From: Moniliophthora roreri
Lineage: Eukaryota; Basidiomycota; Agaricomycetes; Agaricales; Marasmiaceae
DNA length: 64,000 nucleotides
Direction: 5' to 3'
Assembly (NCBI GenBank): GCA_001466705.2
Contig: LATX02000213.1
Location: 248,001 to 312,000 of the forward strand
Made by a program: the position numbers and the translations under genes. Below the pieces are notes generated by a model, which worked only from the letters and a program-made list of their open reading frames with translations, ran no database searches and was not told where the DNA came from. Below are positions 1 through 64,000 of the stretch, in pieces (within the stretch, counting starts at the first letter, position 1; each line of letters starts with the position of its first letter).

Positions 1-217
1 GAATCGATTACCCTTCGAAATCTGTTGACAAGTGATACCGAGCAAGTGCAAAGAGACGCTAGATGTAGTGTCAGCGAAACTCCGCAATATATCTGGCGAA
101 GAAGACTCACTGAATAGACCTAGTTAGAAAGCAGGATCAGTCAGACAGGGTATGCTACTTCGTATGGGTAACGTACTTCATGAGGAAGATCTGACGAAGA
201 GCAATATGAGAAGCACA
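1..217. other. 3' flank of first kinase gene, nothing recognised
   Basis: No open frame with coding character or repeat was seen here. It lies just beyond the stop codon of the minus-strand kinase gene and is presumably its 3' UTR and flank. Confidence 0.5.
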
Positions 218-1760
218 TTATAACTGAAAGGCCATCTCACACTTACATCGCTTGGTACTGGGGCTGGTTTCCTCCTCGGAACGTTTTCTTTTGCAGACTC
301 TCTGCGACGATAAACGAGGGACCCGGTCAGCAGGCGATCCTCGTTCTCGTGCCAGGGTCATCAACTCCCAACCTGGTTTGCCCTGCTTTCTAGCAGTGAG
401 AAGATCCTCCAGATAACGGTGTATATCATTTGCGGAAGGACGTTCATCGGGATCCTGCTCCCAACAAGATTCCACCAACTTCCAAATATTCTGCGGACAC
501 CAGCCCTGTTTAGGCTTGGTAGGCTTGGCGGGTCGTTTTCCCCGCGCAACGGCTACGGCGACAGCCGGCTCGAAAGGTATTTCTGCGAACGGATGCTCGC
601 CTGTCATAATCTGTTCCAGAAACGTCAGCTGCCGCAGAGTTGCGATTAAAACGATAATTACTTACCTCGAGTATAGTACAAGCATATGCATAAATATCAC
701 GAGGTGTCTCGATAGCGGCATCGAGCTTATTTTGATTTATGACCTCGGGTGACAACCAACGAAAAGATCCAACGAGATACCCCCGCCATGGGCCTGTGGG
801 CTCCGAAGGATTGTAAGCAGACATGGGTAGTCCAAAGTCTGTCAACGCGCAGCGAAAATCATCAGTGATGAGAACGTTTGCCTACAAGCTAACTTCAGTA
901 CGAATCTATAGGAAGTCGATGAAGAAACATACGCCTTTGATGTTTCCGTGTACAATGGGCGGATCGAGCAAATGTAAATATGCTATGCCAGCGGCAATTT
1001 GAGTGACCTATCCAAGGGTATGCGTCAATGGAACAGGGCGTGAATGTTCAGTTTTGAGCGCTTACCGCGTTTAGACGGTCAAAGTGAGGATAACGTTCCA
1101 AATACGAGATGAGGTTGCCATTCGCTACCAGGGGCGAGACAAGGCTCAAGCTTGACTCGAACAGTGTGCAGTTAGTGCCAAGGAGGTTCGATATGTTTGG
1201 GTGGTCGAGGCTAATCCTTTTCCTGAGATGATCATGGAGGTCCTGTTGTGAGAATGAGAATGAGTTTGGGTCACAGAGCTGGCGGTTCGGAGACTAACTT
1301 GACTGATAGGCTCATCATCCTCCTTCCTGGTCGTTCGAAGGACCTTCACGACCACAGGCCGGTAAGCAAATGTTCCTTTCCATGTAGTCTAGTATTGCGT
1401 ATATGTTAGAACATCGTGTTGAACAAACATGAACTGGTTACTCACAGCGAATTTTCCCTTCGAGAAAGGGCCTTCTCCCTCGAGCATTATCTTCATCGCC
1501 GGCAGGAACAATGTTGAGTCGGTGGTGTTCTTAAAATAGCCAGTTGTATGTATCTCAGCGGGAGCATCAACATCTGTGACGTCGCTCTCTGAGATAGTGA
1601 ACGTCAGATCGCGTCTGTGCATGAAGGAACAAGGCATACCCGAGTCGATGAACCCTTGTTCTTGACGAATCAATCTCGCAGAGACAGCCATGAGGGGAAC
1701 AGATCGAGGTTCCGATACTCCCTTGCGAAGGCTAGTATAATCAGTTAACACGTTGAACAC
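218..1760 (-). CDS. TKL-type protein kinase with altered catalytic loop
   Basis: This is a six-exon minus-strand gene: 1760-1446, 1388-1299, 1242-1066, 1007-933, 881-666 and 628-218. It reads through as about 427 codons with GT-AG introns. The kinase landmarks appear in order: a degenerate glycine loop (GEGPFSKGKF), the VVVKVL lysine, a conserved HPNI near the start of the third exon, HGNIKGANVL as the catalytic loop, DFG, SPE in place of APE, and the final subdomain CWEQDPDERPSA. It belongs to the tyrosine-kinase-like group expanded in agaricomycetes. The catalytic loop has Asn where the proton-acceptor Asp normally sits (HGD in the neighbour at 2092-4044), so this may be a pseudokinase or a very weak kinase. 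An upstream stop in frame makes 1760 or the internal ATG at 1688 the likely start. The C-terminus is a short basic tail. Substrate and pathway cannot be read from the sequence. Confidence 0.85.
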
Positions 1761-2091
1761 TGATGGAGGTTATGAACAACTCACATTTGATGATGTACAA
1801 ATGTTCAAATGGCCGCAGTAAAGGAGGAAACGCAACAACAAAGTATAAGGATCCTTATAATATGGTTACCTTGAGTAACCCTGAGTGAGACGTGTGAGTA
1901 CACAGCATCATCCGGGGTGCTGTGACCTTGACACCCATACTCCAGAAACACTCAGAAGGCGCTCGAGACTTCGAGAAAGTTCTCTGACGTGTCACGCGAT
2001 GTACTTTGAATTGACATCGAGGTTCATTGAATGAGTAGTTGACAGCACACGTTGCATAAATAGGTGGTAGACATCAAGCGCTGGGAAGACC
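1761..2091. other. Intergenic: promoter of first kinase, 3' end of second
   Basis: About 330 bp separates the two tandem kinase genes. A possible extra 5' exon and intron (GTGAG...TACTAG, about 53 nt) can be drawn just upstream of 1760, but the joined frame contains a stop, so I left it out. No clear promoter motif was seen. Confidence 0.4.
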
Positions 2092-4044
2092 TTATTGTCT
2101 AAGTGCGTAATCTGTAGCTCGCCTATCAGGAGTGGGTACGTTGGACATTGCGGATAACTCACCTCGAGGACTTGCACCCCGCCCCCGTACATCGTAAACC
2201 TTTTCTTTCCTGTTTTCTGAAGAGCCATTTCGCGCCTTTCTTATAGCACCTACTGGACGCTTTCGCCGAGGCGTGGGCAAGGTTTGCCCATTCTCATTTA
2301 CATTCGAGGCCCTAGCGTTTCGAGTCCTTGACGTTTGGTTTCTTGGCGTCATGCTGCTTTCCACGTTAAGCAAGTTGGACCCGGGTATTCGCGCTTCGCG
2401 AGGTTTCGCCTTTGTCGGCGTGGAGCAGACATCGCAGACGAACGAGGTTTGGGTGGGAGTTGATGGTCGTGGTGGTGTTGACACGTATTCCATAGGGGGC
2501 GCAGCTGACGGCTCTGGTGTGGGGCTCGCAAAGGTTTGAAGGAGGTGATCAGTGATGAGGTTCCTCGTGGCTTTTAACCAATCCGGAAGTTGATCAGGCG
2601 TGTCGTGTGCCTGTTCTCGTTCGAGCATGATAAAGGAGTTCGACAGCGAATCCCCTGATCGCAACTTCTCCAAGTAGCATAATATGTCTCTTGCAGACGG
2701 TCGGTCTCGTGGATACTGGGCCCAGCAACGTTCTATAAGACACCAAACTTCATCAGGGCACCAAACATCCTGAGGCCGCTCCGGTCTTCGTCCGCTCATG
2801 ACGTGAAAGATTACAGCCGGTTCCACCAGTTGGTTTGAGAATGGCGCTTTTCCAGTGACGATCTGAGAGAAGCCTAACGTTAGCAAGATGGAGGCTAGGA
2901 GGGACGTGAACACGTTCATACCTCCAAGACTGTGCACGCAAATGCAAAGACATCTCGGGCGGAGGCATCTGCACCGACGAATGAACTCGGATCAATCATC
3001 TCGGGTGCTAGCCAACGCACGGAGCCCCGTATACCATGTGAGCTACTCGTTATTGCTTGAGATTCTACGGCTACTGCCAACCCAAAATCGGCTAGACAGC
3101 AATGAAGATCGTTGGTAACAAGAACATTCGCCTGTACCGTACTGTTAGTCCGAATTGTTATCAGAGATATGGCAAGAACTCACTCCACGTATATCACCAT
3201 GCACGACAAGAGGATCCAGTGAGTGGAGATACTCCATGCCTGCAGCAATTTCATTGATCTGCATAAGACGTTCAGTTGCAAAAGCAGGCGGAGTAGACGC
3301 ATAAGCTGTACCGAAGTGAGCCTATCATGAGTCGGGTTATTTTTCAGATACGTTATGATATCGCCATTGTCCATCCATGGAGAGATGAGACAGAAACCAG
3401 GTGCAAAGATCGCTGTGTTGACACCAAGGAAGGGAAGCACATTGGGATGCTTGAGCTGCCTCCATATCAGAGCTTCGTGACAGAATTGCTATCATACAGA
3501 GATATCATCCTGGATGAACGATGTTCACGATGAAATGTACTCACTGAGACCAGCTGATTCCGAGCTGCCAAGTCGCTCTCTACAAACATCCGTAGCAGTT
3601 TCAGACAGACCGGACGCATTCCTGTGGTTCCTCGATAGATGTCCTACAGGTTTGTCTGAGATAGGGTGCGAATGGAAGAGGATATAACCCTACTGCGAAG
3701 CCACCTCCACCGACGGGGTAATTGTCGCTGCATGTAATATCATCGAGGAAGAGAGAAGGTGGTAGCTTCTGGTAGGCCTTGCACATTGCCGAGAGACACT
3801 TGATGCACCTCTTCCGGTACTCTTTTGCGTTGCTGGAGCAGCTTTCGATTTCCTATCACGATATCGTGCATTCAGATAAGCCCAGGATATAGAGCGAATG
3901 AAAACATACGGATTGAATTAGCTCCATGACAAAAGGCACCGTCCTCTCCTCTAATGACAGGAGTTTCTTCAATCCATCTTCAAAAATCGGTGTACAGACG
4001 ATCTTGCGAAGTTCAGTTATGTTGCGAACTTCTACCACCGGCAT
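2092..4044 (-). CDS. TKL-type protein kinase with low-complexity C-terminal tail
   Basis: A seven-exon minus-strand gene: 4044-3910, 3852-3694, 3643-3545, 3488-3312, 3258-3184, 3131-2922 and 2862-2092. All introns are GT-AG, the frame is continuous and the product is about 541 aa. After an N-terminal region of about 85 residues comes a glycine loop (VGGGGFADIY) and the VCLKLL lysine. They are followed by HPNVLPFLG, the hinge (LISPWMDNGDI), catalytic HGDIRGANVL, DFGLA, APE and a final CWAQYPRDRPSARD. Every catalytic residue I can place is present, so activity is plausible, unlike its downstream neighbour. About 200 residues after the kinase domain are rich in Ser, Thr, Pro, Arg and Asn and look disordered. 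It lies tandem with the other kinase, suggesting local duplication followed by divergence. The ATG at 4044 is supported by a good open first exon; a further 5' exon cannot be excluded. Confidence 0.85.
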
Positions 4045-4249
4045 GGAACCAAGGAGAGTAGAAGGGGGGGTTTTGCAAGGGCCCGCGGTATCTTAACAGC
4101 ATCGGTATATAGGCTACGGTCTCTGGGAAATGCTGTTCGTCGAGATGTTCATATCTAGCCATCAACCTGCCAATTGGACACAGCATGAGGCGATGAAGTT
4201 CACAGGAAAGCTCGGAGGATTGACGTACAGAGAATAGCCATAAAGAATG

Positions 4250-4768
4250 TCATTCACATTGTTCCGTGACCACAACTAGCTCGCCAACGATTTTTGCTTG
4301 AAGGGAACTTGCAATTCTTTCACTTTGGACATCGAATGAGTGATGACTGTATCCAATGGAAAATGAGTATACGGTCAGTCTCTGTATCACAAGGTCATGA
4401 TGCGAGCTGACAAGAACTTCTTCCTCGATGTAGCAATTTTTCACGGTGAAGAACTTGGGAGTAAGAGGGAAAGAAAGTTGCGTCAGAAATTCGGGCCCAC
4501 GGTCCAATGACAGACGGTCCATGCCATGTGTGGTGGCACGTGATCTTAGTATCTGTAAACTTTGGACCACCATGTCTGTCGCCAGTCCTTTCACACCGCA
4601 ATCTCTTCCATCGCTCGCGAAATCTAGTTTAGAAGTGCTCCCAACACATGTCAGTCTGCCTATAAGCTTGCGCTTGAAGTAGAGATGAATGCCGGCACGG
4701 CCGGGGAGCGCATGAATACCTGTGTGGTTGGTTTCTTCATCACGGAGTTCTGGAGATCGAGAATACAT
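4250..4768 (-). CDS. Hypothetical protein, 172 codons
   Basis: Single minus-strand open frame starting MYSRSPELRDEE and ending in a stop at 4250. I recognise no domain. It lies about 200 bp upstream of the second kinase on the same strand. It might be a small gene of its own or a 5' part of the kinase transcript; a GTGAATG donor directly at its end could start an intron, but no joined frame I tried stays open. CG content and codon use look like the neighbouring genes rather than the decayed regions. Confidence 0.35.
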   Translation of the reverse strand: MYSRSPELRDEETNHTGIHALPGRAGIHLYFKRKLIGRLTCVGSTSKLDFASDGRDCGVKGLATDMVVQSLQILRSRATTHGMDRLSLDRGPEFLTQLSFPLTPKFFTVKNCYIEEEVLVSSHHDLVIQRLTVYSFSIGYSHHSFDVQSERIASSLQAKIVGELVVVTEQCE

Positions 4769-4927
4769 TTAGGCAACATTCCTATAGCTCGGATCAGAGC
4801 GCTGTCATTTACGGCCTTAGACCTTCACCGTGAAAACTTACTCCGCGCGTGTGAGTAGTCGTCTCCTTTGCAAGTCTCATGGGTTTGACTCGGCACGCGT
4901 ATGGTCTTGATTAAATACTCTAATGTA

Positions 4928-4980
4928 GGATGCCAAATTTTTAAATATTTAACGTCGTTGACGTCTCGGGCATTTAAACA
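4928..4980 (+). repeat. Left terminal inverted repeat
   Basis: 53 bp, starting GGATGCCAAATTTTTAAATA; its reverse complement is found at 6328-6380 with one mismatch. Confidence 0.85.
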
Positions 4981-6327
4981 TTCTGAAAAACATACGCATA
5001 CAATAGTGTTTAAATATCATTTAAATATGGAACATTTAAATAAGTACAATGGGCATATAGCACCATTTAAACAACATTCAAAAACCTCCCGGGACACCTC
5101 AACGGCACCCCTGCTATCAACAATGGAGTTTCTGGAGCATCATGTAACTGTGAAGGGAGTGGTGGAGGTGAGTATTTAAAAGCGCATAGATTTCCGACGA
5201 GCGAAAGAGACCCGCTAGTCACAGTGTGATGGGCACGGGCTGTCAGGGGGTTGCCAAGTCGAGCCGCTTGGTGAAATGCGGAGAGCTGAGCCGTGACGGA
5301 CGCAGGAGACGAACCAGCTGACAGACAGGAGAAAACGACGCGGATATTGGGAACGACGAGGGCGGAATCTGGGACTGGGCGGAAAACTGGTGGAAAATGA
5401 GAGGAGAGAGGATAGCGGGTCGAAAACGAGGACTCGGGAGACCATGTATGTCTTGAGCAGACCACGTCCGTAAGGTGAAATCAAGCGTATGACGATGCAT
5501 GCCAGGTGACTAGTCAGCTGAGAAAAACACAGCAACTGACATATGTACTCACCATTCCTCTCGCAACACGAAAGCACTTCGGCCTCTGACACGCATTATC
5601 CACATCTTACACAACCCAGTGTCTAGCCAAATAAACACAGAGAGCTGTTGGGACATCTTGAATATAAAGGATATCTTGTTGAGTCTCGGAAGGAAGGCGG
5701 GAGCATTGACGGTAGGTCGACGGTGAAGCGGGCATGACGGGAGAAGACAAGAGGAATCAACAGAGTCAGCGTGAGAACCACGTGCAAACGCGCCGGGCAC
5801 GTGTGACACTCGTCCCCGCAGTCAACCATACTGTACCTCGGTCCTTGCCAGCTTTCTTTCCTTCCCCTTCCTTCCCCGCCCGGCGTCGTCCCCCACTTTA
5901 TCCCATGACTTCTACGACACCTCTCCTCAGCCGTTCCCTCTTCCTGCCTTCAGTCAGGTCCTTGGTGGTTTACATGTGGCAGCAAGAGACGAGCCTCGAT
6001 GATAGGGATTTGTAGAGGGTGCTCAGGCATAGGACATAGGTATGTTATCGCGATGTCTGACGTGCCCTTGGATCTAATTGAACCACAATGACTTTAGAAT
6101 TGTTAGATTGACCTTACCAGAAGTACCCAATTACCCCCGGACAGCAGCTGGACACTCCTACTCTGTAAATGTGCTCTGTACTCTACATATACATGTATAG
6201 TACCTACTATGTATTAGATACCACATTCAACCATGTAGTAGTCCTTTGCTTACCAAATTTTATACTTAAAAGAATGTCAGTATTTAATTAGTATTTAAAC
6301 GCCGTTGTATGTATCTGGTTTCCCCAG

Positions 6328-6380
6328 TGTTTAAATGCCCGAGACGTCAACGACGTTAAATATTTAAAAAATTGGCATCC
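6328..6380 (-). repeat. Right terminal inverted repeat
   Basis: 53 bp, reverse complement of 4928-4980 with one A/T difference in the poly-T stretch next to the outer end. Confidence 0.85.
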
Positions 6381-6385
6381 GGCAC

Positions 6386-7290
6386 CTGAAATACTTCCAT
6401 CGGTCAAACGGTCCAAAATTCTGCTACTCATGCCTTCGAGTCACCCGTTGCATCCCTTTGACTCCATGCAGCAACTTATCACAGAAAATTTGAAATCCTC
6501 TCCGAAGGACTATCGAATTGCAAAAAAAAAAACGCGTGCGTTCATGAAGTAGGCTTATCGACCTTGCTGATGCTAATCATTGTCCTTTTTCAAGGCTCTG
6601 GCGCGCGATGGTTTCAGATGCGTACACTCTCTCACAAACTCGACTCCATTTCAGTCAGAACAATTCCGGAGGTTCGGAGCATGATGCTAAAGGAAGGAGG
6701 TGTATACGAGGCGACAAATGACTGCCATGTCTTCTCAGAGTCGACTACTCAAGATATTGACTCTACAGACCCTGCGCAAGTGAAAAAGGGTCTGTGTCCC
6801 GCCCATTGCTCATTCTCCAGCATGAGCTAACATCTGATTGGAACAATTACAGTGGAAATACGTGGCTACTGCATTTACCATGCTGAAAACTTTTGGGCTG
6901 AATGCGTTGGTAGGCAAAATTCTGCAACGCGAAATCCACAATCCTACCAACCTTCTCGTCAATGCCCGTCGCGTGTCACGCAGAATCTGACGATCTGCAA
7001 CTTTGGCTCGAAGCCACTTCGACTGAAAATGAGGTACGTTCTCTTTGTTATGCTCCGTGACGTTGTACTCAAGCTCACTTTGCACAGTATGATATTCGCG
7101 TGGCTGACCTGACCTGGCGGAACGGATACCCAAATCATTCTCGTCGGGTGTTCTTTGTAACGTGCCCTCTCACGATCGGTAACGAGACACATACTCTGTC
7201 TCTCCCAGATCCAGCGATGCTTGCTATTCATGTAACCTGTGCACGTGTAACTCACATGTCTGGTGCTGCCAAATACATGAACTGTTCAAG
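6386..7290 (+). pseudogene. Broken HNH-endonuclease-domain protein gene
   Basis: Pieces of an agaricomycete HNH-type protein can be followed on the plus strand. They are a lead segment ending SSPKDYRIAKKK (about 6430-6525), then after an intron ALARDGFRC (about 6596-6625), HVFSEST near 6730, and NPTNLL near 6940. Next come QLWLEATSTENE ending at an intron near 7035, and finally LPDPAMLAIHVTCARVTHMSGAAKYM (7203-7280, written here as a span). The HNH core residues DGFRC, H and N are recognisable. The frame changes between DGFRC and the histidine segment, and again near 6957 (one extra base after NPTNLL), so the gene is broken at least twice. It starts within a few bases of the right TIR of the preceding element, so its 5' end may have been lost to that insertion. 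Family assignment rests on motif memory, not a search. Confidence 0.6.
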
Positions 7291-7603
7291 GCAAAGAAAA
7301 CAAGAATCATTCTTCCATTCCCCGTATACAGCTTTAGTCCTACTTCTCTTCACACTTATCGAACCACCTAGAACTCTACAATCAGAGGGGGACGTCCGCT
7401 TATGTTTAGTTTGCTACCTAGACCTACCTTTAGGGGTACGAAAACGTTCGTCGGACGAACACCTTTACACGATTCGGTAGCCCTTGGGTATTCATTCAGT
7501 TCAGGCCGTGTATGTTCAATAGAGATACACGAAAAGTTTTGCAAAGATAAAAATACACAAGTCGATTCGTTTATCACGATGTGTCTACTAGTAGTCCGAG
7601 TCT
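7291..7603. other. No gene recognised
   Basis: Decayed tail of the HNH gene frame runs on to about 7480, followed by 3' flank of the minus-strand small gene. Nothing else seen. Confidence 0.4.
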
Positions 7604-8018
7604 CTAAGTATTTCTATGCACCGTGTTCTCGTTAACCATCTCCCCTTCGACCACATCATGCTTTGCCCTTCCTCGGCCTTCATCACCGAGTATTCCCCTA
7701 CCCATACTCTCGTCTTCCTTTTTGGGTACTTCGGTGTATTGGTTGGTGGGTTTAGCGGTGTGGGTATTATCGTCTAGAGTGTCAAGGTTCTAAAATCATT
7801 ATATTAGCCTATATCTCATCTTAGAGAGAGGGAAATCGGAAACGCACGTGTGGAGGATTCCTCATATACTCGTCATTAATATTGTGATCCGTCACTGCAG
7901 GACGGTTGACCTCCTGATACACCTTTTTGAATTCGGCATTGGTGGTGTTGTCTTTGTTGTAGTTGGCTCCTGGTCCAGACATGATTGTAGTAGTAGTGGG
8001 TTTGTTTGCTAAGGACAT
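7604..8018 (-). CDS. Small conserved-looking hypothetical protein, 118 aa
   Basis: Two exons on the minus strand, 8018-7848 and 7789-7604, joined across a 58-nt GT-AG intron, give an uninterrupted 118-codon frame. The protein is hydrophilic, rich in Asn, Asp, Glu and Thr, with no signal peptide or membrane segment (internal start MSGPGANYNKDN at 7983 is an alternative). The ORF being open across a clean intron is the main support. I do not recognise the family. It could be a small stress or intrinsically disordered protein, but that is a guess. Confidence 0.6.
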
Positions 8019-8422
8019 ATCGCAACGCTAGGGAAAGGCTTATATACTAATCTGCAAGTCGTCTGCGTCAACTGTGATACCATGTAGACGTCATCATCTC
8101 CAGTCGACTTCGACGGCTAGGAATAATCGAAGGCAGAGAGAGGGCGACGCGTGGAGTATCATTGGGGACGATGAGGGTATGTCGTGAATTATGATGCAAT
8201 CGACCAACAATCGACATTTCCGGAGTAATCCGTTGCACCCGATGATCTTGCTATACACCAAGAAAGTATGAACCAACAAACATTCGTGTATATATACCAA
8301 TATTGTATAACAGACCTGCGGGTCGTCCCCATAAATACAAGAAATACAGAAACATTGATGACAACACCATTCTTCTCGAAGCTCCCGATATATCGACTAC
8401 ACACTTCTTCCCCTTCTTCATA

Positions 8423-8423
<1 letters not shown>
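8019..8423. other. Intergenic, 3' side of DUF6533 gene and promoter of the small gene
   Basis: No coding frame with support. It holds the upstream region of the small two-exon gene and the downstream region of the DUF6533 gene. Confidence 0.4.

Positions 8424-8451
<28 letters not shown>
8424..8451 (+). repeat. (CA)14 microsatellite
   Basis: Fourteen uninterrupted CA units, directly downstream of the DUF6533 stop codon, so probably in its 3' UTR (read as TG on the transcript). Confidence 0.95.
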
Positions 8452-8454
<3 letters not shown>

Positions 8455-8459
8455 CCGAA

Positions 8460-10199
8460 TCAAAACTCGAACCGAGATGGACGATCTTGGGATACATGAA
8501 CTCCTTCAGCTCTCTGCCTCGCCGCAGCTTGCTTCGAGCTCGACGCAACAGCAACAGGATCATCTCCAAACTCTTCAATAATCGTCGAAAGCACTCCAGG
8601 AGCAGCTCTAAAACTACCCATAGTCCTGGTTGCTGTAGACTTGTGTTCATCTTGCTTGTGTTCCCAATGCCGAAGGTGGAGGAGGAAGCGGGCGGTGAGG
8701 AGTGTGGAAAGGCTACATACAGGGGAGATGCAGATCTATCAGTTTCGCCAATAACGCGGGAATGTATACCACGTACGGAAGTAACACTGCGTTGAGTAGA
8801 CGCTGGAGGAAGCCTGCCTATCATATGAGCGCGTATATCAGATTGAGGGCTTCTAGGTCTAGACCGGGACTAATACTCACCGGAGCGCGCTAGATGAAGA
8901 TAAGGTTAGCCAACGTGTGGGAAGGCGAATGTAAAAGAAGGAACTCACATAATTAAGAACGACCGCAGCTGTGGTGATCAAGGAGACAATACTACATCGG
9001 GGTTACCTTGGTTACATCGTTCTTGATGGCAAAGTGACGTGTTACCATACCTAAAGTATAGGATACCTGTAAAGCCGATGTAAGTACGACCTATGGAACA
9101 GAACCTCCCAAGAAGGGATACTATTTACCTTGCTCGAAAATCATATACAATATACCACCCTTTTGAGTGGAACCCGTGCCACCATCGACACGAAAAGCCT
9201 GCACAGTCCGAATAATAGTGAAAATAGCGGCCGAATATTCAAAAATGACCATGAATATTGACAAGAGCTCGTCAGCTGTACACGCAAGTCAATGAAAATC
9301 TCCCAACGGCGGATGATTTATGAATCTGCGTACCACTGGAATAACGAACGCGTTAGTAACCCGGAATAGCAACCTGAGGGCACGAACGAACGTACATATG
9401 AATACTTGACGAGCCAACACATCGGAGTCCAGGAATGTGTGTCTGGCGAACCCGTCACAATGAGACACGGTCGAGCGGCAATAGATTTACTTACGATATG
9501 AAGAGCCATACAGACTACCCCAAGCGCTGAAAGGTACGCCAATATCCATTTATTCCGCCCAAAGATGGCATAGGTCCTTGCCGTGAACGTCACTACGTGA
9601 TGCATAGGTAGAATGATATCTGATTAGCATCCAGCGCTGATTATTTACGACAACACACCTACCAATCACTGCACTACGGCCGAAAAAACTTAGAGCCGCA
9701 ATGACTTTGTACCACGTATCACAGCTGAGAGTATCCATTGAATAAACATGCTACTAAACGGAAGCAGTAGTGAACAGCTCACTAGAGGGAGTTTGGGAGT
9801 CAGCAATCTACGACTTAATAGAGTTTTACGAGAAGACGACGACATACCGTATCACCCAACAATTTTGCCACCGCGAGGAGGTAGAGAATGTTTGTTATCA
9901 AGGCGTGTCGACAGCAAATATAGAGCGCCGTTGATAGACGTGGCTTGGTACCCCACATGTATTTGACTTCCATAGGGAAAGTCAAGGCATAGTCATACCA
10001 TAGAACCGCTGTTGCAGATCGGAGATCGTCAGTGGACTCTGGGACAGCAGGAGGGAGGGTAGTCGTGTTCGTACTGATGCTAGCCCACTGGATGTAGAAT
10101 TGCAGGTAACTGGGGCAAGGTGTCAAAAACAGACGTAGTGACGACTTCGAAGAGCTGAACTCACTGCGTTACAGCAGCCGACTCAGCTTTGCTAGCCAT
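8460..10199 (-). CDS. DUF6533-type multi-pass membrane protein
   Basis: Minus-strand gene of about nine exons. Secure exons are 10199-10165, 10109-9848, 9750-9663 and 9592-9495. Further exons lie near 9260-9130, 9050-8952 and 8815-8460, the last ending at a TGA at 8462-8460. The first long exon holds the family signature (ATAVLWYDYALTFPMEVKYM, about residues 50-70). Later exons give CDTWYKVIA, RTYAIFGRNKWILAYL and FMVIFEYSAAIFTIIRTVQ. The 3' exons give GILYMIFEQ, ITTAAVVLNY and ARFLLHLRHWE. Five to seven hydrophobic segments are expected, typical of these fungal integral membrane proteins of unknown role. The C-terminal tail of about 60 residues is polar. One junction, between 9495 and about 9260, is not resolved. 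I see no frame break, so the gene is probably functional. Confidence 0.75.
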
Positions 10200-11040
10200 G
10201 GTCAAGGACTGGTTCTGGAAAGGGGTGGTTAGTGTTTTGAGGGACAGAATAGAGGAAAAAAAACAGTACTTATAAAGGCTCGTCTCATGGGAAGCCGGAA
10301 CGGCCGACAAGAACCAGTCAGATAGACGTCTTTCAAAGTTTAAATCCTTGATATTCCACCGAAGATCAGGCTTCGGGGGACTTGACCAAGATATAGCCAC
10401 GCCAGCGAGGCACATTCAGCGGGGCCAGGCCCAAAAGCCCGAAATGACGTCGAGGACAAGGATCGAGCGCCTGCTATACCAAGCAAGAAAGGAATGAGAT
10501 TCGATGAACCTATGAAGGAAAAGTAGAACGAACCTCAGTACACCGCTCCATAAGCCCTTTCGATGTGTCACAACTCCTGCCAAACTCGCCTGTCCAGGAC
10601 CTGTCCTTGATGATGAAAAGAATGACTCCCTCAAATTCATTAATAGCTCAGGAGAGAGAAAGCGAGTTGTAAGTCCTATAAAGGAAGAATGAGAATCAGA
10701 CATCAGGTTCTCGAGATGATCACATACTGACTTTTTTGACAGGGCGCTAATCCCCGCATCGGCAATAGAATGTATTTCGAGTTAATAAAGGAAACTTGCT
10801 GGACCGAATGACCGAATATGAGTATCGTCTCACACCCGCCGAACGAATAACGACCTCATCTTTAGAAACGCCTTCTTCTGTGACAAGCGGCCAACTGCCA
10901 ACGAGAGATGGGATGATTGCGTCTGTCAGTGTCACCCTGGAGGAACCAGCGAGGCCCCATCTGGAGTAAAAGGTCCAGGAAACATAGCTGTTTCAATGCT
11001 ATTTTTCGAGGAGAAAAAAAATAGCTGGTGTTTTGAACGG
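10200..11040. other. No gene recognised
   Basis: Contains the promoter and 5' UTR of the DUF6533 gene (minus strand). Several short minus-strand frames (for example 10416-10703 and 10747-10935) have no family I can recognise and no clear splice structure. Sequence is CG-normal, so it is not part of the decayed fraction. Confidence 0.35.
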
Positions 11041-11079
11041 CTTGAAGTATCGTGTGAGTTCCGAAGAGTTTCCGTTCCT

Positions 11080-11690
11080 AAGTATTGAGTCGATGTACCA
11101 AACCTGAGTCATTGTTGTTTGTCAGAAAAGGTTGCCTTCCGGACACATTACTCACCGAATCGCGTCCATTCTCTCGCGCACTAGCTCGCTGGTACCATCC
11201 CATAATGTGCTGTCCTCGCGCGTCCTTCTTGCAGGGACAGGCCGTAGGGTTCGTAAAACGCATCATTTCGCAAACGAATGCTTCTCTAAACTGGAGCAGA
11301 AAGAGTGCCTTCCGAGCCATCTCTCGCTTTACTAGCTTGCTGGTGCCACCCCATGATACCCCGTTTTTGCACCTTTGTTTTCGGGGAGCGGCCATAGGGA
11401 TCATAAACGCAGGCTTCTCTGAACGGGAACTCGATTGAGCTATCGTGAAGGTTCCGGCAATTGAGTTTGCAATCGAAGGAAGGCGGTCTTGTAAGATCCA
11501 GAAGAGGTTACTTGAACCCTAAAAGGCGAAAAAAGGTCGTAAGGAAGCCATACGCAAACACCATCGATACGACTCACGAAGCCAAGACATCTACGAGTCC
11601 ATCCATTCTCTCTCGCCTGCAATCTCTCTAATACACCCGAAGCTTGCGTCCTCATCGATCATCTCCCAGCCTGAAGGATCCCAAAACGTG
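11080..11690. repeat. Degenerate direct repeats, about 150-bp unit
   Basis: A stretch around 11,160-11,265 resembles 11,310-11,410: both run CATYCTCTCGC, ACTAGCTYGCTGGT, CCATAATG-like, then a G-rich tail ending in a CGTAAAACGC-like motif. A weaker third copy around 11,600-11,665 keeps CCATTCTCTC and CTTGCGTCCTC. Divergence is high, so this is old tandem DNA rather than a gene. Confidence 0.4.
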
Positions 11691-11699
11691 TCATCTTGT

Positions 11700-12233
11700 G
11701 TCGGAAACGAACGATTGTCTTTGGAGAGTGCAACCTTAGCACATTTTCAATTTGGGTTGAGGATCATCGGACGCACCTTGACTATGACGAGCTACACCGT
11801 GTCTGTCATGCATCCAATGTCCTGAATTCCGGGTCAGAATGTGCCGGAATAAAAGAACAAATAGCTACGTGCAAAAAGCCCAGTGACACGTCGAAAACAG
11901 TCCCCCTTCAACAAGCTTCATATCCAGAAGAGTAATAACACTTGAGCACGGAGCGTGGTTATGAGTACTTAGGAGAAGCTGCGCATTTTTTCATATTCCG
12001 CCGCATTCATCAACGCCGACTCTCTTGTCTATATATTCCTGTCAGGATTAACTACAAACTGTTACACTGCTACGAATTATTTCCACATGAAACGTAGAAA
12101 ACTGGATGGGGGTATCAACGAGAAAGAAAACGAAATGATATCGTCCAACAAAATTAATCAACAAAAAAAAAGACAAGAAGTGTATGTATGTATATATATC
12201 CAAAGCGTGATAAATGAAGCACGAAAAGCATTG
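11700..12233. other. 3' flank of RhoGAP gene, no gene recognised
   Basis: Nothing with coding support. An A-rich stretch near 12,125-12,175 lies just past the stop codon of the RhoGAP gene and probably belongs to its 3' UTR. Confidence 0.4.
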
Positions 12234-15078
12234 CTAAGCACCGCCAGTCCCAGGAGGAGGCGTAAAGAAACCTTCTGCAGTAATCCCAACCGCTTCGACA
12301 CCTGAACCGATGCTCTTCCTCGTAGTACCTCTCCCCACCGATATCGAACCCTTCTTACCTATCGTACCCACGCCAGCCGCACCAAGCCCCTTCTCAATCG
12401 AAATAACCGACCGAGACTTGGTGGAAAAGGTGCTATTCTGCCCTTGACCACTTCCTATGATGGACGAAGACGCCGACTTTGGTGTAACAGTCCCACTTCC
12501 ATACGGATTCCCATTCGAGGGCGGCGCTCTCCTCGATTTTGGCTTGTACGTTGCATAATTCGCTCCAACGGTCGTAAACCTCGACGTTCCAGCACCAGCA
12601 CCCCACGCACTAGGTGGTCCATGACCACCCCAAGCCATCGGTGTAGCTGGTGACGAAGGCGGTGACCACGCAGACGGTGAGTGGTGTCCATTGAGCGTAG
12701 GCATCTGAGGTGTTCTAGGACTACTTGGCTCCGGTCCAATCGGCATAATCAACATCGTATCATCAATCTCCTCATCCGTAGCATTCGTCCGAACACTATG
12801 CTTCCCGCTACTCTGCCTCCGATGATGTTGCAGCCTAACCTCCTGCGGTTCATCATAATCCTCCACACTTCCATGTCCGCTCAAACTCCCATGTCCATCG
12901 GAACTACTGCCTTCCCAAACAACACCAGGTCGGAGCGAAGCCAACCCAGAGGTAGAGGTAGGCGTGTAACCACCTTCACCGCCTCTCCCGTATCCAACAC
13001 CACCCAAGGTGATCTCTCCCTCGCCTTCACCCTCACTCTCGCTCAATTCCATATCAACACCAAACCCAAACCCTCGGCTTACACCTCGTCCTTCACCACC
13101 AACCATCTCGTCATACTGCACATCCTCATGCGTCTCCTGGCCGACTGCCTCTGTACGATCATGTACCTCGTCAAAGATCTCGTAGTATCTCTGAATACAG
13201 AGCTTGATCACCGTGCCTAGCGTCGTATTGCTCTGCGGTTGCTGCTGTTGGGATGCCGACGAGGTGGTAGTAGAAGAATCGAAAAGCACCGGTCCACCAG
13301 GTGCCGTACACATCATAACATCCTTGGCCGGATTCGTTCCCTTGACCAGATTAGGACAAAGTACGATAGAAAGATTATGTGCATCCATTCTATTCGTTGC
13401 AACGTGTAACGATACTTCGTGCATGAGGTCTACGAAAAGCTCATCAGCAAGCCGAATGCGATGAAAAAACCATAAGAGCGACTCACGTAGAATATGGCTC
13501 AACAGAATATACACACACGGCGGCAACTCTGGTAACAATATCTCCCGTACGTACATCACAGCACTCATATCCCCAGGATCAGACGTAGGCATCGGGCACC
13601 TCCTAATTGTGGGGTACAAACTCTCCGGAAACATAGGTTCAGGTAGATCCCGAAGGTATTTCTTCAACAACACCGCTGCGAGATGTGGGTCACCAAAGGT
13701 ATCCAACGAAACAACGTTTCCTGCAAATATTACCAGTCAGCATTGGTAAGGAGAGAGAGACACTATTTGTACGCACCTCGATCATACGCCTCTTGCGCAG
13801 CCCTCAACATCGCTGACGACGGTGACCTCCTGAATAACCCGTCTTCTTGCATACCCGTTTCGCGCAAAAATTGGATAGCATCCCTCACAACGCGTGGTAT
13901 GCCTCCTTTTTCGCCTTCGTATCCCATGATGTCTTCTAACGGAACGCCAAAGGTGCTGGAGGGCATCGGCGTAGGGAGAGTGATGGTTTTTTCGTGCTTG
14001 TGGTTTTCCCTGCGATTTAAGTTAGAATCTTTTTGTAAGGTAGTAGTACGAAGAACTCACTGGTAGACCGCCGGCGGTATGTCTATCTGAGTAAGGGGAA
14101 TATGGTACGCCAAATCGGAGAGCGTGTCGATGTAGGTGATCTTGCGAAAGAATTTAGGACTGATAGCACATGGTTTCGTCAGCCAGAAGCACAGCGCAGC
14201 GGGATGACGTTCAAACGGACCTTATGACTGCACCAGCGAGCGAGAATAACACTGCTTAACTACGTTAGAATGGGGTGTCAAGGGAATCGTTCTCCAAAAG
14301 CGTACTTTTCGAGAAAAACGACGAGTGAACGACATACTGCGGACATAAAGCGTTAGCATCGACCTAAAGTCCTATGGGTCGTGAAAACGCACCAGCCGCT
14401 TCAAGTTCTTGCGATACTTCCTACTCAAACTTCTATATGCCTTCCAAACCCAATTCCATCCAGGATTATGCTTTGCGCCAGCAGCGAAGAAAACAACGGT
14501 ATAATCCGATTCCACTAGGTTGTTCCGTTAGCATTTGCTCGTAGCCTGGAAAGGATCCTCGGTACCATATAGATTGAGATACGACAAAATCCGCCTATAA
14601 ATTGAAACGGTTGTCGTCAGGGGGAACATGAGGTATAGAAACCACGCACGAAAGCAATATATCATAATTCACCAAACGAGGATCAGGCAACGCCGAAGCA
14701 TTTAAAACCACCCTATTCAAATAAGTTCCCCCCATTCAGTCTGTCGTACGCCGAGAAAATTTTTTCACAAGACCTACATCGGACGCGTCCTATATATTTT
14801 TTTGGTCAGTCAAATTCCTCCGACAATACCAGGCCAAAAACGTACTCAAAATCCACCCCGGCTTGAAAAATCAACTTTGCCATGACCTCTTGTACCATTT
14901 CCGACTCTTGCTGTTCCGAATCCGCATGTCGTCTCGATGATGACCACGGGGAGGCGAAAAACGATTTTCTTCGGGGACTAGCGGGAGATTGGTCGTAGTT
15001 GTGGGGTGATGAAGGTGCTGAGGGTGCGATGGAGAGAGCGGTGAGCCGTTGCTTGAGGGAGAGGCCGTTAGGAGACAT
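12234..15078 (-). CDS. Sec14/CRAL-TRIO and RhoGAP domain protein (p50RhoGAP-like)
   Basis: An intact minus-strand gene of 11 exons: 15078-14846, 14789-14778, 14712-14650, 14594-14566, 14514-14393, 14336-14306, 14251-14221, 14159-14061, 14009-13777, 13720-13487 and 13429-12234. The joined frame is 2283 nt, 760 aa. Residues of about 1-75 are a Ser/Pro-rich lead. A Sec14-like lipid-binding domain follows (VVLNASALPDP, YTVVFFAAGAKHNPGWNW, RLYVVHSSFF, ISPKFFRKITYI). Then comes RhoGAP: FGVPLED, the arginine finger in GLFRRSP, VLLKKYLRDLPEP, and NRMDAHNLSIVLCPNLVKG. The tail of about 300 residues is low complexity. This is the architecture of ARHGAP1 in animals and Ecm25-like proteins in fungi, which accelerate GTP hydrolysis on Rho/Cdc42 GTPases at membranes. 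Exon 2 is only 12 nt long and encodes most of TRPM, matching the xRPV that follows the DFE in relatives. Truncated copies of this gene lie at 32,169 and 51,703. Confidence 0.92.
14778..14789 (-). other. 12-nt microexon of the Sec14-RhoGAP gene
   Basis: Between two good introns (donor GTACGT at 14845, acceptor at 14790; donor GTAGGT at 14777, acceptor at 14713) lies GACGCGTCCGAT. Including it gives DFETRPMVVLN, which matches the family. Skipping it also keeps frame and would drop four residues. Confidence 0.7.
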
Positions 15079-15289
15079 TTTGGGACTGTTGTCCTCGACG
15101 TTGGTGACCACGAGCTGCGGTGATGTGTCACGTGTGACTTGGAGACATTTTACGTGATGACATCAGCCGCAAGATCTGATGTCAAGTGGCAAGCAGTGGA
15201 AATTGGTGCAAATAGATGAATTCTGGCAAAAAGATCACCAATCTGGATGAACTGTTTTCCTGATGTGCTGAGGCACTGGCAGTGAGCTG
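15079..15289. promoter_or_regulatory. RhoGAP promoter with CRE-like inverted repeat
   Basis: Upstream region of the RhoGAP gene. It holds TGACATCAG (15158-15166) facing CTGATGTCA (15176-15184), a 9-bp inverted pair with a 9-bp spacer, which resembles a bZIP-type site. CG is present up to about 15,170 and almost vanishes beyond it, marking the edge of the decayed block. Confidence 0.4.
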
Positions 15290-16082
15290 GAAGATAAACC
15301 TAATCATAATCCAAGTAATCCAGCATAATCATAATTGGCAATCCTTTCTGTGAACCACTCCTGCAGTCACCTACCTCATAATCCTGTGTAATCCATAATT
15401 AATCCAGCTCCTATTATGATTCTAATTGAAAAGACATGCATGGCCTAAATGGTAATCCAGTTTGCAATATGATACAAGACTAATGATAGCCTACAGAGGA
15501 TCTTGTCAGTTATTAGTTGCAATGGGGGAGTGCATTGGAACTGGAGCTGTCTTCTAATCCAAGCAATTTTCATTGTTGGTGTTCCAGGCATACACTGCTG
15601 GCAGGATATTGTACAATGGAGGTATGTTAGGAATGATCCAATAATAGACTTCCACTGAAACACCAGTGGGATCCTCAACATATATAGAATGTACAATAAT
15701 AGATGATAGATACTTGCTAGCAAAGAAGTCCTTCATCCTGTCATGTCCCCCATTGTATATAGTCCCAGAGCCCTTCAGGAAGTCTTTTCTGTGTTTTGGC
15801 ACTGAATATGATATGGGACAGTTCTTATAAATGTCATTTTTCATGAGTAGTTTTTAGCCCCAGGGTTCAGTCATGTGTATCTCATAACAGAAAATCCTCA
15901 CCATTGTATGTTGGAATCCTCAGAACAATGATGTTCCTAACATATCAACTGGGTAAGATTTGTTGTCAGCAGTGTAAGAAAGGATATGATGAATGAAGAA
16001 TGTAGTGTTGCATTTTAGCAGAATCTGTGTGCTAATATCAGCTGCAATGTGAGGTAAGGCCTGTTGAATACACCTTTGTATC

Positions 16083-16634
16083 ATTAGTCTGATGATTTTA
16101 TCTGCATAGAGTAGCCACTGGCTTTTTGTTCCCATGGATAGAGAATTGTCCCATGGGTCCCCAGCCAAAATTTGGCAGGCACTGCATTGTGTCTCTTATT
16201 CCTAAGCCATAATGCCCTAGTTCCATACTGTATACCCTTACAATAAATGGATCTATACCTCTTATTATGTCCTCAGAACATAAAGGAGATTTGACATTGG
16301 ATAAGAACTGGATGTAGAATTCTTTCTCTGATGATTCTGAAGGAATGGTGACTGATTTCTGTGTGGTTTTGGAGTATTACTCAAAGATCTTGGCATGTAG
16401 AACAAAATTGGACTGAAACTTGGAGGAAATAATGATGAATTACTGCGGAATGTATGGTACAGTACAGAGACACACATATTCAAGGCATGGAATAGAGGCT
16501 CTAGCTGTGGGAGCATTCTCTATCTGTGGAAACAAAAAGCCAGCAGCTACTGCCCAGCAAGGAAAGTACCAGATTACATACACACACATCACTTGTAATC
16601 ATCAGTATGTACCATCAGTCTGGTTTCAAGACTA
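16083..16634. mobile_element. Insertion inside Y copy 1, TTGTATC target duplication
   Basis: A 552-bp stretch absent from Y copies at 33.7 kb and 49.5 kb. TTGTATC flanks it on both sides (16,076-16,082 and 16,635-16,641), as expected of a 7-8 bp target-site duplication. Its ends carry a short inverted TAGTCT/AGACTA. No transposase frame was seen. An hAT-like non-autonomous element is the best guess. Confidence 0.6.
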
Positions 16635-16970
16635 TTGTATCCTGATTCTCATTCCTCAACTCACAGCCCTGTTTCTGGTAGAAAGTCATCAGACCTGTGA
16701 GGGATAAATGTCAGTAATGTGAAGGCATCTGAGAGGCAGAGCATACCTGCAACATGCTGATCCCATGTAGCCAGATGGTAGTAGTCATGGAAGGAAAGAA
16801 AGAGACCAATTCCCACAACTTATGAGACCTGTAATGTATTGACTGGTGAGAATTCAATAGCCTCTTTCACTTGGACTACCACTAGATGACACTGTCAACT
16901 TTACTCCCTTCCCAAACACTTTTCCTGCTTGTTTCTTGGATGTGAAGCATAATATGCCTTTTGATATACA

Positions 16971-17475
16971 CGTTGAAGCACAAGACCTGTACTATACAAA
17001 ACTAGTTATATTAGTTATTATTCCTTGCATCTGTGATCAACTACAGAACACTCAATTTAATATTAATGTAACTCTCAGAGCTTGCACTATAGTCATAAGA
17101 GTGCTCTCTTGTCCAGTAGCAATATTGTAGCCTTAGGTACAATTGAGTAGAACTCATGTAGAACACATGTATCTTTCCACTTGCTGACTGACAACTGATT
17201 GTGTCTCACTAAGACACATTATTCTTAGATACTTTGGCTCACAAGTATTCAGTAGCTTACATCTATAGCTTACTAGGTTTCACCATTTATCCATGGAACT
17301 TATCCTCTGGACTAGTATAAAAGCATGTCTGTATGTAGCTACATTCCTTAGAACAATCTACATTGTCTCTTCCACATATTGCATACTACAACCCTCAAAG
17401 GTTACAGCAAGTTCTTATACAAATGTGAGTTGAGCACATTCTACTGTGTCTCTACATCTCTGTTTCTCCTCAACA
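16971..17475. mobile_element. Probable solo LTR inside Y copy 1
   Basis: A 505-bp stretch absent from the other Y copies, where the host sequence runs straight through GATATACATGG. It is flanked by the 5-bp duplication ATACA (16,966-16,970 and 17,476-17,480). Its ends are CGTTGA and TCAACA, a near-match to the TG...CA inverted termini of LTRs, with one possible mutation at the first base. TATAAAAG at about 17,317 fits an LTR promoter. Confidence 0.6.
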
Positions 17476-18237
17476 ATACATGGAAATGCAACTATACACC
17501 TGAGGACAATAGTTTGATGTCTCTACAGGAGTGTCAGAGAGTGGCATGCTCTGAATCAGTGCATAACTATGTATAACCTACCTCTTGCAGTCTTGTGACT
17601 TACACACCATTTTAGCCATGAATAAGAGCTCAGCAATCACCTGGAGACTTGGATACTTCAATGCAACACACATTTATAACTACTCATAGAATATACACCC
17701 TTTCAACAAGATGGTTACATGTTCAGTGACCAGGAGTGATTGACTCCAGGGGGTGAGTTTGAATGCCAGGTATGTGCTATTCAGATTTTTATTTGGGTTG
17801 ATTTGGAATACTGAAAAAAATTATGCCAGCTACAATCCCTCCATTCTTGCATGCATGATGCATTGTGTGACTTGCTGGAGTTAGATTCAAGTAGTGTATG
17901 CCCAGATTAATCCAAGTTTGTTGAGTCAGATTCCTTATGTATTATGCTAATCCCTTTACTTAGATGTGATTAATTCAGGCTCAGTTTCACTGCCTCTGGA
18001 TTGCAGGTACATGGATTAATCTCATAGGCTAGAATACTTGTAAGGATTACACCAGATTAGGCTTAGTTACTTGCTGCTCAACTACTACAGATTATGAGGG
18101 ATTATCTTTAGTGACAGGATTCTAGTGAATATCTAGTAAGGATTAATCTCCTAATCTGGTATTCCTGTGTATATCATTGCAGCAAAAATACAGTTCCATT
18201 ATCTGATAGTTTAACTAATATGAATCAAATAATAAAC

Positions 18238-20584
18238 CTAGCTGTCCATATGTGAAAAGCCATCTACTTCCATATCTGATTCCTTATTAACATGCATCAA
18301 CCTCATTCTCTTCTTCCATTTCTTCCAACATTGAAGAATCTTCTTCACTGGACCAGTCTTGAACATCATCATCCTCTTTATCCTAGTATCAAGAGTAGGT
18401 CCATCTACCATTAATATCATTAGTATAAAATCAAGGAGATATAGAAATGACTAATGAATGCATACCAGATTCTCCAGAATCAGAGGTGGAAGTCATTTCT
18501 GTTGAATCCCAAGTTTCAAACTGATCATCATCTCCAACTACCTCCAAGATAGAATAGCCAAACAAGCCAGCAAGGTCTATTGTTGAGGGATCAAAGTGAT
18601 GATAATGGTGAATCATTTTGATAGCTTCATAGACACTTTGATCCCAATATGCATAGAGAAATCGTACTTCAGAAGTAAAAGATGGAAGTCCCAATGACAA
18701 TTGCATAGCCTCTGACATCTCTTCTTTTCCAGAAGGGTCAGAAGACCAGAAATATTTTGTACCCTCTGCCCAGGATCTCCACACCTCTTTATTCTCAGAA
18801 GGTTGAGGAATTGGTTGGATGAACAGGTACACTGGACCAGCACCACTTGATCCAGATGTAATACTTGTGTTCTCCTGGGGCATAGGGTGTTGTCTCTTGC
18901 ATTTGAAGGTGAGGTCAAGTCTAGCATAGACACCTGTTATATGTTAGCAGACTACAGCCATAAGCAAGTCAATAAAAACACTTACTATACTTATCCCACT
19001 CATCTTCATCAATTCCAAGTTGGGTAAACACTCTGTGTGCCTGAGTACTCCATAAAGATATCAATGTAGCAAGTGATGACAAGGAATATCGTAAAGTCAT
19101 CTCTTCAACACATTGAATATCCATTGGCATAACTGTAAACCTATGTTTTCAGTCAGTGCACAACATCCACTATAACACAGTTTTATACATACTGCACTGA
19201 GCCATCCTCTATCACATATAGGCTCTCTCTCATTGCATTAGGACTAATATCTGCTGTGCAGAAATAGTAATGTGTTGTGTCCCTGACTTTCACAGGCATT
19301 CTGGCAATGGCTTTTTGACTGGGCCGGTGGAAAACTGTGCCAGAGAGTGTTTGGGGAATAAATCCAGCATCTTCATCAGTCAACTTCTGCCAGAATGTCC
19401 TGAAGGACCTAGTAATTCCTGAGGTGATAACAATAGCATGAACTGTTCTGGTAAGGTAGTCAAAGGTAGTGCCCATGTTACTGTATGTCTGAATAGAGAG
19501 TGGGAGAAGTTGGCCAATGAATATTGAATTTGATGGATAGCTCAATATCATCCGGCTTTCATAGAGAGGGATCTGAACATGAGGTCCTAGACGCAATTCA
19601 CCACTTCTTGGGTCAATCCATAGATCAGCTATGTTCTATAACCTTTTTTGTCAATGCAGCATAGAAGTTTGAGTAAAATAAGACAGACTATCATTTCACC
19701 TGGTTTCCATAGAGTTAACTGTCAAGAAAATAAGAAAGGAACAGTTGTACTATAATTATTCACATACCTGATGCTCAAAGTATGCATAGAGTAATGGAGA
19801 ACATATATTATTGTTGAGAGTGACACATGATAGAGGAATCAATGCTGCATTGAAGTTCAAGGAGACTAAGTCAGTGCTACACTACAAACATGACTGATGC
19901 ACAGACCATTATAGAAGATCAGTGCCAGTGAACCACTTTGATTGTTACTATAGCCAAAAAGCTGAGCAACATGTGGACTCCTGAGGATAATTCATATTAG
20001 AGCCAACAGAACGAAGGAATAATTATTATACCTGATGTGAGTGAATTTATTGAAATCCTGTTTGAAGGTCTATATTGAGATTGAGATGAGTCCCAGATAT
20101 GATTTTATCAATGAAATATGCAGCTGGCCTTATAGGCATCCTTGCCACTGTATTGAACATGCATAAACTCTGTATCTCCAAGTCTATCTCCAATAAAGAT
20201 GTGAGCAGCACTGATTGTTCGACATGCTGCAATCCTCTGATGTGTGACTAAATTAACTTTCCCCACTGTACCATCCTTCCTTCTGAACTCCTTCTCAGTA
20301 ATACATTCTTCATCTCTTTCAACCTCTGTGCCACTGGCAAGGGGCCTTGTAAGATATGTGTCACCTGGTTGAATGTGCCTATACTAGAAATGATTCAGCA
20401 TCCAATTCAATGCAACAGATACAGAACACAAGCATACATCATCCCATCTTGTCTGCTCTCTCCTTGTTTGCTGTGCAGACAGCACCAAGTTGCCATGGAG
20501 ATGTCTGATATTTGTCTGAGATCCATGGACATTGGAAACCTGTTCACCAGTGATTGTGAAGTCTGAGCATCCTTCAAAGGCCAT
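18238..20584 (-). pseudogene. Family X gene, copy 1 (agaricomycete-type orphan family)
   Basis: Multi-exon minus-strand gene, best reconstructed of the set. Exon 1 (20584-20438) starts MAFEGCSDFTI and carries VHGSQTNIRHLHGN, an N-terminal motif style I associate with large, uncharacterised agaricomycete families. Later exons give YLTRPLASGTEVERDEE, ISAAHIFIGDRLGDTEF, SPHVAQLFGYSNN and DLWIDPRSGELRLGPHVQIP. Near the 3' end come VYLFIQPIPQPSE, GTKYFWSSD and a very acidic tail. Compared with the copies at 48 and 61 kb, the last exon has lost a few bases and changes frame, and its splice acceptor is altered, so the C-terminus is damaged. In all copies the intron after DAYK starts with GC instead of GT. 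The gene body is nearly CG-free. Function is unknown; it could be host gene or remnant of selfish DNA. Confidence 0.6.
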
Positions 20585-21200
20585 TGTGATAGTAGAGGTT
20601 TGGGGGAAAGGAAGGAAAGAGTGTGGGAGATATATGCAGGCTGCAACAAGTGCACAAGGCATATACACAGCATGAGTCGGTGCAAGAGCGGTTCCTTCAC
20701 AAGTTGAAATGTGGACATGAGGTCTTTGCCCGATATAGGGAACGGACCTGACTCCGGAGATGAATAACCCCAAAAGGAAGGCACTGCACCCTTACACTTG
20801 GGTACAAGCCATGCTGTATGGAATCATGTTGGACGTGTGTTTTGGACGAGTTAAATTGTTTTCATTGTTATTTCTCAGTTTATAATAGCGAAGATACATG
20901 TGGAGCAAGTTAGCAAGAGTCAGATGCAAAGAAGTCGGACACGCAACAAAAACAAACCAAAAAGTCCAAATGACGCCGCTGTTCAAAGTCTTTCCATCAA
21001 AGAGTGAGTCGGGAGTGAGATAGCGAGAACTTATTAGGACTTGAAGACGCTCCTTGCCGCATGGAGAGAGTGTTGGCGTCATTAATATCAATGATGTGAG
21101 TCGAGCGCTTTTGCCGTGAGAAAGCGGAAGAAGCCATTTTAGCGCCAAGATCATTCACACTCTTTCCTTCCGTTCACTGTGCTCTTTCGTCTGCGTACCA
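20585..21200. promoter_or_regulatory. Divergent promoter between X copy 1 and B copy 1
   Basis: CG-containing stretch between the CG-free X body and the plus-strand B gene. It holds the core TTTTAGCGCC at 21,137-21,146 (E2F/MBF-like, compare TTTSSCGC), next to CCGCTTTC and CACGGC-like words on the minus strand. The same layout recurs at 39,808, and with TTTTGGCGCC at 24,886, 43,479, 47,719, 54,070 and 56,923. Confidence 0.5.
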
Positions 21201-21369
21201 TGACCACAAACATTTACAACAGTCAAGCCTACAAGCTCTGAAGGCGTCCCTTCCCCCACTTTACTCAAAAATGCCATTCTTCATAATCTCACGACTGCCA
21301 TCTGACAACTTTTGGATCTGATCGCAGCACCACCAACACGCTCATCGCCCACTAATCAGCATCAGATTG

Positions 21370-22100
21370 ACAACTTGCGTACACAGCATTTCATCTGCAG
21401 TCGCTTATAGTGTCCCCTCCCACCTCATCCCCACTTTCTATTCTAATACACAATCACTACACTGCAATATCATCTCCCATCTACCTATTGACATCTTCTG
21501 CCGATCAACATCCCTTCCCGCACCATCCATCATCCATCATGCTCGTCTTCTCCAGCATGAGCGAATATCGAGCTACAGATTGATTCCTTTCAGACCCCCC
21601 ACTCCCATCCCTACCAACCTCTTTTCATAGCAGTGCCATCGTTCGACGAAACAAACCCCTTCCAAGATGCTTCTTTCTTTCCAACTACCGCCTACTCTTC
21701 TCACTCTCAAGCAACCCCCATGCGTCAAGCGTATTTTTTGACTTTCCGAGGACCAGTACTTTGAGACGGCAACATACGAACGGTGGCTCGTGATATACAC
21801 TGATAGGAAAGGGAACATGGGTTGGTTCAGGTAATGTGTCGGTGTCTTCTCATCCCCATCCAAAGAACTCATTGCTTTTCAACACATATAGGTATCTTGG
21901 TCTCAACGTGAACAAGACGATTCACTATACTCCGTGTAAGGTAGTATGGTAACTCAAAGGCACGTCGTATACTGATATCCGGTTTGCTACTTCTCCAATA
22001 TCATAAGCGCCAGTGGGATAAGAGATGTCTCGGGCAAAAGGTTTTTGGAATTGAGTGGTCATGGTAGAGGGATAGGATTTTAGCAAATATTGTCAGGTTT
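21370..22100 (+). pseudogene. Family B gene, copy 1, decayed
   Basis: Coding character is seen in two exons. One ends FETATYERWLVIYTDRKG, donor at 21,831. The next begins at about 21,892 and reads RYLGLNVNKTIHYTP. Equivalent exons with the same splice sites occur at 40.5 kb, 43.8-44.0 kb and, inverted, near 59.85 kb. Stops and frame changes upstream suggest a pseudogene. No family recognised. Confidence 0.4.
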
Positions 22101-24700
22101 GCGCTAATACTCAATAGTAGGAATTTCGATGTATATTAGCACCTTGGTAACAGATGTAATGCGAGAAATGTGTAATATTCTAGATCTAAATTTGTTAGCA
22201 CTATTACATCGACGTGTGGCCGTACAAGGGAGAAACATATTCCGGGAATCAAAAGAAATAACAAAACATATAGTTAGGGCGATAGTGCGCGGTACAATAG
22301 CCCATTCAGTGACCATAACCGCTCGCTTGGACGGTACTTCCTTCAACTCTCCATCTCTCGTTGCCTCACTACTCTCACATGCTCCTCCGCCTTGATACTA
22401 GACTCCGTCAACACAGAAACGAGTTCACATGAACCCGAAACTACGGTCCATATCGAGTGCCTATACTGCGCCGAGGCATCGAAGAAGTACTGCTTTTCGT
22501 CGAATCCACAAGCGATACCGATCCGGGTACCAGCATACGCTGGCTTGCGTCACCGTTAGAATACAACCTGACATTCGGATGTCCGAGTCGTGGTCCTATA
22601 ACGAAACCCCCCTCTTTCAATCTCCTTCCCTGAGTCTCTCGCAGTCTCTACGGCACTTTCTCTATCTTCCAGTCCAGGTTTGCCGAGTGTACGAGAACAC
22701 GAGATCCGGTAAAAGTGACGCACGAGGGAACGGCTTCGACACGAAGAGAACTAGACGCCGTGCCGAGGATGGTAGATTCAGCGATAACGGCGCTGATGGG
22801 GTGACACTCGACGGCAATGGTTCGTGCTGGACGAATATCTCCCGATTGCTCTGCTTTCGATCTCCTGCGCCCTGGGCCCCTTGCACACCGAAACCAGGAA
22901 TCAACTATGTCATCCTTGCTTGAACGAATGTTTGACAATGTTCCAAGACATTTCTTGCTGGAACTTCTAGTCATCGCTAGCTTGGCTGAAAAGGAGTTAG
23001 CATAAGGGGAGGAGTCGGTTTTAAACATACCGTGCAAAGATTGTAGTATGAGGAGCGGCAATGTTATATGTAGGATGTCTAGAGTACGTGGGGAATGAGC
23101 CAACGACTAGTTGTAAGAGAGAATAAAACACTCACCGTGTCTCGTAACCTCTCCTACTCCTGCGGGCTGTAATCGATGCCATTATTAGAACGGCAATGGG
23201 CAAGAGCCGGTAGCCGTGAATGATCAATTCCTGACAGCGTTGACGGTAATACTGTGAGCTGCGGCAAGGTAGTGGTCATGGTGGTGGTGAAGCTCGGCGC
23301 TGATGTTCGATCTGGTCGAATATGGGATTGGGCGATCTAGACGAATAACCATATAAGCAACAGGAAGATGAACTTGGTAGCATTAACACGAACCTCTCAA
23401 ATGGCTCTTTCCGACTGTCACGGAGCCCACCAATCCACAGTCTACCATGTCTCCGCTCATCTCAATCTCTTCCCCTCGGCCTATGCCCATTCATCCCGTT
23501 CATGACGTTTCTCTCTAGGTGCCATCTCTCTTCAGGTGTGTTCCGATACCCAGCTCGTCGAGTTGAAGACTTTGCACGATTGGAACTTGAGCAGAATTGG
23601 CAAGAGTTCTGTAGCTGGGATTGTGGTCTGGTTCGGGTGGACATGACAGTTTCGTTTCGTGGGGTAAGGCTAAGAAACTGATACAGGGGGGTGATAAGGA
23701 TGACTGGTCTTGATCGGAAGGATGTTCATAGTGTCCAGTATTCTGTCCCGAGAGAAGCCGTGCTACGTTGCGAGGGTCATCACGGGTACCTCGTCATCGT
23801 TGCGAAATATTGACAAGGGTACTGAGGAGCGATAACGTCGTAATGAGGTGATTGTGGACGATGCTGAACCTGCGATGACCATTGCTCGACGACAACGACG
23901 ACAGTCTAGCGAGACCTCATCCCTGCCTCCACCTGTCGCTCCATCAACGCCCAAGAACACGCTTCTCACAGAATTTGCCTCTTGCTGCCTTTGACATCCC
24001 CGTCCAGCTTCTGGAGCTCAGTGTGACTCGTCATTGGTCGAAGGCACTTGGATTGACACCTAGCAGTTTCCGTCACCGCCAAGCCTCTGCTGTACATGGT
24101 CGTGCCGTCGTCGTCGAGTGGGGAAGGTGATGGAAGATTAGGACCGGGGTGGTTCGGAACGAGGTGCTATTTACTAGATTGTACGTCCTTTCGGTGGCCT
24201 GTGGAGAAATTAGGGTGTAAGCCAGTGAGCGATACGGAAGGCGGAAGAACCAAAAAAAAACTGACTAGACTGGAGCAGAGGTAAAAAGATTGTTGCCAGT
24301 ACTCACCCATATTGATACCCCGCACTTTCTTAAATGTGCCATTCCGATATAGCATCAGCAAAAACCGTGTAGTGCTATAATGAGTTCCCCGGGGTTTATA
24401 ATCCACCTGCAGGGTACTATAACCCTTAAAACCAGTCATAACCCCCACCAACCAGGCCAAAACCAGGTTATAATCCCCCTGGAGCTAGGTCATAACACTT
24501 TCTGGTTTTTGCTGATGAGCTGGTCTGCCTCGTTGCGGTAGCGCCATCTGATTACTCGGTACAGTGATCATGGATGGGCGGGTCGAGTTGTGCAAAAGAG
24601 CTGCTTGACGGAAGAGGACTCGGGAGCAGACCAGGTAGTGATTGAATGGAGCGATATTGGCGTAATGGGCAGAAGGAGAGGTCGAATGGGTCCACAAGGG
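22100..24700 (-). pseudogene. Family C gene, copy 1, decayed multi-exon gene
   Basis: On the minus strand, starting at the promoter core near 24,890, several stretches keep the same frame in paralogues. They are SPSAHYANIAPFNHYLV (about 24,670-24,620), RWRYRNEAD (about 24,540), NGTFKKVRG (about 24,345) and RSVFLGVDG (about 23,960). Further on is SLRVEAVPSCVTFTGSRVLV (around 22,740). Paralogous frames lie at 41.3-43.3 kb(-), 54.2-56.0 kb(+) and 57.1-58.9 kb(+). Stops occur between them, and a MITE interrupts an exon at 24,353-24,517, so this copy is dead. I do not recognise the protein. Confidence 0.4.
24353..24517. mobile_element. MITE, 165 bp, TIR CATCAGCAAAAACC
   Basis: Perfect 14-bp inverted ends CATCAGCAAAAACC (24,353-24,366) and GGTTTTTGCTGATG (24,504-24,517), flanked by AG on both sides. 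The paralogous exon at 54.5 kb lacks it and runs on directly. The interior has several GGTTATAATCC-like words in both orientations. A related end, CATCAGCAAAATCC, starts a stretch at 49,830. Confidence 0.8.
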
Positions 24701-24839
24701 CTAACTTGAAAAATTAAGATCGCTTGCAGCTGCTAGAAAAAAATAAAATAAACAGCGGCAAAAGGAAAAGATATATTACGTTACTTACATCCTCAATTCC
24801 AAAGTCCAGCAGATTCTACGAGGACAGGCCATTGGCGTC

Positions 24840-24910
24840 GTTGTCGTTGTCAAATACGAAATGCCATGGAAAAGCGGAAATTTTATTTTGGCGCCGAGAC
24901 CTTTTCACGT
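24840..24910. promoter_or_regulatory. Divergent promoter core between families C and D
   Basis: TTTTGGCGCC at 24,886-24,895, preceded by GGAAAAGCGGAAA. The same arrangement lies at 43,441-43,500(+) and inverted at 47.7, 54.07 and 56.93 kb. The palindromic GGCGCC half with flanking T-run fits an E2F/MBF-type site; this is inferred from sequence only. Confidence 0.45.
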
Positions 24911-26970
24911 GGCTTTCCTCTTGACAACATAGACATGTTAGCATCCGTCTCTTACTGCTTCAAACCATCCCTACCTCTCAGATCTCAACCCTCGCCACCC
25001 CGATTCAAGTACGCCAGTCTTCACAATAAAACTGTATTCATCCCGGCAGATCCAACAGCTATCCTTCGATCAAACGCCGCCTGGAACTCTCGAAAAACAC
25101 TCCTTCCCGTCAAAAAAAACATGAATGCCGTGTACTTTTCGAGCTGCCCTATCACATATATAGCTCCCTCCCCTACAGTAGCTAATACTGTACAACACCA
25201 TCTCTGCACATACACGCTCACCATCCATCCGTCGGTGTAATGCTCAACAGTCTCTGCTACCCCGGTTTCCCAAATCCTGCAATAAGCAATCTCAACAACG
25301 TAATATCCTCTCCATTCTATTTGTTGCGCCAAAACCCTGCATATTCGTCAGTTATCGGCATTTTCCCGCTGGAAAGTCTTCAAAAAGCGTCCCACTTCAA
25401 TATCACATACTATCCTTGCCACGTCCCATTCGAGCGAACTCCCCGCAGAACAGATTGCGTATTCAGCCCGCAATGTTCCCTTCAGACCCTTACCCGCTTC
25501 CCTATCAACCTCCTTTATGGTAAGTCACACGATACCCAAACACGCACTCATACCCTGACACAAATCCCTTTCAATGTATCTCAGACCATAGACTCGCTTT
25601 CGACTCTTTGTTTAGGCTCGCATCCGTTCTCCTACACTATCCTCTACTCACCTATATACGAAAGTTTCGTCGACGCACTCCGAATTTACCAGGTTCAAAT
25701 TTGATTCAGACGTCCAAGATGCTCGTTGGGGATATGGTAATTATGAGAAGCTCAACGTTTCTTTGCATTTTGCTCAGTTCAGTGAACACGCCAACAACTA
25801 CATCGTAAGCCCTATGCTACCGTCTATCGCAAGAACACGCAAGGCTCGCTTATCACCTTCCAACTCTTCGACGCCGAGACATGGTAACGCTGAGTATACC
25901 AGGACACGAGATCTGGTGAGCATGATGCACGAAGAAACGGCCTCGACACGAATAGAAGGAGAGGTTGTGCCGTGGATGCAACTTCGATGGCAGACGGTGC
26001 TGATGGAATGATGGTCGACGGCAAAGGTTCGTGCTTTGCTTTCGATCTCCCCCCTGCGCTCCAGACCCTTGCACACACTCGAAACCAGCAACCGAATATC
26101 GACGTTATCGTTACATGAACGATGCTCCAAGACGTTCCTTGCTGAGGGCCTGTAGCCATCGCCAGCTTGGTCAAAAAGAAAAGTCAGCATTGGGAGAAGA
26201 ACGGGAAGGAGTCGGTTGTCGACATACCATACGAAAACTGTAGTACGAGTAGTGACGTTGCATGTAGAATCCCTAAAATACATGCAGAATGAGCAAATGA
26301 TTAGCTGAGAGGGAGAAATCGCGAAGAAACACCGTATCTCGTACAGGCTGCACTTGATCGACGAGAGAACGGCAGTGAGCGGAAGCTGACGTTGGTAATA
26401 GTAATAGCAGACGGGAGCGAATCGTTCGTTTTCGACAGCGCTGGTGGTAACACTGGGAGATGCGGTAAGGTCGGCGTCAACGTTCGATCTAGTTGTCGTA
26501 CTCCAAGCCCAGAAGGTGCATGAAGAGCGTTGATCCTTTAGTCTTCTTCTCCGAGCTTGCTGAGGGTATAAGAACACGGTCTAAACATGGGATCCAGAGA
26601 CCTAGATGAGTAGACGTATGAGCGACGGAAGATGAACCAACTAGTCATGGCACGAACCTTACTCTCGACATCAAACGTACTTTCCTTTCCGAGCCCTGTT
26701 CAATCAACAGGCTGCCTTGCTTCTGCTCATCTCAAGCTCACTCTCTCGGCCTACACCCCAACCATCTCGTTCGCAACCGTTTCTCTTCCAGTACCAACTC
26801 CTTCAAGGTGTCCTGCAATACCCGATTCTTCAAGTTTACGACTTTGCACAATTCGAGGTCAAGGAAATTGGTGATAGCTTTACGGCTGGGATCGTGATTC
26901 TGGTAGCACCTTTGGTTCCCACCCAAAACGTCATATCTGATGTGCGCCCCACAAGCAGGGTGCCATTGTC
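24900..26970 (+). pseudogene. Family D region, copy 1
   Basis: Plus-strand stretches with conserved frames in paralogues include HPFSYTILYSPIYESFVDAL (about 25,619-25,680) and WGYGNYEKLNVSLHF (about 25,726-25,770). Another is YRKNTQGSLITFQLFDAETW (about 25,824-25,885). CG-depleted and inverted copies exist at 50.54-51.70 kb(+) and 52.60-53.24 kb(-). On the opposite strand a 259-codon open frame (25,798-26,577) is also partly conserved, so the coding strand in the 3' half is uncertain. No family recognised. Confidence 0.35.
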
Positions 26971-27243
26971 TTGGACTGGTGCTTTTTGGCTATGAAGCAA
27001 TGAGGAGGTTAGCAAAACTTAAAAGCAAGTGGACGACGAGAATGTTGTCTCTTCACCTTTGGGAAATGAAAGAGTTAAGTCTCAAAATGAACAAACATTC
27101 TAGTCACCGAGCACTATGTTTTAATTGACAGTTTCCTCCCGTCGCTTCCCTGATGCCGCTGGATCCTTCATTCTTCCCGACCACCACCATCCCCCCAGCC
27201 CTAAGCCCTAAGCCCTGCGCCCTAGCATCGGTAGATTGACAAC
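26971..27243. other. End of duplicated block, no gene recognised
   Basis: Tail of block I and start of CG-poor filler. Near 27,200 there are two CCCTAAG words in tandem, too few to call telomeric. Confidence 0.3.
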
Positions 27244-27775
27244 TCACCTTTTGGCCATTTATGGCATTTCCGGCATTTCCGGCATTTCAAAATGTTAAGG
27301 CCAGAATGACCACAGGGCAACACATCTGCTGCTAGTTTCAAGACCCCCACTGCCCTGGTAACACTACCTCCAGACCTTACAGTAAGTAAGTGTACTCAGA
27401 AGATTTTCTCCTGGGTGATTTTTGTCCAGTAATGGTATCACATGGTCCTTCTCACTATGTTTGATCAACTGTCTCTGCGATAGGTGATTTATAGATGCAT
27501 TTGTCTTGTAGAGGATCTATATACACTCACCAGATGGTAGCATAACCTAATTGTGTAGCTGCAATGACTCACCATGTCTGGATGCGACTACTTGCTCCAG
27601 CGGACCTAGCCTTTTGGCTCCGGTCCACCCAGCCTTTTGGCCTTTTTGGGGTTGGCTCTGGCCCAGAAATACTGACTGGCATTTCAGTAAACCAGGCCTA
27701 GCCTTTTACCTTTGGCATTTTGGGCCAAAATGCCGGTGGCATGCCAATGGCATGCCGAAATGCCAGGTGATGTCA
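27244..27775. mobile_element. Possible MITE with GGCATTT clusters at both ends
   Basis: The left end has TCACCTTTTGGCCATTTA followed by three GGCATTT units (27,263-27,290). The right end, read in reverse, has TCACCTGGCATTTCGGCATG and GGCATTTTGGCC (27,700-27,775). The ends are only roughly inverted and no target duplication was found. TTTTGGCC words recur inside. Confidence 0.35.
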
Positions 27776-29392
27776 TCCTACCAATGTACACCCTACCCAT
27801 CAACATCATATCCCTCAGTATGCCCTTTCCACATTTTCAGCTTCAGCTTACTGACACATTTTAGGTTAGGGGCTACTCTTGAATGTCAAGCCAGTTGGAA
27901 AAACATGACAGAAAAGGGCTTTGAGTGTATCTGGGTGACTCGTCACAGTAAGCAGCATGGTTCTGTTGTTGACTACCTTTTATTGATGAGTTAATCAACA
28001 GCACCTCATGTTAAGGCAAGTATTAGTACGACTACACAGAGATTTCACTTGGATGAAGGAATTGTCAGACAGGTGGAGCATTACAGAATGTACGTGTATG
28101 GTGGTTGGATGAGCTGAGACTGGATGGACTTGAATATTGTACATGTAATAATATGGGTATACACCAGAATGCATTGGATTCTCTGACTACATCTGATGGG
28201 ATCTGACGAAAAGTAGAAGCTAGATGGCCTATATCAACCTCACCTCAATCTGTTGGATAATGTTGGTTACCATCAGAAAGTATGGCTCTTTATTGATGCT
28301 ATCCGATGGTATCCAATAATTTTGAGAGTGTCATATTCCATTGGATATCATCAGGTGCTGTCAGTGGATTTCTCACTGGGATTCAGCTCATGATCTACCC
28401 AGTTAGCGTCATTATTAAATATTAATATTGTTGCTCATCTGCAATAATACAGAATCTGGTTGTGGTTACAAGCTTTAGCCATCAGTGCAAGCGGGAATGA
28501 TAAGGTGGTTATGACTCATTGGTCATCTGTAAGGTATGTGTAGGGATGAGAAAACATGTGAGGTACAACACAGAGAACCACTATCAGTCCATTGGCTGCT
28601 AAATGACTAAATCAAGGGTCATTATAAATACACTTGAGAGAAAGACTATACATCTCAGGTTGTATCTGAAATTGATTGTTGCTCACAGGTGGGTACTTTT
28701 GGTAACTGACTTAGAAACTCTCCACAATCACAAAACATGCAGTGTCCACCATCTGTATGCTTTCTTTTGATCCCCAATGCTTATAAGTTTACTTGAAATA
28801 CTTGTCCTAAGATTGGACCAATAAGAAATTACTGTATATTGGAGACTTGGAGCTGGAGAAGGAAGAACATAGAAACTCTCCATGCAGATAAAAATCTCCA
28901 TGTGGAATGAGTCTGACATCTCTCAAGCTTGTCTACCCAGGTAGTTCCCCTGAAATCATACAAACATAATATATGGTGTAATTTTCTGGCTGTTTTCTGA
29001 AGAAATTGGATCAGTGTGGACCATGGATGTGCTGGGACATTCATTCAAGTAGATTGTGCATGATCAGATTAAATCAAAGTGCCATCAATGTAGTCCTCAA
29101 GTGGATCCTCCTATAATTTTTTTTACCCTCAGTGCTTCATGCTATTTTTTTGAGTAATGTGTACTTAATGGCACTATAATTAGAAGACAGGTCAATATCT
29201 CATTGAATGGTCAATGAAATACATAGTTATTGGCATTCTTATTTGCCCACAGCACTGTAGTCTCTCAGAGACAGACTTTGATCATCCTGAGGTGTATAAA
29301 CACAGCACTGTTGGTTTTCAAAACAGACCTATGATAAAGGTAGATAGTATATACAGTACCTGCAGCAGATAGCACATATACTGATATATAGA
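27776..29392. other. CG-poor DNA without recognisable gene
   Basis: AT-rich, almost free of CG, no open frame with coding character on either strand. Probably old, heavily mutated repeats. Confidence 0.5.
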
Positions 29393-29397
29393 CAATG

Positions 29398-30029
29398 TGT
29401 TATGTTACTTGCGCAGCAACGACAACAACTCAACAACCACTATGACGTAGCGGCGCTAAGTTGACAAAAAGGTCAAGTTCGAGTTTGAGTTCTCTAGCCT
29501 TCGCTAAAGCTCTCAGAGGTTGGTTGTTATGAGCAAGAGTTCCAAAGGATTAACTAGGTCAAGCTGAGGTAGCTTAGACCTACAAACTATCTACTTATAC
29601 AACGATTGTAGTCTACTAGTTGCATACAAACTGCTAGTGCGACATCGTTTGTTTAGTAAACAGAGTGTGCCTTTGACGACATGATAAATAGGAATATGAC
29701 ATCAGAAGTGATGTCAAGGAAGTAAAAATAAATATAATGATACAATAACCAATGTCAGAAGTGACATCAGATCATAAATAGAAAGAGAAAGAAACGAATA
29801 GAATAATGACATCATCTTGATGTCATGAATGACACAATGATGACATCTTAAATAGAAAGGTAGGCATGAAGTTGGAAAAGGGAGCTGGGAATATGGATGT
29901 GTCCAGATGTCAATGAGAAGCATGGGTAAAAAGAGAAAACTAGCGCTTGAGAGCGCTAAAGTGTCAAAGCAAAGAAGAGAAAGACAGAAAGAAGGAAAAA
30001 AGATTGTCTGTTCGTGCACGACTGTAACA
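29398..30029. mobile_element. Solo LTR, 632 bp, CAATG target duplication
   Basis: The ends are TGTTATG and TGTAACA (imperfect inverted TGTTA/TAACA) and the flanks are the exact 5-bp duplication CAATG (29,393-29,397 and 30,030-30,034). It keeps CG, unlike its surroundings, so it inserted after most of the local decay. Between 29,698 and 29,850 there are many TGACATCA/TGATGTCA words in both orientations, CRE-like sites of the type often found in LTR promoters. No internal retroelement genes remain. Confidence 0.8.
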
Positions 30030-30034
30030 CAATG

Positions 30035-32168
30035 CCACTGTGATGACCTAGTGAGAAGCAGTACAACCTCTAAGACCTATCCCAACTTGACATATCACTG
30101 GTTGGCCACAAACTGTTGGTACAATCAGATAGCACTATATTAGAAAAGCTCAGGCTGCTGTTAAATAATCTATGAGAGAAGTGGAAGAGGTGGCAGATCA
30201 ATCATTCTGGGTACTGAATTACAGCAGCTAGTGTGAACCAGCCTTGACAAATGTGAATGAGCTAGTGGAGGGAGGAGATTGGTGGCACTGCTCAGTGAGA
30301 CCTTGGGATCTGTGTATTCCTGGGCATCAAATATGCACAGAAGAGAGCAAAGGCAGTAAAAAGAGTGGCCACCAAACTTGCCTGGCTTATGCTCAGTGCA
30401 GGTGTCAAAGGAACTGAAGGAATACCTGTGTTGTTGAGAAGGAGAGTGCTGCTGTAGTCCTAAAACCCACAGTGGTGTCATAAACAGTAAGAAAATTCAA
30501 TTCCTTTATTTATATGGGAAGACAGAATTATAATAGTAGCAGGGTTAAGAAGGGAGTTCTAGGGACAGACTATCCAATGTAGAGGCCAGATTTAAGGGCC
30601 AAGGCATTACAGACAATCCTAGGAAGGGAGAATATGGAGATCAGTGTCTGTAATCTTTTCATGAAACTAGTAGGCATACCAGGTAAGTCACTGCATTCCA
30701 TGGACTACCTCTCTAAACTATTATCAATGCCAGAGTCTGAATCTCCCAATGCATTGAACTGCCTCCCTGCATTGGCCTAGCCTGGGGTGAAAAGACATAA
30801 GGATTGAGAAAAACCTGGATCTGCTGAAACCTGAGGCCTGAGACTGCATCATTGCCTGAGTTCTTGCAAGGTCATTGTCACAGAAGAATTTGCTGGCTGA
30901 ATAACCTGAGAAGAGCAGATTGAGGCCAGATAAAGAGTGAAACAGAGGATGATCAGGAGTGGTTATGATTGTCAGTTTTGTTGTGGGAGATGACAATGAG
31001 CATGATGGCATGATTTTTTATTTTTCTTGAAAGGGAAGGTGAAACATGGATGGTGTAAAAAGAGAAGTAACTTAGGCTAATGTGACCTGAAGGTTTCTGA
31101 GAGGAAGATATTGGCATAATCAAGGAGATAAAGTGTAAATATTTGTGTACAGGCTTTTGATGCAGAAAGCATTCTCATCAGAGGGCAGAAACCACCTGGA
31201 CCATGCCTTCTACTATGATGTTTTACCTGGGCACCATAGGTGGTGTGTATGAGCTATCCAGAGTGATAGACATTGAATAAGAATCAAAATGTTCACCATG
31301 GTAATGAATCTATTTGACATAGCAATGTTTGCCCCACATAGCAAACTGTATTCTGATTGCTCATAAGATTTTTGTAAACATTTTCAACAGTTGTTTGATG
31401 AAACACAATGTGCTGAGGATTTAATGTAGAGCAAGACAAGTAAAATACCTCTGCACAATAACCATGGTGATCATTCTGGGATCTTATATATACACTATAT
31501 TTCAACACTGTGGGTTCCTGTGTGGGTTCCTGTGTGGGTACTCCCATACTATTGTCATGAACATTGTGAAAATTCTGCATTTCCTTGCTAGTATAGTTAA
31601 ATGCCCTTGATGAAGAATGATAAACTTATTCAACACTGTCCTCCCATCAATTGGCATTGTGTTCTTCTGTTGATGATGATTCCAGTAATCAGGCTAGTCA
31701 GAATAGAGTGAATGAGTCTAATTCCAGTGATATTGCAAGGTGTGCACCTTTTAATCTACTCATTCTGCCCATAAGGTTAATATAACTCTGAATATCCTAC
31801 TTAGTTATGAAACAGCAAGACAGGCATGGGAAGAACCTCTTAAAGGTAAGGAAGACTTTTTGCAACTTCTGGCACTGGTCTCTGGAGTTGGTTCCTTGTC
31901 CAGGATGCAGAACAAAGTATTTCCCAGTAATTTTGGCATCAATCTCAGTATGTCAAGAGGCAGGAACACTGAATTTGTGCTTGGTTTTTGGAGTGAATAA
32001 AGTACTCTGTATGATATGTTTCCATATACAGTTGGTGGTAGCAGCAAGCAGCTATTAGAAGGCCTTCCCTGCTGTAAATATCCAGGATCTGCACTAATTT
32101 TTCACTGATCAATTCCAACTCACTCAATTCACTGAGCCAAAGTTAACCTGAGCCTGCTGGACAACCAT
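30035..32168. other. CG-poor DNA without recognisable gene
   Basis: No supported gene on either strand. A short tandem TGTGGGTTCC repeat (about 31,510-31,537) is the only structure noticed. Confidence 0.5.
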
Positions 32169-32660
32169 AGGTATAGTAACCATGCACAAAAGCAATATAT
32201 TATAATTCACCAAATGAGGATCAGGCAATGCTGAAGCATTTGAAACCACCCTATTCAAATGAGTTCCCCCATTCAGTCTGTTGTATGCCAAGAAAATTTT
32301 TCTCAAGACCTACATCAGATGCATTCTAAGAATTTTTGTTGGTCAGTCAAATTCCTCTGACAATACCAGGCCAAAAATATGCTCAAAATCCACTCCAGCT
32401 TGAAAAATCAATTTTGCCATGACCTCTTGTACCATTTCCAACTCTTGCTGTTCTGAATCTGCATGTCATCTTGATGATGCCCATGGGGAAGCAAAAAACA
32501 GTTTTCTTTGGGGACTAGCAGGAGATTGGTTGTAGTTTTGGGGTGATGAAGGTGCTGAGGGTGTGATGGAGAGAGCAGTGAGCCATTGCTTGAGGGAGAG
32601 GCCATTAGGAGACATTTTGGGACTGTTGTCCTCAATGTTGGTAACCACAGGCTGTGGGAG
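32169..32660 (-). pseudogene. 5' fragment of the Sec14-RhoGAP gene
   Basis: Colinear with 14,632-15,115: it starts at the Sec14 intron sequence and runs through SNASALPDPHLVNY, the microexon region and exon 1 to just beyond the start codon. Most differences are CG to TG or CA changes. The rest of the gene is missing. It joins directly to family X 3' flank and a Y element, showing it moved as part of the duplicated block. Confidence 0.85.
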
Positions 32661-32689
32661 ACAATTTACATAATGACATCAACCACTCA

Positions 32690-34436
32690 ATGAAGTGCTT
32701 GAGTGGCTTGGGCACTCTTTTTGCTGCCTATGACAGACTGCAGGTTCACACTATCAAGTAAGTCTTCCATCATATATATCAACAATCACATGCCCCAGGA
32801 TTATGATCTTCACTAGACATTTACTGGAATCCTGTCATTAAAGATAATCCCAATTATCTGCACACACTATAATCCTGTGTAATCTCAAGTATAATATTAA
32901 TAAATCCAGCACCTTAGTGCCAACAGTGAACTGGAAGATAAACCTAATCATAATCCAGTGTAATCCAGCATAATTCTAATTGGCAATCCTTTCTATGAAC
33001 CATTCCCACTGTCACCCACCTCTGTGTAATTCCATGAATAATCCAGCTCCTGTCATGACTCTAATCCAAGGGACATGCATGGCCTAAATGGTAATCCAGC
33101 TTGCAATATGATACAAGACTAATGACAGCCTACAGAGGATCTTGTCAGTTATTAGTGTAATAGGGGATTGCATTGGAACTGGAGCTGTCTTCTAATCCAA
33201 GCAATTTTCATTGTCAGTGTCCCAGGTATAAATCACTGGCAGGGTATCATACAATGCAGGTTAGGAATGATGCAATGGATGGACTTCCACTGAGACACTG
33301 GTGGGATCCTCAACATACATTGAACATATGATGATTAATGATAGATAGTTGCTGGCAAAGAAGTCCTTCATCCTGTCATGTCCCCCATTGTATGTAGTCT
33401 CAGAGCCCTTCAGGAAGTCTTTTCTGTGTTTTGGCACTGAATATAATATGAGACAGTTCTCATAAACCCTGTTTTTCATGAGTAGTTCTTAGCCCAAGGG
33501 TTCAGTCATGTGCATCTCATAACAGAAAATCCTCACCATCATACATTGGAATCCTTGGAATGATGACATTTCTAACATATCAACAGGGTAAGATTTATTG
33601 TCAGCAGCATAAGAGAGGATATGATGAATGAAGAATGTGGTGTTGCATATTCACCAGGATCTGTGTGCTAATATCAGCTGCAATATGAAGTAAGGCCTGT
33701 TGAGTATACCTTTGTATCCTGATTCTCATTCCTCAACTCACAGCCCTGTTTCTGGTAGAAAGACATCAGACCTGTAAGAGATGAATGCATCTGAGAGGCA
33801 GAGCATACCTGCAACATTCTGATCCCATGTAGCCAGATGGTGATAGTCATGGAAGGAAAGAAAGAGACCAATTCCCTCAACTCATGAGCTCTGTGATGCA
33901 TTAGACTGGTGAGAATTCAACAGTTTATTTCACTTGAACCACCACTAGATGACACTGTCAACTTTACTCCCTTTCCAAACACTTTTCCTGCTTGTTTCTT
34001 GGATGTGAAGCATAATATGCCTTTTAATATACATGGAAATGCAACTATACACCTGAGGACAATAGTTTGATGTCTCTACAGCAGTGTCAGAGAGTGGCAT
34101 GCCTTGAATCAGCACATAACTGTGTATAACCCACCTCTTGCAGTCTTGTGACTTACACACCATTTCAGTCATGAATAAGAGCTCAGCAATTACCTGGAGA
34201 TTTGGATATTTCAATGCAACACACATTTATAATTAATCATAGAATATGCATCCTTTCAACAAGGTGGTTACATGTTCAGTGACCAGGAGTGATTGACTCT
34301 AGAGGGTGAATTTGAATGCCAGATATGTGTTATTCAGATTTTTATTTGAGTTGATTTGGGATACTGAAAAAGATTATGCCAGCTACAATCCCTCCATTCT
34401 TGCATGCATGATCCATTGTGTGATCTGCTGGAGTTA
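32690..34436 (-). mobile_element. Y element, copy 2, with X 3' flank at its left
   Basis: 32,690-32,785 matches, inverted, the sequence downstream of X copy 5 (63,620-63,700), so an X 3' flank precedes the element. The Y end with the AATCCTGTCATTAAAG core is at 32,795-32,851. Broken minus-strand frames match Y copy 1: VPKHRKDFLKGSE at about 33,430 and PQVYSCISMYIK near 34,045. The two insertions of copy 1 are absent. Confidence 0.6.
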
Positions 34437-35424
34437 ATCCTGTGTAATCTCAAGTATAATATTGATAAATCCAGCACCTCAGTGCCAACAGTGAACTGGA
34501 AGATAAATGAAACATAGTCCAGTGTAATCTAGCATAATCCTAATTGGCAATCCTTTCTGTGAATCACTCTCACTGTCGCCCACCTCATAATCCTGTGTGA
34601 TCTATGATCAATCCAGCTCCTGCCATGATCCAAATTCAAGGGATATGTGTGGCCTAAATGGTAATCCAGCTTGCAACATGATACAAGACTACTACAGAGG
34701 ATCTTGTCAGTTATTAGTGCAATAGGGGAGTGCATTGGAACTGGAGCTGTCTTCTAATTCAAGCAATTTTCATTGTTGGTGTTCCAGGCATAAGGGAGGA
34801 TATGATGAATGAAGAATGTGGTGTTACATATTCAGCAGAATCTGTGTGCTAATATCAGCTGCAATGTGAGGTAAGGTCTGTTGAATACACCTTTGTATCC
34901 TTATTCTTATTCCTCAACTCACAGCCTTGTTTCTGGTAGAAAGACATCAGACCTGTGAGGGATAAACATCAGTAATGTGATAAGCATTACCTGCAACATG
35001 CTGATTCCATGTAGCCAGATTGTGATAGTCATAGAAGGAAAGGAAGAGACTAATTCCCACAACTCATGAGATCTGTGATGCATTGACTGGTGAGAATTTA
35101 ACAGCCTCTTTCACTTGGACCACCACTAGATGACACTGTCAACTTTACTCCCTTCCCAAACACTTTTCCTGCTTGTTTCTTAGATATGAAGCATGATATG
35201 CTTTTTGATATACATGGAAATGCAACTATACACCTGAGGACAATAGTTTGATGTCTCTACAGGAGTGTCAGAGAGTGGCATGCCTTGAATCAGCACATAA
35301 CTATGTATAACCCACCTCTTGCAGTCTTGTGACTTACACACCATTTCAGTCATGAATAAGAGCTCAGCAATTACCTGGAGATTTGGATACTTCAATGCAA
35401 CACACATTTATGATTACTCATGAA
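34437..35424 (-). mobile_element. Y element, copy 3, internally deleted
   Basis: Second, tandem Y copy beginning at a TCCTGTGTAATCTC stretch also found at 32,875. It lacks most of the central coding part; the joint CCAGGCATAAGGGAGGAT at about 34,785 is shared, inverted, with copy 4 at 49,645. So copies 3 and 4 descend from one deleted form. It stops at the N at 35,425. Confidence 0.6.
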
Positions 35425-35425
35425 N
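35425..35425. other. Single N, block joint
   Basis: One unresolved base where Y copy 3 meets the 3' part of X copy 2. The last X exon is missing here, so sequence may be lost at this joint. Confidence 0.9.
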
Positions 35426-35431
35426 ATCTTC

Positions 35432-37625
35432 ATCCCAACAAGTATTAAGAGTAGGACCATCTACTATCAATATCATTAGCACAAAATCAAAGAGACTAAT
35501 GGATGCATACCAGATTCTTGAGAATCAGAGGTAGAAGTCATTTCTATTGAATCCTCCCAAGTCTCAAACCTATCATCATCTCCAACTAACTCCAAGATAG
35601 AATGGCCAGCCATGGAAGCAAGGTCTACTGTTGAGGGATCAAAGTGATGATGATGGTGAACCATTTTGATAGCTTCATAGGCACTTTGATCCCAATAGTA
35701 ATAGATAGCATATATTTCAGAGGTGAAAGATGGAAGCCCCAGTGACAATTGCATGTCCTCTGACATCTCTTCTTTCCCAAAAGAGTCAGAAGACCAGAAA
35801 TATTTTGTACCCTCTGCCCAGAATCTCCACACCTCATCATTATCAGAAGGTTGAGGAATTGGCTGAATAAACAGGTACACTGGACCAGCACCACTTGACC
35901 CAGATGTAATACTTGTATTCTCCTGGGGCATAGGGTGTTGTCTCTTGCATTTGAAGATGAACTTAATGCTGCTAAGGGTACCTGTTATATGTTAGCAGAC
36001 TACAGCTATAAGCAAGTCAATAAAAGCACTAACTATACTCATCCCACTCATCTTCATCAATCCCAAGTTGGGTAAACACCCTGTGTGCCTGAGTCATCCA
36101 TGGATATGCCAATTCAGCAAATGATGATGAGAAATATTGTAAACTAATCTCATCAACACATTGAATATCCATTGGCATAACTGTAAATCTATGTTTTCAG
36201 TTAGTGCACAACATCCACTATAACACAATTTTGTACATACCGCACTGAGCCATCCTCCATCACATCTAGGCTCTCTGTCATTGCATCAGAACTAATATCT
36301 GCACTCCAGAGATAGTAATATGTCCTGTCCCTGACTTCCACAGGCACTCTGGCAATAATGTTTTGACTGGACTGGTGGAAAACTGTGTCAGAGAGTGTTT
36401 GAAAGATAGATCCAGCATCTTCATCAGTCAACTCTTGCCAGAATGTCCTGCTAGACCCAGTAATTCCCAGGATGATATTAACAGGATGAACTGTTCTGGT
36501 GAGGTAGTCAAAGGTAGTGCCTATGTCACTGTATGTCTGAATAGAGAGTGGAGGAAGTTGGCCATTGAGCATTGAATTTGATGGATAGCTCAATAGCATC
36601 CAGCCTCTATAGAAGGGGATCTGAACATGAGGTCCTAGATGCAATTCATCACTTCTTGGGTCAATCCATAGATCACCTATGTCCTGTAACCTTTTTTGTC
36701 AATGTAGCATGGAAGTTTGAGTAAAATAAGACAGACTATTTCTTCATCTGGTTTCCATAGAGTTAACTGTCAAAAGGATAAGACAGAACAGTTGTACTAT
36801 AATTATTCACATACCTGATGCTGAAAGTATGCAAGGAGTAATGGAGAAAGTATATTATTGTTGAGAATCACACGTGATAGAGGAATCAATGCTGCATTGA
36901 AGTTCAAGGAGATTAAGTCAGTATTATACTACAAACATGACTGATGCACACACCATTATAGAAAATCAGTGCCAGTGAACCACTTTGATTGTCACTGTAG
37001 CCAAAAAGCTGGGCAACATGTGGACTCCTGAGGATAATTCATATTAGAGCCAAGAGAATGAAGGAATAATTATTATACCTGATGTGAGTGAATTTATTGA
37101 AATCCTGTTTGAAGGTCTATATTGAGATTGAGATGAGTCTCAGATATGATTTTATCAATGAAATATGCAGCTGGCCTTATAGGCATCCTTGCCACTGTAT
37201 TGAACATGCATAAACTCTGTATCTCCAAGTCTATCTCCAATAAAGATGTGAGCAGCATTGATTGTTTGACATGCTGCAACCCTCTGATGTGTGACTGATT
37301 TAACTTTCCACACTGTACCATCCTTCCTTCTGAACTCCTTCCAAGTAATATGTTCTTCATCTCTTTCAACCTCCATGGCACTGGCAAGGGGCCTTGTAAG
37401 ATATACATTGCATGGTTGAATATACTTATACTAGAAATGAGTTAGCATTCAATTCAGTGCAACAGATATGGAACACAAGCATACATCATCCCATCTTGTC
37501 CACTCTCTTCTTGTTTGCTGCATCAGATTCCCTTGAACCTGATATGTGATATTTGTCTGATCTCCATGGACATTGGAGACCTGTTCAGCATTGATGGTGA
37601 AGTTTGAACATCCTTCAAAGGCCAT
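35432..37625 (-). pseudogene. Family X gene, copy 2, 3' truncated
   Basis: Start at 37,625 (MAFEGCSNFTI). Exon pattern as in copy 1, including HVQIPFYRGWMLLSYPS and VYLFIQPIPQPSDND. The splice donor that follows FEHQLTLWKP is GATGAA instead of the GGTGAA of copy 1, so normal splicing there is unlikely. The last acidic exon is cut off near the N at 35,425. The body is CG-poor and the promoter upstream keeps CG. Confidence 0.6.
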
Positions 37626-38085
37626 TGTGATAGTGGAGGTTTGGGGGAAAGGAAGGAAAGAGTGTGGGAGATATATGCAAGCCGCAACGAGTGCACAAGG
37701 CATATACACAGCATGAGTCGGTGCAAGAGCGGTTCCTTGACAGGTTGAATTTGATATCAAACGTAGACTACATGAGGTCTTTGCCCGATATAGGGAACGA
37801 ACCTGACTCTGGAGATGAATAACCCCAAAAGGAAGGCACTGCACCTACACCTGGATACAAGCTACGCTGTATGAAATGATGTCGAACGTGTGTTTTGGAT
37901 GAATTCAATTTGTTTTCATTGTGATTTCTCAGTTTATTTATAATGTAAAATACCTAAGAGCTATCAGCATCTACATGCGGAGCAAGTTAGCGAGAGTCAG
38001 ACGCAAAGAAGTCGGACATGCACCAAAAACAAACCACAAAGTCCAAACGATGCTGCTGTTCAATGTCTTTCCATCAAAGGGTGAG
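37626..38085. promoter_or_regulatory. Upstream region of X copy 2, cut at N
   Basis: CG-containing promoter stretch matching 20,640-21,000. It ends at the N at 38,086 inside CAAAGGGTGAG, so its distal part, including the expected GCGCC core, is missing. 37,866-37,920 is the partner of the complemented segment at 39,463-39,517. Confidence 0.5.
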
Positions 38086-38086
38086 N
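38086..38086. other. Single N, block joint
   Basis: One unresolved base between the truncated X copy 2 promoter and an X copy 3 that starts mid-exon (CATCTTCATCAGTCAACTC), a sequence also found at about 36,416. Confidence 0.9.
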
Positions 38087-39222
38087 CATCTTCATCAGTC
38101 AACTCTTGCCAGAATGCCCTGCTAGACCCAGTAATTCCCAGGATGATATTAACAGGATGAACTGTTCTGGTGAGGTAGTCAAAGGTAGTGCCTATGTCAC
38201 TGTATGTCTGAATAGAGAGTGGAGGAAGTTGGCCAATGAATATTGAATTTGATGGATAGCTCAATATCATCCAGCTTTCATAGAGAGGGATCTGAACATG
38301 AGGTCCTAGACACAATTCACCACTTCTTGGGTCAATCCATAGATCAGCTATGTCCTATAACCTTTTTTGTCAATGCAGCATAGAAGTTTGAGTAAAATAA
38401 CATACCTGATGCTCAAAGTATGCATAGAGTAATGGAGAACATATATTATTGTTGAGAGTGACACATGATAGAGGAATCAATGCTGCATTGAAGTTCAAGG
38501 AGACTAAGTCAGTATTACACTACAAACATGACTGATGCACAGACCATTATAGAAGATCAGTGCCAGTGAACCACTTTGATTGTTACTATAGCCAAAAAGC
38601 TGAGCAACATGTGGACTCCTGAGGATAATTCATATTAGAGCCAAGAGAATGAAGGAATAATTATTATACCTGATGTGAGTGAATTTATTGAAATCCTGTT
38701 TGAAGGTCTATATTGAGATTGAGATGAGTTCCAGATATAATTTTATCAATGAAATATGCAGCTGGCCTTATAGGCATCCTTGCCACTGTATTGAACATGC
38801 ATAAACTCTGTATCTCCAAGTCTATCTCCAATAAAGATGTGAGCAGCACTGATTGTTTGACATGCTGCAACCTTCCAATGTGTGACTAATTTAACTTCCA
38901 CCACTGTACCATCCTTCCTTTTGAAAGCCTTCTTAGTGATATGTTTTTCATCTCTTTCAACCTCTGTGTCAATGGCAAGGGGCCTTGTAAGATATACATT
39001 GCATGGTTGAATATGCATATACTAGAAATGAGTCAGCATTCAACTCAGTGCAATAGATATAGAACACAAGCATACATCATCCCATCTTGTCCGCTCTCTC
39101 CTTGTTTGCTGTGCAGACAGCACCAAATTGCCATGGAGATGCCTGATATTTGTCTGAGATCCATGGAGATTGGAGACCTGTTCAGCAGTGATTGTGAAGT
39201 CTGAGCATCCTTCAAAGGCCAT
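38087..39222 (-). pseudogene. Family X gene, copy 3, 5' half only
   Basis: Start at 39,222 (MAFEGCSDFTI). It runs to the HVQIPLYESWMILSYPS exon and breaks at the N at 38,086, so the 3' half is absent. An internal deletion around 38,398 removes the short LTLWKP exon seen in other copies. Confidence 0.6.
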
Positions 39223-39860
39223 TGTGATAGTAGAGGTTTGGGGGAAAGGAAGGAAAGAGTGTGGGAGATATATGCAGGCTGCAACGAGTGCACAAGGCAT
39301 ATACACAGCATGAGTCGGTGCAAGAGCGGTTCCTTGACAGGTTGAATTTGATATCAAACGTAGACTACATGAGGTCTTTGCCCGATATAGGGAACGAACC
39401 TGACTCTGGAGATGAATAACCCCAAAAGGAAGGCACTGCACCTACACCTGGATACAAGCTACCGACATACTTTACTACAGCTTGCACACAAAACCTACTT
39501 AAGTTAAACAAAAGTAAGTGATTTCTCAGTTTATTTATAATGTAAAATACCTAAGAGCTATCAGCATCTACATGCGGAGCAAGTTAGCGAGAGTCAGACG
39601 CAAAGAAGTCGGACATGCACCAAAAACAAACCACAAAGTCCAAACGATGCTGCTGTTCAATGTCTTTCCATCAAAGGGTGAGTCAGGAGTGAAACAACGG
39701 GGTCCTATTGAGACTTGAAGACGCTCCCTGCCGCGTGGGGAGAGTATTGGCGTCATTATCAATGATATGAGTTGAGAGCTTTTGCCGTGAGAAAGCGGAA
39801 GAAGCCTTTTTAGCGCCAAGATCATTCACACTTTTTCCTTCCGTCATAGCTTCCTTACTA
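39223..39860. promoter_or_regulatory. Divergent promoter of X copy 3 and B copy 2
   Basis: CG-containing stretch with the core TTTTAGCGCC at 39,808-39,817, in the same place relative to X as in copy 1. It contains the complemented 55-bp segment 39,463-39,517. Confidence 0.5.
39463..39517. other. 55-bp segment complemented without reversal
   Basis: Every base here is the Watson-Crick complement, in the same left-to-right order, of 37,866-37,920. The flanks (GATACAAGCTAC to the left, GTGATTTCTC to the right) are identical in both copies. The 20.8-kb paralogue resembles 37,866-37,920, so this copy is the altered one. Confidence 0.95.
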
Positions 39861-41000
39861 CTCGTCTGTGTACCATGACACAAACATTTAGAACAGTCAA
39901 TTCCCTGCTTTACCCAAGAATGCCATTCTTCACTAATCTCATGACTGCCATCTGACAGCTCGTGGACCCGATCCTTCGCAACACCAACGCCACATTCATC
40001 ACCCGCTGACATTGTATCAGCATCGGATCGTTAACCCTGCTGCATCGCCCCGTCTTCCTTGCGTATACAGCATTTCATCTGCTGTTCTGCGGTCGCTTAT
40101 AGTGTCCCCTCCCACCTTATCCTCCCTTTCTATTCTAATACACGATCGTTACACCGCAATATCATCTCCCATCTATACGTGAGGCCGCCCAGGCCCCAAA
40201 TGTCAGCAGCTTATCGACATCTTCTGCCGATCAACATTCCTTTGCACACCATGCATCATGCATCATTGCCACCTTCTTCCGCATGGGTGAATATCAGTTA
40301 CAGATTCCTTTCAGACCCTCACTCCCTCCCCTACCAACTTTCTGTTCATAGCAGTTCCATCATTCGACGAAACAAACCCCTTCCAGAATACTTCTTTCTT
40401 TCCAACTACCACCTACTCGCCTCACTCTCAAACAACCCCCATACGTCAAGCGTATTGACTCAATAATTGTTTCGCGAGGACCAATGCTTCGGGATGACAA
40501 CACACGAACGGCGACTCATGATATACACTGATAGGAAGAAAAACATGGGTTGGTTCAGGTATGTGTCGGTGTCTTTGCATCCCCGTCAAAGCACTCATTA
40601 CTTTTTAACATGACCGAGACGACACTCACTATACTTCATGCAGGGTACGATGGTAAGTCAAAGGCACATCGTATATCCTGATACCCAGTTTGCTAGTCTT
40701 TGGATATCTACAACATCATAGGCGCCAGTGGATAAGAAGATGTATTGGGCAAAAGATTGTTGGAATTGAGCGGTCACAGTAGACGATTGGGACAGATGTT
40801 GTCAGGTTCGCGCTAATACTCAACAGTAGGGATTTCAATGTATATTAGCACCTTGGTAACAGATATAATGCGAGAAATGTTCATTGGATCCAAATTTATT
40901 AACACTATTACATCGACGTGTGGCCGTACAAGGGAGAAACACACTCCGAGAATCAAGAGATAAAAAAAAAGTATAATCAAAGCGATAGCGCGCAGTACAA
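39860..41000 (+). pseudogene. Family B gene, copy 2, decayed
   Basis: Direct copy of 21,200-22,420 with many small changes. The YTDRKK-like exon ends with a donor at about 40,560. Frame breaks are present. Confidence 0.35.
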
Positions 41001-43440
41001 TAGCCCATTCAGTGACCATAAGCTCTCAACTGGACGGTACTTCCTTCAACTCTCCATCTCGTTGCCTCACTACTCTCAAACGCTCCTCCGGCCTTGATAC
41101 CAAACGGAAGCGGATTCACATGAACCCGAAACTACGGTCCATGTCGAGTGCCCGCACAGCGCAGAGATATCGAAGAATTACTGCTCCTCGTCGAACCACT
41201 CGTGTTGGTAGAAGCAATACCGATCTGGGTATCAGCACGCGCTGGCTTGCGTCATTGCTAGAATACGACCCGACATTTGGCTGTCCGAGTTGTAGTCCTC
41301 CAACGAAACCCTCTCCCGGCCTATAACATTCTCTCTATCCTCCTGTCCAAGTCTGCCGAGCGTACGAGAACACGAGATCCGATAAAGGTGACGCACAAAG
41401 AAACGCCTTCGATGTGAAGAGAAGAGAAGTAGGCACCGTGTCGTGGTAGAACCAGCGATAACGCCGCTGATGGAATGGATAGTCGACAGCAAAAGTTCAT
41501 GTTGGACGGACATCGAAGCATCTCCCGATTGCTTTACGCTCGATCTCCTCCTGCGCTCTGGACCTTTGCACGGCGAAACCGGGAACCAACCACCGACGTC
41601 ATCGTTACTCGAACGAATGTTCCGAGACGTTCTCTAGTCATCGCCTGCTTCGCTGAAAAGGAAAGTTAGTATAGAGGGAAAAACGGGAAAAGAGTCAATT
41701 GGAGACATACCATGTATATGAGAGTGCACGAAAAGCGACGTTGCATGTGGGATGTCTAGAATACATGGCGGATGAGCCAACGACTAGTTGAGAGAGAGAA
41801 TAAACACTCACGATGTCTCGCAGCCTCTTCTACTCCTGCAGGCTGCACCTGATCCACGAGAGAACGACAATGGGCAAGAACCGGCGTCGGCGAATGATCA
41901 ATCCCTGACTGCGTTGACGGTAACATTGGGAGCTGCGACAAGGGAGTGGCCATGGTGGTCGTGAAGCTCGGCGCTGATGTTCGATCTAGTTGCCGTACTC
42001 CCAATTCTGAAGGTGCATGGAGTATTACTGGTTCAGAAGACCTCGGATATCGGATTGGGTGACCTAGACGAATAATCGCATGAGCAAAAGGAAGGCAGGC
42101 TTGGTAGCATTAACACGGACCTCAAATGACCCTTTCCGACCTTCACCGATCACACTAATCCACAGTCTACCCTGGTTCCGCTCGTCTCAACCTCATTCTC
42201 TCAGCCTACACCCATTCATCCTCGTTCGTGATGTTTCTCTCCGGGTACCATCTCCCTCCAAGGTGCCTTCCAATACCCGGCTCGTGGAGTCGACGACTTT
42301 GCACAATTGGAACTTGAGCAGAATTGGGAGTGATTCTGTGTCTGGCACTGTGGTCTGGTTCGAGTGGACATGATACGATTTCGTTTCGTTGGGAAAGGCT
42401 AAGAAACTGACGCATGGGGTGGATAAGGATGTCTGGCCTTGATTGGGAGGATACTAGTGGTATCCAGCGTTCTGTCCCGAGAGAAGCCATGTTACGTTGC
42501 GAGGGCCATCATGGGTTTGACAAGTCTGTGGGATGTGTAGTCGTTTGGGAGAATGGGTACTAAAGGCATAGCGAAACCGTGGACGGTGAGCGGTACTGTC
42601 ATAGTGAGGTTGTTACGGATGATGCTGAGCCTATGATGACCATTGGTCGACGGCGACGACGGTCTAGCGAGATCTCATCCCTGCCTCCATTTGTCGCTTC
42701 ATCAACGCCCAAAAACACGCTTCTCACGAAATTTTCCTCTTGCTGCCCTTGACATCCCCGTCCAGCTTCTCGAGCTCAGCATGACTCATCGCTGCTGTCA
42801 AAGGCGCTTGGATTGACACCCAGCAGTTTTCATCACCGCCAAGCCTCTGCTGTACATGATCGGGCGTCGTCGTCGAGTGGGGAAGGTGATGAAAGATTAG
42901 GACCCGGGCGGTTGGAACGAGGTTTTATTTACCAGACTGTACGTTTCTTCGGCGGTCTGTGGAGAAATAAGGGTGTAAGCCAATGAGCGATACGGAAAGC
43001 GGAAGAACCAAAGAAAAAAAGAAGAAAAGCTGAAGAGGTAAGGGGATCATTGCCAGTACTCACCTATATTGATGCCGCCGCATTTTCTCAAGTGTGCCAT
43101 TCCGAGGGCCTGCTTCGTTGCGGTAGTACCATCTAATTACTTGGTACAGTAACCTGATTATGGATACGCGGGTCGAATCGTGCAAAAAAGCTGCTTGATG
43201 GAGGACTCGGGAGCTGACCAGGTAATGATTGAGCGGAACGATCTTGGCGTAATGGGTAGAAGGAGAAGTCGAATAGGTCCACTATGGCGAACTTGAAGAG
43301 AAGAGTTGAGATCGCTCGCAGCTACTAGAAAAGACATTTTGCATTACTTACATCCTCAACGAGTATTTGCGTATTGCTCTCCAGACGTTCCAGGGTCCAG
43401 CAGGTTCTACGAGGAAAGAGTAAGTCGTCGTTGTCAATGA
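41000..43440 (-). pseudogene. Family C gene, copy 2, decayed
   Basis: Direct-order copy of 22,300-24,880. Minus-strand frames conserved with other copies include VSLCVTFIGSRVLVRSADLD (around 41,380), VQPAGVEEAARHR before an intron near 41,815, and RWYYRNEAG near 43,125. It lacks the 165-bp MITE of copy 1. Not intact. Confidence 0.35.
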
Positions 43441-45905
43441 CGCGTGCGTTTAAACGCCGTGGGAAAGTGGAATTTTCATTTTGGCGCCGAGATCTTTTCA
43501 CGCGGCTTTCACTCCTTTGCTCACTCGTCAGCCCTTTACTATGGTCATTTTAGCCTACCAGCTCGAGCCTCAAGGTATTGCTTCCCCGCTTTGCTCAAGA
43601 TTACTGTTCCCCGCCATCGTCACATGTGACAGCTTCTCTTGGATCTGATATTTCGCAACACCATCGCCAACCTCCTTTGGTAACAGTGCTATCGTTCGAC
43701 GAGACATACTTCTCTCTTTCCAACTACTACCTACTCGTCTCACTTCCAAACAACCTCCTTTTCTCCCATACGTCAAGTGTATCGATTCTGCAACCTTCTC
43801 TGAAGATCAATGGTTCAAGACGACTCAACGCACGAATGGCAACCCGTGATATACTGATAGGAAGGGAATATGAGTTAAATCGGGTACGTGCCGCTGTCTT
43901 CTCATCCCCGTCAACGCACTCATGGCATTTTTCACATGCTCAGGAATCTTAATCTCGACCGTGAACGAGACGGCACTCGCTATACTCTATGCAGATTACG
44001 AGGTAAGTCAAAGCCGAGTTACTTATTGTCTTTTTACTGATACCCTGCTTGCTAGCCTGTGGATCTCTCTAAATGACTCGAACGCCAGCGGGGTAAGATG
44101 TATATATCAGGTGTAGTTGTTGTTGGGCAAAGGATTGGAACTTTGGCAGATATTGACGATCTGAGAGTAGTAACGGTAAGCTATACTCAGCAGAAATTCC
44201 GATGTATATTAAAATCTAAATTGACTGAAAATAAAAGTCAGTATCAGGAAAAGAACGGGAAAAAGCTAGTTTCAAACATACCATACACGGGGTGTACGAA
44301 AAGCGACATTGCATGTATAGGATGCCTGGAATACATGCAGAATGAGAAAACAAGTAGTCGGGAGAGAGAAAGAACGAAGAAACACTCACCCATCAACCTC
44401 ATAATGCTTCACCAACTACTCGGATGACCGCCCGGATTGACTGTAGTGGTATTGTCTGTGCGTGTCGCAGCCTCCCTACTCCTACAGACTGCACCCGACC
44501 CACGAGAGCAAGGGTCGGTCTTGTTGTAAGCAGCAGTGACGGCGGATGATTGGTTCGATGGTGGTGGTGGTTGCGGCAAGTCGACGTTCGATCTGGCTAC
44601 TGTACTCCCAATCCGGAAAGTACATGAAGAGCATTAGTGCTTCGGTTGTCTTCTTCAAAGAACACGGGCTTGAATACGATATGGAGAGACCTAGATGGGT
44701 AAATGTATGAGCGACGAAGGGTAAACTTGGCAAGTAAATGTGACACGAACTTGTACCCCGCGTTTTCACGGCCTGATCCATCTACAGGTTACTTCTAATT
44801 CTGCTCATCTCAAGCTCATTCCTCGGCCCGTACACATTCAGCTCATTCCAACCTTTCTCTCTGGCTACTATCTTCTCTGGGGTATCTTCCAATAACCGGT
44901 TCTTTACGACTTTGCACGATTGGAGGTATAGCTCATTGTGGCTTGCGTTCATAGTGATCTGGAGTGGATTTATGCCATTTCGTTTCGTGGGACGAGGCCG
45001 AGAAGCTGACGCAGGATGCGGATAAAGGTGTCTGGTCTTTATTGGTTGGTATCCAGTATTATCTCTCCGAGAAGCCATATTGCGTTACATAGAACATCCT
45101 GATGACATTCTCTGCCATGTGTGACCATCTGGAGAACGAGAGGCAGGGGTGTGACGAAACCGAAACATGTCTGACGGCTGTGTACGATGTTATCGTGGGG
45201 AAGTGACCATTACGCATGATGTCGATTGTATCCTCGCCTGCGATAAATGAACCAGCAAGACTCTGAACCAAACCTCCCAACCGCCGCTCCACCAATCACT
45301 CCAGGAATTGCCTGAAACTCTGCTTCTTACGACATCTTCCTGTCGTACTTGACACCCTGTCTGACGTCTCGAGCTCATGACAGTCAATGGCAAAGGTTCA
45401 TGTTGGACCACACATCCCCCGATTGCTATGCTTTCGAACGTCATCTCGATTTCCTCCTGCGTCCCAGGCCCTTGCAACTCAAAACCAGCAATCAAACACG
45501 GACATCGTCGTTATGTGAATGAACATCCGACGGGTGTTCTAAGGCATTTCTCACTGGAGCTTCTAGTCATCATCAAAAAGAAAAGTCAGTATTAGGAGAA
45601 GAACGGGAAAGAGCTAACATACCATGCGTGCAGGTGGTGCTGAATAAAAGCTCTGGAATACATGGAGAATGAGTGAACGACTACTCGAGAGAGAGAAATA
45701 ACAAACTCACCGTGTCCCGCACGCTGTTCCCTAGCAGGCTGCGCCCGTGCTTATGTCGAGCCATGAGAGAACGGGGATTCCTGGCAGCAGGCGGCCTATC
45801 ATGGTTGATCTTCAACGGCGGTAGTGATAACACTGGGAGCAGCCATAACGGTGCACATGGTAGTAGTGAAACTCGGCATTGGCGTTCGGGGAGGCGTTCC
45901 GCCTA
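43441..45905 (+). pseudogene. Third B/D-type block, decayed
   Basis: Starts with the promoter core TTTTGGCGCC at 43,479-43,488. Exons SFDETYFSLSNYYLLV (about 43,691-43,740), FSEDQWFKTTQ (about 43,790) and NLDRERDGTRYT (about 43,950-43,985) resemble family B. 44,220-45,000 resembles the D stretch 26,170-26,960. Frame breaks throughout. Confidence 0.35.
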
Positions 45906-46114
45906 GTTATTGCACTTCGAATTGCAGGGGTAAAGACCGTGATCGGGAACATTGGTACTTCAGAAATCGCGGATATGGAACATACATACGATATTACACC
46001 GAATGGTAGCCTTGGTATACTGAAAAGAACATGGGGGGTATCTTCAAGTGTAGTGTTCAAGTCGATGCGAGAAAAGTTTGAAAAAGACAAGTTCGAGAGT
46101 CTAAAATGAAGCAA

Positions 46115-47099
<985 letters not shown>

Positions 47100-47266
47100 C
47101 TTCAAGAGAACCTATAGCAGTGAAAGACGCGGAGTGGTGATGAAGATCCAGATGTAAATCGTTGGCACCTTTATATTTGTACGTGTGCCATGAGAAGCTG
47201 AGAGTTGTGTGTCATATTAGAGTTCTAGGACACATAGTTGATTAGTTCCGGTTGGGAATCCTTGTA

Positions 47267-47596
47267 CTACACCACCAACCCGGCACTTTACATCAGCTGT
47301 ACACCAACTGTACGCCAGCAGCATGGCAACTGTACGTCACATATACATACTATTGCGCCGGGTATGCACACCAAAACAAATAAACTTAACTTGTCCCTCC
47401 GCTGAGGTTTCCCCCTTCTTATACTTCTAAGCTACCCTTCTGGAAGTGAAATCCACCACTTTGACACCGGAAAGGGCCTGGGATGCCAACTTCGGGTTGT
47501 AGCATTTTTCCTTCAGGGTCCAGTCACGTGCAAATTTACCGCTGGCGTACATTTCAGCACGTACAGCTGATGTAAAGTGCGGGGTTGGTGGTGTAG
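47267..47596. mobile_element. MITE, 330 bp, 36-bp TIRs
   Basis: Inverted ends at 47,267-47,302 and 47,561-47,596 match over 36 bp with one mismatch (CTACACCACCAACCC..., ending CATCAGCTGTAC). Just inside both, TGTACGCCAGC recurs. No clear target duplication. It lies between the C2H2 gene and the fusion gene promoter. Confidence 0.75.
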
Positions 47597-47699
47597 AAGG
47601 CAGTGATGGATCGTAGGAATGAACTTGTCTACCCAAATCAGAATTCGGGACGACGGGAGCAAGGTGCAAACCTTGAAATTAACGAGGGGCTGCCCAGCG

Positions 47700-47907
47700 A
47701 GCAAAGGGTGATAATCCCGGCGCCAATTTTTTTTTCCGCTTTCCCACGGCATTTGAACGCTCGCGTCATTTGACAACGACGACGACGGCCTCGTAGAATC
47801 TGCTGGACCCTGGAACGTCTGGAGAACAATACGCAGATATTCGTTGAAGATGTACGTAATGCAATAATTCTCTGCCTTTTACCCTTATTTATTCTTTTCT
47901 AGCAGCT
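47700..47907 (+). promoter_or_regulatory. Promoter and 5' UTR intron of the C/X fusion gene
   Basis: GGCGCC at 47,719-47,724 followed by CCGCTTTCCCACGGC and GACAACGACGACG, the family C promoter module. A 5' UTR intron (donor GTACGT at about 47,851, acceptor TTTTCTAG at about 47,900) ends just before the ATG. Confidence 0.5.
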
Positions 47908-48461
47908 ATGAGCGAGCGATCTAGTGAACTCCTCATTGGCCCTTGTGGACCTTATTCAACCTCTTCTTCTGCCCATTACGCCAAGATCGTCCAGTCCAGT
48001 CATTACCTGGTCAGCTCCCGAGTCCTCTTTCATCAAGCAGATTGGGATCAAAGTGCCTATGAAGCTATCAAAATGGTTCACCATCATCATCACTCTGATC
48101 CCTCAACAACAGACCTTGCTGGCTTGTTTGGCTTTCCTATCTTGGAGGTAGTTGGAGATGATGATAGGTTTGAAACTTGGGAGGATTCAATAGAAATGAC
48201 TTCTACCTCTGATTTGGGAGAATCTGGTATGCATCCATTAGTCTCTTTGATTTTGTGCTAATGATATTGATAGTAGATGGACCTACTCTTGATACTTGTT
48301 GGGATGAAGAAGATGATGATAATCAAAGCCGGTCCAGTGAAGAGGAAGATTCTTCAATGTTAGAAGAAATAGAAGAAGAGAATGAGGTTGAAATGGAATT
48401 GATGCATGTTGATGAGGAATCAGACATGGAGGGGAATGAATTCTCACATATGGACAGCTAG
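47908..48461 (+). CDS. In-frame fusion gene: family C first exon to family X C-terminus
   Basis: Two exons, 47,908-48,226 and 48,274-48,461, joined by a 47-nt GT-AG intron, give an uninterrupted 168-codon frame. Residues 1-44 match the family C first coding exon (SSSAHYAKIVQSSHYLVSSR). From about residue 45 the protein is family X: DWDQSAYEAIKMVHHHHH, ILEVVGDDDRFETWED, then an acidic tail (DEEDDD, EEEDSS, IEEENEVE). The joint at 48,041 falls at the codon level without losing frame, and the family C promoter and UTR intron are kept. This X tail is better preserved than in X copy 1. It may be a young chimeric gene; expression is not shown by sequence alone. Confidence 0.6.
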
Positions 48462-48529
48462 AAATATCATTTGGTTCATATTGGTTAGACTATCAGATAA
48501 TGGAACTGTATTTTTACTGCAACAGTATA

Positions 48530-49829
48530 TATAGGAATACCAGATCAGAGGATTAATCCTCACTGAATATTCACTAGAATCCTGTCACTAAAGATAGTCC
48601 CTCACAATCTGTGGTAGTTGAGCAGCAGGTTACAGTAACTAAACCTGATCCGATGTAATTCTTACAAGTATCCTAGCCCATGAGATTGAACCATGTACCC
48701 ACAATCCAGAGGCAGTGAAATTGAGCCTGGATTAATCACATCTAAGTAAAGGGATTAGCATAATACATAAGAAATCTGACTCAACCAGCTTGGATTAATC
48801 TGGGCATACACTACTTGGACCTAACTCCAGCAAATCACACAATGGATCATGCATGCAAGAATGGAGGGATTGTAGCTGGCATAATCTTTTTCAGTATCCC
48901 AAATCAACTCAAATAAAAATCTGAATAACACATACATAGCATTCAAATTCACCCTCTAAAGTCAATCACTCCTGGTTACTGAACATGTAACCATCTTGTT
49001 GAAAGAATGCATATTCTATGAGTAATCATAAATGTGTGTTGCATTGAAGTATCCAAATCTCCAGGTAATTGCTGAGCTCCTATTCATGGCTGAAATAGTG
49101 TGTAAGTCACAAGACTGCAAGAGGTGGGTTATACATAGTTATGTGCTGATTCAAGGCATGCCACTCTCTGACACTCCTGTAGAGACATCAAACTATTGTC
49201 CTCAGGTGTATAGTTGCATTTCCATGTATATCAAAAAGCATATCATGCTTCATATCTAAGAAACAAGCAGGAAAAGTGTTTGGGAAGGGAGTAAAGTTGA
49301 CAGTGTCATCTAGTGGTGGTCCAAGTGAAAGAGGCTGTTGAATTCTTACCAGTCAATGCATTACAGATCTCATAAGTTGTGGGAATTGGTCTCTTCATTT
49401 TGTCCTATGACTATCATAATCTGGCTACATGGGATCAGCATGTTGCAGGTAATGCCTATCACATTACTGACATTTATCCCTCACAGGTCTGATGTCTTTC
49501 TACCAGAAATAGGGCTGTGAGTTGAGGAATAAGAATAAGGATACAAAGTTGTATTCAACAGACCTTACCTCACATTGCAGCTGATATTAGCACACAGATT
49601 CTGCTGAACATGCAACACCACATTCTTCATTCATTATATCCTCCCTTATGCCTGGAACACCAACAATGAAAATTGCTTGAATTAGAAGACAGCTCTAGTT
49701 CCAATGCACTCCCCCATTGCACTAATAACTGACAAGATTCTCTGTAGTAGTCTTGTATCATGTTGCAAGCTGGATTACCATTTAGGTCATGCATGTCTCT
49801 TGGATTTGGATCATGGCAGGAGCTGGATT
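48530..49829 (+). mobile_element. Y element, copy 4
   Basis: Begins 3' of the fusion gene, after the same X 3' flank seen at 63.6 kb. The end sequence at 48,548-48,601 matches, inverted, Y copy 1 near 18,104-18,158. Plus-strand frame MCVALKYPNLQVIAELLFMA (49,032 on) is the same as in Y copies 1-3. It shares the internal deletion of copy 3 (joint near 49,645). Nearly CG-free. Confidence 0.6.
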
Positions 49830-50220
49830 ACATCAGCAAAATCCAGGGGAAGTTATAACTGGGTACTGACCCTTGAGATTGGTGACAATCCCCTATGAAG
49901 GTCACCATCAATTATAGCTCCAACTATAATCAATCTCCAGTGTAATAGTGCCCAATATCCGGCATCAACAGTCTTAAGGATTGCAACTAGTTGCTGGAGA
50001 TATAATGGGTGAGGGATAATACAATGAGTAGCAGGTAATACAACATGTACAGTGTAATATGACGAGCAGCCAATAATATAGTAGGTGACAAGGAATAGCA
50101 CGAATAATGGGGCTTACAATGAATTTTGAGGGTTACAGCAAGTTTTGGGGGTTATGATGGGTTATGGCAGGCTATAACCAGTTTCAAGCACTACAGCTAC
50201 TGAGGAGGAACTCAGCTATT
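49830..50220. mobile_element. Stretch related to the CATCAGC MITE
   Basis: Starts CATCAGCAAAATCC at 49,830, one base different from the TIR at 24,353, and has repeated GTTATAACTGG and GGTTATGATGGG-like words as in that MITE. No matching right end was found, so it is a partial or longer relative. Confidence 0.4.
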
Positions 50221-50539
50221 TACCAAGTTTCCAACCAAGAATACATTATATATCAGATCTCACACTTTACATTGAAATTTCAAGTATCAGAGTGAAGTAC
50301 AAGTAATACCATTCATGATCATCTCATACATACAAACAAGGAATGTACATAGCCCACTACTAATTAACTCTGTATGACTTGCTGAAGGATAATATGGACT
50401 AACCAAAGATGATTAGCATGTTCATTGGGAAGGGAAGGATAGAAGACAAGCCTGAGCACAGTGTCACATACCAAAACATCACAGAACCTAGAATCATTAG
50501 CTGTAGAGGAAATAAATCATCAGTTCTTGCAATGTCAGA
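50221..50539. other. No gene recognised
   Basis: CG-poor, no supported frame. Confidence 0.4.
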
Positions 50540-51702
50540 CACAGAAGTAACTATGAGAAGCTCAACATTTCCTTGCATTTTGCTCAGTTCAGTGAACACA
50601 TCAACAACTACATTGTAAGCCCTATGCTACCATCCATTGCAAGACATGCAAGGGCTCACTTATCACCTTCCAACTCTTCAATGCTGAGACATGGTATTGC
50701 TGAGTATACCAGGACACAAGATCTGGCAATGGTAATGCACGAAGAAACAGCCTCGACATGAAGAGGAGAGGTCGTGCCATGGATGTAATGTGGATAGCAG
50801 ACAGTGCTGATAGAATGATGGTCAATGGCAAAGGTTCGTACTTTGCTTTCGATCTTCTCCTGTGCTCCAGACCCTTGCACACACTTGAAACCAGCAACTG
50901 AATATTGATGTTATCATTACATGAATGATGTTCCAAGACATTCCTTGCTGAGTGCCTGTAGCCATTGCCAGCTTGGTTGAAAAGAAAAGTCAGCATTGGG
51001 AGAAGAACGGGAAGGAGTTGGTTGTAGACAATACCATATGAAAACTGTAGTACAAGTAGTGACATTGCATATGGAATCACTAAAATACATGCAGAATGAG
51101 CAAATGATTAGCTGAGAGGGAGAAATCACGAAGAAACACTCACCGTATCTCATACAGGCTGCACTCAATCCACAAGAGAACAGCAGTGAGCAGAAGCTGG
51201 TGTTGGTAATAGTGAATCATTCATTTTCAACAGCACTGGTGGTAACACTGGGAGACACAATAAGGTTGACATCAATGTTCAATCTGGTTGTCATACTCCA
51301 AGTCCAGAAGGTGCATGAAGAGTGTTGTTCCTTTACCCATCTTCTCTGAGCTTGCTGAGGGTATAAGAACATGGTCTGAATATGGGATCCAGAGACCTAG
51401 ATGAGTAGACACATGAGCAATGGAAGATGAACCAAGTACTCATGACACAGACTTTCCTCTCGACAACAAATGTAGTTTCCTTTTCCAAGCCCTGTTCAAT
51501 CAACAGGCTGCCTTGCTTCTGCTCATCTCAACTTCACTCTCTCAGCCTACACCCCATCCATCTCCTTCGCAACCATTTCTCTTCCAATACCATCTCCTTC
51601 AAGGTGACCTGCAATACTGGTTCTTCAAGTTTATGACTTTGCACAATTTGAGGTCAAAGAAATTGGTGATAGTAGTATGGCTGGGATTGTGATTCTGGTA
51701 GT
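50540..51702 (+). pseudogene. Family D region, copy 2, CG-depleted
   Basis: Direct copy of 25,742-26,900. Most differences replace CG with TG or CA. It shows what the decay process does when compared with the CG-rich copy 1. Confidence 0.6.
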
Positions 51703-51995
51703 ACCTCTCCCAACAGATATCGAACCCTTATTGCCTATCACACTCACACCAGCCACACCAAGCCCTTTCTCAATTGAAATAACTGACTGAGACTTGGTGG
51801 AAAAGGTACTGTTCTGCCCTTGACTACTTCCTATGATGGATGAAGATGCTGACTTTGGTGTAATAGTCCCACTTCCATATGGATTCCTCCCCCATTCAGT
51901 CTGTTGTATGCCAAGAAAATTTTTTCTCAAGACCTACATTGGACATGTCCTAAGAATTTTTGTTGGTCAGTCAAATTCCTCTGATGATACCCAAC
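51703..51995 (-). pseudogene. Chimeric fragment of the Sec14-RhoGAP gene
   Basis: 51,703-51,890 matches 12,325-12,510 (last exon, tail coding region), and 51,887-51,995 matches 14,725-14,830 (introns around the microexon). About 2.2 kb between them is deleted. CG sites are mutated. It shares CTAAGAATTTTTGTTGG with the 32.3-kb fragment, where the parent has a different run, so both fragments come from one intermediate. Confidence 0.8.
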
Positions 51996-52595
51996 AGTCG
52001 ACATAGCTGTCTGAACAGAAGCCCCACAAGTTCCCATGTCCCATCTTTAAGATTTGGCCCAGCTCGCTAGCGACAAGGCATCTTTTCAGATGGGCCCACC
52101 ACATGTCATCTACCAGGCATGCCCTCTCCCACCTCTCTCATACCAGCATGCCATTACTCCCCTTCTCCTGTATCTCTACACAGTGTATCATCACTGGATG
52201 GGTCTCATACCAATGCAGACATAGCAGAAGGGAAGAAAGGATGGGGCAAGGAGGAAGTGGAGGGTCCTGTCATGTACTTTTTAGGAAGCACCTTTTCAGA
52301 CCGTGTGTAACATCTTTCAGATGAGGAACAAGCTGAATAGGATCTGAACACAGGTCTGAAACTCACAACCAGGCACAAACTTTTCAGATGGTACTTACAG
52401 GATTGATCTGGAGGCCATCTGAAAAATTGAAATAAAACCAGTTTGAAAACCATGAGCTAAGCTGTCCAGAAGGACCCACCGTGATGTGTCAGTGAGCGCT
52501 AAAATTGTGGTTGCACATCATAAAAAATCATACCACCTGTACCACACACCTTTCTTCCTAGATATAATGAAACAGAAGGCATGAGCTGAATATTA
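51996..52595. mobile_element. Possible non-autonomous element with TTTTCAGATGG motifs
   Basis: TTTTCAGA(T/C)(G/C)G words occur at about 52,084, 52,284 and 52,381, and inverted (CCATCTGAAAA) at about 52,418. GGGCCCACC at 52,095 and GGACCCACC at 52,472 lie near its two edges. Boundaries and target duplication are not resolved. Confidence 0.3.
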
Positions 52596-52599
52596 TGCA

Positions 52600-53241
52600 G
52601 CCTGTACGAGATATGGTGAGTGTTTCTTCGCGATTTCTCCCTCTCAGCTAATCATTTGCTCATTCTGCATGTATTTTAGTGATTCCATATGCAACGTCAC
52701 TACTCGTACTACAGTTTTCATATGGTATTGTCTACAACCAACTCCTTCCCGTTCTTCTCCCGATGCTGACTTTTCTTTTCGACCAAGCTGGCGATGGCTA
52801 CAGGCACTCAGCAAGGAACGTCTTGGAACATTGTTCATGTAATGATAACGTCAATATTCGGTTGCTGGTTTCGAGTGTGTGCAAGGGTCTGGAGTGCAGG
52901 GGGGAGATCGAAAGCAAAGCACGAACCTTTGCCGTTGACCATCATTCCATCAGCACTGTCCGCTATCCACGTCACATCCACGGCATGACCTCTCCTCTTC
53001 GTGTCGAGGCCGTTCTTCGTGCATTACCATTGCCAGATCTTGTGTCCTGGTATACTCAGCGATACCATGTATCGGCGTTGAAGAGTTGGAAGGTGATAAG
53101 CGAGCCTTGCATGTCTTGCAATGGACGGTAGCATAGGGCTTACAATGTAGTTGTTGGCGTGTTCACTGAACTGAGTAAAATGCAAGGAAACGTTGAGCCT
53201 CTCATAATTACCATATCCCAACGAGCATCTTGGACGTCTGA
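52600..53241 (-). pseudogene. Family D region, copy 3, inverted
   Basis: Reverse-order copy of 25,706-26,340, CG mostly kept. The minus-strand frame WGYGNYERLNVSLHF matches copy 1 and is followed by a similar break. Confidence 0.5.
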
Positions 53242-53609
53242 ATCAAATTTGAACCTGGTGAATTCGGAGTGCATCAACGAAACTTTCGTATATAGGTGAG
53301 TAGAGGATGGTGTAGGAGAACGGATGTGAGTCTAAACAAAGAGTTGAAAGCGAGTTTATGGTCTGAGATACATTGAAAGTGATTTGTGTCAGGGTATGAG
53401 TGTGTGTTTGGATAGTGTGACTTACCATAAAGGAGGTTGATAGGAGAGCGGGCAAGGGTCTGAAGAGAAGATTACGGGGTGATAGTGCAATCTGTTCCGT
53501 GGGGCGTTCGCTCGAGCGGGACGAGGCGAGGATAGTATGTGATATTGAAGTAGGACGCTTTTTGAAGACTGTCCAGCGGTAAAATGCCAATAACTGACGA
53601 ATATGCAGG

Positions 53610-53662
53610 CAAAACCGCGTTGTTTACCTTCCCTCTCCTATAACGCAACAACTCTAACGAAT
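53610..53662. other. 53-bp segment complemented without reversal
   Basis: Each base is the complement, in the same order, of 56,463-56,515. The flanks (ATATGCAGG left, CTACGGAATT right) are identical. The related sequence at about 25,287-25,340, read in reverse, agrees with 56,463-56,515, so the first copy is the altered one. Confidence 0.97.
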
Positions 53663-54059
53663 CTACGGAATTTCGGAAACCGGGGCAGCAGAGACTGTTG
53701 AGCATTACAGCAGCGGATGGTGAGCATGTATATGCAGAGACGATGGTGTGGAGTATTAGCTGCTGTCGGAGAGGGAGCTATATATGTAATAAGGCAGCCC
53801 GGAAAGTACATGACATCCATGTTTTTTTGACAGGAAGTAGAGCTGCTTGAGAGATTTCCAGACGGCGGTCAATCGAAGAATAGCTGCTGAATCTGCCGGG
53901 ATGAATACATTTTATTGAGGGCGTTGTGAAGACCGGCGTTCTGGAATCTGGGTTTGTGAGAGTTGAGAGTTAGGGATGGTTTGAGGTGGTAGGAACGGAT
54001 GCTAACATCATCATCATCGTGAAAGTATGTTGGATGGAGAGTTGTCGAGAGCAAAGCCG

Positions 54060-54125
54060 TGTGAAAGAGTCTTGGCGCCAAAATGAAATTTCCGCTTTCC
54101 CACGGCGTTTGAACGCTCGCGTCAT
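54060..54125. promoter_or_regulatory. Divergent C/D promoter core
   Basis: TTGGCGCCAAAAT at 54,072, then CCGCTTTCCCACGGCG and GCGTCATTGACAACGACGACG. Same module as at 24,886, 43,479 and 47,719. Confidence 0.45.
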
Positions 54126-56040
54126 TGACAACGACGACGACGCCTCGTAGAATCTGCTGGACCTTGAAATGTCTTGAGGGCATAATACATTCAAGACTCG
54201 TTGAGCATGTAAGTAATAAAACATGTCTTTTCTTTTTGCCGTTGTTTATTTTTTTTTCCAGCAACTGCGAGCAATCTCAATTCCAAGTTCGCCCTGGTGG
54301 ACCTTTTTCGACCTCTCCTTCTGCCCATTACGCCAAGATTGTTCCGTTCAGTCATTACCTGGTCAGTTCCCGAGTCCTCTTCCGTCAAGCAGCTTCTTTG
54401 CATGACTCGACCCGTGTATCCACAATCACCAGTGAAAGGTTACTGTACCGAGTAAACAGATGGCGCTACCGCAATGAGGCAGGCCAGCTATATTGGAATG
54501 GCTCATCTGAGAAAGTGCGGGGACGTCAGTATAGGTGAGTACTGGCACCGATCCCTTTATCTCTTCGGCTTCTTGTTTTGGTTCTTCCGCCTTTCGTATC
54601 GCTCATCAGCTTACATCCTAATTTCTCCACAGACCGCCGAAAAGTCGTACGATTTAGTATATAGCACCTCGCCAAACCACCCAGGCCCTAATCTTCCATC
54701 ATCTTTCCCACTCGACGACGACGCACGATCATGTACAGCAGATGCTTGGCGGTGACGGAAATGTACTAGGTATCAATCCAAGTGCCTTTGATAACGATGA
54801 CGAGCCACGCTAAGCTCGAGAGGCTGGACCGGGATGTCAAGCGCAAGAGGAAGGTTTTGTGAGAAGCGTGTTCTTGGGCGTTGATGAAGTGACACGTGGA
54901 GGCAGTAATGAGATCTCGCTGGACCATTGTCATCGTCGAGCAGTGGTCATCACAGACTCAGCATCATCCGCAATCACCTCGCCACGACAGTACCGCTCAC
55001 TGTCCACGGTTTCGTCACGCCTCCAATACCCGTTCTCCAAAACGACCACACATCTCAGAGACTTGTTAATATTTCGTGAAGACTACGAGGTACCCATGAT
55101 GACCCTCGCAACGTAGCACGGCTTCTCTCGGGACAGAGTACCGGATACTATGAGCATCCCTTCAATCAAGACCGGCATTCTTATCCACCCCCTGCCTCAG
55201 CTTCTTAGCCTTGCCCGACGAAACGAAATCGTGACATGTCTACTCGAACCGCAGAATCACTGCCAATTCTGTTCAAGTTCCAATTGTGCAAAGTCGCCAA
55301 CTCGACGAGCCGGGTATTGGAAGACACCTTGGAAGGAGATGGTACCCGGAGAGAAACGTCGCGAACGAGATGAATGGGTATAGGCCGATAGAATGGGGTT
55401 GAGATGAGCAGAAATAGGGTAGACTGTGGACTGGTGGGGTCGGTGAAGGTCGGAAAGGGTCATTTGAGGTCCGTGTTAACGCTACTAAGCCTGCCTTCCT
55501 TTCGCTCATGTGATTATTCGTCTAGATCGCCCAATCCGATATTCGAGGTCTTTCGAAGCACCAATACTCCATGCACCTTTAGGATTGGGAGTATGATAAC
55601 TAGATCGAACGTCAGCGTCGAGCTTCATCGCCACCATCGCTACTACCTTGTCGCAGCTCCCAAGTGTTACCGTCAACCAGTGTTACCGTCAACAACGCAG
55701 ATTGATCATTCGCCAACGCCGGTTCTTGCCCATTACCGTTCTCTCGTGGATCGGGTGCAGCCTGCAGGAGTAGAAGAGGCTCCGAGACATCGTGAGTGTT
55801 TATTTCCTCTCTCTCTCTCAACTAGTTGTTGGCTCATTCTCCATGTATTCTAGACATCCCACATGTAACGTCGCTTTTCGTGCACTCTCATGCATGGTAT
55901 GTCTAAAACTGACTCTTTTCGTTTTTCCCTCTATACTAACTTTTCCTTTTCAGCCAGGCTAGCGATGACCAGAGAACGTCTCGGAGCATTCAATGACGTT
56001 GATGGTTGATTCCCAGTTTCGGTGCAGGCCCAGGGTGCAG
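54120..56040 (+). pseudogene. Family C gene, copy 3
   Basis: A 5' UTR intron (GTAAGTAATA...TTTTCCAG, 54,210-54,261) is followed by an exon with SPSAHYAKIVPFSHYLVSSR and RVNRWRYRNEAGQLYWNG, ending at a GTGAGTACT donor at 54,535. Later stretches include MLGGDGNVLGINPSAFDNDD (about 54,740-54,800), RSVFLGVDEVTRGG (about 54,862) and VQPAGVEEAPRHR before an intron near 55,790. One or more stops (for example near 54,812) break the reconstructed frame, and no ATG is found where the fusion gene has one. Confidence 0.4.
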
Positions 56041-56093
56041 GAGAGAGATCGAGAGTAAAGGAATTGGGAGATGCTTCGATGTTCGTTTAGCAT

Positions 56094-56094
56094 N
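56094..56094. other. Single N between the two identical 2.85-kb copies
   Basis: One unresolved base, preceded by AGCAT, between the end of copy one and the start of copy two. Confidence 0.9.
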
Positions 56095-58941
56095 ATCAAA
56101 TTTGAACCTGGTGAATTCGGAGTGCATCAACGAAACTTTCGTATATAGGTGAGTAGAGGATGGTGTAGGAGAACGGATGTGAGTCTAAACAAAGAGTTGA
56201 AAGCGAGTTTATGGTCTGAGATACATTGAAAGTGATTTGTGTCAGGGTATGAGTGTGTGTTTGGATAGTGTGACTTACCATAAAGGAGGTTGATAGGAGA
56301 GCGGGCAAGGGTCTGAAGAGAAGATTACGGGGTGATAGTGCAATCTGTTCCGTGGGGCGTTCGCTCGAGCGGGACGAGGCGAGGATAGTATGTGATATTG
56401 AAGTAGGACGCTTTTTGAAGACTGTCCAGCGGTAAAATGCCAATAACTGACGAATATGCAGGGTTTTGGCGCAACAAATGGAAGGGAGAGGATATTGCGT
56501 TGTTGAGATTGCTTACTACGGAATTTCGGAAACCGGGGCAGCAGAGACTGTTGAGCATTACAGCAGCGGATGGTGAGCATGTATATGCAGAGACGATGGT
56601 GTGGAGTATTAGCTGCTGTCGGAGAGGGAGCTATATATGTAATAAGGCAGCCCGGAAAGTACATGACATCCATGTTTTTTTGACAGGAAGTAGAGCTGCT
56701 TGAGAGATTTCCAGACGGCGGTCAATCGAAGAATAGCTGCTGAATCTGCCGGGATGAATACATTTTATTGAGGGCGTTGTGAAGACCGGCGTTCTGGAAT
56801 CTGGGTTTGTGAGAGTTGAGAGTTAGGGATGGTTTGAGGTGGTAGGAACGGATGCTAACATCATCATCATCGTGAAAGTATGTTGGATGGAGAGTTGTCG
56901 AGAGCAAAGCCGTGTGAAAGAGTCTTGGCGCCAAAATGAAATTTCCGCTTTCCCACGGCGTTTGAACGCTCGCGTCATTGACAACGACGACGACGCCTCG
57001 TAGAATCTGCTGGACCTTGAAATGTCTTGAGGGCATAATACATTCAAGACTCGTTGAGCATGTAAGTAATAAAACATGTCTTTTCTTTTTGCCGTTGTTT
57101 ATTTTTTTTTCCAGCAACTGCGAGCAATCTCAATTCCAAGTTCGCCCTGGTGGACCTTTTTCGACCTCTCCTTCTGCCCATTACGCCAAGATTGTTCCGT
57201 TCAGTCATTACCTGGTCAGTTCCCGAGTCCTCTTCCGTCAAGCAGCTTCTTTGCATGACTCGACCCGTGTATCCACAATCACCAGTGAAAGGTTACTGTA
57301 CCGAGTAAACAGATGGCGCTACCGCAATGAGGCAGGCCAGCTATATTGGAATGGCTCATCTGAGAAAGTGCGGGGACGTCAGTATAGGTGAGTACTGGCA
57401 CCGATCCCTTTATCTCTTCGGCTTCTTGTTTTGGTTCTTCCGCCTTTCGTATCGCTCATCAGCTTACATCCTAATTTCTCCACAGACCGCCGAAAAGTCG
57501 TACGATTTAGTATATAGCACCTCGCCAAACCACCCAGGCCCTAATCTTCCATCATCTTTCCCACTCGACGACGACGCACGATCATGTACAGCAGATGCTT
57601 GGCGGTGACGGAAATGTACTAGGTATCAATCCAAGTGCCTTTGATAACGATGACGAGCCACGCTAAGCTCGAGAGGCTGGACCGGGATGTCAAGCGCAAG
57701 AGGAAGGTTTTGTGAGAAGCGTGTTCTTGGGCGTTGATGAAGTGACACGTGGAGGCAGTAATGAGATCTCGCTGGACCATTGTCATCGTCGAGCAGTGGT
57801 CATCACAGACTCAGCATCATCCGCAATCACCTCGCCACGACAGTACCGCTCACTGTCCACGGTTTCGTCACGCCTCCAATACCCGTTCTCCAAAACGACC
57901 ACACATCTCAGAGACTTGTTAATATTTCGTGAAGACTACGAGGTACCCATGATGACCCTCGCAACGTAGCACGGCTTCTCTCGGGACAGAGTACCGGATA
58001 CTATGAGCATCCCTTCAATCAAGACCGGCATTCTTATCCACCCCCTGCCTCAGCTTCTTAGCCTTGCCCGACGAAACGAAATCGTGACATGTCTACTCGA
58101 ACCGCAGAATCACTGCCAATTCTGTTCAAGTTCCAATTGTGCAAAGTCGCCAACTCGACGAGCCGGGTATTGGAAGACACCTTGGAAGGAGATGGTACCC
58201 GGAGAGAAACGTCGCGAACGAGATGAATGGGTATAGGCCGATAGAATGGGGTTGAGATGAGCAGAAATAGGGTAGACTGTGGACTGGTGGGGTCGGTGAA
58301 GGTCGGAAAGGGTCATTTGAGGTCCGTGTTAACGCTACTAAGCCTGCCTTCCTTTCGCTCATGTGATTATTCGTCTAGATCGCCCAATCCGATATTCGAG
58401 GTCTTTCGAAGCACCAATACTCCATGCACCTTTAGGATTGGGAGTATGATAACTAGATCGAACGTCAGCGTCGAGCTTCATCGCCACCATCGCTACTACC
58501 TTGTCGCAGCTCCCAAGTGTTACCGTCAACCAGTGTTACCGTCAACAACGCAGATTGATCATTCGCCAACGCCGGTTCTTGCCCATTACCGTTCTCTCGT
58601 GGATCGGGTGCAGCCTGCAGGAGTAGAAGAGGCTCCGAGACATCGTGAGTGTTTATTTCCTCTCTCTCTCTCAACTAGTTGTTGGCTCATTCTCCATGTA
58701 TTCTAGACATCCCACATGTAACGTCGCTTTTCGTGCACTCTCATGCATGGTATGTCTAAAACTGACTCTTTTCGTTTTTCCCTCTATACTAACTTTTCCT
58801 TTTCAGCCAGGCTAGCGATGACCAGAGAACGTCTCGGAGCATTCAATGACGTTGATGGTTGATTCCCAGTTTCGGTGCAGGCCCAGGGTGCAGGAGAGAG
58901 ATCGAGAGTAAAGGAATTGGGAGATGCTTCGATGTTCGTTT
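56095..58941. repeat. 2,847-bp direct duplicate, second copy
   Basis: Second copy, with the unaltered form at 56,463-56,515. It runs on without a break into 58,942 onward, so it is the copy in continuous context. Its promoter core is at 56,925 and its family C gene (plus) at about 56,973-58,893. Confidence 0.9.
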
Positions 58942-60650
58942 TCGTACTTGGAAACGACAGCTGATAGTAAGGTAGTCGCCGCAATAGCGGCTTAGAACCA
59001 TCCTCGACACGGTGTCTACCTCTCTTCGTGTCGAAGCCGCTTCTTCGTGCGTCACTTTTACCGAATCTCGTATTCTCGTACCCTCGGCAAATTTGGACAG
59101 GACGATAGAGATATGTTATAGGCCGGGAGAGGGTTTCGTTGGAGGACTACGACTAGGACATCCAAATGTCAGATCGTATTCTAGCAATAACGCAAACCAC
59201 TTGCACGACCAAGGTCTTAGCCATAGCGAAGATGGTTGTGCTCATCTAAGCTACTTAAGTAGTACTTCTTAGATGCCTCAGCGCAGTGCGGGCACTCGAT
59301 ACGGACCGTAGTTTTGGGTTCATGTAAACCTGCTTTCGTGCTGACAGAGGTTGGTATCAAGGCAGAGGAGCGTTTGAGAGTAGTGAGGCAACGAGAGATG
59401 GAGAGTGGAAGGAAGTAGCGTCCAAGCGAGGGGTTATGGTTATTGAATGGGCTATTGTACCGTGCGCTATCGCTTTGACTATACACTTTGCTATTTATTT
59501 TGATTCTCGGAATATGTTTCTCCCTTGTACGGCCATATGTCAATGTTAATAGTGTTGATAAATTTGGATCCAGAATGTTGAGCATTTTTCGCACTATATT
59601 TGCTACCAAGGTGCTAATATACATCGAAATTCCTACTATGTATTGAGTGTTAGCGCGAACACGACGATATCTATCCTAATCCTCTACCGTGACCGCTCAA
59701 TTTCAACAACCCTTTTTGCCCAATACATCTTCTTGACCCACCGGCACTTATGATATTTGAGATATCCACAAGGCTAGTAAACTGGATATCAGTATACGGC
59801 GTGCCTTTGGCTTACCGTCGTACCCTGCAGGGAGTGTAGCAAGTGTCGTCTCGTTCATGTTGAGACCGAGATACCTGTAAGTGTTGTAAAGCAATGAGTG
59901 CTTTGACGTGGATGAGAAGACACCGACACATACCTGAACCAACCCCATGTTCCCTTCATATCAGTGTATATCACAAGTCGCCGTTCGTGTGTTGTCGTCC
60001 CGAAGCATTGGTCCTCGGAGAAGAATTGTTAGGTTGTTTGGGAGTGAGACGAGTAGGTGGTAGTTGGAAAGGAGGAAGCATCTTGGAAGGGTTTGTTTCG
60101 TCGAACGATGACACTGCTATGAAAAGAAAGCTGGTAGGGAAGGGAGTGGGGGTTTGAAAGGAAGACGATTAATTGATGATGCAAGTCAATCTGTAGCTTG
60201 ATGCTCACCCATACGGGAGAAGGCGACAATGATGCATGATGGATGGGTGTGCGGGAAGGCATGTTGATCGGCAGAAGATGTCAATGAGCTGTTGGCGTTT
60301 AGAGCCTGGGCCTTATGTATAGATGGGAGGTGATATTGCGGTGTAGTGATCGTGTATTAGAATAAAAGGGGGACCGCAGAACAGCAGATGAAAATGCTGT
60401 ATACGCAAGGAAGATGGGGCGATGCAGAAAATTGACAATCTGATGCTGATTAGTGGGCGATGTGTTGTTGGTTGTGCTGCGATCAGATCCAAAAGCTGTC
60501 AGATGGCAGTTGTGAGATTAACGAAGAACAGCATTCTCGAGCAAAGCAGGAGAATAGACGCCTTCAGCCAGTATTATTGACTGTTGTAAATGTTTGTGTC
60601 ATGGTAGACAGACGAAAGAGCACAGTAGTAAGGAGGCTATGACGGAGGGA
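58942..60650 (-). pseudogene. Family B and C 3' region, inverted copy
   Basis: Reverse-order copy of about 21,200-22,800. The minus-strand exon RYLGLNMNETTLAT (about 59,875-59,835) equals the family B exon at 21,892. Plus-strand LRVEAASSCVTFTESRILV (about 59,026) equals the family C stretch at 22.7 kb. Frame breaks present. Confidence 0.4.
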
Positions 60651-61198
60651 AAGAGTGTGAATGGTCGCTTTCTCACGGCAATAACTGTCGACTCACATCA
60701 TTGATAATGACGCCAACGCCGCCCTGTCTATGCGGCAGGGGCCTTCTTCAAGTCCTGATAGATCCCGGTTATTTCACTCCGAATTCAACCTTTGATGGAA
60801 AAACCCTGAACAGCGGTTTGGTGCGTGACCGACTTCGTTGCATTTGACTCTTGCTAACTTGCTCCACATGTAGATGCTGATACCTCTTAGCTATTAAATA
60901 GCAATGGAAACAAATTATATTGATCCAAAACACATGTTCGACATGATTCCATACAGCATGGCTTGTACCCAGGCGTAGGTGCAGTGCCTTCCCTTTTGGC
61001 CACAAGGCATACACATAGCATGAGTCGGTGTGAGAGTGGTTCCTTGACAGGTTGGTTTTGATATCAAATGTAGACTACATGAGATCTTTGCCTAATATAT
61101 GGAACGGACCTGACTCTGGAGATGAATAACCGCTTGTTGCAGCCTGTAAATATTCCCCATACTCTTTCCTTCCTTTCCTCCAAACCTTTGCTATCACA
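60651..61198 (+). promoter_or_regulatory. Upstream region of X copy 5, core deleted
   Basis: Aligns with the X copy 1 promoter, but about 22 bp including the expected GGCGCT core are missing at about 60,665 (GTGTGAATGGTCGCTTTCTC). CG is present up to about 61,050 and drops out in the gene. Confidence 0.5.
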
Positions 61199-63570
61199 AT
61201 GTCTTTCAACAGATGCTCAGACTTCACAATTGCTGCTGAACAGGTCTCCAATGTCCATGGATCTCAGACAAATATCAGACATCTCCATGGCAATTTGGTA
61301 CTGTCTGTACTGCAAACAAGGAGAGAGCAGACAAGATGGGATGATGTATGCTCATTATGTTGCATATCTGTTGCACTGAATTGGATGCTGACTTATTTCT
61401 AGTATAGGAATATTCGACCATGTGATGTATATCTTACAAGGCCCCTTACCAGTGGCACAGAGGTTGAGAGAGATGAAGAACATATTACTGAGAAGGAGCT
61501 CAGAATGAAGAATGGTACAGTGGGAAAAGTTGAATTAGCCACAAATTGGAGGGTTGCAGCATGTCGAACAATCAGTGCTGCTCATGTCTTTATTGGAGAC
61601 AGACTTGGAGATACAGAGTTTATGCATGTTCAATACAGTGGCAAAGATGCCTATAAGGCCAGTTGCATATTTCATTAATAAAATCATATCTGGGACTCAT
61701 CTCAATCTCAATATAGACTTTCAAACAGGATTTCAATAAATTCACTCACATCAGGTATAATAGTTATTCCCTCATTCTGTTGGCTCTGATATGAATTATC
61801 CTCAGGAGTCCACATGTTGCCCAGCTTTTTGGCTACAGTGACAATCAAAGTGGTTCACTAGCACTGATTTTCTATAATGGTGTGTGCATCAGTCTTGTTT
61901 GAAGTGTAATACTAACTTTAGTCTCCTCAAACCTCAATCTAGCATGGATTCCTCTATCACGTGTCATTCTCAAGAATAATATATTTTCTCCATTACTCTG
62001 TGCATACTTTGAGCATCAGGTATGTGAATAATTATGGTACAATTGCTTCTGTCTTATTTTCTTGACAGTTAGCTCTATGGAAACCAGACGAAAAAATAGT
62101 CTGCCTTCTTTTACTCAGACTTCTATGCTGTATTGACAAAAGAGGTTACAGGCCATAGCTGATCTATGGATTGAACCAAGAACTGGTGAATTGCGTCTAG
62201 GACCTCATGTTCAGATTCCCCTCTATAAAAGTTGGATGCTATGGAACTATTCATCAAATTTAAAACTCACTAGCCAACTTCCTCCACTCTCTATTCAGAC
62301 ATACAGTGACATAGACACCACCTTCAACTACCTCACCAGAACAGTTCACACCATAAATATCATCTTAGGAATTACTAGGTATTACATGGCATTCTGGCAA
62401 AAGTTGACCTATGAAGATGCTGGATCTATCCTCCAAACACTCTCTGGCACAATTTTCCACCAGCCCAGTCAAAAAATCATTGCCAGAGTGCCTGTAGAGG
62501 TCAGGGACAGGACATATTACAAGCTCTGGAGAGCAGATATTAGCTCTAATGCAATGAGAGAGGGCCTAGATGTAATGGAGGATGGCTCAGTGCGGTATGT
62601 ATAAAATTGTGTCATACTGGATGTTGTGCACTGACTGAAAACATAGATTTACAGTTATGCCAATGGATATTCAATGTGTTGAAGAGATGATTTTACAATA
62701 TGTCTCATCATCACTTCCTGAATTGCAATGGGCATGGATGACTCAGGCACACAGGGTGTTTACCCAACTCAGGATTGATGAAAATAAGTGGAATGAGTAT
62801 GGTTAGTGCTTTTATTTACTTGCTTATAGCTGTAGTCTGCTAACATATAACAGGTACCCTTAGCAGACTTCAGCTCATCTTCAAATGCAAGAGACAACAC
62901 CCTATGCCCCAGGAGAATACAAGTATTACATCTGGGTCAAGTGGTGCTCCTCTAGTATACCTGTTCATCCATCCACTTCCTCAACCTTCTGAAAATGATG
63001 AGGTGTGGAGATCCTGGGCAGAGGGTACAAAATATTTCTGGTCTTCTGACCCTTTTGGGAAAGAAAAGATGACAGAGGCCATGCAATTATTATTGGGGCT
63101 TCCATCTTTCATCTCTGAATTAGAGGCTTACTATGCACACTGGGATCAAAGTGCCTATAAAGCTATTGAAATGGTTCACCATCACCATCACTTTGATTCC
63201 CCTACAACGAGCCTTGCTGGCTTGGTTGGCTTTCTTATCTTGAAGGTAGTTGGAGATGATGATCGGTTTGAAGCTTGGGAGGATTCAATAGAAATAACTT
63301 CTACCTCTGATTCCAGAGAATCTGGTATGCATCCATTAGTCATTTCTATGTCTTCTTGATTTTGTGCTAATGGTATTAATAGTAGATGGACCTACTCTTA
63401 ATACTTGTTGGGATAAAGAGGATGATAATATTCAAGGATGGTCTAGTGAAGTGGAAGATTCTTCAATGTTGAAGGAAATACAAGAAGAGAATGAGGTTGA
63501 AGTGGAATTGATGCATATTAATAAGGAATCAGGCATAGAGGAAGATGAATTCCTGCATATAGATGGCTAG
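61199..63570 (+). pseudogene. Family X gene, copy 5, full length
   Basis: ATG at 61,199 (MSFNRCSDFTIAAEQ), stop at 63,570. It shows all exons in order: HGSQTNIRHLHGN; YLTRPLTSGTEVERDEEHIT; ISAAHVFIGDRLGDTEF; then, after a GC-donor intron, SPHVAQLFGYSDNQ; WIPLSRVILKNN. The second half gives DLWIEPRTGELRLGPHVQIP; VMPMDIQCVEEM; VYLFIHPLPQPSE; GTKYFWSSDPF; and an acidic last exon beginning VDGPTLNTCW. The donor after the LALWKP exon is GACGAA where copy 1 has GGTGAA, which should spoil that splice. Function unknown. The long shared exon structure suggests a real host gene family, heavily hit by CG loss. Confidence 0.6.
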
Positions 63571-64000
63571 GTTAGGTTGATTAGGCTATTGGATAGAGAA
63601 TCTAAATTTTTACTACAATAATATATGTGTGGAAGACTTGCTTGACAGATTGAACCTGCAGCCTGTTGTGGTGGCAGTAAAAAGAGCACCCAAGTCACCT
63701 GAGTACTTTACTGAGCAGCTGATATCATCATGTCAAGTCTCTTCAAGTCACATATAACACATTACCACACCTCATAGTCACCAATAGGGTCATGAGCCAT
63801 TATTATACACAGTAATGGCTATCAAATTTACTGTAACTTTATGGTGCTGAGAGAACTGTACCCATATGGTATAGTATGGTAATTGACACAGCTGTATACA
63901 GTGTGTATGGTCTGAAATATGGGTGAACAGTAATTCCGAGAGTAAATCCAATGCATACAAGTGGCATTTCACAATAGTGTATGAGTGGTGGCAAAGATAT
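63571..64000. other. 3' flank of X copy 5, no Y element
   Basis: This is the empty-site version of the X 3' flank. Sequences at 48.5 kb and 32.7 kb show Y joined to the same flank near the ATATAT stretch at about 63,622. Nothing else recognised; CG-poor. Confidence 0.5.

Follow-up and report, generated by a model that had tools for sequence, protein, structure and literature searches.

Introduction

Unjoined contig ends are a described outcome of gap filling. In the excerpts of the PBJelly description, a gap is termed 'overfilled' when its two extensions show no identifiable overlap yet add up to more than the predicted gap size; trimming of contig ends at some gaps is also described (PMC3504050). 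A fungal assembly is the subject here, and its species, Moniliophthora roreri, is considered asexual and haploid in the relevant excerpt of another source (PMC10468315).

The window analysed here is a stretch of 64,000 nucleotides, positions 248,001 to 312,000 of contig LATX02000213.1 (C112) in assembly GCA_001466705.2. Positions without a contig name are counted from its first letter. It holds repeat copies in which one short segment is replaced by its complement in the same order. In copying, recombination, inversion and template switching the two strands stay antiparallel, so none of these processes gives such a parallel complement, and we know of no copying or repair process that works in parallel orientation. 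In SOLiD colour space, a sequence and its complement give the same colour string.

Results

The first block, E1, is the base-by-base complement of its ordinary counterpart with the order kept (Table 1). The preliminary description had reported this relation, and it was reproduced at 55 of 55 positions. By our own arithmetic, the chance of a same-order complement match of 55 bases is about 1e-24 in a 64-kb window. Exact matches of this kind of at least 14 bases were listed for the whole window and consisted of the 55-base pair, a 53-base pair and then matches of at most 17 bases, and the length of 55/55 against 17 bases rules out a chance match for E1. The genome record and the window have the same letters over 39300-39700. 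The flanks of the pair had been called identical on both sides, which is true of the right flank (165 bases, up to N 38086) but not of the left one, where 2 of 200 bases differ.

The odd member of the pair was judged by paralogues. The copy at 37866 fits four aligned paralogues (at 20.6 kb, on C87, and on C112 at 331 kb and 347 kb), and the copy at 39463 does not. In the complement search, E1 matched its C87 paralogue at 55/55, and it also matched at 20.8, 60.9, 83.8 and 99.4 kb from the window start and on C74 (83-89%). The 83.8- and 99.4-kb matches, counted in this way, are the 331- and 347-kb paralogues of C112. Both the complement search and the paralogue alignment show E1 as the odd copy, in line with the earlier statement that the 20.8-kb paralogue agrees with 37866-37920. 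Related minus-strand reading frames, each containing a start MAFEGCS(N/D)FTI, are present at 37452-37844, 39043-39441 and 20387-20791, and E1 lies about 240 bases upstream of the start at 39222.

To the E1 and E2 pairs, a mismatch-tolerant complement search over C112:1-200000 and C112:248001-352000 (304 kb, the second part being the window plus the sequence to its right) and two further loci added two window blocks, at 58942-58996 and about 59203-59255. After C87:1-12000 and 9,279 bases of C74 were added, these blocks (E3 and E4) matched C74 exactly over 55 bases, and E4 was placed as in Table 1. The window thus has four blocks (55, 53, 55 and 55 bases) where two had been described. E2 is the odd copy of its pair, as judged by the paralogues at 25.3 and 103.0 kb, on C74 (85%) and on C87 (53/53). 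As complements, E1-E4 have zero mismatches to their closest relatives. All the odd copies in the stretches compared (C112, C87:1-12000, the C74 piece and the further loci) lie inside the window. Detection requires a paralogue, and one of at least 78% over 150 bases exists for 38,270 of the window's bases and for 121,372 bases of the compared sequence as a whole, so the search covered paralogous sequence. Weak complement matches with E-values of 0.005-0.1, other than those involving E1-E4, were taken as chance.

Table 1. Complement blocks, their ordinary counterparts and the two window joints with duplicated ends. Positions without a contig name refer to the window.
Feature	Position	Strand	Length	Remarks
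E1, same-order complement block, odd copy	39463..39517	+	55 bases	55/55 match; paralogues ordinary
Counterpart of E1 with ordinary letters, on the left side of N 38086	37866..37920	+		same 55 letters as C87:473-527
Joint, single N	38086..38086	.		36416-38085 similar throughout to 38087-39684; about 80 bases at 36730-36808 without counterpart
E2, complement block, odd copy	53610..53662	+	53 bases	C87:11426-11478 matches 53/53 as complement
Ordinary counterpart of E2, other side of N 56094	56463..56515	+		ordinary as judged by paralogues
Joint, single N	56094..56094	.		2,847-base overlap whose two copies differ only at E2
E3, complement block	58942..58996	+	55 bases	55/55 against C74
E4, complement block	59202..59256	+	55 bases	55/55 against C74; left edge possibly 59200, then 57 bases
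E5, complement block	C74:430989-431035		47 bases	sharp edges
E6, complement block	C118:342686-342740		55 bases	edges known to about 1 base
E7, complement block	C67:826467-826515		49 bases	sharp edges
E8, complement block	C75:2722-2776		55 by eye, 48 by BLAST	upper edge may be off by one base

For the genome-wide search, four complemented queries from two LTR-type retroelement families were run against the assembly (59,427,881 bases in 154 pieces). They gave 1, 0, 1 and 2 matches, the query without a match being the complement of C112:91451-93048. The blocks E5-E8 each sit inside an otherwise ordinary retroelement copy. A plain query of one retroelement stretch found at least 40 places covering nearly all of the stretch at 86% or more, so the blocks are rare per copy. 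Two retroelement-like families are represented by open frames at C112:84676-86310 and C112:89785-93048, with 503 and 673 genome places at first look.

In all, eight blocks were found on five contigs, with lengths of 55, 53, 55, 55 (57 if the left edge is at 59200), 47, 55, 49 and about 55 bases, and the length is about 55 in five of the eight. The clustering of lengths that the preliminary description proposed to check genome-wide is seen among the eight blocks, at 55 with a few shorter. Its proposal of one systematic cause is supported and is extended to all eight blocks; the events are then not 'independent', as it also called them. The surroundings of the blocks are arbitrary (upstream of a gene, in repeats, in a retroelement), and no shared edge motif stands out among the eight. 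Palindromic arms of at least 4 were noticed post hoc at 2 of the 16 block edges, with 6 at the right edge of E4 (59256/59257) and 4 at the left edge of E6 (L036:1500/1501); among 20,000 random window junctions, an arm of 4 was reached in 0.37% and of 6 in 0.025%, a lower frequency than among the block edges.

All 28 gaps read were single Ns: 19 in C112:1-200000, 4 in C112:248001-352000, 2 on C74 and 3 on C118. The two sides were compared for 26 of them, leaving out C74:332990 and C118:347144, and at 10 of the 26 the right piece opens with a repeat of the sequence that closes the left piece. At five joints the duplicated ends are 99.8-100% identical: C112:72361 (1,749 bases), C112:148164 (1,847), window 56094 (apart from E2), C112:317706 (with an insertion) and C118:340225 (2,020). 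These joints have the same sequence on both sides of the N and, judged from the sequence, are best read as unmerged overlaps. At the other five (C112:74579, C112:123433, window 38086, L035:545 and C118:344714) the identity is about 93-97% over most of the length, and the duplicated ends may be paralogous repeats. The copies at the joints should not be alleles since the species is described as haploid, which disfavours the two alleles of a dikaryon (the excerpt of PMC10468315).

Other repeats and joints were seen on C112. C112:1-1400 repeats 8846-9930 and 10013-10327, with the 82 bases between them missing, and ends at a single N. At C112:67384-70094 there is a 1,359-base direct repeat (67384-68742 and 68736-70094) with shared 31-mers throughout and no N between the copies. 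Twelve single-N joints cluster in 14 kb at C112:109766-123433, with pieces down to 323 bases. C112:165734-167332 encodes an F-box protein that has a 100% identical counterpart in M. roreri MCA 2997; the assembly itself is presumably from strain MCA 2952.

At N 56094, the overlap pairs 53242-56088 with 56095-58941, in which 53242-53609 equals 56095-56462 and 53663-56088 equals 56516-58941, both at 100%. The most plausible reading of the repeats here is that unmerged pieces overlap at their ends, not that genes stand in tandem. The left piece ends with AGCAT (56089-56093), which is the complement of 58942-58946, and these five bases, or four of them, recur in the paralogues at 85.7 and 22.8 kb. 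Therefore, the left piece has ordinary letters where the right piece starts E3. Across N 38086, most of the overlap shows 5-7% divergence between the two sides, so the reading as overlapping ends is less sure there, and the extensions may stem from different paralogues. The earlier link between the cause and near-identical repeats at an N is largely supported.

It is the duplicated copies that abut an N, not the blocks themselves: 39463 is 1,377 bases from N 38086, and 53662 is 2,432 bases from N 56094. For E5 the distance to an N is 956 bases, and the duplicated ends there span 295 bases (97%); for E6 the distance is 2,461 bases and the duplicated ends span 2,020 bases (99.9%). E8 begins 2,721 bases from the end of C75, of which C75:2450-3050 was read. 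The sequence around E7 is free of Ns for about 1.87 kb in both directions. Blocks lie near 4 of the 10 duplicated-end joints (N 38086, N 56094, L035:545 and C118:340225), and none was seen at the other 6. The nearness of blocks to an N is by itself a weak argument, because 45% of the paralogue-covered bases are within 3.2 kb of an N anyway.

Discussion

The blocks are most probably an assembly artefact in which the ends of old contigs at gap-filling seams were complemented by software, with a probability of about 0.83. They are almost certainly the product of a string-handling error during assembly and not of biology, since the same oddity recurs on other contigs, mostly near the joints of assembled pieces. 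A string operation in software is the simplest cause. The anomaly belongs to the assembly rather than to the fungus. Confidence in the gap seams as the site is slightly reduced, since near-identity holds for only five of the ten duplicated joints.

The proposed course is as follows. Longer reads would probably have been used to extend a contig set or fill its gaps. In some gaps, the two flanking contigs would have been extended past each other and left unmerged, with a single N between them. At the seams, the last or first 55 or so bases of the original contigs would have been complemented without reversal, or a string already reverse-complemented would have been reversed. At N 56094, the original left contig would have ended with E2 and the original right contig would have begun with E3. 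The gap between them would measure 2,426 bases, and both 53663-56093 and 56095-58941 would be fills that cross it. The former could have been built rightward from the left piece, overshooting by five ordinary bases (56089-56093) into the place of E3. The latter could have been built leftward from the right piece; it would pass E2 and reach into the left contig, where it has ordinary letters. Complementation would thus be confined to the contig ends themselves, both overshooting fills being ordinary.

The same course may apply to the other blocks. E1 would be the start of the contig right of N 38086, with 38087-39462 as the leftward extension of the right-hand piece, ending at E1. E5 and E6 would likewise be contig starts, at their distances from an N, and E8 the start of a contig whose extension by 2,721 bases reached the end of C75. 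E3 and E4 could be the two ends of one contig of 315 bases; pieces of 323 to 543 bases between Ns are present elsewhere on C112. Some observations fit this course poorly: no partner block was found downstream of E4, and none was seen in the piece 35426-38085, although paralogues cover both stretches; E7 has no N close by; and six of the duplicated-end joints showed no block. We infer that the block edges are old contig ends and that a gap filler or merger complemented them, which the geometry of E2 and E3 fits. By analogy, a tool of the PBJelly type may be one candidate; the search of open-licence literature did not pin down the responsible program.

A software step other than gap filling, such as polishing, structural-variant correction or overlap merging, could have had the same effect. 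The common length of 55 bases with few shorter ones could be a k-mer or window size, and there is no N close to E7. However, E3 coincides with the point where the left piece stops, and one inferred gap is bounded by E2 and E3, which makes a step of this kind an unlikely source.

Colour-space decoding is considerably less probable still. In SOLiD data, a wrong anchor base would flip a segment to its complement, which is one of the three segment-wide shifts that leave the colours unchanged, and the block lengths are near the short-read length. But the A-C/G-T and A-G/C-T shifts would be expected to be about as common, and neither was seen in the sequence scanned. When all 23 non-identity letter permutations were scanned on C112:1-200000, the window and four loci, the longest match beyond the complement (55 and 53 bases) was 30 bases, a low-complexity A-G swap of a sequence against itself, followed by matches of at most 22. 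The two colour shifts were rescanned with more sequence and with mismatches allowed, and the best E-value was 0.009, a self match. That all four blocks found by scanning are complements would have a chance of (1/3)^4. The A-G/C-T shifted query of one retroelement stretch gave 0 matches, versus 1 for the complement, an empty result that is uninformative alone.

It is very improbable that the blocks are real DNA, in which some unknown living process writes a parallel complement in units of about 47-57 bases. The printed letters do stand on five contigs. Against this, the same overlap is also present in ordinary form beside E2, and the left piece carries ordinary letters at E3. The preliminary description had left a real parallel complement open, and nothing was found that favours one. 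Small inversions between paralogues, which as reverse complements of about 50 bases do exist, can practically be discarded, because the E1 match is a complement in the same order and no inverted pair of at least 30 bases was found in 34000-42000; the same two results rule out a micro-inversion and, the copy not being antiparallel to its counterpart, a template-switch mutation for E1.

As biology E1 is unimportant, and it matters for data quality. The blocks represent an unusual class of assembly error that recurs across the public genome of a crop pathogen. A block in a promoter or coding stretch mimics dozens of clustered substitutions. Callers of inversions test the reverse complement and would not name a same-order complement error. 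A same-order complement scan of paralogues detects the blocks, so it can serve to screen other assemblies produced by the same route. A search of titles and abstract openings in the open-licence literature, with a few wordings, gave no description of such an error.

Among the known systems, a SOLiD decoding error can give a complemented segment with ordinary flanks as seen here, whereas the other colour-neutral shifts are absent from the sequence scanned. A micro-inversion, as misassembly or polymorphism, shares the segment of about 50 bases, the sharp edges and the otherwise near-identical copies, but it gives the reverse complement and not the same-order complement. Overfilled gaps of PBJelly resemble the joints here in that extension of the flanking contigs adds more sequence than the gap holds and leaves the sides unjoined; unlike the blocks here, complemented contig ends are not mentioned in the excerpts of that account (PMC3504050). 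In the strict sense of these excerpts, such gaps have no identifiable overlap, whereas N 56094 has one of 2,847 bases, and some overlaps here reach up to 100% identity and are still unjoined (PMC3504050).
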